Below are positions 1-61,018 of a stretch of 61,018 bases of DNA, one piece after another. The DNA is taken from IMG/VR virus record IMGVR_UViG_3300009506_000029, positions 1 through 61,018 of that record; one strand, written 5' to 3'. Each line of letters begins with the position of its first letter. Positions within the stretch are counted from its first letter, which is position 1. The translations under genes were made by a program, and so were the position numbers. Source of the stretch: a virus. The notes under the pieces were generated by a model, which was not told where the DNA came from, ran no database searches, and saw only the letters and a list, made by a program, of their open reading frames with translations.

Positions 1-144
1 TGCGATCCGCTCCACATCTCGCGCCGTTTTTTCCACCACTGCCTCTGCCTGCTCGATCGTCGTCACCTGCTCGAACGCGCGCGCGAACCCTGGCCGCACC
101 GCCTCCACTGCGGGCCGCATAAACGGGTGCGCCGGCATCCGGCT
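1..144. repeat. Terminal direct repeat, left copy (circular junction)
   Basis: These 144 bases are identical to 60875-61018. An exact repeat confined to both ends is what an assembler leaves when it reads through a circular or circularly permuted molecule, so the unique genome is about 60,874 bp. Joining the ends restores an intact 116-residue gp10-like gene, which supports the join. A genuine short terminal redundancy cannot be excluded from sequence alone. Confidence 0.95.
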
Positions 145-276
145 TGTCCCCATTTCCTGGAACAACCCGTATTCCACGCCATCAGCCACGAACCGCACCG
201 CCTTGCCCTTGCTCTTGCGGATCAAGCGCTGCAGTTCGCTGTCGTCGATCCGAATCTTGATCGTCGGCCCCGCCAC
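1..276 (-). CDS. HK97 gp10-like neck/tail-completion protein, N-terminal part (cut by window end)
   Basis: This is the first 92 codons of a gene whose 3' end lies at 60800-61018. Joined across the circular junction it makes 116 residues. The stretch YGLFQEMGTSRMPAHPFMRP is the signature of the HK97 gp10 family, which helps complete the neck or tail end at the head-tail interface. The GTG start at 276 overlaps the TAG stop of the upstream head-closure gene (TAGTG), a coupling arrangement used throughout this late region. The following gene in transcription order is the tail terminator at 60402. Family assignment is confident; the exact role in the neck is inferred from position. Confidence 0.88.
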   Translation of the reverse strand, partial: MAGPTIKIRIDDSELQRLIRKSKGKAVRFVADGVEYGLFQEMGTSRMPAHPFMRPAVEAVRPGFARAFEQVTTIEQAEAVVEKTARDVERIA

Positions 277-644
277 TATTCCAGCCTCCGCAGCATCACC
301 TGTCGCGCCGTTCGGTTGCTGTGTGTCGCCTCGAGCTGAACAATCTCATACGTCAGCCCCTCGTGCACCACGCGCCACTCCGCGTCTACGTCCTGGTCGT
401 GCGCTACGTGCAGCACCCAAGCGCTCTGGCTTGCCACCTGGTTGCCTGACATCGCCTCGCCGAAAGACCCAACGCGCGGCGCCAGCCGGCACGCGACGCT
501 GGTCGCCGTGTCGCTCCACGCTTCTGTCCATCCGCCTTGCCCGTCGCTCGTGCTGGCTACAGCCTGAAATGAGCAGGTATCTGGAAAGTAATCTCCCTGG
601 TCCGCGCGCAGCTGCGCCAGCTCTAGTGTGCTCAGGCTCACCAC
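276..644 (-). CDS. Head-closure / head-tail adaptor protein
   Basis: A 122-residue protein that is small, rich in beta-type sequence and sits between the connector (5472-5852) and the gp10-like neck protein, the usual place of the head-closure (stopper) subunit. The pattern FPDTCSFQ, a glycine-rich turn and SVACRLAP, then VASQSAWVLHVA and a C-terminal YEIVQLEATHSNRTARQV, matches the general layout of phage head-tail joining proteins, which often end in a conserved ...V..v...d...R....v.. strand. Its 5' end overlaps the sulfotransferase-like gene by 7 bases. In most phages it would directly follow the connector; here a 4.7-kb glycan cassette separates them. Assignment rests on position plus general sequence pattern. 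Confidence 0.7.
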   Translation of the reverse strand: MVSLSTLELAQLRADQGDYFPDTCSFQAVASTSDGQGGWTEAWSDTATSVACRLAPRVGSFGEAMSGNQVASQSAWVLHVAHDQDVDAEWRVVHEGLTYEIVQLEATHSNRTARQVMLRRLE

Positions 645-1171
645 GTGCTCCTGTAGTGTTTCTCGTTCCCGTCAAAGAACTCTTCCGCCCAGTGATCTGG
701 TGGCGTCAGCTCCCAAGACGGCAGCAGCTTGCCGATCATCACCGCGCCCCGCTGCGCCAGGCTCTCGTAACTGCACACCGTGTACGACGTGCTGGCCTTG
801 CCCAACCCGGCGAATATGCGACGATACGCTTCTTGCGCGTTCGTGGCAGCATCTTCGACCGACTCCACGTGTCCATTGCGTACCTGCGAGCGCAAAAGTG
901 CCCACCAGTCTCGCATACAGACCAGCGCGTGCACCGTGTACCTGCCTTCCCGCAACTTGCGCGCCATCGCTTGCACGTTTGGCCACTGTTTGGCATGCGG
1001 CAGGCTGCGCCGCCATACCAGCAGCGGCTCATCTGGCAGAGCTAAGCTATCCAGGCGCTGGCTGTGCCCGCCGTCGCCATAGCACCCGCACATCATCAGG
1101 ATCCGCGTCCACAGCCGCGTGCCCGAGGACTCTGGGCCGAGGACGAGAAATGCACGCCGCTCTATACCCAC
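638..1171 (-). CDS. Sulfotransferase-like P-loop protein
   Basis: About 177 residues from a GTG start at 1171 that overlaps the TAG of the preceding glycosyltransferase; an upstream extension to 1303 is open but would overlap that gene deeply. Near the N-terminus FLVLGPESSGTRLWTRIL is a phosphate-binding loop of the type in sulfotransferases that bind PAPS (5'-PSB loop, GxxSSGTR). A later YTVCSYESLA segment resembles the second half of such folds. It closes a cassette of glycosyltransferases and methyltransferase-like proteins and probably adds a group to a glycan. A small kinase-like function is an alternative. The acceptor is unknown. Confidence 0.62.
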   Translation of the reverse strand: MGIERRAFLVLGPESSGTRLWTRILMMCGCYGDGGHSQRLDSLALPDEPLLVWRRSLPHAKQWPNVQAMARKLREGRYTVHALVCMRDWWALLRSQVRNGHVESVEDAATNAQEAYRRIFAGLGKASTSYTVCSYESLAQRGAVMIGKLLPSWELTPPDHWAEEFFDGNEKHYRSTW

Positions 1172-2022
1172 TCGAACCGCTCCCGCGTCGCGTCGCTCCC
1201 AAACACGTACGGTCTCTGGTCCTCGTACCCCAGCCGCGCGAACTGCTCTGGCGTAAAGTGCATCCCGTTCCGTCCAATGCTCATTCCCCGGTTCACCACG
1301 CACACCGCGCGCTGTAGGCCGGCCGAGTGCACCGCCATGTCCTTACCCCCATCCTGGCTGGTCGCATTCTGCTTCCATCCCTTGCGCCGCCACAGGTCGA
1401 TGATCGCCGCATGCGGCGTGTCCCGGTAGTCCCGCTCGCGCACCAGCGCGTAATACTCTAAAAAGTGCGGGCGGATCTTGCGCCAATGCTCGGACGGAAA
1501 GCACTCCGCCCACCAGTGCGGCGTCCCTAGCTGAATCTCGCCCAGGTGCTGCGCTATCTCGCCCTTGCCGCAGTTCCGCTTGAACCCCAGCGAGAACCCA
1601 AAGACCTCGTCCCATCCTTTGCGCGCCAGCGATCTCTGCCCGCTCTCCAATTGTGCGATCAGCACGTTACACAGGCGCAGCCAGTGAGGTGACACCACCA
1701 CGTCGTCCTCGATCGCCAGCACGTACTCGTAGCGCTCCGTCATCCACTCGTATGCCTCGAACTGGTTGATCGCGATCCCCACGTTGTCCGGCTGCACGTG
1801 CGCCTCTTTGCGTGGCAGCCCGCACCGCTCGAACGTGCGCACGCTGGCGTCTATGGCCGCATCTGTGGCGTGACGTACACCCGAGAATCGGTTCACCGCC
1901 CCGTCTTGCCAGAGGTGAAACGTACAGCACTCGGCCCCGGTGCACTGCGCCAGCGAGCCCAGCAACCGCCGCAGATAATGCGACCTGTCAAACGAGATAA
2001 TCGCTACGCCCAGTCTATCCAC
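1162..2022 (-). CDS. Glycosyltransferase, GT-A type (family 2-like)
   Basis: About 286 residues from GTG at 2022, preceded by a GGGAG ribosome-binding sequence and overlapping the upstream stop by 8 bases. The N-terminal LGVAIISFDRSHYLRRLL is the nucleotide-sugar binding start of a GT-A fold, and YEVLAIEDDVVVSPHW-like text (AIEDDVVVSPHW at about residues 115-130) carries the acidic DxD-type motif that binds the metal and UDP-sugar. The layout recalls GnT-I or family 2 enzymes. With two GT-B enzymes (2015, 4147) in the same operon it likely builds a short glycan on a phage virion protein or on the host surface. Substrate unknown. Confidence 0.78.
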   Translation of the reverse strand: MDRLGVAIISFDRSHYLRRLLGSLAQCTGAECCTFHLWQDGAVNRFSGVRHATDAAIDASVRTFERCGLPRKEAHVQPDNVGIAINQFEAYEWMTERYEYVLAIEDDVVVSPHWLRLCNVLIAQLESGQRSLARKGWDEVFGFSLGFKRNCGKGEIAQHLGEIQLGTPHWWAECFPSEHWRKIRPHFLEYYALVRERDYRDTPHAAIIDLWRRKGWKQNATSQDGGKDMAVHSAGLQRAVCVVNRGMSIGRNGMHFTPEQFARLGYEDQRPYVFGSDATRERFEWV

Positions 2023-3073
2023 GAATTGCTCCCTCCCATTCCCCTCGCCGCGCCTGCCACGAGAACTCACGTACAAACTCGTCGTATTCAGCCCCGCCCA
2101 GCGCCCGCGCCACGCGCACGCCATCTGCTAACTGCTCTGGCCTGTCCACGAATGTCACAAACGGCCACGCCCACTCCCGGCATCCGCCCTTTGCCGTGGT
2201 CACCACAGCTAGCCCGCTTGCCAGCGCCTCCAGGAACACCTGGCAGAATGTCTCGCTCGTGCTTGCCGACACCAGCACGTCGCCGTGCCCGTATGCCGTG
2301 CCGCACTCTTCGATCGTGTCTGCGCGCGAGGCCGTCACCGAGCCCGTTGCGCGCGCCCGGCGGATCGCGTCCTCGATCGGCGGCATGTCGCGCTGTACGT
2401 CATCCGGTGCGCCCACAAGGTACAACGTGTGTGCCTCGCCCGTCGCCCGCAGCTCTGCAAACGCCTCGATCACTGCCCGCACTCGCTTGCCCGGTGCGAA
2501 CCGACCCACGTACAGCAGCCGCCTTGGCCCGCTGTCCTTTGTCGCTCGCCGCTCGAACCACCCAACGTCCACCAGTCGCGGCAGCACCTTGATCGCGCCG
2601 CCGAACTTGTGCCGCCCGCTGAAATGCTCCGCCCACGAGGGCAGCAGCACGATCATCCGATCCACGTTGGCCAGCAGCTGCGCAATCGTGTGTTCTGTCG
2701 GCGTCTGTGGGCAAAAGACCACCTCGCGCCCCGCCGCGTGCGCCGGCTCGGCCAGCTCCAGCAGGTGCGGGTTTGTACTGTGGATCACCAGCACGTCATA
2801 CTCGAACGTCTGGCAAAAACCCAGCATCTCGTCCGACCAGTACCCGCGCTCTACCTGGAAGCGGTGCACCGTCAAACGCGGATCGCTCGTATCCGCGCCT
2901 GCTGGCATCTCCAGCCACTCATCGTGCGCCGTACGCCCATATCGTGTGCGCGTCATCAGGTGATGCTCAAATGCATCGTGTGTCTGGTGTGACACTGCCC
3001 GCACCCACGACGGCAACCCGCCGATCCGGGGCAAGTAGGACGACGAGGCGTGCAGCAGTCTCAATCGTTCCAC
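2015..3073 (-). CDS. Glycosyltransferase, GT-B type (family 4-like)
   Basis: 352 residues with a GT-B architecture. The N-terminal half starts LLHASSSYLPRIGGLPSWV, a glycine-rich loop typical of family 4 enzymes. The C-terminal half begins near RRLLYVGRFAPGKRVRAVIE, the standard start of the donor-binding Rossmann domain, and contains SASTSETFCQVFLEALASG, the E-x7-E region that contacts the nucleotide sugar. It overlaps both neighbours by a few bases, so it is translated as part of the cassette 638-5376. Reaction: transfer of a sugar from an activated donor, retaining chemistry expected for GT4. Acceptor not visible from sequence. Confidence 0.88.
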   Translation of the reverse strand: MERLRLLHASSSYLPRIGGLPSWVRAVSHQTHDAFEHHLMTRTRYGRTAHDEWLEMPAGADTSDPRLTVHRFQVERGYWSDEMLGFCQTFEYDVLVIHSTNPHLLELAEPAHAAGREVVFCPQTPTEHTIAQLLANVDRMIVLLPSWAEHFSGRHKFGGAIKVLPRLVDVGWFERRATKDSGPRRLLYVGRFAPGKRVRAVIEAFAELRATGEAHTLYLVGAPDDVQRDMPPIEDAIRRARATGSVTASRADTIEECGTAYGHGDVLVSASTSETFCQVFLEALASGLAVVTTAKGGCREWAWPFVTFVDRPEQLADGVRVARALGGAEYDEFVREFSWQARRGEWEGAIRG

Positions 3074-3597
3074 AGCAACGTCATCCCTCGCCCTGTCGGG
3101 CTACCCTCGGTCAGGACAGACCAACAGTCGAACGCCTCGAACCAGCGTGCGCACTCGACGCGGCCAGTATCGTGCAGCAAGCAGCATCCACCAAAAGCAA
3201 GCAGCTTGGATGCAGCCAGCATACACGCCCCACGCTGCACGCCATCCACCACAATCCAGTCAAACGCGCGTTCTGCCGTGTATGCGAACGGTGCCCATAC
3301 GTAATCGTCACCCGTCGCGTGGTACAAGTCAACCGCCTCCGGCAGGCCTTTCGCTTGTAATCGCCGCACCCACCCCTCGTCATGCTCGATCGCCACCCAC
3401 CGCTCAATACACCCATGCTGGCTCGGGAAATAGACCGTGCTCCAGCCCGCTCCCCACTCCAGGCACGTCTTGGGTGTGCGCTCGCGCAGCAGCCGGTTAT
3501 AGATCCCCAGTTCGTCCGCCTCCAGGCACACGTAGGGAATACCCAAGGCCTCGAACTCGGCCAACTGCCCCGGCGTGAAATGTGGCCTATGCACCAT
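3061..3597 (-). CDS. Class I SAM methyltransferase-like protein (paralogue A)
   Basis: 178 residues from ATG at 3597, which overlaps the upstream stop as TGATG; the open frame extends 7 codons further but the coupled ATG is the better start. CLEWGAGWSTVYFP is a glycine-rich loop of a Rossmann fold as in class I methyltransferases, followed by WVAIEHDEGW (acidic residue after strand 2) and WIVVDGVQR (motif after strand 4). The same three landmarks, in the same spacing, occur in the next gene upstream, so the two are paralogues. These proteins resemble small SAM-dependent methyltransferases linked to glycan biosynthesis; catalysis is not proven. Confidence 0.68.
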   Translation of the reverse strand: MVHRPHFTPGQLAEFEALGIPYVCLEADELGIYNRLLRERTPKTCLEWGAGWSTVYFPSQHGCIERWVAIEHDEGWVRRLQAKGLPEAVDLYHATGDDYVWAPFAYTAERAFDWIVVDGVQRGACMLAASKLLAFGGCCLLHDTGRVECARWFEAFDCWSVLTEGSPTGRGMTLLWND

Positions 3598-4154
3598 CAG
3601 GCATACTCCGTACACCACCCCTTGCGCGGCACATATCGGTCATTCCAGAACACAGCCACCCCGCGATGCTTGTAGTTGCCCGGTCCATCTGGAATCTCGC
3701 CCGGGTAGAGCAGCTTAAAAAACCGAAACGCGCCCCAGCCATCTTGGTAGCTCTGCCGGCCTGCGTCGTGTAGCACGCACACCCCGCGTGGCGCCAGCCG
3801 CTGCGCCGCCGCCCACAAGCACTCCACCCGTCGCTGCCCATCCACCAGGATCATGTTGAACGGTTCCTCGATGTCCGGCAGCGTGACATAGCTCTCTTCC
3901 GGTCTGTGCAAGCAGATCACACGCTCGCCCAGCGCCCGGTCATGGTCCAGAGCCACGTTGACCGCGTGCCAGTATTCCGGCCTGTGTTCGATGCTGATCC
4001 ACGTCTCAACGTACGGCGCGTGCCTGGGCCAGTAGAGCGTGCTTGCTCCCGCGCCCCACTCTAGCACCCGCGCCGGCTGCTGCGTGTCCAGGATCGACTG
4101 TACAATCTCGATCTCTTTGTTTGCCATCCAGGGACGGTCGCGCAGTTTAGCCAC
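3597..4154 (-). CDS. Class I SAM methyltransferase-like protein (paralogue B)
   Basis: 185 residues. VLEWGAGASTLYWP, WISIEHRPEYW and MILVDGQRRVECL form a Rossmann nucleotide-binding core, and VCVLHDAGRQ follows as a later strand. All align with the neighbouring paralogue at 3061-3597 (LEWGAG, IEH, VDG, LHD.GR). A tandem duplication followed by divergence is the simplest origin. The gene overlaps the upstream GT-B gene by 8 bases and couples to the downstream paralogue. A role in methylating sugars of the glycan made by the flanking glycosyltransferases is likely but inferred; the family also includes uncharacterised members. Confidence 0.7.
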   Translation of the reverse strand: MAKLRDRPWMANKEIEIVQSILDTQQPARVLEWGAGASTLYWPRHAPYVETWISIEHRPEYWHAVNVALDHDRALGERVICLHRPEESYVTLPDIEEPFNMILVDGQRRVECLWAAAQRLAPRGVCVLHDAGRQSYQDGWGAFRFFKLLYPGEIPDGPGNYKHRGVAVFWNDRYVPRKGWCTEYA

Positions 4155-5376
4155 CTTTTAGCTCCTCTTCCAGCCTGGTCAGAAACGGGATCCACTTGGT
4201 CTCGATCAGGTGGTTAAAGTCGAACGCCTTGGCCCCCTCGCGCGCCCGCTCTGCCAGGTACTGCCGCGCCTTCTGGCCCTTGTGCATCTCCCACGCCCAC
4301 TGGATTGCCTCGACCAGCTTGTCCACCGGGGCCACGCCGCGCCAGCCGCCCTGTGGCTCCCACTGCCACTGCTCGACCGGGAGGCACTGTCCCGAGAACG
4401 TCAGCTCGGGCATACTCGTACAGCCCAGCGTGATCACCGGCACGCCCGACGCCTGCGCTTCCATGATCGGAATCCCGAACCCCTCCGCCATCGACGGGTG
4501 CATACACACGTCGAAACAGTTATAGATCTCGGCCAGAGCCTGGTCGTCGTATGCGTGACACCACATGCGATGTTGGCACGGAAAGAGCACCGTCGCCCGA
4601 TTGTGGCGCGGCTCCTCTGGATCGTCCACCGTGCTCCACTCCATTGGCGGTCCCATCTCGCTCATGGTTTCGAGCAACTTTGGAAAGTCGAGCCCATCCT
4701 GGCGCTTTGGCGTCAGCGTAGTGTGGATGTAGAGCACGCCCTCGCCGCCGCCGGCCAGCCATCGCTGCCACGCCTGCAAAATCTCGACAAAGCTCTTGCG
4801 GCTCGGGTAGCTCGAATTGGCGGCGACCATCCCGACCGTGAATGTGTCCGGCAGCTCCTGCGACTGCCGCGCAATCTGCTGGTCGCGCGGACGGTACACT
4901 TCCGTGTCCACCCCATGCGGGATATACCGCGCCTGCGGCCACCCGTTCTTGAGCAGTTCGCCGCGGCCCCACTGAGTGAGCGCCAGCGGCGTATGCGCGC
5001 CGTCGATCGCTTTCAAGATCGCGCTGCTGATCGGGTGCGTGTCGATCGGAAAGCGAGGGCACCACGTAAATCCGCGTGGCGTGCCCCAGTTCTCCAGCAG
5101 CCACACGTCCTGCAAGCTGATCACCACGTCCGCCTCGAACGACCGCGCGTGAAACTCGATGATGTCGTTGAAAAACCGATCGCGCGCCATGCCAAAGATG
5201 CGCAGCGGCGTGCCGTCGACTTGCGTCATGGTCGTTGCGCCCTGGTAGCCGTAAAAGCACGCCAGCGCGTTCTGGTGCCCCGCCTCGCTCAAGCGCGGAA
5301 ACAGGTAGCGCCCCGGTTTACCATAACCGCTGTTTGTCCAAGGGCTCGCGCCCGTCCAGAGAATTCTCAGTGCCAT
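4147..5376 (-). CDS. Glycosyltransferase, GT-B type (family 4-like), first gene of glycan cassette
   Basis: 409 residues. The N-terminal LRILWTGASPWTNSGYGKPG is the glycine-rich acceptor-domain loop. The C-terminal domain carries TVGMVAANSSYPSRKSF and HPSMAEGFGIPIMEAQASG, the classic GT4 E-x7-E donor-binding motif (E followed seven residues later by E). The start has AAAAGGAG about 10 bases upstream. It is the first gene of the cassette and is separated from the connector gene by a 95-base gap that holds one of the dispersed 26-bp dyads (5430-5455), so the cassette may be regulated separately from the head genes. Likely transfers a sugar to a virion or surface acceptor; the target is unknown. 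Confidence 0.88.
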   Translation of the reverse strand: MALRILWTGASPWTNSGYGKPGRYLFPRLSEAGHQNALACFYGYQGATTMTQVDGTPLRIFGMARDRFFNDIIEFHARSFEADVVISLQDVWLLENWGTPRGFTWCPRFPIDTHPISSAILKAIDGAHTPLALTQWGRGELLKNGWPQARYIPHGVDTEVYRPRDQQIARQSQELPDTFTVGMVAANSSYPSRKSFVEILQAWQRWLAGGGEGVLYIHTTLTPKRQDGLDFPKLLETMSEMGPPMEWSTVDDPEEPRHNRATVLFPCQHRMWCHAYDDQALAEIYNCFDVCMHPSMAEGFGIPIMEAQASGVPVITLGCTSMPELTFSGQCLPVEQWQWEPQGGWRGVAPVDKLVEAIQWAWEMHKGQKARQYLAERAREGAKAFDFNHLIETKWIPFLTRLEEELKGG

Positions 5377-5429
5377 CTCGCCTTGCTCCTTTTGCTTGGC
5401 CTACGCATCCGCGCGGGCCATGGTGCACA

Positions 5430-5455
5430 TTTACGGTTATGATCCTAAGCCGAAT
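5430..5455. promoter_or_regulatory. Dispersed 26-bp dyad, copy 1
   Basis: Core ATGATCCT is flanked by 9-base arms TTTACGGTT and AAGCCGAAT. It sits in the gap between the connector gene and the glycan cassette. The right flank matches copy 3 at 19897. One of ten such sites (see findings); likely a binding site for a dimeric protein. Confidence 0.6.
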
Positions 5456-5471
5456 CACCCGACCTGTGCCG

Positions 5472-5852
5472 TCAATCCGTCACGTTGTCCACGTCGTCGC
5501 TGTACCCATCTACGCGCGTTACCGATCTCGACCCCGCTCCGCCCCCACTGGCCCCATGCCGCTTGCGCCACTGCAGAGCCTGCGCCGCGTACCCATCCGC
5601 GATCGCCGTCCGGTCCAGGCGCAGCCCGTCTGCCTGGAAGCTCGGATAATGTCGCCACGCTGCCGCCAGCGTCTCGAACCCCGCCGCAACCGCGCACTGC
5701 CACGAGCCCTCTACCGTGATCAGGCCCGTCAACTCGGCGTCTGTAAAGTTCCCGTCACCCGGCTTGGGGCCTGCGCCGCTGGTCGTATCCTGGAGATAGT
5801 AGCGCACTTTGTCCAGGTTCGTGGCCAACGTGCCTGCATACGTGAACGTCAT
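5472..5852 (-). CDS. Head-tail connector (adaptor) protein
   Basis: 126 residues. The N-terminal TLATNLDKVRYYLQDTT and FTDAELTGLI form the pattern of the gp6/gp15-like head-tail connector family: a short helix that begins with a run of D-x-V-R-x-x-L, then a loop, then a helix starting F-T-D-x-E. The middle is an alpha-helical segment CAVAAGFETLAAAW. These proteins form a ring under the portal. It lies directly downstream of a group of virion proteins and upstream of head closure, apart from the inserted glycan cassette. The C-terminal tail is Gly/Ser/Asp-rich and probably flexible. Confidence 0.8.
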   Translation of the reverse strand: MTFTYAGTLATNLDKVRYYLQDTTSGAGPKPGDGNFTDAELTGLITVEGSWQCAVAAGFETLAAAWRHYPSFQADGLRLDRTAIADGYAAQALQWRKRHGASGGGAGSRSVTRVDGYSDDVDNVTD

Positions 5853-5856
5853 CGCC

Positions 5857-6375
5857 CTAATCCTGCTCGAGATGTAGCTGGAATGTCAGCTTTTCGCCCG
5901 AAACCGGCGTGTACGTGTTCGTGACCTTGACCAGCCCGTACAGCGATTTGCTCGTGTCCTGGCAGCGATACGCCCGCGCCGGCACCGGGCTAGTCGGCGT
6001 CGCATAGCTGTTTCCATTCGCGCCCGCCGTCACGTCCAGATCGCTCCAGTTCGCCGTTCCAATGACATACGCCCCAATGCACTTGGCGGCATCCGCGTCC
6101 GTCAGCGTGAACTCGGCGTTATCCGCCGTCGCCGTCACGCTGTCGTCAAACAAGTACAGTTCCAGCGCCGGCTTGGTGCTCTGGTTTGCCGTTCCGATCA
6201 CAGACACGCCCAGGATACGTCCGCCCAGCCCGACCAGCCGCGCGCACTTGGCAAACGCCAGCGCGCTAAACGAGGCTGTGCCATCACTGAACGCATCGTC
6301 TGCCGCGTACTGCGTTGTGTTCGCCAGGCGCGTATAGCTCGCCTCGACGATCGTGTGCTCTCTACTCAGTACCAT
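5857..6375 (-). CDS. Virion-associated protein, conserved in siphophages
   Basis: 172 residues from ATG at 6375; the frame stays open to 6474 but that part has arginine-rich shadow composition. The protein begins with a short charged segment, then SYTRLANTTQYAADDAFSDG, a pattern I recognise from uncharacterised phage structural proteins near capsid genes, followed by alternating beta-rich text with many Thr, Ala and Asn. No catalytic motif is visible. It overlaps the upstream E3-binding-domain gene by 14 bases and is followed 5 bases later by the connector gene, so a structural role at the capsid or neck is the best inference. Confidence 0.65.
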   Translation of the reverse strand: MVLSREHTIVEASYTRLANTTQYAADDAFSDGTASFSALAFAKCARLVGLGGRILGVSVIGTANQSTKPALELYLFDDSVTATADNAEFTLTDADAAKCIGAYVIGTANWSDLDVTAGANGNSYATPTSPVPARAYRCQDTSKSLYGLVKVTNTYTPVSGEKLTFQLHLEQD

Positions 6376-6706
6376 CGCTTGCCTCCACCGCCGCCCGCAC
6401 GTCTGCCAGCGTGATCTTGCCCCCGCGGCCTGACCCCGTGATCGCGTCCAGGTCCAGGTCGTGCGCGGCCGCAAACGCCACCGCGCTCTGCGTCGCTGCC
6501 GGCTGCTGCTGCACCTCGATCGCTGCCTCGGGCGTGCCCGGTGGCTCTTTCAGCGCGCGCGCATTGCGCCTGATCGCGCCCTCTGCCAGCAGCCTCTCGA
6601 TCAGATCGGACGAAAGTTGCCCCTCGCCCAGCGTCGCTCCGCACCGGAACGCCTTGCCCAGGTGGCCAAACTGGAGCCCGTCTGGATTTGTCACAATGTA
6701 GCCCAT
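6362..6706 (-). CDS. Virion-region protein with C-terminal E3-binding-like domain
   Basis: 114 residues from ATG at 6706. The C-terminal 40 residues (AVAFAAAHDLDLDAITGSGR, then GGKITLADVRAAVEA) match the peripheral-subunit-binding fold: a helix, D-L-D-x-I, G-x-G-x-x-G-x-I-x-x-x-D-V and a final helix. In metabolism this domain binds the E3 subunit of 2-oxo acid dehydrogenases; in phages the fold is reused as a small protein-binding module. The N-terminal part (YIVTNPDGLQFGHLGKAF) is of unknown fold, and a Pro/Gln linker joins the two. It sits between the 740-residue protein and a virion-associated protein. Confidence 0.68.
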   Translation of the reverse strand: MGYIVTNPDGLQFGHLGKAFRCGATLGEGQLSSDLIERLLAEGAIRRNARALKEPPGTPEAAIEVQQQPAATQSAVAFAAAHDLDLDAITGSGRGGKITLADVRAAVEASDGTE

Positions 6707-6756
6707 ACCCACCTCGCTGTGGGGCAGAGGGTATATCCCTCTGCCCCTGCCCTCGT

Positions 6757-8979
6757 CTAGTACGCGTACAGCACCAAGATGTCGGAAGCCGACTCGTCCG
6801 TGATCCACACGATATAGTCGTTCCCGCTCTCATAGTGCACAAAGTACTCCGTGTACAGCACCAAGTCGTCCCCGTTCTCCGTGTCCACCACCCCCAGCAC
6901 GCCGTGGTCCAGGATCGCCGCGCCCAACGCGTCCTCTTCGGTCGAGTCCCACTTGTACATTGCGTCGATGTACACGTTGAACGCCCCGCCCGCGGCCACA
7001 GCCGCCCCGGCCGCGCTCAGCTCGAACGAGATGTCCGAGATCACGTCTTTGTCCGCGTTCCCTGCCGGCAGGGTGATCTCCACCCACACCCACGTGTTCG
7101 CCGTCGCATAGGCCGGTATGTTGGTTTTCTGCGAGCCGCCGTCGTCCGTCAGGTCAACCACCAGGTCGCCCGCTGTCAGCGTCCGGTCCGCATAGAACCA
7201 GAACCCCATCGACTCGTCGTCTGTCCAGTCCAGGTTCGCCACTGCGTCGTGCGCCCCGTCGCCCTCGTCCGAGTCCGTCGAAAAAGCGATCTTGAGCGAG
7301 GCCGCGCCCTCTTGATAGTAGGTCGCATCGTCCGAGACGGTCACGTCTGCGTCACTCGCCACAAACTCACCGCTCGGCGTATCGTCGTCCAGGTCCACCG
7401 TCTTGCCGGCCGCGGCCCCGTTGGTGCCCTGGTCCAGCCCCTTCATTCTGATCCGCGGCAGGCCGATGAACTCGTTACGCGTGCCCGCGTTCCCGTTCGA
7501 GCTGTCACCAGAGATCGTCACGTCCCCGCTGGCCACCGCCACAGACCCGCCCGAGCTCACAGATAGCGCCGTACCGCTCCCCTTGCTCAGAGTCAGCGTG
7601 TCGGCGATGTCAGCGGTACTGTCTGCGTCCACGGCCCCGTCAAAGTACGCCGCGCCGTCCACCTCCATCGTGCCCTCGACGTAGGCATCGTTCCCGTTCA
7701 TCGTCTCCCCGGCCGTAGCCGGGTTACCTACCGCAAAGTTGCCGGTCGAGATCGCCACGTGCCCTGCCGACGCCACAGTCATCGTGATCGTGCCGTCGGT
7801 CGAGTTGACGATCGTCTCGTCGTTCTGGAGCGTCAGGGTGCCATTCACCTCGGCCCCGCCATTGAACACGGCCAGGCCACCGCTCGAGACCGAGAGCGCG
7901 GTGCCGCTGCCCTTGCTAAACGTCGCGGTATCGGCAATATCGGCCGCGCCGTCCACCTCCAAAGCGCCCTCGCAGTACAGTTGCTCGTCGGTGCCCGCCG
8001 TGACCGCACCGTTTGGCGTACCATTGCCAATGTACACGTACCCAAGCGCGCCCAGGTCTGCCGTTGCAGGGAGAGACAGGGTCCCGCCCGCCGAGATGAT
8101 GACCGCGTCGCCGCTGCCCTTGCTGAACGTCGCCGTGTCGGCAAAGTTCGAGGTGCTATCTGCATCGATCGCGCCGTCAAACTCGGCCTCGTCGTCGACC
8201 TCAAGCACGCCGGCGATGCACACGTCGTTGTCGCCATCCGCGACGCCGCACGTGCCGCCGCCGATGTTGGTCATGCCGCCATCTACGCGCAGCCCGCCGC
8301 CGTTGGGCACGTAGGCCACCGGTGTGGCTGCGTCGCGCACCTCGAGGAGGTTCGAGACACCCGGGCTGTCCACCACAAACGCCGGCTGCGCCGTCGCGAC
8401 CGCCGTCGGGGCCGTCACCACCACGCCGCCGCCGTTGCGCCCGCCGATGATCTCGCTCCCGCCATCGCGCATCGAGAACACCTGGGACACGCCCGCATTG
8501 TCCACCACCAGGGCCGGCTGCGCCGTCGCGACAGCCGTCGGCCCGGTCACGACCACACCGCCGCCGTTGCGAATGCCCATCAGCTCGGTGCTTCCGTCGT
8601 TGAACTCGGCCACCTCGCCGACGCCCGCATTCGACACGTCCAGCGCGGCCTGTGCCGTAGCGATCGTCGTCGGCCCCGCCACGATCACGCGCCCGGTCAC
8701 GGTCTGGTCTCCGGTTTGCGCGATGCTGCCATCTGCGTTGACGTTATAGACCGGCGTCCCGTCGTCTTGCACCTGCAGGCCGACCGCGCTCGCGCTCTTG
8801 TTATTGACCACAAAGCCGGGAGTAGCCGTCAGCGCGTAGGTGGGCACGATCACGTCCATCACGCCCCGCGCGCCGATCGGCATATCCGGCATCGGATAAC
8901 TGACGCCCAAAAAACCCGCGATGATCACCGCCACGGCAATGAGCGCGTACCCGATCCACTTTTTCACTCGTTCGTCCAT
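6757..8979 (-). CDS. Large repetitive beta-rich virion or surface protein with N-terminal membrane segment
   Basis: 740 residues. Residues 8-26 (IGYALIAVAVIIAGFLGVSY) form one hydrophobic segment, a signal anchor or uncleaved signal. Residues about 100-215 contain three copies of a unit near VVVTGPTAVATAQPALVVDN. Residues about 270-490 contain repeats built on EVDGAADIADTATFSKGSG and ALSVSSGG, suggesting a beta-helix or stacked beta fibre. The last 240 residues look like a jelly-roll, carbohydrate-binding type domain (FVASDADVTVSDDATYYQEG, GFWFYADRTLTAGDLVVDLT). The AGGAGG site lies 11 bases before ATG. The position right after the major capsid gene suggests a head fibre. I do not recognise a named family. 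Confidence 0.7.
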   Translation of the reverse strand: MDERVKKWIGYALIAVAVIIAGFLGVSYPMPDMPIGARGVMDVIVPTYALTATPGFVVNNKSASAVGLQVQDDGTPVYNVNADGSIAQTGDQTVTGRVIVAGPTTIATAQAALDVSNAGVGEVAEFNDGSTELMGIRNGGGVVVTGPTAVATAQPALVVDNAGVSQVFSMRDGGSEIIGGRNGGGVVVTAPTAVATAQPAFVVDSPGVSNLLEVRDAATPVAYVPNGGGLRVDGGMTNIGGGTCGVADGDNDVCIAGVLEVDDEAEFDGAIDADSTSNFADTATFSKGSGDAVIISAGGTLSLPATADLGALGYVYIGNGTPNGAVTAGTDEQLYCEGALEVDGAADIADTATFSKGSGTALSVSSGGLAVFNGGAEVNGTLTLQNDETIVNSTDGTITMTVASAGHVAISTGNFAVGNPATAGETMNGNDAYVEGTMEVDGAAYFDGAVDADSTADIADTLTLSKGSGTALSVSSGGSVAVASGDVTISGDSSNGNAGTRNEFIGLPRIRMKGLDQGTNGAAAGKTVDLDDDTPSGEFVASDADVTVSDDATYYQEGAASLKIAFSTDSDEGDGAHDAVANLDWTDDESMGFWFYADRTLTAGDLVVDLTDDGGSQKTNIPAYATANTWVWVEITLPAGNADKDVISDISFELSAAGAAVAAGGAFNVYIDAMYKWDSTEEDALGAAILDHGVLGVVDTENGDDLVLYTEYFVHYESGNDYIVWITDESASDILVLYAY

Positions 8980-9071
8980 TCTATTGGACCTCCTCTTGCA
9001 AGCGGGCCGCTAGGGGCCGGGAAAAGGAGAGAAACCCGCCCCCGGTGGCCCTGCGACCCGCTACAATGCTA

Positions 9072-9998
9072 CTAGCTCGGGTTGCAGCCGACGATCCATC
9101 TCCAGTCAGACCACCCGTACGAATAGCGCATATACCCGCGGTATCGCGCCTCCAGCCGGTAGCTGCTGGTGGGGTCCATCGCAAACTCGAGCGGCGCCCG
9201 GTCGATCCACAACAGGTGAATCTTGGCCAACCGCGAGTCGAGCATGAACCACGCATTGGCATCGGTCAGGTAATCCCACATGATCACCCGCGTGCCCCAT
9301 CGCTGCACGATGTTGTCCTGGTAGTTGACCTGGCCCGGCACCTGCGGCGACCCGCCGTTCATCGTGTTGACGATCTGGTTGGCGGTTTCCTCCAGCTCAG
9401 GCGGGACCAGGAGCGTGTCCGGGTTGATCGCCACCAACTGGCCGCGGTCGTCCTTGAACTCGCGCATCAGCCGGCGAACCGTCACCACGTTGTCGTAGGT
9501 CAGCGAGTAGCCCGTGGTATACTCGTTCGTCTGCGTGCTCGCGTTGCTCGGACTGTACGGGTGCCCTGCGCTCTCGCACAGCGGCTGCCCGTCGCCGCCG
9601 GTATAGCTGGTGCTGAATGCGTTGTTGAACACAGACGCCGCGTGTTTCTCGCGGGTCCGTGCCGCGCTCATGGCCAACTGCGCCGGCCGCGCATTGATGA
9701 TGTTGTACTGGTCGTCGTCCACCAGTTTCCGCTCGACCTTGAACCCCTGCACGTACTCGGTATGCGTCAGGGTGGTCTTGTAGCCCTGCTCCAGGTCGTC
9801 GTACTCGATCGCGCCCTCGTAGGCGTTCCAGTCGCTCATCCCGCCGACACCGAGAAAGTACTCGCTCGCCTTGCTGGACGGGATCACGTTGAACAACATC
9901 GGAATCCGCGAGGCCGCCGTCAACTCCGAGAACGTGAGGTTAAAAACCGCCCTCAGTCCCGGTTCAAGAAGTTCTCCAAAATGCTCAGAGATTGCCAT
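9072..9998 (-). CDS. Major capsid protein (Mu gpT-like / HK97 fold)
   Basis: 308 residues, the usual length for a capsid protein without a long propeptide. EHFGELLEPGLRAVFNLTF at the N-terminus and KASEYFLGVGGMSDWNAYEG followed by YKTTLTHTEYVQGFKVERKL resemble the Mu gpT-like branch of HK97-fold capsid proteins (E-loop region followed by the spine). FNNAFSTSYTGGDGQPLCES and the C-terminal MLDSRLAKIHLLWIDRAPLE fit the later strands. Gene order scaffold, decoration, capsid, all on the minus strand and each with a strong ribosome-binding site, supports the call. The processing protease expected in some relatives is not obvious. Confidence 0.9.
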   Translation of the reverse strand: MAISEHFGELLEPGLRAVFNLTFSELTAASRIPMLFNVIPSSKASEYFLGVGGMSDWNAYEGAIEYDDLEQGYKTTLTHTEYVQGFKVERKLVDDDQYNIINARPAQLAMSAARTREKHAASVFNNAFSTSYTGGDGQPLCESAGHPYSPSNASTQTNEYTTGYSLTYDNVVTVRRLMREFKDDRGQLVAINPDTLLVPPELEETANQIVNTMNGGSPQVPGQVNYQDNIVQRWGTRVIMWDYLTDANAWFMLDSRLAKIHLLWIDRAPLEFAMDPTSSYRLEARYRGYMRYSYGWSDWRWIVGCNPS

Positions 9999-10027
9999 CG
10001 TCTTTTACTCCTCTATCCCCCAGCGGC

Positions 10028-10483
10028 CTAGCTGGTCCCGTGGAACGTGGTGTTGTTGAATGCCACGTATGCCAGGACGTTACCATCGTCGTCGGTACCG
10101 GTGTCGAACAGGATCAGTGCGCCCGACCCGCTTCCGTCCGCGTCCACGGTGTTGTGATCGACAATGTCGACCGTCTTGTCATACCCGGCGACGATCGCCG
10201 TGCTCGAGGCGTCCATCGAGCAGCGCCACACCTGCCCGCGCGTCACGATCGCCACTTTTAGCTCTGTGTCCTCCGCGACGCTCGCGGTATCGCTCTGCTG
10301 GCAGATTGCGAACACCTCGCCGGCGTTGTTTGCGCCCTTGTCCGCCCGCCCGGCGGTGTCGAGGACCAGCAGGTCTCCAACCCTATAGCCACCGGTGTCT
10401 GCCGCCATCGGCCAGTCCTTGATCAGTGGCGTGGCGTTGGATCCGTCCAGCATATAGGCAAATTCAAAGCCTCTGCTTGCCAT
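10028..10483 (-). CDS. Capsid decoration / head-stabilising protein
   Basis: 151 residues, beta-rich, with a GGAGG site 10 bases before ATG. Text such as GYRVGDLLVLDTAGRADKGA and GEVFAICQQSD, followed by VAIVTRGQVWRCSM, has the layout of small phage capsid-associated proteins (DUF2190 or head-decoration type) that bind the outside of the shell. It is located between scaffold and major capsid, the normal place for such a protein. No enzymatic motif. The identification rests on position, size and beta-rich composition. Confidence 0.68.
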   Translation of the reverse strand: MASRGFEFAYMLDGSNATPLIKDWPMAADTGGYRVGDLLVLDTAGRADKGANNAGEVFAICQQSDTASVAEDTELKVAIVTRGQVWRCSMDASSTAIVAGYDKTVDIVDHNTVDADGSGSGALILFDTGTDDDGNVLAYVAFNNTTFHGTS

Positions 10484-10523
10484 TTAGGTATACCTCCGTA
10501 TGGCGGGCGTTTCCACCACCCGC

Positions 10524-11219
10524 CTACTGTTTGTGTTTTGCGTACTCTTCCGGGCTCACGCGCAACTTGCGCGCGATCTCTAGCTCCTCGGCCGTGAGCT
10601 GTGGCCCGCCGTCGCTCCGCTCTCCGCTTCCCGCCCCGCCATCCAGCTTGGGCGCGGGCGGCTTGCCTCGCAGCGGCAGACGCCCGTCGTCGACCAAAGC
10701 CCTGACCGCATCCGCCGCGCCGGTCACCGTGATCCCGTCTTCGCCGATCGCCACACCTGCCAGGTCGGCCAGGTGGTAAGCATCCTCGGGGTGCGCCACG
10801 TTTAGCGCGGATGCCTCCGCCATCAGCGCTGCCCGGATCAAGGTGCTCTGCGCTTTCTGGATCGCCTCGTCTCGCTCGGTCTCCGCTCGCTGCGCGCGCT
10901 CCGTCGCTCGTTGTACGGTTTCCTGCGCTTTTTCCAGCTCGGTCTGCCGTTCCCGCTTGAACTCGTCCAGTTCCCGCAGGCGCTTGTCGAGATCATCCAC
11001 CGACTCGAATCCGCGCTCGCGCAAGAGCTGCCGCGCCATCTGCTCGGCCCGTTGTGGCACGATGCGATTCAAGTCCTCCTGCGTAAAAGTGCGCGCGCTC
11101 TCCCCTGGCTGTTGCCCGCCGCCAGTCGCGTTTGCGGTCGGCGTCCCTGCCGTCCCCGCTTGGGTCTGCGCCTCACCCGCACCAGTCGGTGCGGCCCCGG
11201 TCGTCTGATCCTCAGACAT
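10524..11219 (-). CDS. Capsid scaffolding protein
   Basis: 231 residues. The N-terminal 40 residues are low-complexity Gly/Thr/Ala/Gln. FTQEDLNRIVPQRAEQMARQ starts the charged coiled-coil region that continues to about residue 125 (heptads of Glu/Arg/Ala). The C-terminus is basic (KLRVSPEEYAKHKQ), as expected for the helix that contacts the capsid protein. This is the standard profile of phage scaffolds of the DUF4355/GP20 type. It directly precedes decoration and capsid genes and follows a strong terminator (11289-11343), so these head genes likely have their own promoter in 11220-11285. Confidence 0.88.
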   Translation of the reverse strand: MSEDQTTGAAPTGAGEAQTQAGTAGTPTANATGGGQQPGESARTFTQEDLNRIVPQRAEQMARQLLRERGFESVDDLDKRLRELDEFKRERQTELEKAQETVQRATERAQRAETERDEAIQKAQSTLIRAALMAEASALNVAHPEDAYHLADLAGVAIGEDGITVTGAADAVRALVDDGRLPLRGKPPAPKLDGGAGSGERSDGGPQLTAEELEIARKLRVSPEEYAKHKQ

Positions 11220-11280
11220 TTCTCTTGTGCCTCCCGCTTTTTACCGTGTGCGTCACGTAAGCCCCGTGTGGGGCGGAAAA

Positions 11281-11343
11281 CAAAAAAAAGCGGGCACCTC
11301 TGGGCCGGGGATTTGCATCCCTGGTCCCAAAAGTGCCCGCTGA
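11281..11343 (-). terminator. Intrinsic terminator after the small-gene cluster
   Basis: Read leftwards, GCGGGCAC and GTGCCCGC form an 8-bp outer stem around an inner GGGAYCAGGGAT/ATCCCCGGCCC-type stem, followed by eight T residues. It ends transcription from the terminase and head-morphogenesis genes before the scaffold gene. The remaining 11220-11280 bases hold a short CCCCGTGTGGGGC hairpin and no gene. Confidence 0.8.
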
Positions 11344-11385
11344 AAACTCAGTGAGCGATTCTGTTATCAGGCGGTCACGCGCCTG

Positions 11386-11538
11386 TCACTTGCCCGTCAC
11401 ACTCCTGGCGGCAGCCTTTCGCTTTTTCGCATCCAGAGCAATGATCACGCTCAACCCAACCCACAACGCGCTGGCTGCCAAAAACCCAAACGCAAACCAG
11501 GTCACCTGGCCCGAGATGTAGAGCGTGTAACCGTTCAT
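11386..11538 (-). CDS. Small single-pass membrane protein
   Basis: 50 residues from ATG at 11538, which overlaps the upstream stop as ATGA. One central hydrophobic segment (VTWFAFGFLAASALWVGLSV, then IIAL) is followed by a basic tail DAKKRKAAARSVTGK, predicting a single span with the C-terminus in the cytoplasm. It is the last gene of a chain of six tiny overlapping genes (11386-12373) between scaffold and head morphogenesis. No family is recognised. A lysis role (holin, antiholin or spanin-like) is possible because no canonical holin is found elsewhere, but that is only inference. Confidence 0.65.
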   Translation of the reverse strand: MNGYTLYISGQVTWFAFGFLAASALWVGLSVIIALDAKKRKAAARSVTGK

Positions 11539-11738
11539 GCGCCCAGCCCGAGCCTGCGCAATGAGAACTTTAGCAAGTCCATCGCTTGTTCGGTGTCGAA
11601 GCCCTCGTCGCGCAAAGCCTTGTAAAAGGCCCATGCATAGCGCGCCATAATCATCGTTCCGGCGATAGCTTGCTCGACGCCCTCAAATTCCTTGATACTG
11701 ATATAGTCATTCAGCGGCTTGTTCTCGTTTTCGCTCAC
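11535..11738 (-). CDS. Small acidic helical protein, unknown function
   Basis: 67 residues from GTG at 11738, which follows GGAGGAAAAG, a very good ribosome-binding site, and overlaps the preceding stop as GTGA. The sequence NDYISIKEFEGVEQAIAGTM then MARYAWAFYKALRDEGFDTE and AMDLLKFSLRRLGLG is predicted to be mostly helical, with an amphipathic C-terminal helix. It resembles small uncharacterised phage proteins whose C-terminal helix has F-D-x-x-Q-A-x-x-L. No motif reveals function. It is translationally coupled at both ends within the cluster of tiny genes. Confidence 0.6.
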   Translation of the reverse strand: MSENENKPLNDYISIKEFEGVEQAIAGTMIMARYAWAFYKALRDEGFDTEQAMDLLKFSLRRLGLGA

Positions 11739-11914
11739 CTTTTCCTCCGGGGTACAATGCTGCGCTCCATTTGCTCGTGATCCTCGATCCCGCCCAGCGC
11801 CATGATCAGCACCTGGCGGATGCACAGTATCAGTGTACGCCATCGCGCTTGGCGTTTGGCCTCTTGCTCCTCGAGGCGTGTAATTCGCTGCTCCAGCGTC
11901 AGCTCTCCGCTCAC
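11735..11914 (-). CDS. Small coiled-coil protein with hydrophobic segment
   Basis: 59 residues from GTG at 11914, overlapping the upstream stop as GTGA. The N-terminal half (LTLEQRITRLEEQEAKRQAR) is a short coiled coil with heptad Leu/Ile/Leu positions; WRTLILCIRQVLIMALGG is hydrophobic enough to touch or enter a membrane; the tail is basic (RSIVPRRKR). This order (coiled coil, hydrophobic stretch, basic end) is seen in XhlA-type lysis accessory proteins, but the hydrophobic stretch is short. Function unknown. Coupled to genes on both sides. Confidence 0.55.
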   Translation of the reverse strand: MSGELTLEQRITRLEEQEAKRQARWRTLILCIRQVLIMALGGIEDHEQMERSIVPRRKR

Positions 11915-12057
11915 TTGCTCAGCCCCCGCGCCAGCCCGCGCCGGTAGTATTCCCCGTTTGGAGGCCACAACCACGTTGCCAGCCGCACGATCTTGGGCAC
12001 CACCAGGAACAGCGCCAGCGACACAGTCGCCCGCACCCACGCGATCGCTCTACTCAT
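11911..12057 (-). CDS. Tiny membrane protein (48 residues)
   Basis: 48 residues from ATG at 12057, overlapping the stop of the zinc-ribbon gene by 8 bases and ending with TGA inside the next start (GTGA). WVRATVSLALFLVVPKIVRL forms one hydrophobic segment, followed by a TrpLeuTrpProPro loop and a basic C-terminus GEYYRRGLARGLSK. It is shorter than 50 residues and easily missed, but the double translational coupling argues that it is expressed. No family recognised; a membrane role, perhaps in lysis, is inferred from composition and neighbours. Confidence 0.55.
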   Translation of the reverse strand: MSRAIAWVRATVSLALFLVVPKIVRLATWLWPPNGEYYRRGLARGLSK

Positions 12058-12265
12058 ACACCACCGTCCCGCCATAGGCCGGCCGCTCGCTCGCTATCAC
12101 GATCGCGCTCTCTGGCGCATCGCATAACGAGCAGCCCTTGGTATCGTCCCGATTCTCGCTTCTCACCTGCCAGTGCGTGCCACATACCTGGCAGTGCGCC
12201 ACGAGGTTCGTCACTGTCGGCGCATTGTCCGCGCTCGTGCAAATGTCGGTCTTGTAGGTAGCCAC
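12050..12265 (-). CDS. Small zinc-ribbon protein
   Basis: 71 residues. HCQVCGTHW and GCSLCDAPES give two CxxC pairs about 20 residues apart, the arrangement of a zinc ribbon. The rest is polar and lacks a membrane segment, unlike its neighbours. The start at 12265 lies directly after the stop of the tiny membrane gene. Such ribbons bind nucleic acid or proteins; nothing in the context decides which. It lies in the string of small genes between scaffold and head morphogenesis. Confidence 0.65.
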   Translation of the reverse strand: MATYKTDICTSADNAPTVTNLVAHCQVCGTHWQVRSENRDDTKGCSLCDAPESAIVIASERPAYGGTVVYE

Positions 12266-12373
12266 CTAGCCTACTCCCATTTCCAGCCCTATGAGCGCGA
12301 GCATCTCGAGCAGCAACGCGATCGCGACCATCGCGCATATCGCCACGCAGCCCCACCCGCCGCGCGCCTTCAC
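12266..12373 (-). CDS. Tiny membrane protein (35 residues)
   Basis: 35 residues from GTG at 12373, overlapping the upstream stop as GTGA. Almost the whole product after VKARGGWG is hydrophobic (CVAICAMVAIALLLEMLALI), predicting a single membrane span. Translational coupling to the gene upstream and zero spacing to the gene downstream support expression despite the size. No family is recognised. Position in a run of small membrane proteins makes a holin-like or other envelope role plausible but unproven. Confidence 0.45.
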   Translation of the reverse strand: MKARGGWGCVAICAMVAIALLLEMLALIGLEMGVG

Positions 12374-12696
12374 CGCTCCCGCATCCCCGCCAGCCGCAGC
12401 AGCGCCGTGCTCGTCACCGTGATCCCCGCTGCCCGCATGTTCCGCACGAGGCTGCGCGCCGCCTTGCGTTTGTCGTCTGCCGACACGCCGGTCATCTGGA
12501 AGATGCGACCGGCCGCTGCCCGCAGTGCGCCCTTGTGGATCGGCCCGCCTGGCTGTCCGCGAATCGGCAGCTTGCACAGCGCCTTGACCTTCTCTTGCCC
12601 ACTCGGGTTCGTGTCGATCAAGCACACGCTGCAAAACGCCGCTGCGTCCAGGTCGCTCTCCGGGCTGCTCCAGGTTCCATCCGTGTACTCAGCCAT
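12370..12696 (-). CDS. Conserved phage protein with Cys pair, head region
   Basis: 108 residues from ATG at 12696 (TGATG overlap with the head-morphogenesis stop); a GTG at 12717 is an alternative start. AAAFCSVCLIDTNPSGQEKV and KALCKLPIRGQPGGPIHKGA are a recognisable phage motif: a CxxC, then KxKALCKLP, then a basic segment with RAAAGRIFQM. I recall this pattern in phage head regions next to or fused to maturation-associated proteins, but no function is assigned. The C-terminal third is basic and helical. Confidence 0.62.
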   Translation of the reverse strand: MAEYTDGTWSSPESDLDAAAFCSVCLIDTNPSGQEKVKALCKLPIRGQPGGPIHKGALRAAAGRIFQMTGVSADDKRKAARSLVRNMRAAGITVTSTALLRLAGMRER

Positions 12697-13775
12697 CAGT
12701 TCTGCCTTGCCAGCCACCCCGCATACGACCCCACCGGCGCATCCTCACCCAACAGATCGTACAGCGCCCTCGGCACCCAACTGTTGCCCCAGATCGGATC
12801 CGTCACCTTGTGCGGAATGTCGTCCAGCTCAAATCGCCCATCTTTCCACGCCTGCCAACGCCCCACACCCATCATTAGACGCTGTACCTCGTCACTCTGC
12901 CGCAAGAACCAATCCCGGCCCATCTCGCGCGAAAAGTCCGGCTCTGGGACGTCGATGCCCAGCTCTCTGTAGCCCTTGGTCACTGGCAGTAAACAGCACC
13001 TGCCGTTTACGTGGTCGTCCATGTCCTCGTCGAGGCTGTACCGCTTTCCGTCCAGCAGAATGCACGCCAGACACGTCCGCCGATCGTGCGCTGCGCATCG
13101 TTCCCACTCTTTCACCAGCCCACTCGCCCTGTAGCTGTTCAGCGTCGCCGTGCGCCACGCCCGCAGCATCTCCGTACGCGAGATGCTCAGCGCCCGATTC
13201 AGGCCCATCCCGAACCTGTCCCGCAGCTCTCGAGCCAGCCGGCGCGGGTTCCATCCCATCGCCAGCCCCCGCACCAACGCCTTGGCAAAATCGTCGGCCG
13301 CGTCCCCCAGCGCCTGCCGCAACAAGTTCTCCAGCGGCATCCCGTTCTGCAGAAACCCCGCCAGTTGCTCGACTGCCCCGCGCGCCATCCGGTCAAACCG
13401 TGCCGTGATCGATCCTGGCGGGTACATCCCTTCCAGCAAGGCTCTCGCGTTGCGCTCTCCGGCCATGATCGCCTCGCGCATCCCGTCCGTGATCTGCCCG
13501 TCCGCAAACTCGGCGAAACGCGCCATCTCTGTCTCGACCTGGCGCTGGATCGCCTGCATCCGCTCCAGCCGCCAGATGCGCCCCTGGCTCACGTCCTCGC
13601 CACGCTGGCGCATAGCCTCGATCTGGTCCCGCAGCGCGGCAATGTCTGCCTGCAGCCGGCGCCACGTCTCTCCGTAATAACGGACCATCGCTGTCGCCGC
13701 CGCACGCTCCCGGGCCAACAGTTGCGCCCGGAACCGGTTGGACAGCTCGACGACCAGCGGAGTAGGGCCAGGCAT
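12696..13775 (-). CDS. Phage head morphogenesis protein (SPP1 gp7 / Mu gpF-like)
   Basis: 359 residues. The N-terminal two thirds are helical and charged, with long Ala/Arg/Glu segments. The C-terminal part NRALSISRTEMLRAWRTATL, then EWERCAAHDRRTCLACILLD and MDDHVNGRCCLLPV, is the signature of the SPP1 gp7/Mu F minor head family: a conserved R-T-E helix, a CxxC, and an H-x-x-x-R-C-x-x-x-P motif near the end. These proteins enter the procapsid and bind portal. The start overlaps the portal stop (TAATG), the usual arrangement portal then morphogenesis protein. Confidence 0.9.
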   Translation of the reverse strand: MPGPTPLVVELSNRFRAQLLARERAAATAMVRYYGETWRRLQADIAALRDQIEAMRQRGEDVSQGRIWRLERMQAIQRQVETEMARFAEFADGQITDGMREAIMAGERNARALLEGMYPPGSITARFDRMARGAVEQLAGFLQNGMPLENLLRQALGDAADDFAKALVRGLAMGWNPRRLARELRDRFGMGLNRALSISRTEMLRAWRTATLNSYRASGLVKEWERCAAHDRRTCLACILLDGKRYSLDEDMDDHVNGRCCLLPVTKGYRELGIDVPEPDFSREMGRDWFLRQSDEVQRLMMGVGRWQAWKDGRFELDDIPHKVTDPIWGNSWVPRALYDLLGEDAPVGSYAGWLARQN

Positions 13776-15289
13776 TACTCGGCCATCTCCTCAGCCTCGG
13801 CCGTCTCTTCTGGCTCGCGCTCGTTCGTCCCTCGTCCTTCGTCGTTCGTCTGCCCCCCAAACCCATCCCCGGTGTAACCGCCCTCAAACGCCCGCAGCAG
13901 CTCCCCGCCCAGGTTGCTCTGCGCCATCATTTCCTCGCCCCGCTGCGCGCGCATCTCTGCGATCTCTTGCGCGCTGTAGCCCATCTCGCCCCACAGCGTC
14001 TCGACCGGCACGCCCAGCTCAGCCTTGAGTTTCAGCGCCTCCAGGTGGTCGCGCGCGTTGCGCGTCTCTGGGTCTGCCCATAGCGTATCGAGCTGCGCGA
14101 TCGCGTCCAACTGTTCGCCTGGCACCTGCGCGCCAAACGCATTGTACAAGCGCACCGCCATCCGCATGGCATCCTCCCAGGCGTTGCCAAACGCGACCTG
14201 GCAGCGCTTGACCTTGGCGACGAGCCCCACCTCCTCTTGTTTCAGCGTGCCCTCCGCCGGCCGGTGCCCGCTGACCTGGAAAAACGAGATCGGCGTCCGC
14301 GACACGCGCGCGATCTCCATCACAAACGCGTCAGAGAACGAGATCAGCGGCTGCAGGTTCTCGCCTGGGAAAAACCCCATCGCCGCGCCTTGCTCGCCAC
14401 TCGGTGGTCGCTTCGAGAATACCCACGACCCGGGCGCGATCTCTAGCCCGCTCGGATCGTCCCCGATCATCCAGAAGATGCGAAACGCGGTCGTGTCGGC
14501 CGCTGCCAGCAAGTCGATGATCGCCTTGTTCAGCGCGTTCTGTAGCGGCACCACGCTCTTTAGTTCGCTCTGCCCATAATTGTAACCCTGGCCTTTGTTG
14601 CGGAAATGCACCACTGGCACGCCCAGCGGTTTCCCTGCCTCGTCTACCCACGGAATCGGCCAGCGATCGGCTGGGTCCTCGCGATATGGTTGCCAGTGCC
14701 CGCCGGCCTCTGTCTGGAGATAGACGTACTTTTCGATCCTGTCTGGATAGTACAGGTTACACCGCTTCGCCGCCTGCGCCTCGCCGCTCTCCTCGATCTC
14801 CGTCTCCCACCACTTGGACGCAAACGCGATCCGCCGGCGCTGCTCGCTGCTATAATGCACGCGCACGCCCTCGCTGCCATCGTAGGCGAGCTCGTCCGAG
14901 AACACAGGCCGCCCCTCGTCCTCGTCCCACTCCGCGATCAAGTATGCATCGCCGTCGCGTACCGCCGCCAGGTGGACGATCCCCTGCAAGGCGTCCATCC
15001 GGTTGTCCTGCCACCACCCCCACAGACGCTCGGCCAGTCTGCTATCTGCCGACTTGAACCCCGTCACGTGCAGCCGCTCGGACACCGCGTCGACCACCGT
15101 CGGGCAATGGTTGGCGTTGAACTCGTCGCCCAGCTTGACCTGCAGGTAACGCCGCTGCCGCTCGGTTAGCTGCGTGTTGTGGTCGCCGTCGTAATACTCC
15201 CGCCACGCCACGTAATGCGACTGCCGGTCGCTGTCCTCCGTCGAAAGTGAGTCCAGCATAGATGTCGGATCGTATGGGTCCTCAGACAT
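13775..15289 (-). CDS. Portal protein (SPP1 gp6-like)
   Basis: 504 residues, the usual length. HYVAWREYYDGDHNTQLTER and FNANHCPTVVDAVSERLHVT near the N-terminus are typical for the SPP1 gp6-like portal family (R-x-Y-Y-x-G, then N-x-x-x-x-V-V-D). VHFRNKGQGYNYGQSELKSV and PLQNALNKAIIDLLAA follow, and a charged tail with acidic repeats (PEETAEAEEMAE) ends the protein. Portal forms the dodecameric vertex through which DNA is packaged. It overlaps terminase large by 8 bases and the head-morphogenesis gene by one base. Confidence 0.93.
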   Translation of the reverse strand: MSEDPYDPTSMLDSLSTEDSDRQSHYVAWREYYDGDHNTQLTERQRRYLQVKLGDEFNANHCPTVVDAVSERLHVTGFKSADSRLAERLWGWWQDNRMDALQGIVHLAAVRDGDAYLIAEWDEDEGRPVFSDELAYDGSEGVRVHYSSEQRRRIAFASKWWETEIEESGEAQAAKRCNLYYPDRIEKYVYLQTEAGGHWQPYREDPADRWPIPWVDEAGKPLGVPVVHFRNKGQGYNYGQSELKSVVPLQNALNKAIIDLLAAADTTAFRIFWMIGDDPSGLEIAPGSWVFSKRPPSGEQGAAMGFFPGENLQPLISFSDAFVMEIARVSRTPISFFQVSGHRPAEGTLKQEEVGLVAKVKRCQVAFGNAWEDAMRMAVRLYNAFGAQVPGEQLDAIAQLDTLWADPETRNARDHLEALKLKAELGVPVETLWGEMGYSAQEIAEMRAQRGEEMMAQSNLGGELLRAFEGGYTGDGFGGQTNDEGRGTNEREPEETAEAEEMAE

Positions 15290-16739
15290 ATTTCACCGTT
15301 CCAGGTGCCGCGTACTTGGGTTTGAGTACCAACCTGTTGAACGCTCCGCTCGATGCATCGACTTGGTCCATATATGCCCCGTTCGGAAACGCGGCCAGCT
15401 CCTCAATGTAGGCGTGATTCCACGCCCCTTCCAGCAATTTCACATTTCCCGCCTCGGCCTGGGCCGCGAACGGCTCCGCCCGCACGTCCTTGCTCCCTGT
15501 CGGCCGATCGGCAAACACGGCGAATCCGGCCAGATTCTTGATCGTATTCTCTGCGCTCTCTTTGCCGCCGCTGCCTGGCTCCTGCTCGACGTAGACCTCG
15601 ACCTCGCCCCACCGCGCCCGGTCCAGTTCCGCCGTCTGCCGAATGACCACCTCGCGCTCGCCCGCGCTCCACTGCCCCCGCACCACGTCGAGGACAATGT
15701 ACACCTGGCCCCAATACCCGATCAGCACGCCCGCCGTGAACGCACCGGCTCCGCGCGTGCCGCCTTTGTCCCAGTAACGCACCAGCTGGCCGGGCAGCCG
15801 AGGTGCTGCGCGCACGATCTCGAACCAGCTCCGCTTGAAACGGTTTCCCTCCAGCGCCCGCGGCGTGCCCTGGTATTCTGCATACCAGACGTACGTCCCC
15901 ACGTCGCCGGCGATTTCGGCCAACGCCTGCTCGCTGAATCGCCCCGGGCACAAGGCCTCGCCCGGCTGCCGGCCCAGTGGATCGGGCTGTCCCGCCGCCA
16001 GTCCCAGCCGCCGGCACGCGTCGTCCCGCTCCGCCTGGCTCTCGGCCAAAGCCGGCAGGCGTAACACCGTCCACGCGCCTGGATCGTGTGCCAGCAGCCG
16101 GCCCGCCAGGTCGTCCTCGTGCCACCGGGTCATAATCAGGATGATCGCGCCCTCTTCCCAGATGCGCGTCCTAAACGTGCTCCGGTACCATTCCCAGACG
16201 TTGTCCCTGGTCCGCTCGCTCTGTGCCTGCGCCCAGTTCTCGAACGGATCGTCGATGATGCCCAACAGCGCGCCGTGGCCGGTGATCGGCCCGCCCACGC
16301 CGGCAGCCACCAACCCGCCCCGGTGCCCGGCCAGCTCCCAGTGGTCGACCGCCCGGCTGGCCGGGTGCGTGCGCACTCCAAAGAGCTGAGAAAACTCCTG
16401 GCTCTCGACCACGCTGCGCGCCTGCCGGCTCTTGCTGAACGCCAGGCTGGCCGCATAGCTCGTCAAGATGATCGGATCGTCCAGCCTGCGCCCCGCCCAG
16501 AATGCCGGCAGCCGCACGCTGGCCAGCTCGCTCTTGCCGTGCTGCGGAGGCGCGAAAATCATCAGGCGCCGAATGTCGCCGGCGATCACGCGATCCAACG
16601 TCCCCGCCAGCAGCGCGTGCGCTTCCTCGGCCTGGTACTGCGGAAATGTGAACTTGGTAAAGTGCAGTAACGACGAGCGCGCGGCCCTACGCCGCAGGAT
16701 CTCCCGTGCCGCCTCCGCTCGCGAGATCCCCATTTGCAT
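15282..16739 (-). CDS. terL: Terminase large subunit (packaging ATPase/nuclease)
   Basis: 485 residues. Motor domain: MIFAPPQHGKSELASVRLPA contains the Walker A loop (APPQHGKS); LLGIIDDPF is Walker B; IILTSY and MTRWHEDDLAGRLL supply the coupling motif and the hinge. Nuclease domain: YWDKGGT (first acidic residue), VYVEQEPGSGGKES and a late D near YMDQVDASSG (metal-binding acidic residues of an RNase H-like fold). It cuts and translocates DNA into the head. It overlaps the small subunit gene by 53 bases and portal by 8. Confidence 0.95.
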   Translation of the reverse strand: MQMGISRAEAAREILRRRAARSSLLHFTKFTFPQYQAEEAHALLAGTLDRVIAGDIRRLMIFAPPQHGKSELASVRLPAFWAGRRLDDPIILTSYAASLAFSKSRQARSVVESQEFSQLFGVRTHPASRAVDHWELAGHRGGLVAAGVGGPITGHGALLGIIDDPFENWAQAQSERTRDNVWEWYRSTFRTRIWEEGAIILIMTRWHEDDLAGRLLAHDPGAWTVLRLPALAESQAERDDACRRLGLAAGQPDPLGRQPGEALCPGRFSEQALAEIAGDVGTYVWYAEYQGTPRALEGNRFKRSWFEIVRAAPRLPGQLVRYWDKGGTRGAGAFTAGVLIGYWGQVYIVLDVVRGQWSAGEREVVIRQTAELDRARWGEVEVYVEQEPGSGGKESAENTIKNLAGFAVFADRPTGSKDVRAEPFAAQAEAGNVKLLEGAWNHAYIEELAAFPNGAYMDQVDASSGAFNRLVLKPKYAAPGTVKYV

Positions 16740-17211
16740 CGGCCTCGCTCTCCTCGGAGCCGCCGCCGGCGGCGATCGCCATCAGCTCGTCATCTGTCAA
16801 ATCTCGCGTCGTGTGTTGCGAGAATACTTGCCCGGTTACCACCTGTCGTGCAGGTGACTCCGTCCCCAGCAACTTGGCCTCTTGTGCAATGTTCAATCGC
16901 ACCTCAGCCAATTGACCCTGCTTCCACGCAACCTGTCGTGCCAAGCGCAACTCGCGGACCTCTCGCCCACGATTCTCGCGAATCGACGCGTCCAGCATAG
17001 ACAGCCAGCGCGCCTCAATGTCCTGAACATCACTGCCGATGGTGCTTTTGGAAAATGGCTCACCTGTCTCTGGATTGCGTAATCCCCCCTCATTGACCGG
17101 CTTGGCCAGCAGATCAGCGATTTCGCGAATCGTATATCCCTGCACCCGAAGTCGCTCTACCTCGAGCTGGCGTTTTTCGGTGATCCTCGTATAGCCCATT
17201 TGTCCAGTCAT
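16687..17211 (-). CDS. terS: Terminase small subunit (DNA-recognition)
   Basis: 174 residues. KRQLEVERLRVQGYTIREIA followed by a short loop and KSTIGSDVQDIEARW is a helix-turn-helix of the type in small terminases. A central helical oligomerisation region follows (ASIRENRGREVRELRLARQV), then KLLGTESPARQVVTG, an ending I recognise from many phage small terminases, and an acidic Gly-rich tail. It selects the packaging site and recruits the large subunit. Position immediately before the large subunit supports this. A 71-base imperfect inverted repeat at 17658-17728 lies upstream, a candidate packaging site. Confidence 0.82.
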   Translation of the reverse strand: MTGQMGYTRITEKRQLEVERLRVQGYTIREIADLLAKPVNEGGLRNPETGEPFSKSTIGSDVQDIEARWLSMLDASIRENRGREVRELRLARQVAWKQGQLAEVRLNIAQEAKLLGTESPARQVVTGQVFSQHTTRDLTDDELMAIAAGGGSEESEADANGDLASGGGTGDPAA

Positions 17212-17223
17212 GTGTCCAGCTAG

Positions 17224-17249
17224 ATTGCGCTTCGGATCATAAGTCTAAT
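17224..17249. promoter_or_regulatory. Dispersed 26-bp dyad, copy 2
   Basis: Arms ATTGCGCTT and AAGTCTAAT flank the core CGGATCAT. It occupies the gap between the small terminase gene and the gene at 17245, slightly overlapping the latter's stop. Same layout as the other nine copies. Confidence 0.6.
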
Positions 17250-17544
17250 CGTGCAGCCCGTGCGCGCGTGCCATCGCCGACACGTTCACCATTCGATCCA
17301 CCCGCGCGCTCAGCCCGGGAAACGGTGCCAGGAACTTGGGCACGTCCGCCTCGATCGCCGCGCAGCCCTCGCTCGTTTTCACACAATACCGCCCCAGCGG
17401 CCCGGCGTCCAGTGCCCTGGCCATCAGTGACCACGGCTGTCCATACCCGTCCACGCCGGCCAGGTAAACCAGGTCCCCGCACTCCGCCTCGCCCGACTCA
17501 TATGCCGAGACCGGCAGTGCGATCCAGGGCTGTGCTACGATCAC
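17245..17544 (-). CDS. Hypothetical protein upstream of small terminase
   Basis: 99 residues from GTG at 17544, preceded by GAGGAGAGGG, a strong ribosome-binding site. The sequence AECGDLVYLAGVDGYGQPWS has a beta-rich, glycine-containing start, followed by SLMARALDAG and a helical C-terminus. Two cysteines (YCVKTSEGCAAIEADVPKF) could form a pair. No family recognised. The position between a metallophosphoesterase and the terminase genes would fit a packaging or nuclease accessory factor, but nothing in the sequence shows this. Confidence 0.6.
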   Translation of the reverse strand: MIVAQPWIALPVSAYESGEAECGDLVYLAGVDGYGQPWSLMARALDAGPLGRYCVKTSEGCAAIEADVPKFLAPFPGLSARVDRMVNVSAMARAHGLHD

Positions 17545-17657
17545 GCCCTCTCCTCACCGTGCCGGGCCTACACGTTTGCACCCTCTATCGCCACCCTCCG
17601 CCACTCTCCCTCGGCCCGGCACGGCTCACAAGGAGGAGAAACCCGCCACTGCCCCTG

Positions 17658-17728
17658 TGGCGCGCTCCGTGGAAGGAACGAGGTTAGGGGGGGGATAACC
17701 AACCTCGCGCCCTCCACGCAGAGCGCCA
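17658..17728. repeat. Long imperfect inverted repeat near the terminase genes (candidate packaging or termination site)
   Basis: TGGCGCGCTCCGTGGAAGG and its continuation to 17686 are matched in inverted orientation by 17700-17728 at 23 of 29 positions. The centre is a run of eight G followed by ATAACC. The stretch 17545-17729 has no gene. It could be a cos or pac site, a terminator for the metallophosphoesterase gene, or a structured leader; the run of G and lack of a T-run make termination less likely. Confidence 0.5.
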
Positions 17729-17729
17729 T

Positions 17730-18788
17730 CTATGACAACCTCTCCAGCAACGCGCGCGCCTCTTCCAAACTGTGACAAAACGTCGCGCCGTCTTTCCAGT
17801 ACACGTGTGCCCCCGAGCCCCGGTGCATGGGCGCCGACAATCCCAGCTCGCGCCCGTACGGATCCCCGATGTTGTACGTGCCGGTCAGCACCGCGTACCG
17901 CTCATGCCCGTGCCGCCAGAACGGCCGGCACACCGTGCCCACGTGCGTGTGCCCGCCCAGGCCAACGTCAAAATCCGTCGATCCCCGCTGCCACCCCACC
18001 TCGATCGCGTGCGTGGCATTAAAGATCGAGCTGTAGCGCCACTTGTGCCGGACCTTGTACCGCCACACGCGCTCGCCCCACACCAGGCGAAAACAGACCT
18101 CGAACCGGTCGTAGAGCACGCGCACATCGTCGCCCAGCAGCCCGCGCAGCAGGTCGATCCCCGCGATCTGGCGCGTCCAGTTCTCGTGATTCCCGGCCAC
18201 CACCCACAGCAAGGATGGCCCCACCATCCGCAGCCAATCTGCAAAGAGCGCGATCTCGGCGTCGAACGGAACGATCTCGTCCCGTTCCAGCGCGGCCAGC
18301 TTGCCCACGATCCAGTTGTTAATTCCGTCCCCGTGATACCCTGCCCACATCCGCGGCGTGTCTCGGATGATCTCCGCGTCCGCCCGCAGCGCCCGGTAAT
18401 CCGTGCTCGCTGCCCCAATGTGCAGATCCGACAGATACGCCAGCGCGAACGGCTCCTCGCCGTGGATCGTGATCGTCTGGTGCTGCCGGCGCCACGCCTG
18501 CTCCTCGGCCTGCAACTGGGCTTTGAACGCCTGCGCCCACAGCTCATCCGGATCGAGCGCGCCGTCCTCGTTCGTCCACCCCTCGATCGTCGGCTCGTCC
18601 GGTTCGCTCTCGGCCTGTTCCTGGCGGCGATTGAGATCCTCCAGGAACCGGTCGCGCGCCTCGAGCGCCGCCTCCGGGCTGTGAAACGTGCCCAGGTACC
18701 GCCCTGGAAGCATCGACGGCGACAAGATCACCCTCCAAGAGTGACTGCCGCTGCGCTGGATATATCTCTCGTCTGGCAGGTCGACCAT
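17730..18788 (-). CDS. AP2-like domain plus calcineurin-like metallophosphoesterase
   Basis: 352 residues. The N-terminal segment SHSWRVILSPSMLPGRYLGT then FHSPEAALEARDRFLEDLNR has the layout of an AP2/ERF-type DNA-binding domain as found in phage HNH endonucleases. The phosphoesterase domain has all metal motifs: LSDLHIG (D-x-H), GDGINN (GD), VAGNHEN (GNHE) and GGHTHVG (GHTH). It may be a site-targeted nuclease or phosphatase. Adjacent terminase genes suggest a role in DNA processing at packaging. Both domain calls rest on visible motifs; the substrate is inferred. Confidence 0.83.
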   Translation of the reverse strand: MVDLPDERYIQRSGSHSWRVILSPSMLPGRYLGTFHSPEAALEARDRFLEDLNRRQEQAESEPDEPTIEGWTNEDGALDPDELWAQAFKAQLQAEEQAWRRQHQTITIHGEEPFALAYLSDLHIGAASTDYRALRADAEIIRDTPRMWAGYHGDGINNWIVGKLAALERDEIVPFDAEIALFADWLRMVGPSLLWVVAGNHENWTRQIAGIDLLRGLLGDDVRVLYDRFEVCFRLVWGERVWRYKVRHKWRYSSIFNATHAIEVGWQRGSTDFDVGLGGHTHVGTVCRPFWRHGHERYAVLTGTYNIGDPYGRELGLSAPMHRGSGAHVYWKDGATFCHSLEEARALLERLS

Positions 18789-18795
18789 ACGTCGC

Positions 18796-19086
18796 CTACG
18801 GTTGTTTTAGACCCAACGCCACCAGAACGACAGAGACGATCCCCAGCCCTCCCTCGATCACCCGCGACCAGGTTGTCCTACTCTCGACCGACCGCAGGCG
18901 TGTTTCGTGATCTGCGTGTCGGCCATCGGCCACCTCGCAATGCTCGCCGAACCGCTCGCCGAGGTGCTTGAACTCCTGGATAAAAAACTCGCGCTGGTGC
19001 TGCAGCTCGCTCCTCAACACCGCGACTGTGACATGATTGTTATCGCTTGCGTCTGGCACGTTGACCCCGATTGGATGACTACACAA
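18796..19086 (-). CDS. Coiled-coil membrane protein, XhlA/holin-accessory-like
   Basis: 96 residues from TTG at 19086, eight bases after GGGGGAG; no other start is available before the conserved part. The middle (VLRSELQHQREFFIQEFKHL) is a coiled-coil region, and the C-terminus (VIEGGLGIVSVVLVALGLKQ) is one hydrophobic span. This order and length match XhlA-like proteins that assist holins. The ribosome-binding site lies inside the stem of the hairpin at 19091-19107, so folding could affect translation. Function is inferred from architecture only. Confidence 0.58.
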   Translation of the reverse strand: MCSHPIGVNVPDASDNNHVTVAVLRSELQHQREFFIQEFKHLGERFGEHCEVADGRHADHETRLRSVESRTTWSRVIEGGLGIVSVVLVALGLKQP

Positions 19087-19110
19087 AAACCTGGCTCCCC
19101 CAGAGCCAGG
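19085..19110 (-). terminator. Hairpin with T-run between the first two late genes
   Basis: Read leftwards: CCTGGCTC, loop, GAGCCAGG, then TTTTTG. It looks like an intrinsic terminator, but it also contains the ribosome-binding site and TTG start of the next gene, so it may attenuate rather than stop late transcription. Confidence 0.6.
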
Positions 19111-19122
19111 CCCGATGATGAC

Positions 19123-19623
19123 TTATACCCGCGCGATCGCGACCTTGACGTTGGTCTGGACGCCGGCCAGCTGTCGCCACCGCTCGACCACGAACTGGAC
19201 GAACACGTCCTCCGGCACCAACGCCAGCGCCGTATCGGCAATAAAGGTCTGGTAGACCTGGCGCGCGGCCCCCTCGACTGCAGCCTGCGGAATCTCGCGC
19301 AAGCGCTTGTTGGTCTCTTCTTTCAACGCATCCAGCACAGACTCGACATAGTCGAGTACTTTTTCGAGCAGCTCGTTCTCCGTCTCCTCGCGGCGCTCGA
19401 GCCACATCCGGAACACCCACACAGCCACCGCCAGCACGACCGAGCAGCCCAACAGGATCAAAAACCACTTGGAGGTCGGATCCAGCCCTTGAGCGCGCAG
19501 GCCCGCCGAGGATGGGGCCAAAACCAACGCCCCGCCAAATCCGCTGAGAAGAGAGAGGATGAACGAGAGGACCTTGATCAAGATGTCCAGCCACTGTGGG
19601 CGAGAGTCAGAATAGGTGCGCAT
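19123..19623 (-). CDS. First late gene: two-span membrane protein
   Basis: 166 residues from ATG at 19623 (AGGAG six bases upstream); the frame is open to a TTG at 19647. Two hydrophobic segments, VLSFILSLLSGFGGALVLAP and WFLILLGCSVVLAVAVWVFR, are followed by an acidic helical domain rich in Glu and Leu (EETENELLEKVLDYVESVLD) ending in a compact C-terminal part. It is directly downstream of the strong minus-strand promoter at 19679-19708 and its operator. No family recognised. Holin or membrane-associated regulator are possibilities; neither is shown. Confidence 0.7.
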   Translation of the reverse strand: MRTYSDSRPQWLDILIKVLSFILSLLSGFGGALVLAPSSAGLRAQGLDPTSKWFLILLGCSVVLAVAVWVFRMWLERREETENELLEKVLDYVESVLDALKEETNKRLREIPQAAVEGAARQVYQTFIADTALALVPEDVFVQFVVERWRQLAGVQTNVKVAIARV

Positions 19624-19660
19624 ACATTTCTCCTGATCCCCCCACAACTTCGGGTAAATC

Positions 19661-19708
19661 CTGACATTCTATGTCAGGATTATACCAAATAGTACACTGC
19701 CAAGTCAA
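19661..19708 (-). promoter_or_regulatory. Leftward (late) promoter with 17-bp operator
   Basis: On the minus strand TTGACT (19708-19703), an 18-base spacer and TATAAT (19684-19679) form a strong housekeeping promoter reading into the late operon. Immediately downstream is CTGACATTCTATGTCAG (19661-19677), a perfect 7-base dyad with a 3-base centre, covering the expected transcription start. A near-identical dyad follows the plus-strand promoter at 24604, so one repressor probably controls both. Confidence 0.8.
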
Positions 19709-19761
19709 GGAAAAATAGAACAGATTTTCTACATTCGCGTGGAAATGTGAGGAGAAACACA

Positions 19762-19844
19762 GCAGAATAGCAAACGGCCCTCGGCTGGGGGAACCGAGGA
19801 CCGTTCTAGGCCCGGTGTATAGAGTCGTCTCCAGTGGGGCCTAG
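19762..19844 (-). ncRNA. Candidate small RNA with two hairpins
   Basis: The region 19624-20008 holds no gene except this RNA candidate, promoters and a dyad. Downstream of the minus-strand promoter at 19850-19879 the transcript would begin with CTAGGCCC, which pairs perfectly with GGGCCTAG 23 bases later. It then forms a terminator-like stem, ACGGTCCTCGG with CCGAGGGCCGT (one G-U), and ends in TTTGCTATTCT. Total length is about 80 bases. A promoter, two stems and a terminator without an open frame fit a small RNA. Target unknown. Confidence 0.6.
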
Positions 19845-19849
19845 CTGTC

Positions 19850-19879
19850 AGTATAGCACAAACGTTCTTGACAAGTCAA
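19850..19879 (-). promoter_or_regulatory. Leftward promoter of the candidate small RNA
   Basis: Minus strand: TTGACT (19879-19874), 18 bases, TATACT (19855-19850). The -35 lies in a small palindrome CTTGACAAGTCAAG that also offers TTGACA on the plus strand, so a divergent start is conceivable. The 18-base spacer is shared by most promoters in this genome. Confidence 0.65.
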
Positions 19880-19896
19880 GGTCCGAGAGAGGTTTC

Positions 19897-19922
19897 TTTT
19901 GCATTAGGATCATAAGCCGAAT
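19897..19922. promoter_or_regulatory. Dispersed 26-bp dyad, copy 3
   Basis: Core AGGATCAT with right arm AAGCCGAAT (identical to copy 1) and a weaker left arm. It sits 30 bases upstream of the excisionase promoter and beside the small-RNA promoter, where a bound protein could affect both directions. Confidence 0.6.
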
Positions 19923-19952
19923 CAATTTAAGGTTGGAGAGGCAAAACTGAGG

Positions 19953-19981
19953 TTGACATCCGGGTGGGGGTGTGGTAAAAT
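19953..19981 (+). promoter_or_regulatory. Rightward promoter of the excisionase-like gene
   Basis: TTGACA (19953-19958), 17 bases, TAAAAT (19976-19981). It reads into the small helix-turn-helix gene 28 bases downstream. Confidence 0.65.
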
Positions 19982-20008
19982 ACGCATACCACACTTTCAG
20001 CAGATGCA

Positions 20009-20230
20009 ATGAGAGGCAAATGGATGACAGGTAAGAACGTTTTGAAAGTATCCGAGCTCGCTGATCGCCTTGGAGTAGAGCGCACTACTGTCATTCGTTG
20101 GATCAATGACGGGCATTTCCCGGGCGCATACAAGATAGGGCCATCGGTCAACAGTCCCTTTGTGATTCCCATGGAAGACGTGATTGCCTTCGAGGAAAAA
20201 CTGCAAGGACGTCAACCAGAGTCTATCTAA
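20009..20230 (+). CDS. Excisionase-like helix-turn-helix protein
   Basis: 73 residues; an internal ATG at 20024, preceded by GAGAGG, is an alternative start. KVSELADRLGVERTTVIRWI followed by NDGHFPGAYKIG is the helix-turn-helix plus wing of the MerR-related excisionase/HTH_17 family, with the hallmark VxRWIxxGxxPGxxK pattern. It lies 150 bases from attP and opposite to the integrase gene, the usual place for an excisionase or recombination directionality factor. It may also regulate int. A hairpin terminator follows directly. Confidence 0.78.
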   Translation: MRGKWMTGKNVLKVSELADRLGVERTTVIRWINDGHFPGAYKIGPSVNSPFVIPMEDVIAFEEKLQGRQPESI

Positions 20231-20237
20231 AACACAA

Positions 20238-20275
20238 ATGGGGCCGCCGGTGCTGACACACCGACGGCCCCTATT
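20238..20275. terminator. Terminator-like hairpin after the excisionase gene
   Basis: GGGGCCGCCGGTG and CACCGACGGCCCC pair at 12 of 13 positions around a CTGACA loop. It lies between the excisionase-like gene and attP and probably works in both directions. Confidence 0.65.
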
Positions 20276-20327
20276 CGACGCTCACCCATTCGCTGCTCGT
20301 TAACAACTACATAGGCTTTTTGCGTCT

Positions 20328-20378
20328 AGTGAGCCACATAGGACTCGAACCTATAACCCGCTGATTAAGAGTCAGCTA
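20328..20378 (-). other. attP: attP core: 3' half of a tRNA-Lys (CTT)
   Basis: On the minus strand the sequence has an anticodon arm CTGACTCTTAATCAG (loop CTCTTAA, anticodon CTT, Lys), a TPsiC arm ATAGGTTCGAGTCCTAT and a 3' acceptor strand, but no D-arm or 5' acceptor. A 3' tRNA fragment next to an integrase is the standard signature of attP for a prophage inserting in a tRNA gene. The integrase stop codon TAG lies in the first bases of the fragment. The predicted attB is a host tRNA-Lys(CTT) gene. Confidence 0.88.
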
Positions 20379-21323
20379 CTCACTTAACACCTCGATCGCC
20401 GGCGAGTACCGCGCGTGCTGCGCAGCGACCTCTGCGTCTCGGAAGCCCAGGTATACCCGCGTCGTCTCGCTCGACTGGTGCCCCAGGATGCGCCGCAACG
20501 TCTCCACGTCCCCGCCGTTCTGGATGTAGCCCTTGGCAAACGTGTGCCGCCAGATGTGACACAGCTTGCGTTTCATCGGCACGCCGGCCAGCACCACGCG
20601 CCGGCGCATCATCTGGTTGAGCCCGTTTGGCGTCAGCGGCTCGCACGTCAGCGCTCGGCCGCGCACAGCCACAAACACTGTGCGTGCACGCTCCGGCCGC
20701 ACCGTGATCCAGTCCTGGACCAGGACCATCGCCGGCACGCTCACCGGCACGATTCGATCCGCGTGGCTCTTGGACCACTCCGCCCGCACGCGCACCGCGC
20801 CGTGTTCGCCGTCCCACACTAGGCATCCCATTGGGCACGCGCACACCTCGCCCGCCCGCAGGCCTGTGTCGAGCATCAAGCCCACGATCGCCCGGTCGCG
20901 AATTCCCACCGGGCACGTATCACACGTGCCTAGGATCGCCCGCACCTCGTCCGGCGTCCAGGTATCTGGCAGCCGGCGCTCCACGCGCACGCGCCGCCGG
21001 TCGGCCATAGGGTTGACCTCGATCCAACCTTCGGCCACACAAAACGAGCCGAACGCCCGCAGCGCGCGATCGTACGCGGCGACAGTGGAACGCGAGATCT
21101 CACCCGCCTGGACGCGCCGGGCCAGGTGCGCGAAAAAGCGGCGCACCGCCCCGCGGTCCACGGCATCCATCCCCACCGCCCCGCCCACAAAGCGGACAAA
21201 GCCGCCCACGTGCGTGCGGTAAAAGCGGATCGATGCCGGCCGGAGCAGGTTCGACTCGCGGTCGAGCACGAACTCGTTGAAAGCATCCGCCAGTCTCATC
21301 TGGCGGCAGCCGAGAGCGGGCAA
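20376..21323 (-). CDS. int: Tyrosine-type site-specific integrase
   Basis: 315 residues from TTG at 21323, with GGGGGG five bases before it; ATG at 21299 is a shorter alternative. N-terminal SAM-like core-binding domain (residues 10-110: FNEFVLDRESNLLRPASIRF onwards), then the catalytic domain with R (TGLRAGEVCACPMG), K (EWSKSHADRIVPV), H-x-x-R (CHIWRHTFAKGY), H (RILGHQSSETT) and the nucleophile Y (RVYLGF). It recombines attP with the host tRNA-Lys gene. Its last codons enter the attP core. Own promoter at 21356-21384. Confidence 0.94.
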   Translation of the reverse strand: MPALGCRQMRLADAFNEFVLDRESNLLRPASIRFYRTHVGGFVRFVGGAVGMDAVDRGAVRRFFAHLARRVQAGEISRSTVAAYDRALRAFGSFCVAEGWIEVNPMADRRRVRVERRLPDTWTPDEVRAILGTCDTCPVGIRDRAIVGLMLDTGLRAGEVCACPMGCLVWDGEHGAVRVRAEWSKSHADRIVPVSVPAMVLVQDWITVRPERARTVFVAVRGRALTCEPLTPNGLNQMMRRRVVLAGVPMKRKLCHIWRHTFAKGYIQNGGDVETLRRILGHQSSETTRVYLGFRDAEVAAQHARYSPAIEVLSE

Positions 21324-21355
21324 TGATTCCCCCCGAGACGCTCGCTCTCCCCCTT

Positions 21356-21384
21356 ATCATATCACAGATCCGAGCCGCGATCAA
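21356..21384 (-). promoter_or_regulatory. Integrase promoter
   Basis: Minus strand: TTGATC (21384-21379), 17 bases, TATGAT (21361-21356). It reads toward the integrase start 33 bases away. A 26-bp dyad (copy 4) abuts the -35, so a bound protein could repress or help it. Confidence 0.6.
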
Positions 21385-21409
21385 TATACGTTCGGATCAT
21401 AATCTGAAA
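21384..21409. promoter_or_regulatory. Dispersed 26-bp dyad, copy 4
   Basis: Core CGGATCAT with right arm AATCTGAAA; the left arm is weak. It touches the integrase -35 and precedes the partition genes. Confidence 0.55.
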
Positions 21410-21447
21410 GGAGGTGAACCGGCAGCCACATTACACACCCATCGCAA

Positions 21448-21525
21448 GCGGGCACGCCCCCGAGACGTGCCCGCCCCAAAACGTACATTATAGCGCCCCT
21501 GATTCTACAGGACAAAACCCTGTAG
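21448..21525 (+). promoter_or_regulatory. Inverted repeats upstream of parM (possible centromere or operator)
   Basis: Two perfect dyads stand in the 137 bases before parM: GCGGGCACG/CGTGCCCGC (21448-21474) and CTACAGG/CCTGTAG (21505-21525). In type II partition systems the centromere and the operator lie here. No iterated direct repeats are evident, so the assignment is tentative. TACATTAT near 21484 could be a -10. The rest of 21324-21546 holds the integrase promoter and dyad copy 4. Confidence 0.4.
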
Positions 21526-21546
21526 GTAGACACGATAGGAGGATCC

Positions 21547-22554
21547 GTGAACACAAAGCCCCTGACCCAAACCATCGGCCTCGACCTGGGGGGCGGCGCC
21601 CTCAAGCTCTATGGCCCCTCGGGTGGCGTCGAGCTGCCCGCCCACGTCGCCTCTGCCGGCCAGCGCGTGCATCGCGCCCGGGCTGCTGGCCTGCGCACGC
21701 TCAAGCCGCCCATGCGCGTGCTGACCGGTGGCACAGGCTTTTACGTCGGCCTCGGTGCCCACGATTGGGGCCGCCCGGTCGAGAACCTGGGCGACGAGCG
21801 CTTTGCCGGCTCGCCCGAGGTCCAGGCCCTGCTCTATGCCGGCATCTCGCGCTACGACGAAGAGTGCTCTCAGCTCTTCGACGTCGACTTTGTCGTCGGC
21901 CTCACCCAATCCGCCTTCCTGACCGACGTCGGCGGCAACGTGCGCGGCTGGCTCGCCGGTTCGCACGCCTGGTGCACCGAACCCGCCGGCCGCCTCGACC
22001 CCGACCCGGTCGATCACTTTCTGCACGTCCACCAGGTCAACGTCACCAGCCAGGCTGCCGGCGCTCTCTTTGACTACTTTCTCGACGACCGCGGCGCATT
22101 TATTCCCCGGCGCAAGCCGGCTTTTAAGCAAGAGATCGGCATCGTCTCGGTTGGCATGAACACCCTCGAGCTGCTGGTCCTGCGCAACGGCGCGACCATC
22201 GAGCGTTTCACCGACTCGGTCACCGCCGGCGTGCGCCGTATGCTCGAGATCTGCGACCCGTCCGATCACTACTCGCGCGGTGATCTCGACACCATGCTCC
22301 GCCGCGGCCAGCTCGACTACAAGGCAGCCCTGCCCATCTGGGCTGCCGAGATCTATGGCCACATCGAGCGACGTTGGGGGTCCGCGTTCCGCCGCTTTGC
22401 CGCGATCATCGTCGTCGGCGGCGGCGTCCTGCTCCTCAACAGCGAGCTGACCGCTCGTCTCAACGGCAAAGCCTACGTGCCAGACGAACCGGTCCTGGCC
22501 GTCGCGCGCGGGCTCTACAAGCTCGGCCTGCAGCGCAGCCGGCGGGGGAAATGA
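21547..22554 (+). CDS. parM: ParM/StbA-like actin-fold partition ATPase
   Basis: 335 residues from GTG at 21547, with AGGAGG six bases upstream. Phosphate 1 loop: TIGLDLGGGALKLYG. Phosphate 2 region: GIVSVGMNTLELLVLRNGAT. Adenosine region: AAIIVVGGGVLLLNSELTAR, the conserved glycine-rich end of actin-like ATPases. Length fits ParM-type plasmid segregation proteins (about 320-340). It would polymerise into filaments that push replicated DNA apart, with the small protein encoded one base downstream as adaptor. Its presence suggests an extrachromosomal low-copy phase. Confidence 0.88.
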   Translation: MNTKPLTQTIGLDLGGGALKLYGPSGGVELPAHVASAGQRVHRARAAGLRTLKPPMRVLTGGTGFYVGLGAHDWGRPVENLGDERFAGSPEVQALLYAGISRYDEECSQLFDVDFVVGLTQSAFLTDVGGNVRGWLAGSHAWCTEPAGRLDPDPVDHFLHVHQVNVTSQAAGALFDYFLDDRGAFIPRRKPAFKQEIGIVSVGMNTLELLVLRNGATIERFTDSVTAGVRRMLEICDPSDHYSRGDLDTMLRRGQLDYKAALPIWAAEIYGHIERRWGSAFRRFAAIIVVGGGVLLLNSELTARLNGKAYVPDEPVLAVARGLYKLGLQRSRRGK

Positions 22555-22555
22555 C

Positions 22556-22792
22556 GTGACCAGGCGCGGCCGCCCTCGCCGGGATCGCCAGCCCGTCGTC
22601 TACAGCGTCAAGCTCGTGCTCTACCCGGGCGAGGACGACGATCTGATCTCCTATCTGGAAGCCGCGCCGAATCGCAAGCGCGCCGCCGCCGTCAAAACGG
22701 CCATGCGCAGCGGGAACATTGACGCCGCCGACCTGGGCGATCTGCCTGACGACGACGAGCTGCTCGACGCGTTCGAGAGTCTATTGATCTGA
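22556..22792 (+). CDS. ParR-like ribbon-helix-helix adaptor
   Basis: 78 residues from GTG at 22556, one base after the parM stop. RQPVVYSVKLVLYPGEDDDL then ISYLEAAPNRKRAAAVKTAM gives a strand followed by two helices as in ribbon-helix-helix partition proteins (V-x-L-x-L-x-P...D..L..yLe..p...R...ik.a). The acidic C-terminus (DLPDDDELLDAFESLL) could contact ParM, as the C-terminus of ParR does. It would bind the centromere and the parM promoter. Family assignment rests on pattern and position. Confidence 0.75.
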   Translation: MTRRGRPRRDRQPVVYSVKLVLYPGEDDDLISYLEAAPNRKRAAAVKTAMRSGNIDAADLGDLPDDDELLDAFESLLI

Positions 22793-22809
22793 CACACGAG
22801 GTTCATCTG

Positions 22810-23547
22810 ATGAAACGAACGACCTATCACATCCAATCGAATACCACGGCCCAGCCGGCACCGACACCAGCGCCATCATCCCGCCCCACCAGCGCCCTCG
22901 GCGAGCGCATTCGTGCCGCACTCTATTCCGGCCTGGCTGTCTGCCTGGCGCTCTTTCTCATCCTGCCCGGAGGATACGCAGCCATCGTCCACAAGCCCCA
23001 TCTGCCGATCGTCACAGGCCTGGCCGCCGCTTCTGTCGTGCTCAGCCTGCTCTTTTCCTGCTATCTGGTCGTCTCCTGGTCGATCCAGACCGCCAGCCGG
23101 GACTGGCGCGTCGATCACCAAGAGCGCATTCGGCGCTGGAAACTCGAGGACGAGGACCGCGACCTGGCCTGGGCACAGCTCGCTCACGACACGGAACAGC
23201 CGCAAGAGACTACGCCCGATCTATCGTGGATACACGGTCTCGCACTCAAGTTGCTCGAGCGCCACTACAAGGGCCAGAAAATCACCCGCGCCGCGTGTAC
23301 CAAGGCCAACCTTTGCACCCAGCCCGAGTGGAACCTGATCAATCAGATCTGGAAGGCGATCGGGTTCAAGCGTGACAACTCGCTCGCCCTGCCCGACACG
23401 TTGGAGATCGCCTGGGCACGCTGGAATCAGCAAGTCGTCGTAGACCACACGACCATCAACTGCAAGCGCCGCCCCAGCCCGCGCGCGCCGATCGCGCGCT
23501 TTGACATCGATCCAGACACGCTGACAGAACGACCCAAGGTCCTATGA
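22810..23547 (+). CDS. Two-span membrane protein with C-terminal cytosolic domain
   Basis: 245 residues. After a Pro/Thr-rich start, two hydrophobic segments (LYSGLAVCLALFLILPGGYA and VTGLAAASVVLSLLFSCYLV) are followed by a charged helical stretch (DHQERIRRWKLEDEDRDLAW) and a folded domain (residues 140-215) with LKLLERHYKGQKITRAACTK, which may be a winged-helix type. No family recognised. Located between the partition genes and the first sigma-type promoter. Function unknown; possibly a membrane-tethered DNA-binding protein. Confidence 0.6.
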   Translation: MKRTTYHIQSNTTAQPAPTPAPSSRPTSALGERIRAALYSGLAVCLALFLILPGGYAAIVHKPHLPIVTGLAAASVVLSLLFSCYLVVSWSIQTASRDWRVDHQERIRRWKLEDEDRDLAWAQLAHDTEQPQETTPDLSWIHGLALKLLERHYKGQKITRAACTKANLCTQPEWNLINQIWKAIGFKRDNSLALPDTLEIAWARWNQQVVVDHTTINCKRRPSPRAPIARFDIDPDTLTERPKVL

Positions 23548-23675
23548 TAATATGCGTCATAAAAAGGATGCGAATTTTAAGACGCAACAAAAGCAGTTCG
23601 GTTTCGGTTTTGGTTTCCGGCCCAACCGGTCCAAATCCATCAACTGGTCCTCAAGGAGAGTGGGGGGAGTAGCCC

Positions 23676-23706
23676 TCTCTAATTTTTGGATCGCCTGTAC
23701 GTTATA
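23676..23706 (+). promoter_or_regulatory. Phage sigma-type promoter A
   Basis: TCTCTAATTT, 14 bases, CGTTATA. Lies 18 bases upstream of the next start codon and precedes GAGGGAGG. One of five copies with identical spacing; the preceding bases 23548-23675 contain no gene, only C- and T-rich tracts. Confidence 0.8.
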
Positions 23707-23724
23707 GACAAGAGGGAGGACGTT

Positions 23725-24084
23725 ATGAAACGAAACACTGGCCCCGCCCCGCTGCCGGGCGTCACGATCGAGGATGACGGCCTGTCCGTGCGCGGATTCG
23801 CAATGCTCGCGCTCAGCGCCGGAACATTGATATTGTCCATCGCGATCGCGGTGGCCATCTGGCGTATCAGCGCCGGCATCAAGTGGGCGCTGATCCTCCT
23901 GGCCAGCGGCAGTGCCGCCGAGATGGCCTTCGTCGGCCTGGGCATCTATCGCCGTCACGAGCTCGCCGGTCGCGCCCAGCTCGTTGAGGCCCAGGGCCGC
24001 GCAGACGAGGCCCGCGCGCGTGGGCAGGCCCAGGTCCTCGCCGCCCGTTTGTCGCACGCCTTGCCCGAACGAGGAGGACGATAA
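23725..24084 (+). CDS. Small membrane protein under sigma-type promoter A
   Basis: 119 residues from ATG at 23725 (GAGGGAGG upstream). Two hydrophobic segments (FAMLALSAGTLILSIAIAVA and WALILLASGSAAEMAFVGLG) separated by a short loop, then a long Ala/Arg/Glu helix (AQLVEAQGRADEARARGQAQ). No known family. It is the first of three overlapping genes (23725-24592) transcribed from promoter A, the only sigma-type promoter outside the radical SAM/AAA block. The charged helix might oligomerise. Function unknown. Confidence 0.65.
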   Translation: MKRNTGPAPLPGVTIEDDGLSVRGFAMLALSAGTLILSIAIAVAIWRISAGIKWALILLASGSAAEMAFVGLGIYRRHELAGRAQLVEAQGRADEARARGQAQVLAARLSHALPERGGR

Positions 24085-24404
24085 TGGCCCTGGATGTCTA
24101 TTTCAGGCGTGACATAGCCAACATCCTGCGGGCAACAGCCTGCGCCAGCGAGGGCGCCGCTGGCCTGGCGCTCGAGCTGCTGGGGGACGCCAGTCTGGTC
24201 GATGACGCCACGCTGAGTGGCGCCGGGGTCCCACAGGAACGGCTGCTGCAGGTCTACCGCCAGGGCGTGCGACATGCGCTGGTCTCGGTGGGACTCGCGT
24301 TCGGCCTCGAACCCGTAGGGATCGCCGCCCCACCCCGCCCGGGTGTCTCCCCTCCCCTGGCCGGCCTGCTCTGGGCCGAAGCCCCGCCGAAGGCCGAGCG
24401 ATGA
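24084..24404 (+). CDS. Hypothetical helical protein
   Basis: 106 residues, start overlapping the upstream stop (TAATG) and the downstream start (ATGA). The N-terminal 75 residues are predicted helical (FRRDIANILRATACASEGAA and ERLLQVYRQGVRHALVSVGL), followed by a Pro-rich C-terminus (APPRPGVSPPLAGLLW). No motif recognised. Conserved gene coupling within the promoter-A operon suggests co-production with the two flanking membrane proteins. Confidence 0.6.
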   Translation: MALDVYFRRDIANILRATACASEGAAGLALELLGDASLVDDATLSGAGVPQERLLQVYRQGVRHALVSVGLAFGLEPVGIAAPPRPGVSPPLAGLLWAEAPPKAER

Positions 24405-24592
24405 CAGACCTGGACTCCTTGCTTGACGTACTCCTCCCAGTTTTCGCGATCTCGGCCATCCTGCTGACGGGGTTCAACCTGCTTTGCACGCCCCGCTCGC
24501 ACCGGAAAGCCCGCCGGGCGCTGCGCCGGCAGCGGCGTGATACCCGGAGGGAGGCACGGCGAAAAGCGCGGGAGAAAAGCAAAGATGAATAG
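24401..24592 (+). CDS. Small single-span membrane protein
   Basis: 63 residues, ATGA overlap with the preceding gene. VLLPVFAISAILLTGFNLLC is a hydrophobic span; the C-terminal half is extremely basic (RRALRRQRRDTRREARRKAR), placing it in the cytoplasm by the positive-inside rule. The basic tail could also bind nucleic acid. No family recognised. Confidence 0.6.
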   Translation: MTDLDSLLDVLLPVFAISAILLTGFNLLCTPRSHRKARRALRRQRRDTRREARRKAREKSKDE

Positions 24593-24603
24593 AACAAATG
24601 TCC

Positions 24604-24660
24604 TTGACTTGGACCTTGTCATTTTGGTACAATGTGAAAAGCTGACATCTTTTGTCAGCT
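24604..24660 (+). promoter_or_regulatory. Rightward promoter with 17-bp operator
   Basis: TTGACT (24604-24609), 18 bases, TACAAT (24628-24633). Directly downstream lies CTGACATCTTTTGTCAG inside a longer dyad AGCTGACA/TGTCAGCT (24640-24660). The same operator, 17 bases long, follows the late promoter at 19679. The -35 context TTGACTTGG also matches that promoter. Confidence 0.78.
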
Positions 24661-24690
24661 TATCCCGCCGGGTACTATAGGGAGACATCG

Positions 24691-24981
24691 ATGCCCTTTG
24701 CTATGCAAGACACCCTATTCGGCGGCCCGCCTGTCGTTTCCGGTGACGTCATTACTCGCCTAAAGTACATCCTCACCGAACACCTCAAGGCGCGCGATTC
24801 CTACACAGCCGCAATAGCCCCCTGGCTCGAGCTCGATAGACTGAGCCCTGCTCTGCGTCAGGCCCTGCCTGGCAACCCCGGCCATCCACAGCTTGCGAGC
24901 TGTGTGATCGCGCCAGCCGCTTTCCAGAAATGGTTCGTCCGCCACGCCACAGCACCCATCCGGCAGGACAAGGGAGATTAG
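24691..24981 (+). CDS. Small protein under the operator-controlled promoter
   Basis: 96 residues from ATG at 24691, with AGGGAG eight bases upstream; the open frame extends to 24652 but that part lies in the operator. LFGGPPVVSGDVITRLKYIL, then EHLKARDSYTAAIAPWLELD, suggest a helical protein. The sequence ends ...KWFVRHATAPIRQDKGD. No family. The gene stands alone between a regulated promoter and a hairpin, the profile of an early regulatory or anti-host protein, but nothing in the sequence proves it. Confidence 0.6.
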   Translation: MPFAMQDTLFGGPPVVSGDVITRLKYILTEHLKARDSYTAAIAPWLELDRLSPALRQALPGNPGHPQLASCVIAPAAFQKWFVRHATAPIRQDKGD

Positions 24982-24984
24982 ATG

Positions 24985-25010
24985 ATTCGGTTTATGATCC
25001 GAACGTAAAA
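24985..25010. promoter_or_regulatory. Dispersed 26-bp dyad, copy 5
   Basis: Arms ATTCGGTTT and AACGTAAAA flank the core ATGATCCG. Located just after the stop of the preceding gene and next to a hairpin. Confidence 0.6.
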
Positions 25011-25011
25011 A

Positions 25012-25054
25012 GGCCGGATCTGAAGGCCTCTTGGGGGAGAGTTCAGATCCGGCC
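25012..25054. terminator. Terminator-like hairpin (13-bp perfect stem)
   Basis: GGCCGGATCTGAA and TTCAGATCCGGCC pair perfectly around a 17-base loop. On the minus strand it is followed by TTTTTAC, on the plus strand by no T-run, so it is best placed as a leftward terminator or a structured RNA element. The rest of 25055-25163 shows no gene. Confidence 0.55.
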
Positions 25055-25163
25055 GCCACACCGGGGGAAAGGTGCAACGAATCTCGCTGCCGTGTAGTCA
25101 TCCCTTCACCTTTCCTGGACACATTATAACAGTTTTTTAACCGAGGCACAAGGAAGGCTCTAA

Positions 25164-25469
25164 ATGGACAGAAAAAGCATCAAAAAGTACATCGGATTTT
25201 TGCTGGCCGAGTTGGGCTGGGGATCCCTGCTCGCGCTCTTTTTGCAGCATACTCGCCCTGGGCAATACCTGGCCAACCGGCGGGCCTGGCTCGCAGTCGT
25301 GATCGGCGTCGCCGGCACGCAAGCCATCTCGCTACCTGTCGCCGGTGGACGGGGCGTGATCGTGGGCACCCTCGCCTTCGCCTTCAGCGCGATCGGCATA
25401 GTGGCCCGCTCCCTGGTCAACGAGCAGCGCCTGGAAAGGGTTCTGCACGATGCCACGCACAAAACCTAG
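25164..25469 (+). CDS. Small membrane protein
   Basis: 101 residues. Three hydrophobic stretches (YIGFLLAELGWGSLLALFLQ; AWLAVVIGVAGTQAISLPVA; VIVGTLAFAFSAIGIVARSL) suggest two to three membrane spans. A basic start (MDRKSIKKY) and polar end are consistent with an integral membrane protein. It overlaps the next gene by 20 bases. No family recognised. It is the first of a short run of genes leading to the replication initiator. Confidence 0.6.
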   Translation: MDRKSIKKYIGFLLAELGWGSLLALFLQHTRPGQYLANRRAWLAVVIGVAGTQAISLPVAGGRGVIVGTLAFAFSAIGIVARSLVNEQRLERVLHDATHKT

Positions 25470-25740
25470 ACCCTACACCCGTTGGGCTGCGCTGGATGCA
25501 ATTCGCGACGTCGACGGCATCCGTGCGCTGACCGAGACCATGATCGAGCGAATGCTGGCCGGCACGCGAGAGGACGAGCTCGCCGAGATCGTTCTCCATA
25601 TCCGCCAGCTCATTGACACCCTGCGCGATCGGCTGCTCACCTTTCGCGACGGCCCCGACCTGGAGCAGATCGTCGAGTGGGTGTTTCAAGACGAGGCGTT
25701 GCTCTGCCTGATCGTGCATAGGCTAGAAGAGGACGAGTAA
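25450..25740 (+). CDS. Hypothetical helical protein before the replication initiator
   Basis: 96 residues, with MPRTKPRPYTRWAALDAIRD at the basic start and a long helical body (ELAEIVLHIRQLIDTLRDRL) ending in an acidic tail EEDE. It overlaps the membrane protein gene and lies 34 bases from the initiator gene. No motif recognised. Position suggests a replication accessory or control function. Confidence 0.6.
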   Translation: MPRTKPRPYTRWAALDAIRDVDGIRALTETMIERMLAGTREDELAEIVLHIRQLIDTLRDRLLTFRDGPDLEQIVEWVFQDEALLCLIVHRLEEDE

Positions 25741-25774
25741 CGCATTCAGACGAATCATACGTAAAGGCATCACC

Positions 25775-26929
25775 ATGGACGAGCAAAACCAATCCTTCTC
25801 TTTCCGTTGGGGCATAGACGTTCTCGACTGTGGATCGACCAGCTTCCCGAACCATTTCTGGCGGGTCTATCACCAGGTCCTGACCAAGGAGGAGTGGCTC
25901 TTTATCTGCCATCTGGCCACCTACAAGTACGAGTCCGGGCGCGGTGAATGCCGCCCCAGCCTGCACACCGTCGCGGCAGAGATGGGCTACAAGAACGTGC
26001 GCTCTGTCCAAAAGCTCCGCGCGGCGCTCGAAGAGAAAACGTACCAAGACGCCCCTTTGCTCGTCGTTCGCGCCCGTACAGGTCACCCCAACCTGTACGA
26101 CTTTAGCGGGCTCAGCCGGTGCCTGGTCGCGCTCAGCCTCCAAGAAGGGGATGAATCCCAGTTCACCCCTGAACCACAGTTCGCCCCCCCCATGAATCCC
26201 AGTTCATCCCCCCATGAATCCCAGTTCATCCCCCCCATGAACTGTGGTTCGCCCGAAGAATCAAATCAAGATCAAATCAAGAATGATGATCATGATGGAT
26301 CTGCCTTGACTGATTTGATCGATCTGGCCGGCTTGCATTCCAAGACAGCGCGAGCCATCCTCGCTCATTATGGGGCAGAGGGTGCGACTCGCTGGCTCGC
26401 TTTCGTTCTCGACGAACACAAGGCCAATCCCGCCGCTTACCTGTACACCTGTTGTGTCAAAAAACACGATCCGCCTCCGGCCTCGCTCCACCTTGTCGAC
26501 GCGCAGTCTATCCTGGCCCGTATTCGGCAGACCGACGAGTCTACACCGTCCGAGCCGCCGCCCTGGGCTACATCTCTTCCCGAGCCGCCGCTCGAGATTC
26601 GGCAATACTGGCGCGCTTGCCAGTCTGAGCTTGAACTCCAAATGACCCGCGCCAGTTATGATACCTGGATCAGATCGCTCACCATACAAAGCCTGGATCG
26701 TGATGCCTGCACGGCCACGCTCCAGGCGCCCAACTCCTACATTGCCGAATGGATCACCAAGCGACTGGCGGCGCCCATCATCCGCACAATGGCCGGCGTG
26801 GCCGAGCTCGACGCCGATGCGTTCACGTTCACATGCACGGTGGCCGCCTCGGATCGAGACGCGGCCGAGGAGGAGGCCGTCGACCAACCTGCACCGGAGG
26901 AAACTGTGCCGGAGGAGATGAGGTTTTGA
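25775..26929 (+). CDS. Replication initiator with winged-helix and DnaA N-terminal-like domain
   Basis: 384 residues. Residues 15-115 (VYHQVLTKEEWLFICHLATY, then SLHTVAAEMGYKNVRSVQKL) form a helix-turn-helix initiator domain. Residues 125-165 are a low-complexity linker encoded by the repeat array at 26151-26255. Residues 180-250 are a second helical domain. Residues 272-345 (YWRACQSELELQMTRASYDT, WIRSLTIQSLDRDACTATLQ, PNSYIAEWITKRLAAPI) match the DnaA N-terminal domain, which binds DnaB/host helicase. It lacks an ATPase. Most likely it binds origin repeats and recruits the host replisome. A lambda O-like organisation is evident. Confidence 0.82.
   Translation: MDEQNQSFSFRWGIDVLDCGSTSFPNHFWRVYHQVLTKEEWLFICHLATYKYESGRGECRPSLHTVAAEMGYKNVRSVQKLRAALEEKTYQDAPLLVVRARTGHPNLYDFSGLSRCLVALSLQEGDESQFTPEPQFAPPMNPSSSPHESQFIPPMNCGSPEESNQDQIKNDDHDGSALTDLIDLAGLHSKTARAILAHYGAEGATRWLAFVLDEHKANPAAYLYTCCVKKHDPPPASLHLVDAQSILARIRQTDESTPSEPPPWATSLPEPPLEIRQYWRACQSELELQMTRASYDTWIRSLTIQSLDRDACTATLQAPNSYIAEWITKRLAAPIIRTMAGVAELDADAFTFTCTVAASDRDAAEEEAVDQPAPEETVPEEMRF
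26151..26300 (+). repeat. ori: Iteron array and A/T-rich tract inside the initiator gene (candidate replication origin)
   Basis: Five units of about 18 bases with consensus TGAAYCMCAGTTCRYCCCC start at 26152, 26170, 26193, 26215 and 26238 (the last inverted in its centre). Spacing is 18-23 bases, about two helical turns. Each is itself a dyad TGAA-N6-TTCA. Directly downstream an A/T-richer stretch repeats ATCAAATCAAG (26257-26290) and could be the DNA-unwinding region. This is the lambda-type layout with the origin inside the initiator gene. Confidence 0.7.
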
Positions 26930-27162
26930 TGTACACCCTCACCCCCGCACAGGAACGTATCGTCGACGGCATCCGCACCTACTGGGACGAGAACCACATT
27001 CCGCCCACCGTGCGCGACGTGCGCGACCAGGTCGGCCTGGCCTCCACGGCCACCGTGCAATACCACCTCGACAACCTCGAGGACCTCGGCGTCATCGAGC
27101 GCACGCCCGGCGCGATGCGCTCGATCCGCCTTGCACAACCACATACAGGAGGTATCCAATGA
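26929..27162 (+). CDS. LexA-type winged-helix protein without peptidase domain
   Basis: 77 residues from ATG at 26929 (TGATG overlap with the initiator gene). TPAQERIVDGIRTYWDENHI then PPTVRDVRDQVGLASTATVQ and YHLDNLEDLGVIERTPGAMR match the LexA N-terminal DNA-binding domain almost motif for motif (L-T-x-x-Q-x-x-I..., P-P-T-x-R-E-I, S-x-x-x-V-x-x-H-L...L...G-x-I). The autocleavage domain is missing. It could compete with host LexA at SOS boxes or act as an unregulated repressor; a box lies at 31580. Confidence 0.82.
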   Translation: MYTLTPAQERIVDGIRTYWDENHIPPTVRDVRDQVGLASTATVQYHLDNLEDLGVIERTPGAMRSIRLAQPHTGGIQ

Positions 27163-27965
27163 CCACCCCCACCCGCTACGGCTGTATCTACCAGCCCGCC
27201 GGCCGTGCTGCTGAATACGCCCCCTGGGCGCTCAACCTCTATCGGGGCTGCGACCACGGTTGTGTTTACTGCTACGCGCCTTCGATTCTAAGGATGGATC
27301 GTAGCACGTTTCACGCCGCCGCCGCTCCGCGCAAGGACATCCTGCACAAGGTCGAGCAGGCTGCCCGCCTGGCCAGCGGCCACGTCGAGCGCGTCCTGCT
27401 TTCGTTCACCAGCGATCCCTACCAGCATCTGGACGCGCAGACCGGCATCACGCGCCAGGCGATCGAGATCCTCCACCGAAACGGCATCCAGGTCACCATC
27501 CTCACCAAGGGCGGCGCCCGCTCCATGCGCGACCTGGACCTGCTCGGCCCCGGCGACGCCTACGCCATCACCCTCGCCGTCCGTGAGGAGCGCCGCGCCG
27601 AATGGGAGCCCCACGCGGCCCCGATCGCCGAGCGCGTCCTCGTGCTCCAGGAGGCCTGCCGGCGCGGCCTCGAGACCTGGGTCTCGTTCGAGCCGGTCAT
27701 CTGGCCGCACGACACCTATGGTCTGTTTGTGCTCGTCCACGAGTGGATCACCCACTGCAAGGTTGGCCCGCTCAATTACGTCGGTCGACTGCCGGATCGC
27801 CTGAAAAGCCAGGTCCCTGCCCTCACCGACGCCGATTGGCGCACATTTGCCGAGATGTTCCAGCATTTCTGTCATCGCGTCAACGTGGAGTGCTACCTCA
27901 AGCAAGAGCTGCGGGACCGGATCGCGCAGGCTCCGCCGGACGATCCGAAAGTAATGAGATTATGA
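27159..27965 (+). CDS. Radical SAM protein, SPL/Rv2578c-like
   Basis: 268 residues. GCDHGCVYCYAPSILRM contains the CxxxCxxC cluster motif that binds [4Fe-4S]; LYRGCDHGCVYC is characteristic of the spore-photoproduct-lyase-like Rv2578c family. Further motifs: VLLSFTSDPYQHLDAQTGIT, RQAIEILHRNGIQVTILTKG and ETWVSFEPV, the TIM-barrel strands that bind SAM. Members are of unknown or DNA-repair-related function. It is coupled (ATGA) to the genes on both sides, behind the replication module. Substrate unknown. Confidence 0.85.
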   Translation: MTTPTRYGCIYQPAGRAAEYAPWALNLYRGCDHGCVYCYAPSILRMDRSTFHAAAAPRKDILHKVEQAARLASGHVERVLLSFTSDPYQHLDAQTGITRQAIEILHRNGIQVTILTKGGARSMRDLDLLGPGDAYAITLAVREERRAEWEPHAAPIAERVLVLQEACRRGLETWVSFEPVIWPHDTYGLFVLVHEWITHCKVGPLNYVGRLPDRLKSQVPALTDADWRTFAEMFQHFCHRVNVECYLKQELRDRIAQAPPDDPKVMRL

Positions 27966-28276
27966 ACACAATCGCAATGGGCACCTCGCCCCACACTATC
28001 CGTGCTCTCAACTACTGGCCCCCCGGCACCGGCAGCAAGGCTTGCGTCCTGGCCATCTTTCGCCGTGCCTGCCTCGACTGCGTCCAGGGCTCGCCCGAGC
28101 AGGCCGCCGACGCAGTCCTCTTTCTCTGCAGCGACAACGCCGAGAACTGGGCCACCTGGCTCGACGTTCCCGTCGAGGACCTCGTCGCCCTCGCTCGCCG
28201 CTGCTGGGCCTACACCCGCGCGCGTTTTCACGAGCTGACCCTGGATGATCTCCAAGGTCAAGGGCTAGACGACTGA
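27962..28276 (+). CDS. Small conserved protein coupled to the radical SAM gene
   Basis: 104 residues from ATG at 27962 (ATGA overlap). FRRACLDCVQGSPEQAADAV and LFLCSDNAENWATWLDVPVE then DLVALARRCWAYTRARFHEL indicate a helical protein with three or four cysteines, including a CLDC pair. No family is recognised. The C-x-x-C could bind metal; position directly after the radical SAM gene suggests a linked function, for example substrate or cluster partner, though it could be independent. Confidence 0.6.
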   Translation: MNTIAMGTSPHTIRALNYWPPGTGSKACVLAIFRRACLDCVQGSPEQAADAVLFLCSDNAENWATWLDVPVEDLVALARRCWAYTRARFHELTLDDLQGQGLDD

Positions 28277-28611
28277 TGCACGTTTACCAGATGGGCGATT
28301 TTATCGGCGGCGTGCCGCAAGGCCGGACGCACGCCCGGCATAGGTACGACACCTGTCCCCGCTGTGATCAGCGCAAGCGCGCAGATGCCAAACTGTGTAG
28401 AACGTGCAGCAACAAGCAGCGCACGATGGACCAGGCCGAAAAGCTAGATCGGCACGCCCGTTTCGAGCTCGCTCTTGCCTCCGGCTGCTACACTCTCGAC
28501 GAGCTGCGCGCCCGGGCGCGTGAGGGCAGGTTGCCGACCCGGGGCGAGATTCTCTGCAAGCGCTGGTGGAAGGTCACCGGCGAGGCATTGAATGAGGAGG
28601 GTACATTGTGA
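28276..28611 (+). CDS. Zinc-ribbon protein
   Basis: 111 residues, coupled by TGATG. The N-terminal third contains CPRCDQ and CRTCSN, two CxxC pairs 16 residues apart, a zinc ribbon. The rest is helical and basic (LDELRARAREGRLPTRGEIL, CKRWWKV). The combination suggests nucleic-acid binding. It stands in a chain of overlapping genes from the initiator to 28802. Confidence 0.62.
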   Translation: MHVYQMGDFIGGVPQGRTHARHRYDTCPRCDQRKRADAKLCRTCSNKQRTMDQAEKLDRHARFELALASGCYTLDELRARAREGRLPTRGEILCKRWWKVTGEALNEEGTL

Positions 28612-28802
28612 GCGACATCGAGATCGTCCGCGCCTGCTTGCAGCATTGGCGCGGGTTTGCGCTGGGCCTGCGTTACGCTGGCTTGATGGAAAAGCTGAAT
28701 GAAACCGAATGCGCGATCGAGGCCCTCAACCGGATCGCCTCCCCGCGCTTTACCTGGGAGCCACGCGAGGATGCGCCCTCGACCCAAGACGCGCGGCAAT
28801 AA
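28608..28802 (+). CDS. Small hypothetical protein, last gene of the replication operon
   Basis: 64 residues from GTG at 28608 (GTGA overlap). ACLQHWRGFALGLRYAGLME and KLNETECAIEALNRIA give two helices; the C-terminus is polar. No motif recognised. The strong bidirectional terminator after it closes the plus-strand operon that starts near 25164. Confidence 0.55.
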   Translation: MSDIEIVRACLQHWRGFALGLRYAGLMEKLNETECAIEALNRIASPRFTWEPREDAPSTQDARQ

Positions 28803-28838
28803 AAAAGCGGCGTGTGTGTCCGCACGCCGCTTTAGGGA
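28803..28838. terminator. Bidirectional terminator between converging genes
   Basis: AAAAAAGCGGCGTG and CACGCCGCTTTA form a strong stem with A- and T-rich flanks on both sides. It separates the rightward replication operon from the leftward lipoprotein gene. Confidence 0.85.
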
Positions 28839-28851
28839 GCTCTTTAACAAC

Positions 28852-29538
28852 CTATAGCGCCGTCACGCTCTCGTCCAGCGGCTCGTCCGGCTGCCCGCTG
28901 AAATCGATCTCGAAGCTGAAATCCTCACCCACGCTGTCAAAGTTCTCGTCGTGGGCCGCATTGAACTTAAACGTCAACCTCTCCACGTCGACCATCGTGA
29001 CGCCGGCCGGGAAGGGGTACCAAAACCCGCCCACCTTGGACACGTCCGCATAGATCTCGCCGCCGACTTGGTCCAGCCCGGCAATTCCAGACGACGACCA
29101 CACAATGTCAGCTTGGCGGGTCCCATTCGGTCCGGACACGATCACGGTACACTGGTCCGGGTACACGCTCAGCGTCTGGCCCGAGCCGTTGCGCAAGACC
29201 ATGATAAACTCTCCGACCAGCGTGGCCGCCTCGTAATCCTCGCCCATCTCGTCAAAGTCGCTGTCCATCTCCCGGCTCAGCCATACCTTATCGGCTACGA
29301 CCGCGCGCCGCAGATCGACGATCAGCGCGTCCTCCGTGCCCTGCGTGCCAATGTGGTTCACAGCCATCCGCTTGGACTGTCCGCTCTCCGCGACCGGCAC
29401 AGGTGTCGCAGTCGATGGCACAGGCGTCGCGGTAGGTGCCGTCTCTTTCACAATCTGTTGTGCCGGGGTTGCTGGTGTCGAGCATCCGGCCGCGATGACG
29501 ACCACAACGACCAGGACGATCCATCTCACACGTTTCAC
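28852..29538 (-). CDS. Lipoprotein next to the repressor (candidate lysogenic-conversion/exclusion protein)
   Basis: 228 residues from GTG at 29538 with AGGAGG six bases upstream. The signal peptide (WIVLVVVVVIAAGCSTPA) ends in a lipobox AAGC, so the Cys would be lipidated and the protein held outside the cell. A Thr/Pro-rich linker follows (TAPTATPVPSTATPVPV), then a beta-rich domain resembling DUF4352 or other Ig-like lipoprotein domains (LVGEFIMVLRNGSGQTLSVY). It follows the repressor gene in the same direction, so it is probably expressed in the prophage, where surface lipoproteins often block superinfection. That role is inferred. Confidence 0.72.
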   Translation of the reverse strand: MKRVRWIVLVVVVVIAAGCSTPATPAQQIVKETAPTATPVPSTATPVPVAESGQSKRMAVNHIGTQGTEDALIVDLRRAVVADKVWLSREMDSDFDEMGEDYEAATLVGEFIMVLRNGSGQTLSVYPDQCTVIVSGPNGTRQADIVWSSSGIAGLDQVGGEIYADVSKVGGFWYPFPAGVTMVDVERLTFKFNAAHDENFDSVGEDFSFEIDFSGQPDEPLDESVTAL

Positions 29539-29572
29539 GGTATCCTCCTCTGGTGAGTGCAAGCGCACAGCG

Positions 29573-29869
29573 TCACGACTCGCGCAGGACATGGTATCCA
29601 GGCCTCGGCTCGTCGTAGGTGAAGGGAGCATTGCCGGTCGGGGAATCGCCCTCGATCCACAACAGGTCATTGGGCGTGCAGCCCAGGGCGTTGCAGATGC
29701 GCTCGAGGACGTCGAGGGTGATGCCAACCTGCTCGTTATTTGCCATCCTCGATAACGTAGACGTGGAGACCCGGGCTTGTTCGCTCAACAGTCTATAGGT
29801 CACTCTGATACCCTGACGATCGCCGGCTATGGCCATCTGAGACCGTAACTTGAATCTAGCCTGACCCAT
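29573..29869 (-). CDS. XRE-family repressor (lysogeny regulator)
   Basis: 98 residues. VTYRLLSEQARVSTSTLSRM, then ANNEQVGITLDVLERICNAL and GCTPNDLLWIE, is a complete Cro/CI-type helix-turn-helix domain. There is no peptidase domain, so control is likely through dimerisation or a partner. Transcribed leftwards from a promoter at 29903-29932 and divergent from the sigma-factor gene, with the lipoprotein gene downstream. This is the classical immunity-region layout, so it is the best candidate for the main repressor. Confidence 0.8.
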   Translation of the reverse strand: MGQARFKLRSQMAIAGDRQGIRVTYRLLSEQARVSTSTLSRMANNEQVGITLDVLERICNALGCTPNDLLWIEGDSPTGNAPFTYDEPRPGYHVLRES

Positions 29870-29887
29870 AGTTTCCTCCCTCGGGTA

Positions 29888-30013
29888 TTGACTATCAAGC
29901 CCAGTATACCATAATCTGTCTGTCTATGTCAATACATACCACGCGCCAATAGGGCCACTTTTCCCATCTGCACAAATTGCCTCTTGACAAGACATATCGA
30001 ACTATGGTACAAT
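29888..30013. promoter_or_regulatory. Divergent promoter region between repressor and sigma-factor genes
   Basis: Leftward promoter: TTGACA (29932-29927), 18 bases, TATACT (29908-29903), serving the repressor. Rightward promoter: TTGACA (29984-29989), 18 bases, TACAAT (30008-30013), serving the sigma gene. TATTGAC and GTCAATA form a dyad across the leftward promoter. The 150-base leader from about 30020 to 30165 contains the stem GAGGCCGGGTG/CACCCAGCCTC and no obvious gene. Confidence 0.75.
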
Positions 30014-30165
30014 ACTATCGATGGGCCGATACATTTCCATCTAAAAAGAGAGGCCGGGTGCGCCAACACCCAGCCTCAGCGCCAAGAATCAAAACCAGTC
30101 ACAGTCAAGACCCTGGCAGCCACATGATACCACACCAGGCGGTCAGGGTCAAACAGGAGGACCCA

Positions 30166-30717
30166 ATGCTGACCACAGGCCAGCCGCTGACCGCCAATCA
30201 GCGCCAAAAGCTCACCGACTTGCAGCCGTATTTAAAGAGAATCGCGCACAACATCGTCGCCACGCACTACTCCGGCCAGGACCCCGACGACCTGCTCCAA
30301 ACGATGAACGCGGCCATCTGCGAACAAGCCGCCCGCGCCCCCGAGTTCCTGGACCAGACCCCCGGCTACATCACCCGCAAGGCCGCCTGGGCCGCCCGGG
30401 ACTACTGCCGGCACGAGCAGTACGGCCGCAACCTCGCGACCCTCAGCCTGGACGCTTCCGGTCCCGACGGCGACAGCTCGCTCGCCGAGGTCATCCCCGC
30501 CCCGCTCGCCGACCTCGATCTGCCGATCGACGTCGCCCGCGCCCTGGCCACGCTCAGCCAGAAGCGGCAACAGATCGTTGCGATGCTGGCCGCCGGCCTC
30601 CAGCGCAAAGAGATCGCCGCACACTTTGGGGTCAAATCGGCCACATTGGCGTGGGATTACCAGAAGATTCGGTCTGCACTACAGCCGGTCTACGCGGCCG
30701 TGCAGGCAGGGAGGTAG
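30166..30717 (+). CDS. Phage-encoded ECF-like sigma factor
   Basis: 183 residues from ATG at 30166, with AGGAGG seven bases upstream; the frame is open further back but has no ribosome-binding site. Region 2: LQPYLKRIAHNIVATHYSGQ, DPDDLLQTMNAAICEQ and ITRKAAWAARDYCRHEQYGR (the -10 binding helix). Region 4: LATLSQKRQQIVAMLAAGLQ, RKEIAAHFGVKSATLAWDYQ (helix-turn-helix for the -35). There is no region 1 or 3, as in ECF factors. The likely target is the promoter set TCTCTAA-N17-CGTTATA found at five sites. Sits opposite the repressor, so it would be turned on at induction. Confidence 0.82.
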   Translation: MLTTGQPLTANQRQKLTDLQPYLKRIAHNIVATHYSGQDPDDLLQTMNAAICEQAARAPEFLDQTPGYITRKAAWAARDYCRHEQYGRNLATLSLDASGPDGDSSLAEVIPAPLADLDLPIDVARALATLSQKRQQIVAMLAAGLQRKEIAAHFGVKSATLAWDYQKIRSALQPVYAAVQAGR

Positions 30718-30720
30718 ACG

Positions 30721-31509
30721 ATGGAACCCACATCCGCTTCGGTCTACACATTCGAGTTTCGCTGGCAAGACGCCCATCACCAGACCCAACTACGCAAGCG
30801 CTATGTGCCCATCGCCGAGCTGTGGCCCAAGTTTGACCTCGCTGCCGACTGGCGGCGAGGTGGCAAGCCCAGCGATGTCCGCACCGTCTCCTTTTACGGT
30901 CCCGGGATTTCTCGCTCGCTCTGTGATGAGCTCGCGCGCGACCGCCTGCGCGAGGTGCTCGAGCCGCTTGGCCTCGTGCCCCTGGAGCCGGCCTATGTCG
31001 GCCTCCTTTGGGCCAGGCTCGACGGTGAGGACGGGTACCACCTCTACAAGGTCCGCTCAGAGAGCGTGATACTGGAGGGGTTTGAGAGACCCTACCTGAT
31101 CCACCACGGCCTCGAGCAGGTGGACGACGACAAGGTCGACCAGGCCTTCTGGTGGGCACAGGAAAAATGCTGGATGTCTCGCGGGATCTGGCTTAACGAT
31201 TGCCCGGCCCTGGTTTTCATGGGCAACCATCTGACATGCTGGCAAGCCCTGGAAGATATTTCCGAGGTGGCGCGGCATTTTGTGAATGGCCGGCCGCTCC
31301 TGGCCAAGGTGCGCTACGACTACCGAGGCAAGGAGAACCGCTATCCCTATATGCGCCCCACCCGGCTGCGCGCGCGCATCCAGGACCTGCGCAGCCGCTA
31401 CCCGCGCGCGACAGAGGACCTGGCCATCGTTCCGACCGAGGTCCTGCGGCGCGAGTACGGTGAAGGCCTGCCCACCGGGATCAGCCCCACGCCGGCGCTG
31501 GCTGGATAG
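30721..31509 (+). CDS. Hypothetical protein following the sigma factor
   Basis: 262 residues, starting four bases after the sigma-factor stop. The N-terminal half (YTFEFRWQDAHHQTQLRKRY) is beta-rich, and the middle contains many tryptophans and tyrosines (QAFWWAQEKCWMSRGIWLND). The C-terminus has a basic helical stretch (RPTRLRARIQDLRSRYPRAT). No known family is recognised. Close spacing to the sigma factor suggests a linked regulatory role, such as anti-sigma or a transcription co-factor, but there is no supporting motif. Confidence 0.6.
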   Translation: MEPTSASVYTFEFRWQDAHHQTQLRKRYVPIAELWPKFDLAADWRRGGKPSDVRTVSFYGPGISRSLCDELARDRLREVLEPLGLVPLEPAYVGLLWARLDGEDGYHLYKVRSESVILEGFERPYLIHHGLEQVDDDKVDQAFWWAQEKCWMSRGIWLNDCPALVFMGNHLTCWQALEDISEVARHFVNGRPLLAKVRYDYRGKENRYPYMRPTRLRARIQDLRSRYPRATEDLAIVPTEVLRREYGEGLPTGISPTPALAG

Positions 31510-31535
31510 ATTCAGATTCGGATCATAATCCAAAT
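31510..31535. promoter_or_regulatory. Dispersed 26-bp dyad, copy 6
   Basis: Arms ATTCAGATT and AATCCAAAT with core CGGATCAT; one of the best copies. It ends four bases before the -35 of the next promoter. Confidence 0.65.
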
Positions 31536-31538
31536 CGC

Positions 31539-31595
31539 TTGACTTGGACAGCGCGACTTTGATATGATAGAGTCGCAGATAGAACAGAGGTTCTA
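31539..31595 (+). promoter_or_regulatory. Promoter with a LexA-type box
   Basis: TTGACT (31539-31544), 18 bases, TATGAT (31563-31568). Between it and the start codon at 31598 lies TAGAACAGAGGTTCTA (31580-31595), a perfect dyad with GAAC-N4-GTTC, the form of the SOS box in Gram-positive and related bacteria. A phage LexA-like protein is encoded at 26929. Confidence 0.72.
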
Positions 31596-31597
31596 GT

Positions 31598-32302
31598 ATG
31601 GAAGACAACACGATGCTGATTACCAAGCTGGTCCTCCGGCCCGACAACCACGTCGATCTGTACGGGCGCGGGCACAAGTACAAAGACCTGACCCTCTTTG
31701 ACGCCACCGACCTGGCCGACGTCGGTATCGACGTGTCCGATCTGCAGCCCGGCGTCGAGACCCCGTGCCGGTTCATAGCCGAGTACGAGCTCTCCGACAA
31801 GCTGAACCAGTCGGGCAACCCGTACAAGGACGTGGTCGCGCTGCGGCCGGTGGGTGGGGGCAGCGTCCGGCAATCCGCGCCGGCGTCGGCCCCGGCCGGC
31901 GACGCGATCCTGGCCGAGCTGCGCGCGATCCGCGCCGAGCTGGCTCGGATGCACCGACTGATGGCCCAGGCGCTGGCCTCTGGCAGCTTGGACGACGCGC
32001 CCGGTACTGTCGACGTCGAGCCCACCGAACCGATCCCGGACACCGACGAGCCGCCGGACGAGGACGGCGCGGAAGTCGTGGAAGCCGCCGGCGCCACACC
32101 GCATCCGCTCAGCGATGCGATGGCCAAGCGGATGTTTATGTCGATGGCCGGCGATGCTGTCCGAGGCGGCGTGGACCACGCCCAAGTCAACACGCTGATG
32201 GCCGATGCGCGCACCACCACCGGCTGGCGCGACGCGCTCGAGGCGCTGCAGGCGCTGATCGAGCAGGCCGACGATCCCGAATCGGAGCTGGAGGCGGTAT
32301 GA
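31598..32302 (+). CDS. Putative OB-fold-like DNA-metabolism protein
   Basis: 234 residues. The first 85 residues (ITKLVLRPDNHVDLYGRGHK, ADVGIDVSDLQPGVETPCRF) look like a beta-barrel of OB type. A Pro/Ala linker, a helical segment (AELRAIRAELARMHRLMAQA), an acidic Pro/Asp/Glu stretch and a helical C-terminus follow. An acidic disordered region between folded parts is common in single-strand-binding or recombination mediators, but no signature is decisive. Controlled by the LexA-type box, which would fit a repair protein. Overlaps the next gene (ATGA). Confidence 0.55.
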   Translation: MEDNTMLITKLVLRPDNHVDLYGRGHKYKDLTLFDATDLADVGIDVSDLQPGVETPCRFIAEYELSDKLNQSGNPYKDVVALRPVGGGSVRQSAPASAPAGDAILAELRAIRAELARMHRLMAQALASGSLDDAPGTVDVEPTEPIPDTDEPPDEDGAEVVEAAGATPHPLSDAMAKRMFMSMAGDAVRGGVDHAQVNTLMADARTTTGWRDALEALQALIEQADDPESELEAV

Positions 32303-32943
32303 GTGAGAGGCCGATCCTGTTCAGCGGAAAGATGGTACGGGCCATTCTCGATGGACGAAAGACACAGACCCGGAGAGTGATCAAGCCGCAACACATCAAG
32401 CTCGACGGGGGCGGACATCCGTACATTGATATGGGCCATCCTGACGAGTGGGATGGTGCTGGTTTACGTCGCGACGTTCGCTGCCCCTACGGTCAACCAG
32501 GCGATCGCCTGTGGGTGCGCGAGACGTGGGCAACGCCCGGTAACTATGACGACATCAAACCGTCCGAGCTGTCCGCGTCTTGCTTCACGCACGCAGATCT
32601 AGCCTACCGCGCCACGGAGCCGTACGGAGATGCATACTACAGGTGGCGTCCATCCATCTTTATGCCGCGTTGGATCTCGCGCATCACACTGACCGTTACG
32701 AGCGTGCGCGTACAGCGAGTGCAGAATATCGTGCCTATGGACTGCTACGCCGAGGGCGCCTACACGGCGCAAGACATCACGAACGCCTATCATGGCCTGC
32801 GCTGCTGGGGCCAGCAGCTAGAGATAGAGTTTGCTTTGCAGTCATTCAAGCAACTATGGAACTCGATCAACGCGAAACGCGGATCTGGGTGGGATACTAA
32901 CCCCTGGGTGTGGGTAATCTCATTTGCGCGAGATACACTCTAG
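32299..32943 (+). CDS. ASCH-like protein, conserved in phages
   Basis: 214 residues from ATG at 32299 (ATGA overlap). ILFSGKMVRAILDGRKTQTR followed by RVIKP, CPYGQPGDRLWVRETWA and RPSIFMPRWISRITLTVTSV is the well-known phage ASCH-like pattern: the metal- or RNA-binding pocket K-T-Q-T-R-R, P-G-D-x-L-W-V-R-E-T and M-P-R-W-x-S-R. ASCH domains bind nucleic acid or act on modified nucleosides; in phages the role is unknown. It ends right at sigma-type promoter B. Confidence 0.8.
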   Translation: MSERPILFSGKMVRAILDGRKTQTRRVIKPQHIKLDGGGHPYIDMGHPDEWDGAGLRRDVRCPYGQPGDRLWVRETWATPGNYDDIKPSELSASCFTHADLAYRATEPYGDAYYRWRPSIFMPRWISRITLTVTSVRVQRVQNIVPMDCYAEGAYTAQDITNAYHGLRCWGQQLEIEFALQSFKQLWNSINAKRGSGWDTNPWVWVISFARDTL

Positions 32944-32974
32944 TCTCTAACTTTTGAGGCGCCCATTCGTTATA
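32944..32974 (+). promoter_or_regulatory. Phage sigma-type promoter B
   Basis: TCTCTAACTT, 14 bases, CGTTATA, 25 bases before the start of the NrdG-like gene. The following AAGGCAGACCAAACCAGGAG is nearly identical to the leader behind promoter E. Confidence 0.82.
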
Positions 32975-32999
32975 AGGCAGACCAAACCAGGAGACGCCA

Positions 33000-33653
33000 A
33001 TGGCAACACTACGAGTCGCACAGATCAACCCATCGTCCTACGTCGACGGCCCCGGCCGGCGCGCCGTGCTCTACCTGGCCGGCTGCCCGATCCAGTGCCC
33101 AGGCTGCCAGTCCCGGCACCTGTGGCCAGAGGACAACGAGCCCGGTCACGCCGGGCTCGCGATGGACGTCGACGAGGTGGCCGCCAGGCTGCTCGACACC
33201 GGCCTGCCCGTAACGATCTCAGGCGGAGAACCCCTCGCGCAGGCCGCCGCGGTCGCCGAGCTGCTGATCGAGCTCAGGATCCAGCAGCCCGAGGTGCACA
33301 TCGTCGTCTACACCGGGTTCGTGGTCGAGGACATTCTCGACACGCTGACCCAAGCGACGCCCGAGATTGGGGTGATCCTCCAATTCGCCAACGTCCTGGT
33401 CGACGGCCCGTTCCAGCCCGAGGACGACCACGATTGGGTACAGTGGCGCGGGTCCCGCAACCAGCGCCCGATCGATCTACGCGCTACCTGGGCGCAAGCC
33501 TGGCGATTTCTCGCCCTGCTGGACTGGGACACGCCGACTCTGACGGTCACCACAGACGGCGATCTGGTTGGCGCGGCCGGTACGATGGCCGAGCTGTTTG
33601 AGCCGGAAGCCGTGACCCCCGCGCGAATGTGCGGCCAGACCAAACCTGTGTAG
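33000..33653 (+). CDS. NrdG/PflA-like radical SAM activase
   Basis: 217 residues. CPIQCPGCQSRHLWPED provides the CxxxCxxC cluster motif, and PVTISGGEPLAQAAAVAELL the SAM-binding GGE motif, as in the NrdG class of glycyl-radical activases. Length fits NrdG (about 150-220). The usual partner, a glycyl-radical enzyme (NrdD), is absent in this window, so it might activate a host enzyme or a different partner. Transcribed from sigma-type promoter B, start preceded by CAGGAG. Confidence 0.82.
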   Translation: MATLRVAQINPSSYVDGPGRRAVLYLAGCPIQCPGCQSRHLWPEDNEPGHAGLAMDVDEVAARLLDTGLPVTISGGEPLAQAAAVAELLIELRIQQPEVHIVVYTGFVVEDILDTLTQATPEIGVILQFANVLVDGPFQPEDDHDWVQWRGSRNQRPIDLRATWAQAWRFLALLDWDTPTLTVTTDGDLVGAAGTMAELFEPEAVTPARMCGQTKPV

Positions 33654-33680
33654 TTGTTTCTCCTCCTGTGGATAGAGGAA

Positions 33681-33711
33681 GCCGGGGTGGGGTGGCGCCC
33701 ATCCCGGCCCC
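33681..33711 (+). terminator. Hairpin after the radical SAM gene
   Basis: GCCGGGGTGGG and CCCATCCCGGC pair with one G-U. There is no T-run, so it is a weak terminator or a processing structure. Confidence 0.45.
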
Positions 33712-33728
33712 TCGAATCGCCAAGTCGG

Positions 33729-33759
33729 TCTCTAATTTCCGGCGCCGTCGCGCGTTTTA
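33729..33759 (+). promoter_or_regulatory. Phage sigma-type promoter C
   Basis: TCTCTAATTT, 14 bases, CGTTTTA, the only copy with a changed -10. A 26-bp dyad starts two bases downstream, so this promoter could be blocked by the dyad-binding protein. Confidence 0.75.
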
Positions 33760-33760
33760 G

Positions 33761-33786
33761 ATTCAGATTCTGAACCTAATCTGAAT
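33761..33786. promoter_or_regulatory. Dispersed 26-bp dyad, copy 7 (perfect arms)
   Basis: ATTCAGATT and AATCTGAAT are perfectly complementary arms around CTGAACCT. It is the only copy without GATC in the core. It overlaps the expected start of transcription from promoter C. Confidence 0.68.
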
Positions 33787-33804
33787 CACACACAGGAGGA
33801 TATT

Positions 33805-35106
33805 GTGAGCGCCAGAGCCATACTAGAGGACTTGATGGATACGGACGCAGTCATAGAGGAAGCCGAGAACATCGTCAACCGGCGCCGGCGCGAGACCGCC
33901 GATCGCCTGGGCGTAGACGAAAGCAAGGTACACACGCACCGCCTCGAGCTGCGCAAGCTCCGCGAGGCTGGCCTGCTGATCGATCTCGACATCCACGGCA
34001 TCTCGATGTTCAGCGTCCGCACCACCTACGCTGAGCTGGGTATCAGCGCCGAGGACGTGCGCACCAAGCGGCTGCGCGCCGGCAGCAAAGACCTCTTCCC
34101 CGACTATAGCCGGAAACTCCGCTCCCTCGAGGCCCGCGCCCGCCAGAACCTGGCCAAGTACAGCCACGTCATCCCCGCGTTTGGCCAGTACCGCTGGCTG
34201 CCCTGGACAGCGTACCCCGAGTTTCGCGAGCAGCACGACCTGATCCTGGCCGAGCTGGCCGCGACCAAGGCGGAGCTGATCGGCAGGTACGATGCCCTCT
34301 ACGAGGAAAACCGCGCCTACTTTGAGCAGGTCGCCCTGCGCGCCTGGCGGGATCTGCGCGCCGGGTTTGCCGACCCGGACCACGCGATGATCGTCACCAC
34401 CGACCATACGGAGTTTGGCCCGGGCGAAGAAGGCCGCTTTGTCGAGTACGTGGTCCAGAAGGCGCTGGGCCGGATGCCTCTACCTGACGAGATCCGCGAC
34501 AGCGTGCGGATCGACTACAAAACCTCGATCCTCTACTCCGAGGCCGAGATCGCCGCCGACCAGGCCGCACTGGAGCAGGCCGAGGCCGAACGCGCACAAG
34601 CCCAACTCGCGCACGCCGAGGCTGCCCAGGCCGCCTTCGAGATCGAGCTTCAGGAGCGCGAGGCGGAGAGCCAGGCCCAGGCGCGGCTCTCTGCCTACCG
34701 CCGCGCCGAGCTCGATCATGCCCGGAGACAATTGGCTGAGATGGGCAGCCCGATCCAGGATGCCCTCGACGGCCTGCGCGCCAACCTCTACGACGCCGTC
34801 CACACGCTGCTGGCCGGCCTGCGCAAAAACACGACGTTCCGCGGCAAGGCCGGCGCCAAGGCCGCCGATCTCTATGCCTACTGGCAAAAGCTGAACGGCG
34901 GCCTGCTGCAAGACGTCGACCTCGAGCAGGCGCTGGCCAGCCTGGACCGGGAAATGCAATCGTACCAGGCAGCCGGTACGGAAGCCCGCCAGGTGCGGAT
35001 CGGCGACATCGAGGCTCAACTCACCGAGATCGCCACCCTGACCGCCGAGTCCGCCCGCCGCATTCGCCGCGAGTCCGACAGCCGCGCGTCGATGCTGGAG
35101 CTATGA
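33805..35106 (+). CDS. Coiled-coil protein (DUF3150-like?)
   Basis: 433 residues from GTG at 33805 (AGGAGG upstream). Residues 45-150 (LRKLREAGLLIDLDIHGISM, then FSVRTTYAELGISAEDVRTK) resemble the start of the DUF3150 family known from AAA/VWA gene neighbourhoods; the match is weak. Residues 230-320 form a long Ala/Glu/Gln coiled coil (QAALEQAEAERAQAQLAHAE). The C-terminal part is helical. It is encoded downstream of sigma-type promoter C and upstream of the AAA protein, so the two may act together. Confidence 0.62.
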   Translation: MSARAILEDLMDTDAVIEEAENIVNRRRRETADRLGVDESKVHTHRLELRKLREAGLLIDLDIHGISMFSVRTTYAELGISAEDVRTKRLRAGSKDLFPDYSRKLRSLEARARQNLAKYSHVIPAFGQYRWLPWTAYPEFREQHDLILAELAATKAELIGRYDALYEENRAYFEQVALRAWRDLRAGFADPDHAMIVTTDHTEFGPGEEGRFVEYVVQKALGRMPLPDEIRDSVRIDYKTSILYSEAEIAADQAALEQAEAERAQAQLAHAEAAQAAFEIELQEREAESQAQARLSAYRRAELDHARRQLAEMGSPIQDALDGLRANLYDAVHTLLAGLRKNTTFRGKAGAKAADLYAYWQKLNGGLLQDVDLEQALASLDREMQSYQAAGTEARQVRIGDIEAQLTEIATLTAESARRIRRESDSRASMLEL

Positions 35107-35107
35107 A

Positions 35108-35653
35108 ATGGACTCAGTTCAACTGGACTTTCTATCGGAATTGCACCTCCCGCCCGTCTGGGTGGCACCTATTCCCGGTGGATATGGACATTGGTGTTGT
35201 CCACACTGTAGAGATGCGTCTCGTGGTTTTGATGCATCTCTTTCATTCTCAGACAATCACCGCCGGATAGGTCACTGCCGCTATTGCAGCTATGAACACC
35301 AGTTCGATCAGCCATACGGCCAAACCCCGAATCATTATCCTGAGACACATCAGGAGCCTAGGAGTCTGACGCGTGTTCGCACTGGATTTCCGAAAGTCTG
35401 CCCGGCGGCTTACACCGACCTGGTTTGTGGGGCCAATTGCGAATCGTGCGCATGCTGCCAAGTCGATGCGCGCCTGCATTGGCGCTGTGACCACCCAGGC
35501 TATCAGCAAGCTCCTGGCATACACTGGTGCTTGGGATGCGGCATCGAGCTTGGCCCTTGGGCGGAGGCCCATCACTGGCCCTATTGTGGTGGGCCAACCA
35601 ACCGATGCTTGAGAGATGCTGATACCGTGGAGACCTCAGAAAGGACATGTTGA
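35108..35653 (+). CDS. Cysteine-rich zinc-binding protein
   Basis: 181 residues, two bases after the coiled-coil gene. It has about 18 cysteines in pairs: WCCPHCRDA, HCRYCSYEH, CGANCESCACCQ and WCLGCGIEL, with His between them, so two or three zinc ribbons are likely. Codon use and GC content look lower than in neighbouring genes, a hint of separate origin. The pattern resembles CHC2 or primase-type zinc ribbons (HWCCPHC...HCRYC), but no catalytic domain follows. Could guide DNA or RNA binding. Confidence 0.6.
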   Translation: MDSVQLDFLSELHLPPVWVAPIPGGYGHWCCPHCRDASRGFDASLSFSDNHRRIGHCRYCSYEHQFDQPYGQTPNHYPETHQEPRSLTRVRTGFPKVCPAAYTDLVCGANCESCACCQVDARLHWRCDHPGYQQAPGIHWCLGCGIELGPWAEAHHWPYCGGPTNRCLRDADTVETSERTC

Positions 35654-35845
35654 ATGGACGAAAGCGCCCGCAAGCGATTTGCTGACAAGTTCGGCCTGCC
35701 CTCAGGGCAGGTCCGAACGTTCGACGAGCTATCTGCTCACGAAAAGGAGGACGTGCGTCGCTGCTATTCCCTGCACAATGCACGCCTCTACGTCTACGCG
35801 GTCAAGGCCGCTGGCGGCCTGGTCGTGAAACGGTTCCGGTTGTAG
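35654..35845 (+). CDS. Small hypothetical protein
   Basis: 63 residues, starting directly after the zinc-rich gene. Sequence KRFADKFGLPSGQVRTFDEL is helical, ending in a basic strand LVVKRFRL. No family recognised. A conserved 18-base motif TTCCGAGAATGTGGATAC follows its stop (35849-35866). Confidence 0.55.
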   Translation: MDESARKRFADKFGLPSGQVRTFDELSAHEKEDVRRCYSLHNARLYVYAVKAAGGLVVKRFRL

Positions 35846-35887
35846 TCGTTCCGAGAATGTGGATACGCAGAAAGAAGCGGGGGTGAT

Positions 35888-36067
35888 ATGGTTGGGACGG
35901 TGGCGGCAGCACTGTTGGCCCTTTGGATCGTATTCAAGATGATCCAGATCGTGGTGGAATCTGTTGGGAACGGCTGTGCTGGCAGAATATGGGCTCTGCT
36001 TGCGATTGCATTTGGTAGTGCGCTTTTGATCGGGATAGCTTTCTTAGCGCAGGGCGTCAGGTGGTGA
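35888..36067 (+). CDS. Small two-span membrane protein (holin-like)
   Basis: 59 residues from ATG at 35888; GGGGGTGAT upstream could serve as ribosome-binding site. Two hydrophobic spans (VAAALLALWIVFKMIQIVVE and IWALLAIAFGSALLIGIAFL) are joined by a short polar loop GNGCAGR, the layout of small class II holins. It lies in the plus-strand accessory region, not next to a lysin, so the role is open. Confidence 0.5.
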   Translation: MVGTVAAALLALWIVFKMIQIVVESVGNGCAGRIWALLAIAFGSALLIGIAFLAQGVRW

Positions 36068-36145
36068 TCCGATTGTGACCGAGCCAGCCGAACGGCCCGC
36101 GTCCAAACGTTCCCGCACGCGCGCGGCAATGTTGGAGGTATAAAC

Positions 36146-36463
36146 ATGCTCATTTGGAGCGTCAAGCCCAAGCTCGATCGCACAGTGAAATATCACCTCG
36201 CCCACGGTCTGCGCAGAGCCAGCGTGCGCACCTGGCACCTGGCTCTGCTGCTGGATATGTTGGACCGGTCCCGGCTTGATGCGGCTGTGCACGGGATGCT
36301 TAGACGAGACCTGGCAACAAAGATCGCAAGAGACGCCAGCCGTCTTGAGCACATTCGCCGTACGGCTCTGTCCGCTATTGCCAGATCCGCCGACACGGCC
36401 GATCTGCTCGATGCTTTGCGCCAGATCGCGGCCATAGCCGACCTCGACACTGATAAGCATTAG
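36146..36463 (+). CDS. Hypothetical helical protein
   Basis: 105 residues; GGAGG lies eight bases before the start. The protein is basic and helical throughout (HLAHGLRRASVRTWHLALLL, ALSAIARSADTADLLDALRQ). No motif recognised. A 22-codon frame at 36075-36143 directly before it is too short to judge. Followed by sigma-type promoter D. Confidence 0.55.
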   Translation: MLIWSVKPKLDRTVKYHLAHGLRRASVRTWHLALLLDMLDRSRLDAAVHGMLRRDLATKIARDASRLEHIRRTALSAIARSADTADLLDALRQIAAIADLDTDKH

Positions 36464-36479
36464 GAACACAAGCTGAATG

Positions 36480-36510
36480 TCTCTAATTTCCTATCCGCCT
36501 ATGCGTTATA
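36480..36510 (+). promoter_or_regulatory. Phage sigma-type promoter D
   Basis: TCTCTAATTT, 14 bases, CGTTATA, 28 bases before the AAA gene start. Matches copies A and E at all key positions. Confidence 0.83.
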
Positions 36511-36538
36511 TGTGCAACTACCATAGGAGGGACTTACA

Positions 36539-38113
36539 ATGAAGGTGAACAAGTTGACTGCTATCCAACAGCTCGATGTGTTTATCCGCGCTCGATACCC
36601 GGTGATCTGGATCGTCACGCAGGAGGAGAGCCGCGTCGAGTCCGCCGTTCTCGGTCTGCTGGCAACCGGCAAGCACCACCACAAAGAGGCCCTTACCTGG
36701 ACCATCAGCCGGGGCGTGCGGCTGGCCAGCGCGCCCGGCGAGGAGTATGGGCCGCAGGACCCGATCAGCGCGCTCCAATGGTTCGGCACCTACGGGGCTA
36801 CCGAGGACCAGCCCGCCGGCACGCCGGCCGTGGCCATTTTCAAAGACCTCGATCCCTATTTTCAGGACCCGCGCGTGGTGCGGGCGCTGCGAGACGTGAT
36901 TACCGACATCACCAGCACCCAGCGTACACTGATCGTCATCGCGCCGGCGCTGCAGGTCCCCGAGTCCTGCAAACGCCAGGTTGCAGTGATCGATTGGTCG
37001 CTTCCCACCGTCGACGAGCTGGCCGGCATGCTGGACGACTTTATCACCGATCTGCCCACCGCGGTCGAGTGCAGCCTCAACGGCGAGCGCGAGCAGATTG
37101 CCAAGGCTCTCTGCGGCCTGACCTGGTTTCAGGCCCAGTCCGTGCTGGCCACCGCCGTGATTGCCACTGGACGACTGGACGGCGCCGCCGTTGACTTTAT
37201 CATCACAGAGAAGGCGCGGCTCGTCCGGGAGAGCGGCCTACTCGAGTTCTTTCAGCCCGAAGGTCTCCCCGAGATCGGCGGTCTGGACGTGCTCAAAGCG
37301 TACCTGGCCCGCCGGCGCCGGTCTTTCACAGATCAGGCGCGCGCGTACGGTGTTCCGACACCCAAGGGCCTGCTCCTTGTTGGCGTCCCCGGGTGCGGCA
37401 AGTCCCTGGCTTGCAAGTCGCTGGCCAAGCTCTGGCGGTTGCCTTTGATCCGCCTCGACGTCGGCGCGTTGATGGGTTCGCTTGTTGGTCAGTCCGAGGC
37501 GAACCTCCGCCAGGCGCTGCAGGTCGCGGAATCATCCAGCCCTTGCATCCTCTGGCTGGACGAGATCGAAAAAGGCCTCGCCGGCGTCAAGTCGAGCGGC
37601 AGCACGGACGGCGGCACGACGGCCAGGGTCTTTGGAACACTCCTGACCTGGCTGCAGGAAAAGACCGCGCCGGTCTACGTGGTAGCCACCAGCAACGACA
37701 TCAGCGCGCTGCCGGCTGAACTGCTGCGCGCGGGGCGGTTCGACGAGACATTTTTCGTCGACCTGCCGACGGCCGACGAGCGCCGCGAGATCTGGACCAT
37801 CCATATCGCAAAGGCCAATCGCGACCCCGCCGGCTTTGATCTGGAGGCGCTCGTGCAGGTCTCCGACGGTTACAACGGCGCGGAGATCGAAACCGCGGTG
37901 GGGGATGCGCTGATCAAGGGGTTTGACGAGGACCGCGAGATTGTAACAGATGATCTGGCCATTGCCATCACCGGGCGTGTACCGTTGACCAAGACGATGG
38001 AAGAGCAGATTGTCGCGCTGCGCAGATGGGCTGCTCACCGCGCCAAACCGGCCAGCCGGCCCCAGGTGGCCCAGGCTGAAGCCAAGAGCCGGGCCGCGAC
38101 GCTGGATCTGTAG
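36539..38113 (+). CDS. Ycf46-type AAA+ ATPase
   Basis: 524 residues with a unique N-terminal domain (residues 1-240: FIRARYPVIWIVTQEESRVE, where an inactive nucleotide-binding fold is typical of Ycf46) and a C-terminal AAA+ module. Walker A GVPGCGKS (about 282), Walker B CILWLDEIEK, sensor 1 VYVVATSNDIS and arginine-finger segment LLRAGRFDE are all present, so it should be active. Ycf46 proteins form a family of unknown function in cyanobacteria, plastids and phages. The next two genes match its known neighbours (DUF1257, DUF2997). Controlled by sigma-type promoter D. Confidence 0.9.
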   Translation: MKVNKLTAIQQLDVFIRARYPVIWIVTQEESRVESAVLGLLATGKHHHKEALTWTISRGVRLASAPGEEYGPQDPISALQWFGTYGATEDQPAGTPAVAIFKDLDPYFQDPRVVRALRDVITDITSTQRTLIVIAPALQVPESCKRQVAVIDWSLPTVDELAGMLDDFITDLPTAVECSLNGEREQIAKALCGLTWFQAQSVLATAVIATGRLDGAAVDFIITEKARLVRESGLLEFFQPEGLPEIGGLDVLKAYLARRRRSFTDQARAYGVPTPKGLLLVGVPGCGKSLACKSLAKLWRLPLIRLDVGALMGSLVGQSEANLRQALQVAESSSPCILWLDEIEKGLAGVKSSGSTDGGTTARVFGTLLTWLQEKTAPVYVVATSNDISALPAELLRAGRFDETFFVDLPTADERREIWTIHIAKANRDPAGFDLEALVQVSDGYNGAEIETAVGDALIKGFDEDREIVTDDLAIAITGRVPLTKTMEEQIVALRRWAAHRAKPASRPQVAQAEAKSRAATLDL

Positions 38114-38116
38114 AGA

Positions 38117-38147
38117 TCTCTAATTTTGGTCTGCCCCATACGTTATA
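38117..38147 (+). promoter_or_regulatory. Phage sigma-type promoter E within a perfect inverted repeat
   Basis: TCTCTAATTT, 14 bases, CGTTATA. The -10 sits in the loop of TTTGGTCTGCCCC/GGGGCAGACCAAA, a perfect 13-base inverted repeat (38125-38160). A bound protein or cruciform could control this promoter. Confidence 0.83.
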
Positions 38148-38173
38148 GGGGCAGACCAAACCAGGAGGATCAC

Positions 38174-38584
38174 GTGAGCAACTATCGCAAACTCAAAACA
38201 CAGTACACCAGCCGCGTGCACCTGCGCGCCGCGCTCCAGGCCACCGGCGTTATTTTTGAGGAAGTTCGACCGGGACAGACAGAGTCAACTCTCTATGGCT
38301 ACGAGAACGACGAACGCTCAGAGACCGCGACCTTTGTCGTTCGTCGCGATCAGATCGGGCGCCTGTCCAATGACATCGGCTGGCACTGGGACGGATCGCA
38401 GTTTGTCGAGATCGTCAGCGAGTGGGATCACCACGTGAGCAAGTGCTCAGAGATTCGCCAGACCGTGCGCCGCGAGTACGCCTACGCTGCGACCGTGTCG
38501 CAGGCGCAAGCCAAAGGCTACCGGACCGAGCGGATCGACCTTCCCACCGGCGTCATCCAGATCAAGGTCACAGGGAGGATCTAA
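38174..38584 (+). CDS. DUF1257 (Ycf35-like) protein
   Basis: 136 residues from GTG at 38174 with AGGAGG nearby. LKTQYTSRVHLRAALQATGV, RLSNDIGWHWDGSQFVEIVS and RREYAYAATVSQAQAKGY are the landmarks of the DUF1257/Ycf35 family (K-T-x-x-x..L..AL..LG, G-F-x-x-D-G-x-x-Y-x-L-V-x-D, R-Y-A-Y-x-x-x-x-x-x-A-x-x-x-G). In cellular genomes this family is encoded beside Ycf46-like AAA proteins and DUF2997, as here. Molecular role unknown. Ends overlapping the next gene (TAATG). Confidence 0.83.
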   Translation: MSNYRKLKTQYTSRVHLRAALQATGVIFEEVRPGQTESTLYGYENDERSETATFVVRRDQIGRLSNDIGWHWDGSQFVEIVSEWDHHVSKCSEIRQTVRREYAYAATVSQAQAKGYRTERIDLPTGVIQIKVTGRI

Positions 38585-38808
38585 TGCAAGAGTTCACACT
38601 GACCATCACGATTAGCGCAGATGGCGAGACCGTCGAGGGCGAGGTGTCTGGTATCAAGGGCAAGCGGTGCTCCGACGTCGCCGCGCTCTTGGACAAGGTG
38701 GGCGAGGAGACCGAGCACCGCCACACCGCGGACTATGACGCGCCCGAGCCGGTGCAGCTCCACATCGGATCGGCGGCCGGCACGTTGAGCCTCGGGCGGG
38801 GCGGGTAG
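38584..38808 (+). CDS. DUF2997-like small protein
   Basis: 74 residues. TLTITISADGETVEGEVSGI then KGKRCSDVAALLDKVGEETE matches the DUF2997 pattern: I-x-I-x-x-D-G-x-v-x-x-E-V-x-G-x-x-G-x-x-C-x-D-x-x-x-x-L-E. It is translated from a start overlapping the DUF1257 stop. With DUF1257 and Ycf46 it forms a conserved trio of unknown function. The C-terminal 25 residues are not typical. Confidence 0.8.
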   Translation: MQEFTLTITISADGETVEGEVSGIKGKRCSDVAALLDKVGEETEHRHTADYDAPEPVQLHIGSAAGTLSLGRGG

Positions 38809-38812
38809 GCCC

Positions 38813-39046
38813 ATGCCGCCCCGCCTTGCCGACCTCAAAGCCCAGGCCCAGGAGCACTACCGCGCGCCGCTGCACTGGATCGATGCGACGCCGACGCACG
38901 CCTGGGCCGACGTCGACCATCACGTCGTCAGTGTGATGGTCGACCCGCCCGAGGGGCAGCCGCATATCGTTATCATCCGCGGCCGGCACACCGAGCCGCT
39001 CAAGCCGACGCTGGAGACAGCGCGACAGCTCGCTTTCAAGTTGTAG
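38813..39046 (+). CDS. Small hypothetical protein behind the DUF trio
   Basis: 77 residues, five bases after the DUF2997 gene. It reads RLADLKAQAQEHYRAPLHWI, then HAWADVDHHVVSVMVDPPEG and IIRGRHTEPLKPTLETARQL, an alpha/beta pattern with several His. Possibly a fourth member of the DUF trio unit because of zero-gap spacing; no family known to me. Confidence 0.55.
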   Translation: MPPRLADLKAQAQEHYRAPLHWIDATPTHAWADVDHHVVSVMVDPPEGQPHIVIIRGRHTEPLKPTLETARQLAFKL

Positions 39047-39073
39047 ACGTGGGGGGAGGAAAAAGGAGTTTCG

Positions 39074-39355
39074 ATGGTTGTCGAATGGAGCACGTTTGTT
39101 CACCAACCCACGCCTGTGCAGGCCTTTCAGTGGGACGGCAGTTGTATCCCGCCCGATGCCTTTTCCCCAGAGGACCGGGCGCGGTTCGGGCTCAAGGTCG
39201 TCGGACACAAGTTGTCCATCATGACCCGGCGCGGCCTGGCCTATGCAGATGCCGGGGATTGGATCGTGTTCGATACGAGCCGCGGTGAGGTATGGCCGAT
39301 CAAGCCCGATACATTCGGAAAGGTGTATACGTGCACACAACAAGCGATTCGCTAG
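39074..39355 (+). CDS. Conserved phage protein with 'GDWIV..KPDxF..Y' pattern
   Basis: 93 residues. AYADAGDWIVFDTSRGEVWP followed by IKPDTFGKVYTCT matches a small phage family whose C-terminus reads G-D-W-I-x..G..x.i-K-P-D-x-F-x-x-x-Y and is found in many siphophages with unknown function. The N-terminal part (VEWSTFVHQPTPVQAFQWDG) has a Q-x-x-x-W-x-G motif also seen there. Probably beta-rich. Confidence 0.65.
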   Translation: MVVEWSTFVHQPTPVQAFQWDGSCIPPDAFSPEDRARFGLKVVGHKLSIMTRRGLAYADAGDWIVFDTSRGEVWPIKPDTFGKVYTCTQQAIR

Positions 39356-39822
39356 CCTACATCCCTCGTCACGCAGACTTGCCGCCACGTACCATCGTCC
39401 TGCCGGCCTGGCTGACCCCGGCCTTTGCTGCCCGGTGGCTGAAAGCCGGCGACCTCGCTGAGCACCCGCGTGGCGGCCAGTCGTACAGCCAGCTCGAGCG
39501 CTACCGGGCCATTGCCGCCGGCGTGGATTGGAGTCCTCGGCGCAGATGCCAGCTTACCTGGCAAGAGCCTTACACCGGCCACTATCTGGCCGATCTGGTC
39601 GCAGAGGCCGAGGCAGAGAAAGCAGCCGACGACGCCGAGCGTGGCGCTCCTGGAAACGATAACGGCCACGATCCCCGGCTCGCGTTCTGGCATATCGCCA
39701 AACGCGCGATCGCAGACGGCGACTTGTCCCCGAGAACCGTCAACGCCCTCGCCCGCCAGGCGCACGATCGAGATGGGTGGGGGAGTGCACTGGAGCAGCT
39801 CAGAGAGAGAGTGCAGAAATGA
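39331..39822 (+). CDS. Hypothetical protein before RusA
   Basis: 163 residues from GTG at 39331 (GGAAAGG upstream); overlaps the previous gene by 25 bases. It contains VLPAWLTPAFAARWLKAGDL (helical), a Pro/Arg-rich middle, an acidic Ala/Glu helix (LVAEAEAEKAADDAERGAPG) and a helical C-terminus. No family recognised. Coupled to RusA (ATGA), so perhaps a DNA-replication or repair accessory. Confidence 0.55.
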   Translation: MHTTSDSLAYIPRHADLPPRTIVLPAWLTPAFAARWLKAGDLAEHPRGGQSYSQLERYRAIAAGVDWSPRRRCQLTWQEPYTGHYLADLVAEAEAEKAADDAERGAPGNDNGHDPRLAFWHIAKRAIADGDLSPRTVNALARQAHDRDGWGSALEQLRERVQK

Positions 39823-40196
39823 CTCCGATCCGGCTCTCTATCTCTGGTCAGCCACCGCGAAAAAGCAACAGCCGGCGCATCGTGCGCGACGCCCGCAGTG
39901 ATCGCCCGCGTGTGATCAAGAGCGCGAAGGCGATCGAATGGACGCTCTCCGCCTTGTGCCAGATCCCGGATGATGCCAGGCTGCAAGTTGGCAGTCCAGA
40001 CCGACCACTCGCAATCACGTTCTGGGTCCGCTACGCCTCGCGCCGGCCCGATCTCTCCGTCGAGCTGATCCTCGACACGCTGCAAAAGGCCGGCGTGATC
40101 GCCGACGATCGCTATGTGTTCGAGACCCACGCCTACAAGGAAATCGACCGCGAGAACCCTGGCGTGGAGGTCCTGATCGAGGAGGCTCAACTATGA
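39819..40196 (+). CDS. RusA-family Holliday-junction resolvase
   Basis: 125 residues from ATG at 39819 (ATGA). PPRKSNSRRIVRDARSDRPR at the N-terminus (basic K-x-N-x-R) and RRPDLSVELILDTLQKAGVI followed by ADDRYVFETHAYK are typical of RusA: the acidic residues (D in RPDLSV, D in LDTL, D in ADDR) bind magnesium in the dimeric resolvase. Role: cutting four-way junctions in replication and recombination intermediates before packaging. Confidence 0.85.
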   Translation: MTPIRLSISGQPPRKSNSRRIVRDARSDRPRVIKSAKAIEWTLSALCQIPDDARLQVGSPDRPLAITFWVRYASRRPDLSVELILDTLQKAGVIADDRYVFETHAYKEIDRENPGVEVLIEEAQL

Positions 40197-40402
40197 CGAT
40201 CCGTGTGATGGTAATGCTGGTTGCACTTGGCGCGCTCTACCTGCTCCTCTTTCTTGGCCTGTGCGTGCTGCTCTACATCCTGGCCTACGGCCTGGCGCTG
40301 TGGTGTGTCCAGCAAGATACCGACCGCGCCGAGCGCGAGCTGGAGCAGCGCTTTGACCGCGACCTCGACGGCTGGATCGCCGAGTTGGGCGTCGAGGATT
40401 AG
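40193..40402 (+). CDS. Small single-span membrane protein
   Basis: 69 residues, ATGA overlap with RusA. VMVMLVALGALYLLLFLGLC (with VLLYILAYGLALW) gives one or two spans, followed by an acidic-basic helix (DTDRAERELEQRFDRDLDGW). No family known. Followed by dyad copy 8. Confidence 0.6.
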   Translation: MTIRVMVMLVALGALYLLLFLGLCVLLYILAYGLALWCVQQDTDRAERELEQRFDRDLDGWIAELGVED

Positions 40403-40428
40403 ATTAGAATTATGATCCTAATGCAGAT
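40403..40428. promoter_or_regulatory. Dispersed 26-bp dyad, copy 8
   Basis: Arms ATTAGAATT and AATGCAGAT with core ATGATCCT. It occupies the gap before the next gene and extends to 12 bases before its start. Confidence 0.62.
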
Positions 40429-40440
40429 GCGGAGGCGGTA

Positions 40441-40761
40441 ATGACGTTTGAGGAATGGTTGGAGACGGATACAGGTAAGACATTGCAGGCGTTACAGCAC
40501 AGTTGGTCGGGCATGGTGGAGGAGTTGCATACCGTGTTTGGCCAGTGGATGATGGAGACAACCCAGAAGCTGGTGCCAGCGATGCGTGGCCTGGCGGAGG
40601 CGTTTGAGCGGATGAAAGCCGAGACTCGCTCTTTTGCTTATGGCACATTGAGACGATACGGGGTACCGCACTGGATGGCACGGTTGGCAGCAAGGGCCAT
40701 GCCGTTTGATTTGGCGTGGCGATTGGCTGAGAAGGCGTCCGCTAGTAGGAGTAGACAATGA
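40441..40761 (+). CDS. Hypothetical helical protein
   Basis: 106 residues after a GGAGG site. FEEWLETDTGKTLQALQHSW and FGQWMMETTQKLVPAMRGLA suggest amphipathic helices; the C-terminal RRYGVPHWMARLAARAMPFD is basic and aromatic. No family recognised. Overlaps the next gene by four bases. Confidence 0.55.
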   Translation: MTFEEWLETDTGKTLQALQHSWSGMVEELHTVFGQWMMETTQKLVPAMRGLAEAFERMKAETRSFAYGTLRRYGVPHWMARLAARAMPFDLAWRLAEKASASRSRQ

Positions 40762-41201
40762 ACAGAATGAGAATCAGCTTTGATCTTGATCGCTGGCTTG
40801 ACATTGTTCGCCAGGCATTCCCACAGGTGAACCGTGAACAAACCAAAGTCGTGTACGTGGATCAGATAGAATGTCGGTTCGCCGTGGTTCCGCCCGTACT
40901 GGTTACATCGGCCTATGATGAGGTGCGCCGCCGCCCAGGATGGCGCGCGCGGCTATTGCGCATCGGCGGCGAATTATTCGGCGTGCGCAAATGGTATGAT
41001 CGCGGAATGGCAATCAAGCACATACCAGAGATGTACTATCGCGAGCGCACGATTGAACTCCGCTCATTTGCTGGTCCTGCGAATGCGTGTGGTTTAGGCA
41101 TGCCAGGAGAGCAAGCTGTGATCTGTATGGGCTATGATGCCGAGACAGACACGCTTCTGGTCAACCGTGAGAGAACATACATCTATGGCGGCCTAATCTG
41201 A
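40758..41201 (+). CDS. Hypothetical protein
   Basis: 147 residues; the start overlaps the preceding stop. ISFDLDRWLDIVRQAFPQVN, then a beta-rich middle (VYVDQIECRFAVVPPVLVTS) and GMPGEQAVICMGYDAETDTL. Codon use is less GC-rich than in the replication genes. No family known; part of an accessory stretch (40441-42345) of unknown origin. Confidence 0.55.
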   Translation: MNRMRISFDLDRWLDIVRQAFPQVNREQTKVVYVDQIECRFAVVPPVLVTSAYDEVRRRPGWRARLLRIGGELFGVRKWYDRGMAIKHIPEMYYRERTIELRSFAGPANACGLGMPGEQAVICMGYDAETDTLLVNRERTYIYGGLI

Positions 41202-41356
41202 TGAACACCACCGAACCGATCCAAGCTGTCACCGTGGGCTACTTTGTCGGCGACGAGCAGCCGACGTATGCAGAGATGGCCGCAGAAACGCCGCGTGCGT
41301 ATATGCGGGTGTGGTGCGCACGGAATGGGATTGAGGGGGAGAGGGAAGCGGCGTGA
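41201..41356 (+). CDS. Small hypothetical protein
   Basis: 51 residues from ATG at 41201, overlapping the previous stop as TGATG. The sequence reads MNTTEPIQAVTVGYFVGDEQ, then YAEMAAETPRAYMRVWCARN and an acidic end. No family. Supported only by coupling and codon context. Confidence 0.45.
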   Translation: MNTTEPIQAVTVGYFVGDEQPTYAEMAAETPRAYMRVWCARNGIEGEREAA

Positions 41357-41405
41357 TGGATTCCGCTAATGTGGACACGCGGCATAGCCGCAGAAAGGCA
41401 AAGTG

Positions 41406-41648
41406 ATGGACGAGGAATTGCAAGTCAGGTTACACATTGAGGAAAGCAATGAGATTCGCTCTATCTCTATCAGCGCGAACATACTGTTTTTGCTCATCGA
41501 ATCCGGCACCAATGATCTGTATGCTGCGCAAGAGGTGGCTGAGCGAGAGGACCGTGGTCGAGCTATCCGCAACGGCCAGAACGTGATGGCATGGCTGAGG
41601 CCCATCGATCCCGGTGATGCAGAGATTTCAGATGCAGATCAGGATTAG
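41406..41648 (+). CDS. Small hypothetical protein
   Basis: 80 residues from ATG at 41406. LQVRLHIEESNEIRSISISA is beta-rich, followed by helical segments and an acidic C-terminus (DPGDAEISDADQD). No family. Its start lies 27 bases behind the motif TTCCGCTAATGTGGACAC, and the hairpin GTTGACTACT/AGTAGTCAAC follows its stop. Confidence 0.5.
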   Translation: MDEELQVRLHIEESNEIRSISISANILFLLIESGTNDLYAAQEVAEREDRGRAIRNGQNVMAWLRPIDPGDAEISDADQD

Positions 41649-41664
41649 CCAAGAGTTCCGATAA

Positions 41665-41688
41665 GTTGACTACTCGGCAGTAGTCAAC
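41665..41688. repeat. Duplicated perfect hairpin, copy 1
   Basis: GTTGACTACT-CGGC-AGTAGTCAAC, a 10-bp stem with a four-base loop, 16 bases after a stop codon. The same sequence with the same flank recurs at 42349. The rest of 41649-41766 carries an 18-base motif (41737-41754). Confidence 0.8.
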
Positions 41689-41766
41689 GATTGAACGAAT
41701 GATGCTCTTGTACGGTGCGGAACAGGATCGAGGCGGTTCCGCTAATGTGGATACTAGGAGGCGACG

Positions 41767-42345
41767 ATGACTAAAATATACGCCCAGTTGCCACCAAATG
41801 TGACGGATCCAGTGGAGACGCGTGCTTGCTATAGGCATCGGCGTGATGCTAGTCGAGATAGCTTTTTGGCGTTGCCCTGGCGATTGGAAGATATGGTTGG
41901 CTCAATCTGGCGAAACATCTGGACTGGTGGTGTCTTTGAATGTCAGCATGTAGATGTAGAAGATCCGGTGCATCGGCCAACAGAATCTGTAAAGATGCTT
42001 GGGACCTGGACGCACATTTCGCTCCAGTATCCTGGGTATCTTGGGCTGTGGTGGTCACCTGATCGCTATGTAATTGACTATGCTGCTCGAGTAGACCATT
42101 TGCCACCATTGGTCTCTCTGTCTTGGATGTATGTCGAGCTATTGCATGTGCGGGAGAACATTGCTCAACACGAAGCTGAGTTGGTGAGAGATGCGAATGT
42201 CTACAGGCAAAGGACGCTGGAGCGTGATCGGTCAGAGGAGAGTCTGCTGCTGGAATCGATCCAGCGATTCGCCGGCAAGCACGCTCTGCCTGTGAGAACT
42301 GATATTCTGAATCTTGGACACGTGGGCCAATTGGCTTTGTTCTGA
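41767..42345 (+). CDS. Hypothetical protein
   Basis: 192 residues, start after AGGAGG and 12 bases behind the motif TTCCGCTAATGTGGATAC. LEDMVGSIWRNIWTGGVFEC and WWSPDRYVIDYAARVDHLPP give a Trp-rich core; the C-terminal third is helical (HVRENIAQHEAELVRDANVY). Lower GC than its surroundings suggests transfer. No family recognised. Confidence 0.55.
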   Translation: MTKIYAQLPPNVTDPVETRACYRHRRDASRDSFLALPWRLEDMVGSIWRNIWTGGVFECQHVDVEDPVHRPTESVKMLGTWTHISLQYPGYLGLWWSPDRYVIDYAARVDHLPPLVSLSWMYVELLHVRENIAQHEAELVRDANVYRQRTLERDRSEESLLLESIQRFAGKHALPVRTDILNLGHVGQLALF

Positions 42346-42348
42346 TAA

Positions 42349-42372
42349 GTTGACTACTCGGCAGTAGTCAAC
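42349..42372. repeat. Duplicated perfect hairpin, copy 2
   Basis: Second copy of GTTGACTACT-CGGC-AGTAGTCAAC, again directly behind a gene end (GATAA precedes both). It could be a terminator, an RNA-processing site or a protein-binding palindrome. Confidence 0.8.
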
Positions 42373-42376
42373 GAAA

Positions 42377-42500
42377 CCGGCAGCGCGATACTCCAGGGTG
42401 GGGGAGGGCGCACCAGCACGCGAGACATATCTCTATGTCCGATAACAAACGTTACCGGACATAGACGAAACAGGCCGATACAGCCCTCCCCCACTGCCGG
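42377..42500 (+). ncRNA. Strongly folded element upstream of the Dam-like gene
   Basis: Nested pairing is visible: CCGGCA with TGCCGG (ends), GTGGGGGAGGGC (42398-42409) with GCCCTCCCCCAC (42483-42494), and an inner hairpin TATGTCCGATAAC/GTTACCGGACATA (42434-42463, one mismatch). In addition GACATA at 42424 can pair with TATGTC at 42434, competing with the inner hairpin. It lies between two rightward genes and ends 17 bases before the Dam-like start, as a regulatory RNA would. Confidence 0.6.
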
Positions 42501-42517
42501 AAGCGCCAGATCAAAGG

Positions 42518-43009
42518 ATGGTTTCTGACGTGGTCAGCAACGTGCTCTTTAGCTCTAACGATCAAGGCCTTGAAACGCCCCAGTGGTTGTTTGATTTGTT
42601 GGACGCTGAATACAAGTTCACACTCGACGTCTGTGCAACGAAAAAAACCGCGAAGTGCTGGAACTACTATACTCCAGCCGATAACGGGCTTCGGCGTAGA
42701 TGGGAGGGTTCTGTTTGGTGCAATCCTCCCTACGGTCGAGATATTGGATTGTGGACCGCGCGCGCCGTCCACCAGATCCACTACAAGCGCCTCCAGAGAG
42801 CCGTGTTTCTTTTGCCTGTGCGGACTGATACCAGATGGTGGCACGATACAGTGATGCACGGCGCAAAAGTGCTACGGTTCATTGATGGGAGGCTGCGCTT
42901 TGTCGGCACAAAGGGCTCCGCGCCATTTCCCAGCGTGATCGTGGTCTATAGCCACGGCCTGTACCCGCTCCACATCGGGCCGTCTATCTCTGCACGCGGC
43001 CGGCATTAG
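42518..43009 (+). CDS. Phage DNA N6-adenine methyltransferase (Dam-like)
   Basis: 163 residues. SSNDQGLETPQWLFDLLDAE at the N-terminus, KFTLDVCAT and SVWCNPPYGRDIGLW with the NPPY catalytic motif are characteristic of the phage-type N-6-adenine methyltransferase family (Dam, PF05869). FLLPVRTDTRWWH and FPSVIVVYSHG complete the fold. It probably methylates adenine, perhaps in GATC, to protect phage DNA or to set regulatory marks; nine of the ten dispersed dyads contain GATC. The gene ends inside dyad copy 10. Confidence 0.87.
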   Translation: MVSDVVSNVLFSSNDQGLETPQWLFDLLDAEYKFTLDVCATKKTAKCWNYYTPADNGLRRRWEGSVWCNPPYGRDIGLWTARAVHQIHYKRLQRAVFLLPVRTDTRWWHDTVMHGAKVLRFIDGRLRFVGTKGSAPFPSVIVVYSHGLYPLHIGPSISARGRH

Positions 43010-43031
43010 ACTTATGATCACAGGCACAATC
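43006..43031. promoter_or_regulatory. Dispersed 26-bp dyad at the convergence of both arms
   Basis: Arms ATTAGACTT and AGGCACAAT with core ATGATCAC. It overlaps the Dam-like stop codon and sits where the rightward and leftward arms meet. Confidence 0.6.
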
Positions 43032-43037
43032 CAGCCT

Positions 43038-43781
43038 CTACTCTACCACCCACCGCAGGCCGCGCAGCACCTCTCGCAGCGCGGCCTTTACCGTTTCTAT
43101 GTCGCATCCCTCGCCGCACTGTTGGCAATCCTCGCATTCTGGACACTCGCCGCCCACCTCGACGCGCTCGAGCGCGCAGTTGTCCACGTATGCCGCATTG
43201 TTCTTGACTGGATAGTTTGGCACGCTGCCCACGGCCACGCGCACGCGATCGCTCCACGCTTGGAACACGACCTCGACCTGGTGCCACTGCCGATAGGATG
43301 CCCACGGTTGTTGTTGCCCCCAGATCATCGTAGAATCGAACACGCCGGCATTCCAGGGGTTTGCGCCCACCCGCACGGCGAGCTGCCCGTCCGGTTCTGA
43401 GATCGCGTACGCCTGGCACGAGAACCGATACCACGCGCCGGCCTCGACGTTGACGGTCTGGTGGATTGCGGCATAGTGGCGGGCAAACGTGGTAAACCAT
43501 CGCTGTGACTTGCCCGAGACGACGATCTGCTGCTCTGGCTTGAACTCTGGACGGTAGCACGGTGCTCGGCACCAGCGGTCATCCCCGCTCATATAGCTGT
43601 AGTCCCAGCCCGTCGCAACCTCGACCTCTTGGGCCTCGCGTACCGTAAAGCCTCCGTCAAAGTTCGCGTTTTGCAGGACCGGCCCCGATTGTGCCCAGCT
43701 CTGCGGCAAAGACACGCAGCACACCAGCAACGTTACCAAGAGAATCGAGAAACGGACGCCTTTTGCTGTAATCCTGTTCAT
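43038..43781 (-). CDS. Secreted carbohydrate-binding-like protein
   Basis: 247 residues. A cleavable signal peptide is predicted (FSILLVTLLVCCVSLPQSWA, cleavage near AQS). The mature part (VLQNANFDGGFTVREAQEVE, GWDYSYMSGDDRW, AGAWYRFSCQAYAIS, YVDNCALERVEVG) has the beta-sandwich pattern of a carbohydrate-binding module, followed by a Cys-rich CPECEDCQQCGEGC segment that may bind metal or crosslink. It is the last gene of the leftward late operon. Likely acts outside the cell or on the virion. Confidence 0.68.
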   Translation of the reverse strand: MNRITAKGVRFSILLVTLLVCCVSLPQSWAQSGPVLQNANFDGGFTVREAQEVEVATGWDYSYMSGDDRWCRAPCYRPEFKPEQQIVVSGKSQRWFTTFARHYAAIHQTVNVEAGAWYRFSCQAYAISEPDGQLAVRVGANPWNAGVFDSTMIWGQQQPWASYRQWHQVEVVFQAWSDRVRVAVGSVPNYPVKNNAAYVDNCALERVEVGGECPECEDCQQCGEGCDIETVKAALREVLRGLRWVVE

Positions 43782-43920
43782 AGCTCGCTCCTAGCTTGTT
43801 GCACGCCGCACACTTGTAGAGATGCGCCGTACCTTGCTCATTGGTCACCGTAAGCACCAGCAGCACAGCACCGCCGCATGTGCAGCGGTCGCCTGTTTTG
43901 CGGCCGTGATGGGTAATCAC
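43657..43920 (-). CDS. Small zinc-ribbon protein overlapping the secreted protein gene
   Basis: 87 residues from GTG at 43920, coupled to the glycosidase stop (GTGA). CTCGGAVLLVLTVTNEQGTA then YKCAACNKLGASYE contains CxC and CxxC pairs, a zinc ribbon. The last 40 residues overlap the start of the next gene in another frame. Both starts have convincing signals, so a true overlap is likely; an early end due to a frame error is the alternative. Confidence 0.5.
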   Translation of the reverse strand: MITHHGRKTGDRCTCGGAVLLVLTVTNEQGTAHLYKCAACNKLGASYEQDYSKRRPFLDSLGNVAGVLRVFAAELGTIGAGPAKREL

Positions 43921-44990
43921 TGCTCGCCTAGTAGCGCTCTGCCAGCAAACTCGATCCGGTCTGCCAGGCTCGCCGCCGTCGCCTCGAGCTGCCGTATCCG
44001 CGCTTCTGTCTGCGCCACCTGCACCTCCAACAGCGCCAGCCGCGTGTCTCGTTCCGTTTCCTCGTCCGGCTCCGTTGGCTGTTCAGGTTCTGTAACTGGC
44101 GGCTGCGTCAGATGCAGCTCGACGGCATGCATAAAGTCCGCAATAACCGCCGGCTTGTCCTTGATGATCCACTTGTCCGTCTGCCACCGATAGAGCGCGA
44201 GGCACGAGATTGGCCGATCTGAGTGCGAATCGTTCCAATCCGCGATCTCTAAGTATGCCTCGACCACAAACTCTGTATCGACGTCCGTCCACGCGCCGCC
44301 CGCGTTAAACTCTGTGATGTAGACGGGCTTGCCTCTGTGCGCCGGCGCGATCGCGTTCATCCAGTCCCTGTAACAGCGAAACCCGTTGTGGTACTGATTG
44401 AACGCCTCTCCCGGCTTGCCCATCCGGTCCTCGCTGGTCACCGCGGCCGGCGTCTGTGCTCGTGCGTAGGCGTGCAAGGCAAAGCCATCTATATGCGCCG
44501 GCAGGTAGGATTGCACGTCGCGGAAATACTGCACCCAGTCGCCCGACTCGTTGTCTTGGTACGTGGTCTGGTTGTTGTACGGGGCGATCGCGGCCAGCAG
44601 CACCTCGTCTTGCTCGTGGTCCGGCAGCGCGTGGATCGCATTCCGACACATGCTGTAACACTGTGCGTACTGGCCTGGCAGAATAGGCTTGCCGTCTGGA
44701 CGCTCTTGGCTGTGGTTCGGCTCATTGCCGATGATCCACCGCGAGCAGTTCTTGCTTGCCGCGACAAAGTTCGCAACGCGCGCGGAAAACGAGCCGTACC
44801 ACGCCTCGTTTGGAATCGTACCCGCTTTTCCGTATCCGTTGTTTAGCCGCACGATCGGCATCTGTCGCAGCTCGCTGTAATCCGCTCCGCCTTTGTCGTT
44901 CGGACTGTGGCCGATGCCCTCCGTCAATACTACATAGCCCGGCGGATAGTCCAGATCGTTTTTGCCATGAATGGCGTAAAGAGCGATCAT
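43917..44990 (-). CDS. Glycoside hydrolase-like TIM barrel with coiled-coil tail
   Basis: 357 residues from ATG at 44990 (ATGA overlap). FVAASKNCSRWIIGNEPNHS contains the N-E pair of clan A acid/base residues, and GKPVYITEFNAGGAW has the E-F nucleophile strand, so an endoglycosidase of GH5/GH39 type is likely. The C-terminal 70 residues include a Pro/Glu/Thr linker and a coiled coil (RDTRLALLEVQVAQTEARIR) that could anchor it to the virion. It may degrade a surface glycan or act in cell lysis. Confidence 0.73.
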   Translation of the reverse strand: MIALYAIHGKNDLDYPPGYVVLTEGIGHSPNDKGGADYSELRQMPIVRLNNGYGKAGTIPNEAWYGSFSARVANFVAASKNCSRWIIGNEPNHSQERPDGKPILPGQYAQCYSMCRNAIHALPDHEQDEVLLAAIAPYNNQTTYQDNESGDWVQYFRDVQSYLPAHIDGFALHAYARAQTPAAVTSEDRMGKPGEAFNQYHNGFRCYRDWMNAIAPAHRGKPVYITEFNAGGAWTDVDTEFVVEAYLEIADWNDSHSDRPISCLALYRWQTDKWIIKDKPAVIADFMHAVELHLTQPPVTEPEQPTEPDEETERDTRLALLEVQVAQTEARIRQLEATAASLADRIEFAGRALLGEQ

Positions 44991-46414
44991 CCCATCGCCT
45001 CCACCTCTAGCGCATACTGCTTGCCCACCTCCAGCTCGATCGCCCGGTGCGCGCCTGTCTCCATGTCGTGCACGGCAAGCACGATACGCGGCGTATCGCT
45101 TGGCGGCTCTGGTACGGGCACAACTGGCGACACGCACAGCGCCAGCGCTCCGTCAAATGCTGGAAGGTTGACTAGGTCAAGCGCTCCGTGTGCTGCTACT
45201 GCCGTATCGTTTGCCACCTGCTGCCCGGTTATCCAATCAAACACGCGCGCGCTGTAGTTCCCATCGTTCAGACCATACACCGTGAGCGCCTTGTCGCCGT
45301 CACTGTCCCAGGTCGCAAACGCGGTTACATGGCGTCCGTCGCCCCAGGATGACACAAGTTGCAAGCCGTCGCCCTTGATCCCGTCGTCGTAGGCCCATCC
45401 GCGTCCGACCCAGCCGTCGAGGCCCACGTGCTGCGCAAACTCCCACGTCACGCCGGCGATCTCGCTCATCTGTGGACTGGCCGTGCCGTACCATGCGCGC
45501 CAGTTGCCTCGAGGCCGGATCTCTGGCCACCGCAGCGCATAGCCGCCTAACTCGCCACAGAGAGCGGCCCACTCGCGAGCCTTAGATAGAGTATAAGGTT
45601 CAGGTTCTGGCGCGTCGTATGGCGCTGGCACCTCCGGCCGTGGGATCCAGGGCGCATATTGCTCGATGCGCACCGGGATTTTGCAGTATTCCTGACAAGC
45701 GCGCAGCCACACGAGCTGATCGGTCAGCGTCCCGCCGTACCAGTTGATCAGCGCAAAGTCCAGGGAGGGCGCACAAAACGGCTCATTGCGCACATCGCCC
45801 GGAAACCGGCCCAGCCCCTTCGGGGCAAAGATTTGCCCGTTGCCTACTGGCGCATGGTGGACGCTATGCACGTACTCGGCCATCGTTTCCACCCACTGTA
45901 CGAGGATGCTGCGCACGCGACTGGTGTATTCGTCGTTCCAGCCGCTTGCGCCGAGAAACTCAGGCGTACACAATCCGCTACCCATCTCTGCGCACAGCTC
46001 CCATGCGCCGACCGTATCGCCCAGCGCTTCGCAAATAGCGACAATCCGTGCTTGCGCAGCAGCGATCGCGCGCTGCTCTGTAAACGCGCTGTTTGCGTTG
46101 ACAAGCCACCCGCCGTTACACACGTTCCAAACATTCGCGCCCCAGCCCCTTGTAAACTCCTCATTTCCAAACGCCACGACGTGAAAGCGCACGCCGTGCG
46201 CACGTGCCGCCTCGACGATCGGCGCGGCTTGTGCGATCCACTCCGCCGGATCGTACAACTTGACGCGCAGTTTGTTCACGCCTGCCGCCTCGAGCTGTGC
46301 AAAGAACGCATCCAGCGCCATCTCCGGTTCGAGAGCTGCCGGCGCCAGGTTATTCGGAAACTCCTGGCCTGCGCGGAACAGCTCGACTGCATTGTATCCA
46401 CGTGTGAGATTCAT
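44987..46414 (-). CDS. Large TIM-barrel glycosidase-like protein
   Basis: 475 residues. VNKLRVKLYDPAEWIAQAAP, the early strands, and TVGAWELCAEMGSGLCTPEF, with a Glu in place of clan A acid/base residues, suggest a glycosidase barrel. PVRIEQYAPWIPRP fits a later catalytic strand. A beta-sandwich C-terminus (GRHVTAFATWDSDGDKALTV) follows, as in many secreted glycosidases. Together with the next gene it gives two different barrels in tandem. It may be a depolymerase used at adsorption. Catalytic residues should be checked by structure prediction. Confidence 0.65.
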   Translation of the reverse strand: MNLTRGYNAVELFRAGQEFPNNLAPAALEPEMALDAFFAQLEAAGVNKLRVKLYDPAEWIAQAAPIVEAARAHGVRFHVVAFGNEEFTRGWGANVWNVCNGGWLVNANSAFTEQRAIAAAQARIVAICEALGDTVGAWELCAEMGSGLCTPEFLGASGWNDEYTSRVRSILVQWVETMAEYVHSVHHAPVGNGQIFAPKGLGRFPGDVRNEPFCAPSLDFALINWYGGTLTDQLVWLRACQEYCKIPVRIEQYAPWIPRPEVPAPYDAPEPEPYTLSKAREWAALCGELGGYALRWPEIRPRGNWRAWYGTASPQMSEIAGVTWEFAQHVGLDGWVGRGWAYDDGIKGDGLQLVSSWGDGRHVTAFATWDSDGDKALTVYGLNDGNYSARVFDWITGQQVANDTAVAAHGALDLVNLPAFDGALALCVSPVVPVPEPPSDTPRIVLAVHDMETGAHRAIELEVGKQYALEVEAMG

Positions 46415-46424
46415 TGTTCTCTCC

Positions 46425-46808
46425 TTAGCTGAGCACGGTCAATTGCTCCGCACCCCATACCCCGTTCACCACACAGATCAGCCACAGCGTAGCACCCCCG
46501 TCCGCATCGTCGATCACACCTCGCACCCCATCGCCCAGGCTGGCCGCTCCGAACGCGGTCACGCACTGCGCGGCAGTTGGCGGGTTGCCCACATCGGCCG
46601 TGCTCATGGGCACCTCGATCCCCACGCGGCTCGCGTCCAGGATACCGTTTCCGTCAAAGTGTGCCAGGTTGCCCGCCTCGTTGCCGGCCGCGCCCGGATG
46701 GCTGCGCTCGAGCGTGCGCACCCTCCGCTCGAGCTCCTCGATCCGCTCGATCAGGTTATGCGAGATCGCCATTCGAGCCACCAGGCTGTGGTGGTGATTT
46801 TGTCCCAT
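46425..46808 (-). CDS. Short tail-fibre or baseplate protein with coiled coil
   Basis: 127 residues. IERIEELERRVRTLERSHPG is a coiled coil near the N-terminus; the rest (GNLAHFDGNGILDASRVGIE) is beta-rich and Gly-rich as in trimeric fibre tips. Located between the tail-tip gene and glycosidases. Similar short trimeric proteins attach receptor-binding parts to baseplates. No specific family identified. Confidence 0.62.
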   Translation of the reverse strand: MGQNHHHSLVARMAISHNLIERIEELERRVRTLERSHPGAAGNEAGNLAHFDGNGILDASRVGIEVPMSTADVGNPPTAAQCVTAFGAASLGDGVRGVIDDADGGATLWLICVVNGVWGAEQLTVLS

Positions 46809-48994
46809 CAGTCATTCTCTTTCACGACCAACTGGCAGCGCCCGCTCTCGGGATCGTACTCGCGCCCCAGCACGCGCACCAGGTGATTGTAGCCGCCAAA
46901 TCCGTAACTATGCAGCCAGACCCGCACCGTATCGCCTACGTCATAGTCCGCAAACAATGCCGGCGCCTTGTCCAGCGCGCTCAGCGTCAAGATACTCTGC
47001 GGGTCTTTGTATTGGTCCACAAGTGTGTCCGAGATTGCCGTCAGCGCTGCCTGCTCTTCCAGATCACTGTGTGCCTCGTGCCCCTCGCGTCGCCCGTATG
47101 CCGCGATGCTCGCGCTATCGCTGTCTGTGCCTGTCAGCCTCTCGTCGCCCCAAGTGCTGCCGGCCCCGACTGCTGTCCAGACGTTCACGATTGGACCTTG
47201 CTCTGCTAGTTGCACGTCTACCGCGTTGTGCCCCTCGATCAATGCTGCGGCTGCCTTGGTGCTTCCCCGCTCTTGGTAAAAGTTCGCTGTAAAAACGATC
47301 GAACCTCCCGACTTTGACGCCACAATACAGTAGTCATAATCTGCCAGACGCTGGATGAGCAGGTCCTGCGTGATTTGCAGCAGATCGTCGTAGTGATAGG
47401 TTACCGCGAACGCTGACCCTCCTGTCCAGATTGTGCCCGCCGCAATTCCTGTGTCCTCGACTCCATTGGCATCTGCCAGCAACGTCTGAAAGATTGTGCC
47501 GGGTGTGCTACCGGTGAATTCCTTGGTCTTGCCTGTTCTGCGCGTGCCCAGAATGTACTCGCCCGAATAGGCCGTACATGTGATCGTGCCGTCTGCGTTC
47601 CATGTGCGTGGCACGTCGATCATCCCGCCCCAGTCCGGCAGCCCATTCTCAAACTGAAACAGCACTCGGTTCCCAAACCCAAGGTAATCCTCCGTCGCCT
47701 TGGCGTCGGATTGCGCGATCGTGAATTCTGCCCGGCCAATCGCGTTCAGTCTCCACGAGACCGGGCCAATGTCCACCTCCAGCTCTGCCAGCAGCCGCCC
47801 GGTTGTGTCGCCGACCAGGCAGCGCACTCCTGGTGCGACACTGATAGACGGCAGGTTGTTGCCGATCACAAACAGGAACGTCGGCGCAGTAATGGCCACC
47901 ACGCTCGTCGCCGTCGGGGCTACGGCCATCGAGCCGAGGACCACCGTCGGTGCAACCGTAGACGGGACCACGGTCAACGCGCTTGGCGTAACCGTCATCG
48001 ATCCCAAAACAGTGGTCGGCGCGACCACGCCCGTCACCACTGTCAGCGCGCTGGGCGTAACGGTCATCGATCCCAACACGGTAGTAGGTGCAATCGTCGA
48101 CGCTACCGCCGTGATGGCCGCTGGCGTCAACCAGAACCCACTCGCGATGCTTGGATTGACGACAGTCGCCACCGCGCTGATCGCGGCCGGCGCAACAGTC
48201 ATACTCCCCAGGACCGTCGTAGGCGCCACGCTGGCCATCACTGCGCTGATCGCCGTTGGCGTCACAGATACACTGCCCAGCACGACGGTAGGCGCTACCA
48301 CCGCAGCGACGACGGTCAGGGCGCTTGGAGCCACTGTAATCCCGGCCTCTCCGATCTCGTTCCCGTCGTCGTTGATGACAAACTCGTCCATAAAGAACGT
48401 GCCGGACGTCCCCGCGTCTAGCTGGTCCAGCCCGTACCAGATATAAGAGAGATCGTCGAACGCGTCGTAGACGTCTACGCCAGCCCAATCCTCCAGGCTC
48501 ACGCTGTCCAACCACACCTCAAACGTGCCATCGTTGGCTGCTGCGCCCGATGCCTGGACGCACTCGACCTCGACATAGTGTTCCGCGTCTGACACGGTGG
48601 TCACGTTCGTGTCCAATATGCCTGCGTCGTTATAGACTGCGGTCACGAGCTGATAGCCCGTGCCCGAGACATATTTGAGACGTAACGAGACCAGCAGCCA
48701 CGGCGCACCCGACAGCACGAGGTCGAGAAAATGAAACTCGTCATTGTTCGCCATCGTCAGCGTGTGGGGATGAAAGTAGGTCCGAAACCGCACGATACCA
48801 CTACCAGGCGCAGAGAGCCCCTCATACAGGTAGATGTCTGTCTGGTCGTCTATGTTGAACAGCAGCCCATACGCCGAGTCGCCCAGTGCCGCCGTATCGG
48901 AAACGGACAAATCCGTACCATCGACGTGCGAATCATCGTCCCAGCCTGCCGACCAGGCCCCGCTGTTAAAGTTGTCGCTGAAAATCTCGGCCAT
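46808..48994 (-). CDS. Tail-tip/hub protein with lectin-like domain and seven 23-residue repeats
   Basis: 728 residues. Residues 1-215: beta-sandwich of concanavalin/LamG type (SGIVRFRTYFHPHTLTMANN, FEVWLDSVSLEDWAG). Residues 216-375: seven units near MTVTPSALTVVTGVVAPTTV, each about 23 residues, Ala/Val/Thr/Pro-rich. Residues 376-728: tail-hub type domain (IGRAEFTIAQSDAKATEDYL, WGGMIDVPRTWNADGTITCT, DYDVGDTVRVWLH), similar to the ReqiPepy6 Gp37-like family. The repeats may act as a flexible stalk between the hub and lectin domain. Confidence 0.75.
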   Translation of the reverse strand: MAEIFSDNFNSGAWSAGWDDDSHVDGTDLSVSDTAALGDSAYGLLFNIDDQTDIYLYEGLSAPGSGIVRFRTYFHPHTLTMANNDEFHFLDLVLSGAPWLLVSLRLKYVSGTGYQLVTAVYNDAGILDTNVTTVSDAEHYVEVECVQASGAAANDGTFEVWLDSVSLEDWAGVDVYDAFDDLSYIWYGLDQLDAGTSGTFFMDEFVINDDGNEIGEAGITVAPSALTVVAAVVAPTVVLGSVSVTPTAISAVMASVAPTTVLGSMTVAPAAISAVATVVNPSIASGFWLTPAAITAVASTIAPTTVLGSMTVTPSALTVVTGVVAPTTVLGSMTVTPSALTVVPSTVAPTVVLGSMAVAPTATSVVAITAPTFLFVIGNNLPSISVAPGVRCLVGDTTGRLLAELEVDIGPVSWRLNAIGRAEFTIAQSDAKATEDYLGFGNRVLFQFENGLPDWGGMIDVPRTWNADGTITCTAYSGEYILGTRRTGKTKEFTGSTPGTIFQTLLADANGVEDTGIAAGTIWTGGSAFAVTYHYDDLLQITQDLLIQRLADYDYCIVASKSGGSIVFTANFYQERGSTKAAAALIEGHNAVDVQLAEQGPIVNVWTAVGAGSTWGDERLTGTDSDSASIAAYGRREGHEAHSDLEEQAALTAISDTLVDQYKDPQSILTLSALDKAPALFADYDVGDTVRVWLHSYGFGGYNHLVRVLGREYDPESGRCQLVVKEND

Positions 48995-49001
48995 TGGCCC
49001 T

Positions 49002-49514
49002 CTACAAAACTACGCCCAGCTTGTACCGCCCCTCCGGATCCCGCTTGATGTGTAGGCCGACGCGGGTACCTGTGGCCAGAGTCAGCTCGCGAGAGAACCA
49101 CTTGCGGGCCAGCTCCAGCGCCTGCGCGCGGGCGAGCAAATAGGCCTCGCTTGCGCCTGGCGAATACGGCTCAAGCGCGTATAGCCACGCCTCGGCTGGC
49201 ATTCTGCGCGCCTCGTCGTAGAATCTGCGAAGCGCTCTGTCTCCCGGCCGATCTTTTGTCTGCAGCTGCTCCAGAATGTGCGCAATCGTCGGCGGATACA
49301 TCCGATGCGGCTCAGTCTCATACCAGGTGTACGGCTGTGCAAGCACTCGCTCTCGTTCCTCGTCACCTGCGGCCTGCGCGACCTCTGGCGCCGCGCCTCT
49401 GTCAATCTCGCGCGCGATCGCCTCGGCACGAGCGTTTGCGGCCCGCACCTCCAACGCACGGCGATCCTGCTCTGTGCGTGCCTCGTCCATGTCCACATAA
49501 GCCAGGACGTTCAT
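49002..49514 (-). CDS. Hypothetical tail-region protein
   Basis: 170 residues, mostly helical (RRALEVRAANARAEAIAREI), with a Trp/Tyr-rich centre (QPYTWYETEPHRMYPPTIAH) and a charged, possibly folded C-terminus (TRVGLHIKRDPEGRYKLGVV). It overlaps no neighbour and precedes the tail-tip gene. No family recognised; assembly or fibre-attachment roles are possible. Confidence 0.55.
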   Translation of the reverse strand: MNVLAYVDMDEARTEQDRRALEVRAANARAEAIAREIDRGAAPEVAQAAGDEERERVLAQPYTWYETEPHRMYPPTIAHILEQLQTKDRPGDRALRRFYDEARRMPAEAWLYALEPYSPGASEAYLLARAQALELARKWFSRELTLATGTRVGLHIKRDPEGRYKLGVVL

Positions 49515-49532
49515 AACTGCCTCCGACTTGGT

Positions 49533-49979
49533 TTATGATTCGTTGATCCTGATCTCGAGGTCCTGCAGGGTCAGCGTCTGCCCGTCACTGATCGTCCTGT
49601 TGCTTGACAGGTCCCAGTACGCATAGACGTCCCGCGCGCTGTCTGACGTGTTGTCGTCCGTCAGCACTGCATACCGTGCCCCGGCAATGCTCCCTCCGCT
49701 CGCCGTCCACACCACGTCTTTAACTTGCACCAGGCCGCGGTCGTTTGTGTCATCCTCGGTCAGCGTGTCAAAATCCGTCGCGTTGCGGCTCAATTGGTAC
49801 CCGCCCGCGCTATACCCATTCCCTGCGCTGATCTCGGTCAGGTCGCTCGCGACGTTTGTATCTGCGGTCGGCGCTGTGGCCGACGTGACCAACCGCACGT
49901 AAAAGTTGGTCGGGATCGCGTTGTTTCTGAAAACGTGATCCAGGATGTTGAACTTGCCCCGATTTGTCACTCCTGCCAT
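49533..49979 (-). CDS. Virion protein of the siphophage tail region
   Basis: 148 residues. AGVTNRGKFNILDHVFRNNA then IPTNFYVRLVTSATAPTADT is a pattern I recognise from many siphophage tail-fibre-region proteins: N-R-G-K-x-x-I-L..FR-N..PT-N-F-Y-V-x-L-x-T-x-x-x-x-P-T-x-D. The rest is beta-rich. A structural, possibly baseplate-associated role is inferred. Overlaps the sulfotransferase gene by 13 bases. Confidence 0.68.
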   Translation of the reverse strand: MAGVTNRGKFNILDHVFRNNAIPTNFYVRLVTSATAPTADTNVASDLTEISAGNGYSAGGYQLSRNATDFDTLTEDDTNDRGLVQVKDVVWTASGGSIAGARYAVLTDDNTSDSARDVYAYWDLSSNRTISDGQTLTLQDLEIRINES

Positions 49980-50827
49980 TTCATAGACTCCTCATAGCCG
50001 AGTTTCATCAGCCACGTGTCCCCGCCCTCTCTGCGAAACGCTGCGACGTGCTCTTGCTTGAACACCTCGCGCCACCCGCCCACCTTGCCCTCACGAAACG
50101 TCACCGACGCACTCGTGTTTCCTTTTCGTTTGACCGCTTCCTCTGCAAAGCGGTTTAGCGCTCCCTCGTCTACTTTGATGCGTTCTTGCGCTTCCTCGAA
50201 CGAGTCGAACACCCGTGTCATCCCGTACCCGATCAGTCTGACCGCTTCCTCGTACGGGTTCGCCAAGGCGTCCTCGTACCGTACCGAGTGCACCCACCCA
50301 CAGTCAATCCACGGAGCATACTCGGCCCAGCGTTTCACTACGCCGGGGAATGGTCCAAGTCCCTCGATCACCGCCAGAAGCACTGCATCAAATCCACCTT
50401 CCATCTCAAGTAATCTGTATGCGTCTTTGCCCGGGTGATGATGCGAACCATCCGTAGCCAGGATGTGATGCGCCTGGCTGACTGCTACGTCGCGCAGGTC
50501 TCTGTATATGAACACAGTTGCTATCCCAGACAGGTCTAGCCAGTGCGCGATCTCTTCGTTGTACCCTGTGTGTCCCTTCATGTAACAGCCCGCTCGGGTC
50601 CTGGCTGCCAGGGCACAGAACGTCTCCGCGCTTTTGGTCTGCATCGACCAGCCGTTCGCGATGTACGTTCCCATCCACTCGTTCGTCTGCCGGATTCCAT
50701 CTCCAGGCATGGGCGTGCAAACAACCTGTACCATCTGCTCGATCATGTGCAGGCCGCTCTTGGGAAACCCGCACAAATAATACTTTGGGCGGATCTCCCT
50801 GTCGTTTGCAACGTGATACCAGTACAT
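49967..50827 (-). CDS. Sulfotransferase-family protein
   Basis: 286 residues. KYYLCGFPKSGLHMIEQMVQ is the PAPS 5'-phosphosulfate loop (G-F-P-K-S-G) in the usual N-terminal place, and FIYRDLRDVAVSQAHHILAT the 3'-phosphate-binding motif (R-D-x-R-D...S). These are the diagnostic motifs of sulfotransferases acting on sugars or lipids. It sits between a tail spike and tail proteins, unlike the first sulfotransferase-like gene at 638. Probably sulfates a glycan on virion or cell surface. Confidence 0.85.
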   Translation of the reverse strand: MYWYHVANDREIRPKYYLCGFPKSGLHMIEQMVQVVCTPMPGDGIRQTNEWMGTYIANGWSMQTKSAETFCALAARTRAGCYMKGHTGYNEEIAHWLDLSGIATVFIYRDLRDVAVSQAHHILATDGSHHHPGKDAYRLLEMEGGFDAVLLAVIEGLGPFPGVVKRWAEYAPWIDCGWVHSVRYEDALANPYEEAVRLIGYGMTRVFDSFEEAQERIKVDEGALNRFAEEAVKRKGNTSASVTFREGKVGGWREVFKQEHVAAFRREGGDTWLMKLGYEESMKWQE

Positions 50828-53070
50828 CAGTACACCCCGTCCAGCGTGCGCCAGATGCCACCCGAACAGTTGTAGGTCTCGACCTGGCCATCGCCATCAT
50901 AGTCGTACTGTACCTGGCTGGACTCGTAGGTCACGCTCACCCCAGCGCCCAGCAGCTCTGCTGTCTCGGCGCAGATGCGCGCTTCCAGCGGCCAGGGCCA
51001 AAGCGGCACCTCCCCGATCTCGCCTTCCACAGACTGGTAGAGCACCAGCGCGCCGATATCTGATATCACTTGCGATCCTAACAGATATGCTCCGTTGCCA
51101 TACTGATCGGTTTGGTAGCCTGGATCGATCTGCGTCTCATTTGTCCCGGCCTGCGTTCCGCTGTACAGTGTGTCCACGTCCCAGAAGTTGTTATCGTGAT
51201 GGTCCAGGCTGACATTGATCTCGCTGTAGTCGGCCACTGCCAGCCCCGTACTTGCATCCACGATGGACGAGTTCGTCAGACTGCCGACGATGTCAAACCA
51301 GGGGTTGCTGCCGTCGTGGCTTACTCTGTATGCCGCCTGGTGATGCACGAGCGTGAGGTGATCTGCTGTGAAAGCGTCGTCCGCGCGCTGAAAAACGCCG
51401 CTGTAGGGAGTGCCGTATCCCTGACCGGTCTCGTTCCCGATCAGCACCGTGTTCTGGACGCTGTTCTCGTGTAGCTGCTGATTTGCCGAGATGACATTCA
51501 GACCATGATAGTCGTAGCCCACAAGCACACTTCCAATGAGCGCGTTCCGGTCCACTCTGTCCGTGTCCCGGTTCCAGGTCGCGTACCAATATTGTCCGGC
51601 GTCGACATAGATGTCTGACGGCGCGCGTGCGCCGACAAAGTTCTCGAGCAGCGTGTCTGCGCTGCCGTACACTTGAAACATGTCGGCGCCCTGCAGCGTT
51701 CCATTGGTCACGTAGCGCCCGAAAAACCGTCTTGCCGTAACCCGATCGCTCTCGTACACCAGTAGAGGGTTCCTGCCTCGTCCGGTCGCCGCGCAATCCT
51801 CCAGCAGAACATCTTGCACCCGGTAGATCTCTACGATGTGATCCGAGTAGTCTGGCCCGGCCTCATAAGCTGTCACGCGATCCATGACGACGTCGCTCGA
51901 TCCGTTGATAGATACCACCATGTCCTGGCTGTGGTGGCAGGTCACCCCTCGCAGCGTCACGTTTGAGGCTCCCGACAAGCTGCACGTCGGACATAGGCCG
52001 CTCGAGCACGGCTCCAGCCTTCCGTCAAATCGCGCGCCGCCATCCGTCTCCGAGACGATCTCTAGCGGAGCGCTCGCGCTGCACGATGCTGAGATCAATA
52101 GCCGCGCATAGGTTCCGTCTGGGATCGCGATCTGCTGCCCGCAGTAGGACGATCCAATCTCGATCACGCTGCCAGGTGACGGCGTAATCGTCGGGAACGG
52201 CGTTGCTGTAGGCTGCGCCGTTGCCGTCGGCGTACTGGTCGCAGTGGGTATTGCCGTCGCCGTTTGTGTCGCCGTTGGCGTGTTTGTCGGCTCTGGCGTG
52301 TTGGTCGACGTCGGCGCCGGCGTCGACGTCGGCACTCCCTCGACCGCTACGATCCGCACCGCATCCGCGACCACCCCCCGCTCTCCTGTCTCGCAGTCAT
52401 CCGACACGTATACTGTGCCGAGCCCCTCGAATGCCCATACACCCAGCAGATTCCACTGCCCGCCGTTCAGCGTCTGGTCCACGCGCACCGTCGTCTCTCC
52501 GCCTGCGTGAATCACCGTGTACGGCACATCATGCGGTCTCCAGCTTGACGCAAACCACCACGCATACACCTCATACGTGCCCGAGGGCACCTCGAACGTC
52601 CACCCCGCCCGATCCGATCCGCCACCCAGCATCACGTTTGATCGATGATTCGGTCCCCATAACTGCTCGTGCGGCTCTCCGCCGTTGTCCCACAAGATCC
52701 AGTCATCCTGCCCCACCTCGACAAACCAGCCCGGCGAGGTGTCATTGTCGAGGACCATGTCTATCGGTTCCTGTGTTGGCGTACTGGTCACTGTCGGCGT
52801 GCTTGTTGGCACTGGCGTACTCGTTGCCGTCGGCGTGTTCGTTGGCACAGGCGTACTGGTCACTGTCGGCGTGCTCGTCGGCGCCACCGTGCTCGTCTCC
52901 GTCGGCGCCACCGTCGCCGTCGGCTCGCACGGCACGCACGTCGCACACTGTACGGCCACGCTCTCCCCTGGCAGCAGCACGATAGCCGGCGCCTGGGCCA
53001 CTACCAACCATAATCCGCCCATCGCCAACAGGATCGCTGCGCCGATCGCCGCCTGTTTTACTCGCTTCAT
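50827..53070 (-). CDS. Tail spike-like protein with membrane anchor, Thr-Pro linkers, golvesin-type domain and beta-helix
   Basis: 747 residues from ATG at 53070 (AGGAGC upstream). Residues 5-30 form a hydrophobic segment (AAIGAAILLAMGGLWLVVAQ). Residues 50-105 and 245-300 are Thr/Ser/Pro repeats (TSTPTVTSTPVPTNTPTATS). Between them lies a golvesin/xanthan-lyase-type sandwich (WTFEVPSGTYEVYAWWFASS, GGQWNLLGVWAFEGLGTVYV). Residues 315-690 are a right-handed beta-helix of pectate-lyase type (SNVTLRGVTCHHSQDMVVSI). This looks like a secreted host protein turned into a receptor-binding or depolymerase spike. Confidence 0.75.
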   Translation of the reverse strand: MKRVKQAAIGAAILLAMGGLWLVVAQAPAIVLLPGESVAVQCATCVPCEPTATVAPTETSTVAPTSTPTVTSTPVPTNTPTATSTPVPTSTPTVTSTPTQEPIDMVLDNDTSPGWFVEVGQDDWILWDNGGEPHEQLWGPNHRSNVMLGGGSDRAGWTFEVPSGTYEVYAWWFASSWRPHDVPYTVIHAGGETTVRVDQTLNGGQWNLLGVWAFEGLGTVYVSDDCETGERGVVADAVRIVAVEGVPTSTPAPTSTNTPEPTNTPTATQTATAIPTATSTPTATAQPTATPFPTITPSPGSVIEIGSSYCGQQIAIPDGTYARLLISASCSASAPLEIVSETDGGARFDGRLEPCSSGLCPTCSLSGASNVTLRGVTCHHSQDMVVSINGSSDVVMDRVTAYEAGPDYSDHIVEIYRVQDVLLEDCAATGRGRNPLLVYESDRVTARRFFGRYVTNGTLQGADMFQVYGSADTLLENFVGARAPSDIYVDAGQYWYATWNRDTDRVDRNALIGSVLVGYDYHGLNVISANQQLHENSVQNTVLIGNETGQGYGTPYSGVFQRADDAFTADHLTLVHHQAAYRVSHDGSNPWFDIVGSLTNSSIVDASTGLAVADYSEINVSLDHHDNNFWDVDTLYSGTQAGTNETQIDPGYQTDQYGNGAYLLGSQVISDIGALVLYQSVEGEIGEVPLWPWPLEARICAETAELLGAGVSVTYESSQVQYDYDGDGQVETYNCSGGIWRTLDGVY

Positions 53071-53086
53071 CTCGCTCTTGCTCCTT

Positions 53087-55222
53087 TTAGTAGTAGCGCG
53101 CAATGTATGCCACCGTTACGGTAACGCCCGTCGTGCCTGTGTCGTCAAACTGGATCGTATTGTTGCCTGGGTCCAGCTTGAGCCAGTCTCGGCGCGGGCC
53201 CCCCGTCAGCGTCAGTGCCTGGAACTGTGACGACTCGTCTCCCTTATCGGTCACCGTCTTGGCATCCGTGTCCACCTCGATCGAGTCGTTCACGTCCATC
53301 TGGTAAGCCAGCTCGATCGCCTTGCTGGTCGTGTTGTTGGTCACCGTACACGCCAGGTTGTAGGCCGGCGTAGACTCGCTGCCGATCGTGACCGCCGGCG
53401 TGTTCGAGCTGTTGAGCGTCATCGTGCAATCCGCCGCCTCAACCCACGTGCGGTAGTTGGCCACGCTCCAGCCTTGCAGCAGAGACAGAGCAATGTACAG
53501 GCTCCCCGTCGTCAGCGCCTCGTTGTCGCTCCACGCCTCCCAGTTGCTCGCTCCTGCCGGGGCCGGGATGGCGTATTCCGTGGTCCAATTGGAGCCATTG
53601 GTGCTGCTCTGGACCGCGCTGGACCAGTGCCCTGTCTCCTCAGCGTACTTTTCGCCGTTGGAAAAGTTGACGTTTGTAAATCCACATGGGTTGTACAACT
53701 GGAGACGGCCCGCGTGATCATAGGCCGGATCGATCCCGATCTCGACCCACGGATCCGCGCCCGCGCCTCGGTTCCCGCCATAGAATGTTGGCGAGCCGCT
53801 GATCACGCTCTGCGTCCACTGCCCTGTCCGCAGCCCGTCGTCTTCGCCAAATTCCTCGTATACCCATGACGTGTTCGTCGAGTGGTCCAGCTCGAACGCC
53901 GGTTCGTAGTCCGAGTCCACGCTGGGCGCCGAGGCAGCATAGTTGCCGTACTTGAGCCAAATGTCGTGCTGCACCCACCAGCACGCGTCGCTTGCGCTGT
54001 GCGCGCCCGCGCTGCTCCCCTTGGCGGCACGTGTCACACCCGAAAACGTCTTGGTCGCGTCGCTCTTGGAGGTGTAGGTGAAATACTCCGAGTTTACGCA
54101 CAGGATGCCTGTAGACGGCGCGCCCGTGGTCGCCTCGTTCACCGTGATCGACGTAACCGTGTCACCCGCGCCGATGCCGGATGTGATGGTACCCGCCCAC
54201 GCTGCACTCCAGTTCAGGTTCACCCACGCCTTGGTGGTTGCCGTGTCCATCCCGTCCAGCCAACGATCGACCTCTGTCCCGTCCACCTCCACGCGCAAGT
54301 CTGCGCCGTTGGCCAGCATCTTGGACAGTGCCACAGTATCCCCGTCCAAGTGGTTTACGTCGCTCGTGCCGCCGATCCCGCGTGTAACCCCGGTCAGGTC
54401 ATTTCCACTCTTGCCTGTCCAGGAAACCTGCTCGTCCCCGTTCACCCCGTCTGTGATGTACGCCATTCCCGAGGTGGGGAAACTGGCCGCGCTGGCCAGC
54501 GTGATCGTCGCCGCGGCCTGTGCCAGCGCGCCGTTGAGTGTCGTGGTGGTTGCCGTCTCGACCAACGCATCTGTGTCCAGCGAGTCGTCGCACACGTCCG
54601 TCGGGTAGTTCGAGAACGCCGCGGACACGCGCCAGCGGATGGCCACGAACCGCCGGTAGATGTACCCGCTCCCGCTCTTGGCTGCCGTCGGCTTGACTGT
54701 GATGGTTGGATATGCGTCATCTGTGCCCGCATTGCTAACCGTCGTTGTCTGTCCGCTCGCCGTCACGCCCCACACAGTCGTGCTCGTGCTTGTCGACCGC
54801 CATCGCACGTCGCCGTGCACTATCAGGCTCACCAGGAATGCCTCGGCTACGGCAGCCACATCGCCCACCAGCGGAAGGCAGCTCGTGCAGATCGCGCTTA
54901 CGTAGCGGTCTTTGCTCCCATCGCTGTCCTCGATGATGAACGTCTTGGGCGTTTCGTCCTCTGGATCAAACCAGCGCAACAGTTGATCGCGCAGCGTGTA
55001 CACACTGGACGAGTTTACAATTCGCACGATGAACCGAATCTCGCGCCCGCTGCGCTCGATCCCGCTGACCAGCGGGTGCCGGCCGTGCCGTGCAACCAGG
55101 TTCGCGCCTACGTTCGGCAAGCCCCACTCACTGCCCGGGCGTACGCCTGCCTCGTAGCTCGTCCCGTCATTGATATTGTGCCCGTCGAACGACACAATGC
55201 TGAGGTTCGTGACAATGCTCAC
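53087..55222 (-). CDS. Distal tail (Dit)-like protein with inserted beta domains
   Basis: 711 residues. The N-terminal 150 residues (IVRIVNSSSVYTLRDQLLRW, FLVSLIVHGDVRWRS) match the beta-sandwich hub of distal-tail proteins, which form a ring at the tail end. The remaining part is a chain of beta-rich domains (TITLASAASFPTSGMAYITD, with the Fn3/bulb-like repeats of phage baseplates). The C-terminus again resembles a Dit-like end. It is directly downstream of the tape measure, the standard place. Confidence 0.78.
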   Translation of the reverse strand: MSIVTNLSIVSFDGHNINDGTSYEAGVRPGSEWGLPNVGANLVARHGRHPLVSGIERSGREIRFIVRIVNSSSVYTLRDQLLRWFDPEDETPKTFIIEDSDGSKDRYVSAICTSCLPLVGDVAAVAEAFLVSLIVHGDVRWRSTSTSTTVWGVTASGQTTTVSNAGTDDAYPTITVKPTAAKSGSGYIYRRFVAIRWRVSAAFSNYPTDVCDDSLDTDALVETATTTTLNGALAQAAATITLASAASFPTSGMAYITDGVNGDEQVSWTGKSGNDLTGVTRGIGGTSDVNHLDGDTVALSKMLANGADLRVEVDGTEVDRWLDGMDTATTKAWVNLNWSAAWAGTITSGIGAGDTVTSITVNEATTGAPSTGILCVNSEYFTYTSKSDATKTFSGVTRAAKGSSAGAHSASDACWWVQHDIWLKYGNYAASAPSVDSDYEPAFELDHSTNTSWVYEEFGEDDGLRTGQWTQSVISGSPTFYGGNRGAGADPWVEIGIDPAYDHAGRLQLYNPCGFTNVNFSNGEKYAEETGHWSSAVQSSTNGSNWTTEYAIPAPAGASNWEAWSDNEALTTGSLYIALSLLQGWSVANYRTWVEAADCTMTLNSSNTPAVTIGSESTPAYNLACTVTNNTTSKAIELAYQMDVNDSIEVDTDAKTVTDKGDESSQFQALTLTGGPRRDWLKLDPGNNTIQFDDTGTTGVTVTVAYIARYY

Positions 55223-55231
55223 GCCCTACTC

Positions 55232-58200
55232 CTATACCGTCAGCGCCTGCAGTTGGTAGAGCAAGTCGTCGGCCCGCCGTACCCCGTTCAGCACCAGGTC
55301 GCCGTGGATGTGCAGCTCTGTCCCTCGATCGATCGTCGTCGTACTGCCGCCGGCGCGTAGGTGCGCCAGTTCTGCCAGGCGGCCGGTGAACAATCGCTCC
55401 ACATCTGCCATGCCGCGCTCCAGGCCCACACCAACGCCCTCGGCCATCGGGCGCCCGATCTCGCGCTCCGTCGCCCGGCTCGGCGACCCCGCGTCGATCG
55501 CGTCTCGCGCGGCCTGCATCGCAACCAGCACCGCCCGTTGCAGTGTCCAAGCCAGTGCCCCTTGTCGCTGCCAGACCCCGCGGATCATTCCGTCGATGAA
55601 CGACTGTCCCAGGCTCTCCCATCCCCCCATCCTCAAGATCGAACTCTGGATCGATCGCAGCGTGCCTATCATCTCGCGGTACATCTCGATCAGCCCTGCC
55701 ACCGTCGCGTCGATCGCCGCGTCCCACATCTGCTGGGTCCACGTCACAAACCAATGTCGGAACTCGCTCCACAGCCGCGTCACATCTCGAATGAACGCGC
55801 CAATGGCTTCCGTAGCATCATCCGTCTCGCGCCGCGTAATATCCACCACCGCGTCCCACATTTGCTCTGTCCAGGTCACCATCCAGTGCCTGAACTCGCT
55901 CCAGGCCTGCGTGGACTGGCGCACCAGCTCGTCGATCTCGCCCGTGAATCCCTCCCGTGCCCCGCGCGCAGTCTCCTCGACTTTTTGTCGCAGGTCTGGC
56001 TGCGCCTGTCGCTGGATCGCCTCCCCGATCTTCCAGAACGAGTCCACCGTCTCAGCTATGTTCTCATTCGTAACACGGCGCAGCTCCGTCGAGTATCCGT
56101 CGTCCATTTCCCGCACCACGTTCTCTGCCACTCGCCGCAAGTCCGGCTGCGCCTGTCGCCGTACCAGCTCGCCGATCTCCCAAAACGAGCGCGCTGTCTG
56201 TGCGACCATTCGCGGCGTCTGGTGCTGCATCTCCTCCGTCATGCCCTCGCCCACGCCCTCGGCGATAGGCACGCCGATCTGCTCTCGTGCTACAGTGGAC
56301 GGCGAGTGAATGCCCATCGCGTTGCGCGCCGCCTGGATCGCGTTGCGCACCGCGTTCGCCGCTCGGTCTGCCAATGCCCGCGCTCTGCTCATAATTCCGC
56401 TTGCGACTCCATCGATCATCGCCCGCCCCACACCGCCCCAGTCCGGTGCTCTAAACGCGCTCAGCACGTTCTGGATCGCTGTGCGAATGTTTGTCAGCAC
56501 TGTCTCGAGCGCGGATCTGATCACGGCCTGAATCGCCGTCCACGCCTGCGACAGCAGCGTCCGCACCGTCTCCCACGCCTGCCGCCACTGCTGCTGTACC
56601 GTCGAGAGCCACTGTTGCAACTGGGCGCGTAACGTGTTCCAAGCTGCTACCAGCACCCGCGATATCTCTGCCCATACCTGTGACAAAAACGTCGACACCG
56701 CCGTCCACGCTGTCTGCCACTGCTGCAAGATAGAGGCCAGCCACGTTGTGATCTGTGTCAAGATCGCAACCAACGCCGACTCGATCGCCGGCCTGATAAG
56801 CTGTTCCCATACGTCCCGCACAAACTCGTAGATCAGCGTCCAGATCTCTTGGAACGAGGCCAGAATCGCCCGCAGGTCCTCCCCGATCAGCGCGTCAATC
56901 GCGCCCAGCACCGTCGTGATCGTCGTCTGGATCGTGTTCCAGATCCCTGTCACAAACTCTGACACTGCCGTCCAGATTGTGGTGAACGTCGTCTGGATGG
57001 CCGTCATGGCCGTGGTAATCGCTGCGCTCACGGTTGTCAGCGCTGTCTGGATCGCCGCCTGGATGTTCGTCCATGCCGTCTGGATCGCCGTCAAGATAGC
57101 CTGCCACGCTAGCTCTACGATCTGGCGAGCGAGATCCCAGTTTGCTTGCCACATGGCCGTGACCTGCGCCCAAGTCGTACCGAAAAACCCCGCGATCCAG
57201 TTCAAAAATGCCAGCGCGATCTCTTGTACCCCTGCAATCGCGTTCTGGACGATGGATTGCAGCGTTTCCCACGCGCCGGCCCAGTCTCCTGCTACCATCT
57301 GCAAAAAGAGCGTCCCCATACTGAGCGCTGTGTCAAGAAAGAGTTGCAGGATTGGCTGCACTACCTGCCACATCGCGCCGATCTGCTCGGACACGTATCC
57401 CCACACCTCGCCGATCACCCGCACATAGTTCTCGATCAGCGGCCCGTTTGCCTCGAACCACGCCGCGATCTGGTCCAGCGCGTTCTGTACAAATGGCACC
57501 ACGTTTGCGGCCAGGTCGGCCAGCACCTCGCGAAACCGATCAAAGAGCGTTGCCGCCGTCTCGCGAATCGCCGGGCCGTACTGTGCCCACCACGCCCCCA
57601 TCCGCTCGAGAAAGCCCTGGAACGTCTGCACCACTGGCCCGAGCATCTGGAGTCCGCCGCCCAGTCCATCTATCCAGCCCGTGATCATATCAGCCATTTG
57701 GGAGCCGAATAGCTGTTCGAGAGTAAAGTACAAGCCCTCTATCAGTGCTGACGTGTCTCCGCCGAATGCCATCATTAGCGCATTGGCTAGGGGTTCCAGT
57801 GCCGAAACGATGTTCGAGAACGCCTCGGCGATTGCCGGCCCATAGCGGTCTACCATCTCCGCCGCCCAGCTCGCGAAACTGGTCAGCACCGGCAGCAACG
57901 CCTCCCCCAGCGTGATCTTGAGCGTCTCGATCGTGCCCTCGAGCGCCTCCATTTGCCCGGCAAACGTCGCACCTTTTGCCGCTGCTTGCTCCTGAATGCC
58001 AGCCGCATTGGCTGTGGCCTCGGCCATCGCGTTCCAGCCCTCTACGCCCTCGCCTAGCAAGGTCTGGAGAGCCTTCATACCATAGGTGCCCGCGATAGTC
58101 TGGACGTACTGGTTTCTTTGCTCCTCCGTGAGATTGCGCGTAACAGGGATCAATCCGCCCTGCGCCTCTTCGAGCGTCTTGATGACATCGGCTGAGTTGC

Positions 58201-59182
58201 TTAACTGGCTTTGGTACTTTGCCAGACTTGTCTCTGACAGAATTTTGATCCCGGCTTGATGATTGCGAATGGCAACGGTTGCGGCCTCGTAAGACTTTTT
58301 GGCATCATTGAGTAACTGTGTCTGCGCCTCGTTCAGTGGGTTAACGGCCTCGTAGGTTGTAATCGTGCCGTTCATTGCTTCGTCGAACTGGGCAATGATG
58401 TCAGGCAGGCTTTTCATGTTACCTGCCGCGTCGTACAGTTCGATCCCCAGTTGTTCGAGAGCCTCTGTCACGGCCGGCGTCGTGCGCATCATATTTGTCA
58501 GCATCGACTTGAGTGCCGTGCCAGCCTCTGCGCCCTGAATACCGCGCGTGCTCAGGATGGCGAGCGCGTTGTTAGTATCTTGGAGAGAGAACCCGAACGC
58601 TGCTGCTGTCGGGCCGATCGTTTTCAACGCCTCCGCCAGCCCGGTCACTTCAGCCACGCTTGCGTCAGCAGCCTGAACCATATTATTCATTGCCTGGTTG
58701 ACAAAATCTGCCCGCTCGGCCTCCGTCTCCAGCTCGCTACCGAATGATGCAAGCGCAATCGCCGCCAGGTCCGACGCCTGCACCATGTCTAGCTCTGTCG
58801 CTGCTGCCAGGTCGATCGCCGCCCGCAGCGCGCCGCCCAACTGCGCGCCCTCCTCGAGATATCCGTTAAAGTCGCCAAAGATCTCCGTTGTCGAAAGGCC
58901 GGCTTTGAACAACCCGGTCATCGCGTCTGCAGCCCCTGTCGCCGACACGCCCAACAACCTCGTATCGCCGCCCACCGCGATCGCCGCGTCGTGCAGCTTG
59001 TCCATCGACAAGCCGGTGCTGCTCGCGGCGATCGCCAGGCCGGCCATCTGGCTCTCAAACTCACCCGCCAGCCCCACCATGTCCCCCGCTGCACCCAGCG
59101 CCGACTGCCCCAGGTTTTTCAACGCCCCCACGGCAGCAGTCATCAGCCCGCCTGTGAACACACCCAAAGCCGTGCCCATCAC
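55232..59182 (-). CDS. Tape measure protein
   Basis: 1316 residues from the ATG at 59182. The N-terminal half (LGQSALGAAGDMVGLAGEFE, ASSTGLSMDKLHDAAIAVGG) is the TP901-type tape measure domain. Residues about 620-900 contain hydrophobic helices and many Trp-Gln-Thr repeats (TAWTNIQAAIQTALTTVSAA); the C-terminal third carries long repeated heptads. Sequence upstream in the same frame continues to 59299 (ATQIASLYAEIGADLSKLNK), but the ATG at 59314 is followed two codons later by an in-frame TAG (59305-59303), so the true start is unclear. Its length sets tail length. Confidence 0.9.
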   Translation of the reverse strand: MMGTALGVFTGGLMTAAVGALKNLGQSALGAAGDMVGLAGEFESQMAGLAIAASSTGLSMDKLHDAAIAVGGDTRLLGVSATGAADAMTGLFKAGLSTTEIFGDFNGYLEEGAQLGGALRAAIDLAAATELDMVQASDLAAIALASFGSELETEAERADFVNQAMNNMVQAADASVAEVTGLAEALKTIGPTAAAFGFSLQDTNNALAILSTRGIQGAEAGTALKSMLTNMMRTTPAVTEALEQLGIELYDAAGNMKSLPDIIAQFDEAMNGTITTYEAVNPLNEAQTQLLNDAKKSYEAATVAIRNHQAGIKILSETSLAKYQSQLSNSADVIKTLEEAQGGLIPVTRNLTEEQRNQYVQTIAGTYGMKALQTLLGEGVEGWNAMAEATANAAGIQEQAAAKGATFAGQMEALEGTIETLKITLGEALLPVLTSFASWAAEMVDRYGPAIAEAFSNIVSALEPLANALMMAFGGDTSALIEGLYFTLEQLFGSQMADMITGWIDGLGGGLQMLGPVVQTFQGFLERMGAWWAQYGPAIRETAATLFDRFREVLADLAANVVPFVQNALDQIAAWFEANGPLIENYVRVIGEVWGYVSEQIGAMWQVVQPILQLFLDTALSMGTLFLQMVAGDWAGAWETLQSIVQNAIAGVQEIALAFLNWIAGFFGTTWAQVTAMWQANWDLARQIVELAWQAILTAIQTAWTNIQAAIQTALTTVSAAITTAMTAIQTTFTTIWTAVSEFVTGIWNTIQTTITTVLGAIDALIGEDLRAILASFQEIWTLIYEFVRDVWEQLIRPAIESALVAILTQITTWLASILQQWQTAWTAVSTFLSQVWAEISRVLVAAWNTLRAQLQQWLSTVQQQWRQAWETVRTLLSQAWTAIQAVIRSALETVLTNIRTAIQNVLSAFRAPDWGGVGRAMIDGVASGIMSRARALADRAANAVRNAIQAARNAMGIHSPSTVAREQIGVPIAEGVGEGMTEEMQHQTPRMVAQTARSFWEIGELVRRQAQPDLRRVAENVVREMDDGYSTELRRVTNENIAETVDSFWKIGEAIQRQAQPDLRQKVEETARGAREGFTGEIDELVRQSTQAWSEFRHWMVTWTEQMWDAVVDITRRETDDATEAIGAFIRDVTRLWSEFRHWFVTWTQQMWDAAIDATVAGLIEMYREMIGTLRSIQSSILRMGGWESLGQSFIDGMIRGVWQRQGALAWTLQRAVLVAMQAARDAIDAGSPSRATEREIGRPMAEGVGVGLERGMADVERLFTGRLAELAHLRAGGSTTTIDRGTELHIHGDLVLNGVRRADDLLYQLQALTV

Positions 59183-59321
59183 AGACTGGATACCGCTCCC
59201 GGCCTGCCGGATCTGCCCCTGCGCCTGAGAGAGCCCCTTGTTCAGTTTGGAGAGATCAGCCCCGATCTCTGCGTACAGCGATGCGATCTGTGTTGCGATA
59301 GCCTACATCCTCATTCCACCC

Positions 59322-59543
59322 CTACCGTCTGCCTCGCGCTCGACTTGCCTTGCGCTGCTCTTGCGCGATCGCCGTGTCTGCCGACTGCATCACGTCGATG
59401 ATCTCTATCACCTCTTGCACGCCCAGCGCGTCCACATACTCGAGCTCCCATCCGAACCGCTCGCACAGCCACAGCCGCCAATAGGTCCACGGCAGCGGCT
59501 TGCCGAACCGGATACCTAGGTAGACGCGCTTCCCGCTTCCCCC
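59322..59543 (-). CDS. Tail assembly chaperone, -1 frameshift extension (GT)
   Basis: The -1 frame continues for about 71 residues after a slip at G-GGG-GAA (59537-59543): VYLGIRFGKPLPWTYWRLWL, then CERFGWELEYVDALGVQEVI and a basic end. There is no start codon or ribosome-binding site of its own, and the position between chaperone and tape measure is that of the lambda T part. A fused product of about 172 residues is expected in a small fraction of ribosomes. Confidence 0.75.
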   Translation of the reverse strand, partial: GGSGKRVYLGIRFGKPLPWTYWRLWLCERFGWELEYVDALGVQEVIEIIDVMQSADTAIAQEQRKASRARGRR

Positions 59544-59839
59544 GAGGCACTGTCCCCGCCCATCATCTTGCCCAGCGTCTTGCTCACCTCGCGCACCAAC
59601 GGGATCAGCTCGCGAAACAGGTCCAGATTGCCGTACGCCTTTTCGTCCGACGGTTCGCCCGGGAACTCCCAATCCTCGATCAGCCGAGGCAGCACCGGGA
59701 CGATCTTTTGCAGATCGAACCCGGCCTCCTCATCTTGCCGCGCAAACGACATCAAGACGTTTGGCAAGTCCCAGTTTTCTTTTGCTGGAAACCTGGACTT
59801 GACCGTCACGCCCTTGCCGTTGATCGTAAACGTGCTCAT
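59516..59839 (-). CDS. Tail assembly chaperone (G-like)
   Basis: 107 residues with the profile of a G-type chaperone: small, acidic, helical (EAGFDLQKIVPVLPRLIEDW). It lies between major tail protein and tape measure and ends in Ser/Gly-rich sequence where the slippery site G-GGG-GAA lies. It guides tape measure and tube assembly and is absent from the finished virion. Start after AGGAG. Confidence 0.82.
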   Translation of the reverse strand: MSTFTINGKGVTVKSRFPAKENWDLPNVLMSFARQDEEAGFDLQKIVPVLPRLIEDWEFPGEPSDEKAYGNLDLFRELIPLVREVSKTLGKMMGGDSASGEAGSAST

Positions 59840-59869
59840 AGACTCTCCTTTTATCCGCGCGCCTGTCTG

Positions 59870-60262
59870 CTAGTACGTGTCGTCGGTCACGGCCCCGCTG
59901 AATTGCCACTCGATGTCCGCAACCACCAGATCCGCGTACTCCATCGACCTTTCGCGAGTCGACACGATCGCATTGACGTAGTGCCGTGGTTTGGTCGCCG
60001 CAGTGCCTTCCGGTCCCCACTCCAGAGTACCTTCCGTCCCTGGCACCAGCGCGCCCCATGTCCCGGTGTCCCCGGACTGAACGACGATCGTCGCGCTTGC
60101 CGTGCCATCCTTGAGCGTAGTCAGATACGTCCGCGCGGTGTCTGATCCCGCGCTCTGGTCGACCAGGTTCATCTCTTCCGAGTCGGAGAAAGACCTGTAA
60201 TCCGTATCCAGCACCTTGCTCCCAAAGACCAGGTACAAGTTCGTACCCGTGATTCCTGCCAT
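59870..60262 (-). CDS. Major tail (tube) protein
   Basis: 130 residues, short for a tube protein but with the usual beta-rich profile (GITGTNLYLVFGSKVLDTDY, GTASATIVVQSGDTGTWGAL, MEYADLVVADIEWQFSGAVT) and a loop that ends in G-T-x-G-T-L-E-W. It follows a terminator and a gap, so it starts a transcript of its own. GGAGG lies eight bases before ATG. Hundreds of copies would build the tail tube. Confidence 0.82.
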   Translation of the reverse strand: MAGITGTNLYLVFGSKVLDTDYRSFSDSEEMNLVDQSAGSDTARTYLTTLKDGTASATIVVQSGDTGTWGALVPGTEGTLEWGPEGTAATKPRHYVNAIVSTRERSMEYADLVVADIEWQFSGAVTDDTY

Positions 60263-60273
60263 TTTTGGCCTCC

Positions 60274-60299
60274 ATTTGAATTGTGATCACAAAACAAAA
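60274..60299. promoter_or_regulatory. Dispersed 26-bp dyad, tail-tube gene copy
   Basis: Left arm ATTTGAATT, core GTGATCAC (itself a palindrome), weak right arm. It lies 12 bases upstream of the tail-tube start and next to a terminator. Confidence 0.5.
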
Positions 60300-60354
60300 C
60301 GGCGCACCCCGGATGGCAGACAAGCTCTCTTATCTGCTCTCCATGATGCGCCGC
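60290..60354 (-). terminator. Terminator-like hairpin before the tail-tube gene
   Basis: Read leftwards, GGCGCATCATGGAGAGCAGA and its partner GGCAGACAAGC-type arm pair over 24 bases with G-U pairs, ending ...GGTGCGCC and GTTTTGTTTTG. It separates the neck/terminator genes from the tail-tube gene. Bases 60355-60401 carry nothing notable. Confidence 0.65.
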
Positions 60355-60401
60355 CAGATGATTCCAGTAGCGATGTAGAGACGGGATAATCCGCCCTTCT
60401 G

Positions 60402-60803
60402 TTAATCGTCGATGCGCACCCGCACGTAGTGCCCGCAGTGATACACCACGTCCCCGGTGCCCGTGACCTCTGTCGCTTGCACCTCGTCCTCGCATCGCAT
60501 GTAGATATTGGTGTACCCGCTTACCGTCAGCGTCGATCCGTTCAGGCAGTCCACGATCAATGCGTCGATTGTGCCCGCCTTTTTGCTCTCGCCCGCCACG
60601 CCCTTGACCATGTAGACATGGCTCTGCAGGTCGCTCGGGTTCTGGTTCTCGTGCCCGCCGCCGGCGTGAAAAAAGACCACATAGGGCAGCGCCTGCCCCT
60701 GTGGCGCGTGCCGGTTATAGACTGCCGTCTCTCCGCCCAGCTCTGCGATCAGCGCCGTGTCTGCGACGAGCGCGCTGAACAGCCCTGCCTCAATGCCGTT
60801 CAC
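60402..60803 (-). CDS. Tail terminator / tail completion protein (DUF3168-like)
   Basis: 133 residues with the DUF3168 layout: an N-terminal helix (GIEAGLFSALVADTALIAEL), YNRHAPQGQALPYVVF (G-x-x-L-P-Y-V-x-F), then HVYMVKGVAGESKKAGTIDA and a final strand HYVRVRID. Such proteins cap the tail tube at its head end. Overlaps the gp10-like gene by four bases (ATGA). Confidence 0.82.
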   Translation of the reverse strand: MNGIEAGLFSALVADTALIAELGGETAVYNRHAPQGQALPYVVFFHAGGGHENQNPSDLQSHVYMVKGVAGESKKAGTIDALIVDCLNGSTLTVSGYTNIYMRCEDEVQATEVTGTGDVVYHCGHYVRVRIDD

Positions 60804-61018
60804 GGGTTCACGTCTCCATTGATCACGTGGATGCTGTTTCTAAGCGCGCCCGTGTCGACCGGAGCATTTTGCTTTGCGATCCGCTCCACATCTCGCGCCG
60901 TTTTTTCCACCACTGCCTCTGCCTGCTCGATCGTCGTCACCTGCTCGAACGCGCGCGCGAACCCTGGCCGCACCGCCTCCACTGCGGGCCGCATAAACGG
61001 GTGCGCCGGCATCCGGCT
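60800..61018 (-). CDS. HK97 gp10-like neck protein, C-terminal part (cut by window end)
   Basis: The last 72 residues of the gene that starts at 276 on the circular map, including PAHPFMRPAVEAVRPGFARA and the end APVDTGALRNSIHVINGDVN. The V-D-T-G-x-L-R-x-S motif is the C-terminal signature of the HK97 gp10 family. The 219 bases are not separate from the first feature but its continuation. Confidence 0.88.
   Translation of the reverse strand, partial: SRMPAHPFMRPAVEAVRPGFARAFEQVTTIEQAEAVVEKTARDVERIAKQNAPVDTGALRNSIHVINGDVNP
60875..61018. repeat. Terminal direct repeat, right copy (circular junction)
   Basis: Identical to bases 1-144. See the left copy. The overlap was probably produced by assembly of a circular genome. 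Confidence 0.95.

Follow-up and report, generated by a model that had tools for sequence, protein, structure and literature searches.

A phage gene module with a Ycf46-type AAA+ ATPase, DUF1257 and DUF2997 proteins, a radical-SAM protein and private promoters

Ycf46, Ycf35 (DUF1257) and DUF2997 occur in cyanobacteria, and Ycf46 and Ycf35 are also found in red-algal plastids. To our knowledge, these three families still have no defined biochemical function. We analysed an IMG/VR virus record of 61,018 bases (this whole stretch is called the window below), which encodes a radical-SAM protein and a coiled-coil protein together with a Ycf46-type AAA, a DUF1257 and a DUF2997 protein; the named families were confirmed with HMMs. 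The locus raises the question of whether these genes act together and, if so, what they do. An original prediction had read them as a functional system, perhaps an AAA-driven remodelling or takeover complex with redox or radical chemistry. The claim of a functional system is strongly supported by the co-conservation of the genes in phages, bacteria and archaea and by private promoters that diverge in concert. The module is almost certainly real, and its co-inheritance as a system is well supported.

Proteins encoded by the module

The genes of the block are as follows.

33000-33653, plus strand: radical-SAM protein, NrdG-like but apparently not NrdG, with CPIQCPGC (CX3CX2C); Pfam Fer4_12, 7.7e-26
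33805-35106, plus strand: coiled-coil protein of 433 aa, putative remote DUF3150 member (hhalign), probably serving the AAA as adaptor or scaffold
35108-35653, plus strand: Cys-rich, zinc-ribbon-like protein of 181 aa without a Pfam family; 65% to its sister-phage counterpart
35654-35845, plus strand: 63-aa protein; 81% to its sister-phage counterpart
36539-38113, plus strand: Ycf46-type AAA+ ATPase with a degenerate N-terminal and an active C-terminal AAA domain; Pfam AAA, 2.1e-29
38174-38584, plus strand: DUF1257 (Ycf35 family) protein of 136 aa; PF06868, 5.7e-8
38584-38808, plus strand: DUF2997 protein of 74 aa; PF11211, 3e-7

The families named in the original prediction were borne out, since AAA, DUF1257 and DUF2997 were all matched by Pfam HMMs. 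The genes beginning at 38174 and 38584 both score above cut-off (DUF1257, 33.4 bits against a gathering cut-off of 22.2; DUF2997, 30.6 bits against 24.1), so the claim survived this check. The three genes had also been described as adjacent and partly overlapping. They are adjacent; the DUF1257 and DUF2997 genes overlap by 1 nt, but the AAA and DUF1257 genes are separated by a gap of 60 bp, which contains a promoter. For the ORF that follows (38813-39046, 77 aa), a relative was looked for in the sister phage and none was found.

Aligned along almost all of its length, the AAA shares 40-46% identity with Ycf46-type proteins from cyanobacteria, Chloroflexi, planctomycetes, spirochaetes and archaea. 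With the cyanobacterial proteins, the identity (41-44%) runs across residues ~10-506 and includes the degenerate N-terminal domain. The protein is nearer to these cellular relatives than to its more distant phage relatives. G282, G285, G287, K288, D341, E342, T384, N386 and R400 are present in 100% of 170 proteins and R397 in 99%; these residues cover Walker A/B, sensor 1 and the Arg finger. The N-half is related to the C-half by hhalign (E 9.4e-6, probability 83%) and is without the motifs. Among solved structures, the C-half is best matched by relatives of the Cdc48/p97 type (VCP-like; E as low as 2.6e-91 when profile A1 is used). Unlike Cdc48/p97, however, the module's motor has a degenerate first AAA domain, and its partner set is unrelated.

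The radical-SAM protein resembles NrdG, the activase of class III ribonucleotide reductase: both are short radical-SAM proteins with CX3CX2C, and the NrdG equivalog HMM is the best match. However, the score (99.5 bits) is under the cut-off of 126.1. The Radical_SAM Pfam model gave 7.9e-6, also under its cut-off. NrdD was found neither in the window nor in six other phage records with the radical-SAM gene (0/7), nor in five cellular genomes, several of which are MAGs and possibly incomplete. Three genomes encode both a true NrdG, scoring above the cut-off, and, elsewhere, a separate, lower-scoring radical-SAM protein of the module; in two of the three, the true NrdG directly adjoins NrdD. When 32 proteins were placed in a tree, seven NrdGs grouped in a clade (100/98) that excluded all 19 module proteins, which were not themselves resolved as one clade. 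Thus, the label "NrdG-like" is right as a resemblance and wrong as an identity. By its motif, the protein is probably of the [4Fe-4S] type, and its co-occurrence with DUF2997, described below, makes it a core partner of the module.

The "coiled-coil protein" of the original prediction is present and could be placed further. We compared its family (9 members) with seven DUF3150 proteins by hhalign, and the probability was 98.9% (E 1.3e-17), with 0.2-0.3% for unrelated controls. A direct Pfam match of the window protein to PF11348 was not found. Because profile-profile homology was obtained and the direct match was absent, we call the protein DUF3150-like, a probable remote member, and do not file it as a Pfam member. 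DUF3150 proteins adjoin AAA genes in other large phages. Firecracker gp99, which adjoins an AAA gene in Mycobacterium phages, was considered as a DUF3150 protein and rejected (hhalign probability 0.1%).

Single-sequence scans with the DUF1257 protein gave no matches. Because this protein is too diverged for such scans, the AAA was taken as the anchor for collecting loci. The AlphaFold2 model of DUF1257 has a pLDDT of 95.3 and a pTM of 0.88; it matches one viral predicted structure (E 2.8e-6), and a search of the PDB gave nothing with E < 0.001. Several of the weak PDB matches are Bcs1, an AAA protein (best E 0.077), which is a lead only. In DUF2997, Gly14 and Cys29 are invariant in an alignment of 45 sequences; in a wider set, the Cys is missing from two divergent proteins. 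The predicted structure of DUF2997 has low confidence, a result that would fit a protein that folds upon binding. The structure predictions excluded the alignment rows from the phage collection. Because DUF2997 has no confident structure and DUF1257 no confident PDB match, the adaptor and substrate roles considered below are without fold support. Two readings of DUF2997 were discarded. A glycyl-radical-like interpretation of its GxKGxxC motif was dropped since the first Gly is not invariant (for example, in L015), and open frames of 747, 201 and 179 aa that seemed to hold DUF2997 as fusions are overlapping-frame artefacts.

Private promoters and a candidate sigma factor

The control elements are listed below.

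23676-23706, plus strand: private promoter outside the block, ahead of 23725-24404 (motif search)
30166-30717, plus strand: sigma-factor-like protein of 183 aa with a region-4-like HTH; PHROG RNA polymerase sigma factor, 3.4e-7
32944-32974, plus strand: private promoter of the radical-SAM gene, TCTCTAACTT-N-CGTTATA (motif search)
33729-33759, plus strand: private promoter of the DUF3150-like gene, TCTCTAATTT-N-GCGTTTTA (read from the sequence)
33760-33787, plus strand: operator-like 10-bp inverted repeat GATTCAGATT-N8-AATCTGAATC, right behind the -10 box of the DUF3150-like gene (direct reading)
36480-36510, plus strand: private promoter of the AAA gene (motif search)
38117-38147, plus strand: private promoter of the DUF1257-DUF2997 pair (motif search)
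38125-38160, plus strand: operator-like inverted repeat TTTGGTCTGCCCC-N10-GGGGCAGACCAAA with perfect 13-bp arms and its centre at the -10 of the DUF1257-DUF2997 promoter

Four exact copies of TCTCTAA-N-GTTATA were found at 23676, 32944, 36480 and 38117, where 0.00 were expected (100 shuffles). A further copy at 33729 has its -10 altered to GCGTTTTA. The original prediction placed four of the five sigma-type promoters in the block, and they do lie there, upstream of the radical-SAM, coiled-coil, AAA and DUF1257 genes. The distance from box start to start codon is 56, 76, 59 and 57 nt, respectively. The window consensus is TCTCTAATTT..CGTTATA (N13 spacer); we take its CGTT-containing -10 to resemble ECF-type -10 elements.

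The sister phage (G001) has five sites with the consensus TCCCTAATTT-N13-TGTTATA, one of which starts with CCCC. Four of these sites are again ahead of the radical-SAM, DUF3150-like, AAA and DUF1257 genes; the radical-SAM promoter is 499 nt upstream of its gene, with a small extra ORF in between. The remaining site is directly ahead of the homologue of window gene 24084-24404. Between the window and G001 motifs, the T-to-C and C-to-T changes are present in all copies together. The inverted repeat at 33760-33787 is kept in part in the sister phage, and the equivalent of the repeat at 38125-38160 is a 14-bp repeat with compensatory changes. In a third phage (G011), about 10 copies of TTGCACAAA-N12-TTCGTTCTAT were found, again ahead of the DUF3150-like, AAA and DUF1257 genes. 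Of the four copies of TTCTAAAAAC..CTATGG in an Anaerolineae MAG contig (L060), three are at the module. Phage L115 has yet another motif that recurs in upstream positions. Thus, the private promoters are uniform inside each phage and different between phages (window, G001, G011 and L060), and this pattern fits a cognate factor that drifts together with its sites.

We infer that the protein at 30166-30717 is a candidate reader of these promoters. With Pfam Sigma70_r4_2 it gave 2.1e-4 and 21.3 bits, below the cut-off of 25.7. It is 73% identical to its sister-phage counterpart, and a remote homologue is present in G011 at 19000-19530 (HMM 5e-15).

The module in other phages and in cells

The original prediction depended on a conserved neighbourhood in related phages, and the neighbourhood is kept in both G001 and G011. 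G001 has the same gene set, and its AAA is 84% identical. G011 is otherwise an unrelated phage: of the 59 genes called in the window, no more than 8 have a counterpart there (E 1e-4), and these are the sigma-like, radical-SAM, DUF3150-like, AAA, DUF1257 and DUF2997 genes and two others, one of which is tail tape-measure-like. The association test on viral loci gave P 0.005, a value that ignores shared ancestry.

We collected 80 genome loci via the AAA, and among them DUF1257 and DUF2997 were found as neighbours of the AAA. The radical-SAM gene was present in 12 of the 25 loci with DUF2997 and in only 1 of the 55 without it. To avoid bias from the AAA, we also sampled by DUF2997 only. The genomes searched were 198 from Spirochaetota and 301 from Chloroflexota, with the phyla assigned from the records of L074 and L101, and DUF2997 was found in 11 genomes of each phylum sample. 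An NrdG-like radical-SAM gene was within 5 kb in 18 of the 20 DUF2997-anchored loci read; one of the two exceptions begins at a contig edge and the other adjoins a contractile-tail spike gene. For the association of radical-SAM with DUF2997, the Fisher test gave 3.7e-14, again with shared ancestry ignored. The full five-gene set (DUF3150-like, AAA, DUF1257, DUF2997 and radical-SAM) is present in Chloroflexota loci L266, L269 and L271. In L266, integrases sit between DUF2997 and radical-SAM and, therefore, some copies of the module may be mobile. The module is a unit common to bacteria, archaea and other viruses.

The cellular copies were found in three settings. In the first, the module is with GrpE, Hsp70 and HEAT/WD40 proteins (L088, L089, L099, L101 and L263-L265). 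In the second, spirochaete contractile-tail operons with sheath, spike and YQBQ genes (L044, L074, L253 and L254) carry radical-SAM-AAA-DUF2997. In the third, cyanobacteria have a small zinc-ribbon-like gene with the AAA and DUF1257; AAA and DUF1257 are adjacent in 34/34 cyanobacterial loci read. These cyanobacterial loci are without radical-SAM, whereas the phage modules have radical-SAM, a DUF3150-like protein and private promoters. Since radical-SAM is absent there and 55 of 87 viral AAA loci are without any partner, a Ycf46-type AAA does not in every case require radical-SAM or the other partners.

The cyanobacterial gene group is already known, as synteny: DUF2997-ycf35-fed7 is a conserved cluster, and Fed7, a [4Fe-4S] ferredoxin, binds to a protein of the DnaJ-like kind and is protective in oxidative, metal and iron stress (PMC4284462). 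The cyanobacterial and plastid Ycf46 and Ycf35-DUF2997-Fed7 groups are thus like the phage module in the adjacency of AAA and DUF1257 and in a [4Fe-4S] protein (PMC4284462). Loss of Ycf46 lowers the activity of the carbonic anhydrase EcaB, and the ycf46 operon is stress-responsive (both as cited in PMC7496141). Taken with the Hsp70/GrpE settings, the Fed7 literature indicates that chaperone and [4Fe-4S] partners recur across unrelated lineages.

Possible function of the module

The best explanation, to which we give a probability of about 0.45, is that the module encodes a sigma-controlled AAA+ remodelling chaperone with a client-recognition pair and a dedicated radical-SAM enzyme. The sigma-like factor would turn on the dedicated regulon, and its products may assemble into a complex. 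The Ycf46-type AAA+, with its first ATPase domain inactive and its second active, would be the motor, with the DUF3150-like coiled-coil protein as an adaptor or scaffold. The client would be recognized and recruited by DUF1257 and DUF2997, a pair expressed from a single transcript. The radical-SAM protein may be a [4Fe-4S] enzyme specific to the module, whose job is to activate or modify some protein on which the motor acts. Its target would most likely be DUF2997 around the invariant Cys, or a client that DUF2997 presents; both the direction of this chemistry and the client are conjectural. The redox slot seems to be taken in cyanobacteria by Fed7, the [4Fe-4S] ferredoxin. For the AAA remodelling complex with redox or radical chemistry that was originally predicted, the list of parts held up, namely an intact AAA motor and a probable [4Fe-4S]-type radical-SAM core partner; the remodelled target and the radical chemistry are what we infer beyond it.

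A less favoured alternative, which we regard as unlikely, is that the AAA and its partners load, fold or proof-read a tail or internal virion protein and that the radical-SAM enzyme matures a structural protein. The spirochaete modules, which lie within contractile-tail operons between YQBQ-like and spike genes, point in this direction, and so does Pvc15. Pvc15 is a tail-loading ATPase with tandem AAA domains, of which D2 alone is active (PMC11495950). Pvc15/Afp15, the AAA ATPases of extracellular contractile injection systems (eCIS), are possible analogues of the module's AAA in domain plan and in a remodelling or loading role; the abstract and section list of the paper make no mention of DUF1257, DUF2997 or radical-SAM partners (PMC11495950). 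However, most cellular copies of the module are without tail genes nearby, and the cyanobacterial Ycf46/Ycf35 loci have no tail context. The window's tail genes are apart from the module and are encoded on the other strand, and no sheath, tube or baseplate gene was found in the module block, whereas such genes are present around the spirochaete relatives L044 and L074.

It is improbable that the module serves counter-defence or host takeover, with an AAA complex that disassembles or inactivates a host complex. A private sigma-like regulon would suit such a role, and the AAA core resembles IetA of the anti-phage ATPase system IetAS (PADLOC 8e-28). This match is confined to the AAA core, however, and a scan of the module genes did not turn up an IetS-like protease to go with it. 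No defence system was assigned by PADLOC, no partner has a convincing defence-family match, and the module is common in cells in places without an obvious link to defence. Nothing that we found points specifically to the host takeover suggested in the original prediction, and this role stays conjecture.

Rather improbable, too, is a reading that takes DUF2997 for a small carrier or modified peptide of a RiPP- or cofactor-like kind, so that its maturation by radical-SAM yields the product of the system and AAA and DUF1257 only process or deliver it. The tight linkage of radical-SAM and DUF2997 (18/20) agrees with this, as do the features of DUF2997 itself (65-75 aa, invariant Cys and Gly, low-confidence tail). 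But the radical-SAM protein (217 aa) showed no additional domain of the SPASM or peptide-binding type, the conserved set is without an exporter or protease, and several lineages have DUF2997 without radical-SAM nearby.

That the radical-SAM protein is an NrdG activase, carried as an auxiliary metabolic gene for nucleotide metabolism beside an unrelated AAA cluster, is very improbable: NrdG is the best HMM, the PHROG label is anaerobic RNR small subunit and many phages carry nrdD-nrdG, but the sub-threshold score, the lack of NrdD in the seven phage records, the three genomes with both proteins, the separate NrdG clade and the tie to DUF2997 all argue against it.

The AAA+ remodelling chaperone can also be put in a wider form, which is possible but tentative. 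It would be a cross-domain system of bacteria, archaea and viruses, not described before, in which an AAA+ unfoldase works with a dedicated radical-SAM enzyme acting on DUF2997, a small carrier or client delivered by DUF1257. The cyanobacterial and plastid Ycf46/Ycf35 would then be a ferredoxin-linked branch, and phages would run the system as a private sigma regulon.

In the literature searched, which leaves subscription journals mostly outside its coverage, we found no description of the module, and neither Ycf46 together with radical SAM nor DUF3150 at all. Should the cyanobacterial synteny group be left out of the systems already described, the module would be categorically new. The window ties Ycf46, DUF1257 and DUF2997 to a radical-SAM enzyme that is probably module-specific and to a putative DUF3150-like adaptor, and independent sampling makes the radical-SAM tie general in two phyla. 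These phages also offer a clean case in which a regulon is kept whole while the sigma-like factor and the promoter sequences drift together. Because the phage versions are compact and have defined promoters, the long-standing question of what these families do becomes directly testable.

Inverted repeats at the module promoters

Two inverted repeats were found at promoters of the module.

38125-38160: perfect 13-bp inverted repeat, surrounding the DUF1257 promoter's -10 box
33760-33787: 10-bp inverted repeat with arms GATTCAGATT and AATCTGAATC, located downstream of the promoter of the DUF3150-like gene

The sister phage keeps the repeat at 38125-38160, with compensatory changes between the two phages. 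This repeat is probably an operator. A GATTCAGATTCGGATC-like sequence near 31510 is related to the repeat at 33760-33787.

Other genes in the window

A second radical-SAM protein, unrelated to that of the module, is encoded at 27159-27965 (PF04055, 6e-10) and is 65% conserved in the sister phage. The 213-aa protein encoded at 32302-32943 (N-terminus MSERPILFSGKMVRAILDGRKTQTRR) had no Pfam match; by eye, it appears ASCH-like.

Relatives in phages and cellular genomes

Mycobacterium Corndogvirus phages possess a full-length Ycf46-type AAA (NC_023712.1, 60462-62162; L012), and neither DUF1257 nor DUF2997 was detectable in these phages. DUF1257-DUF2997-AAA was found on contigs of Candidatus Hodarchaeota (Asgard) MAGs (L058, L064). 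A locus in an acidobacterial MAG (L109:659-8479) encodes DUF2997, two AAA genes and several same-family genes, and one member of this multi-gene family is FGE-sulfatase-like (PF03781, 4e-50). Within spirochaete contractile-tail operons (L044, L074, L253, L254), radical-SAM, Ycf46-type AAA and DUF2997 genes are placed between or near the YQBQ-like and spike genes. These operons may encode an unusual contractile injection system.
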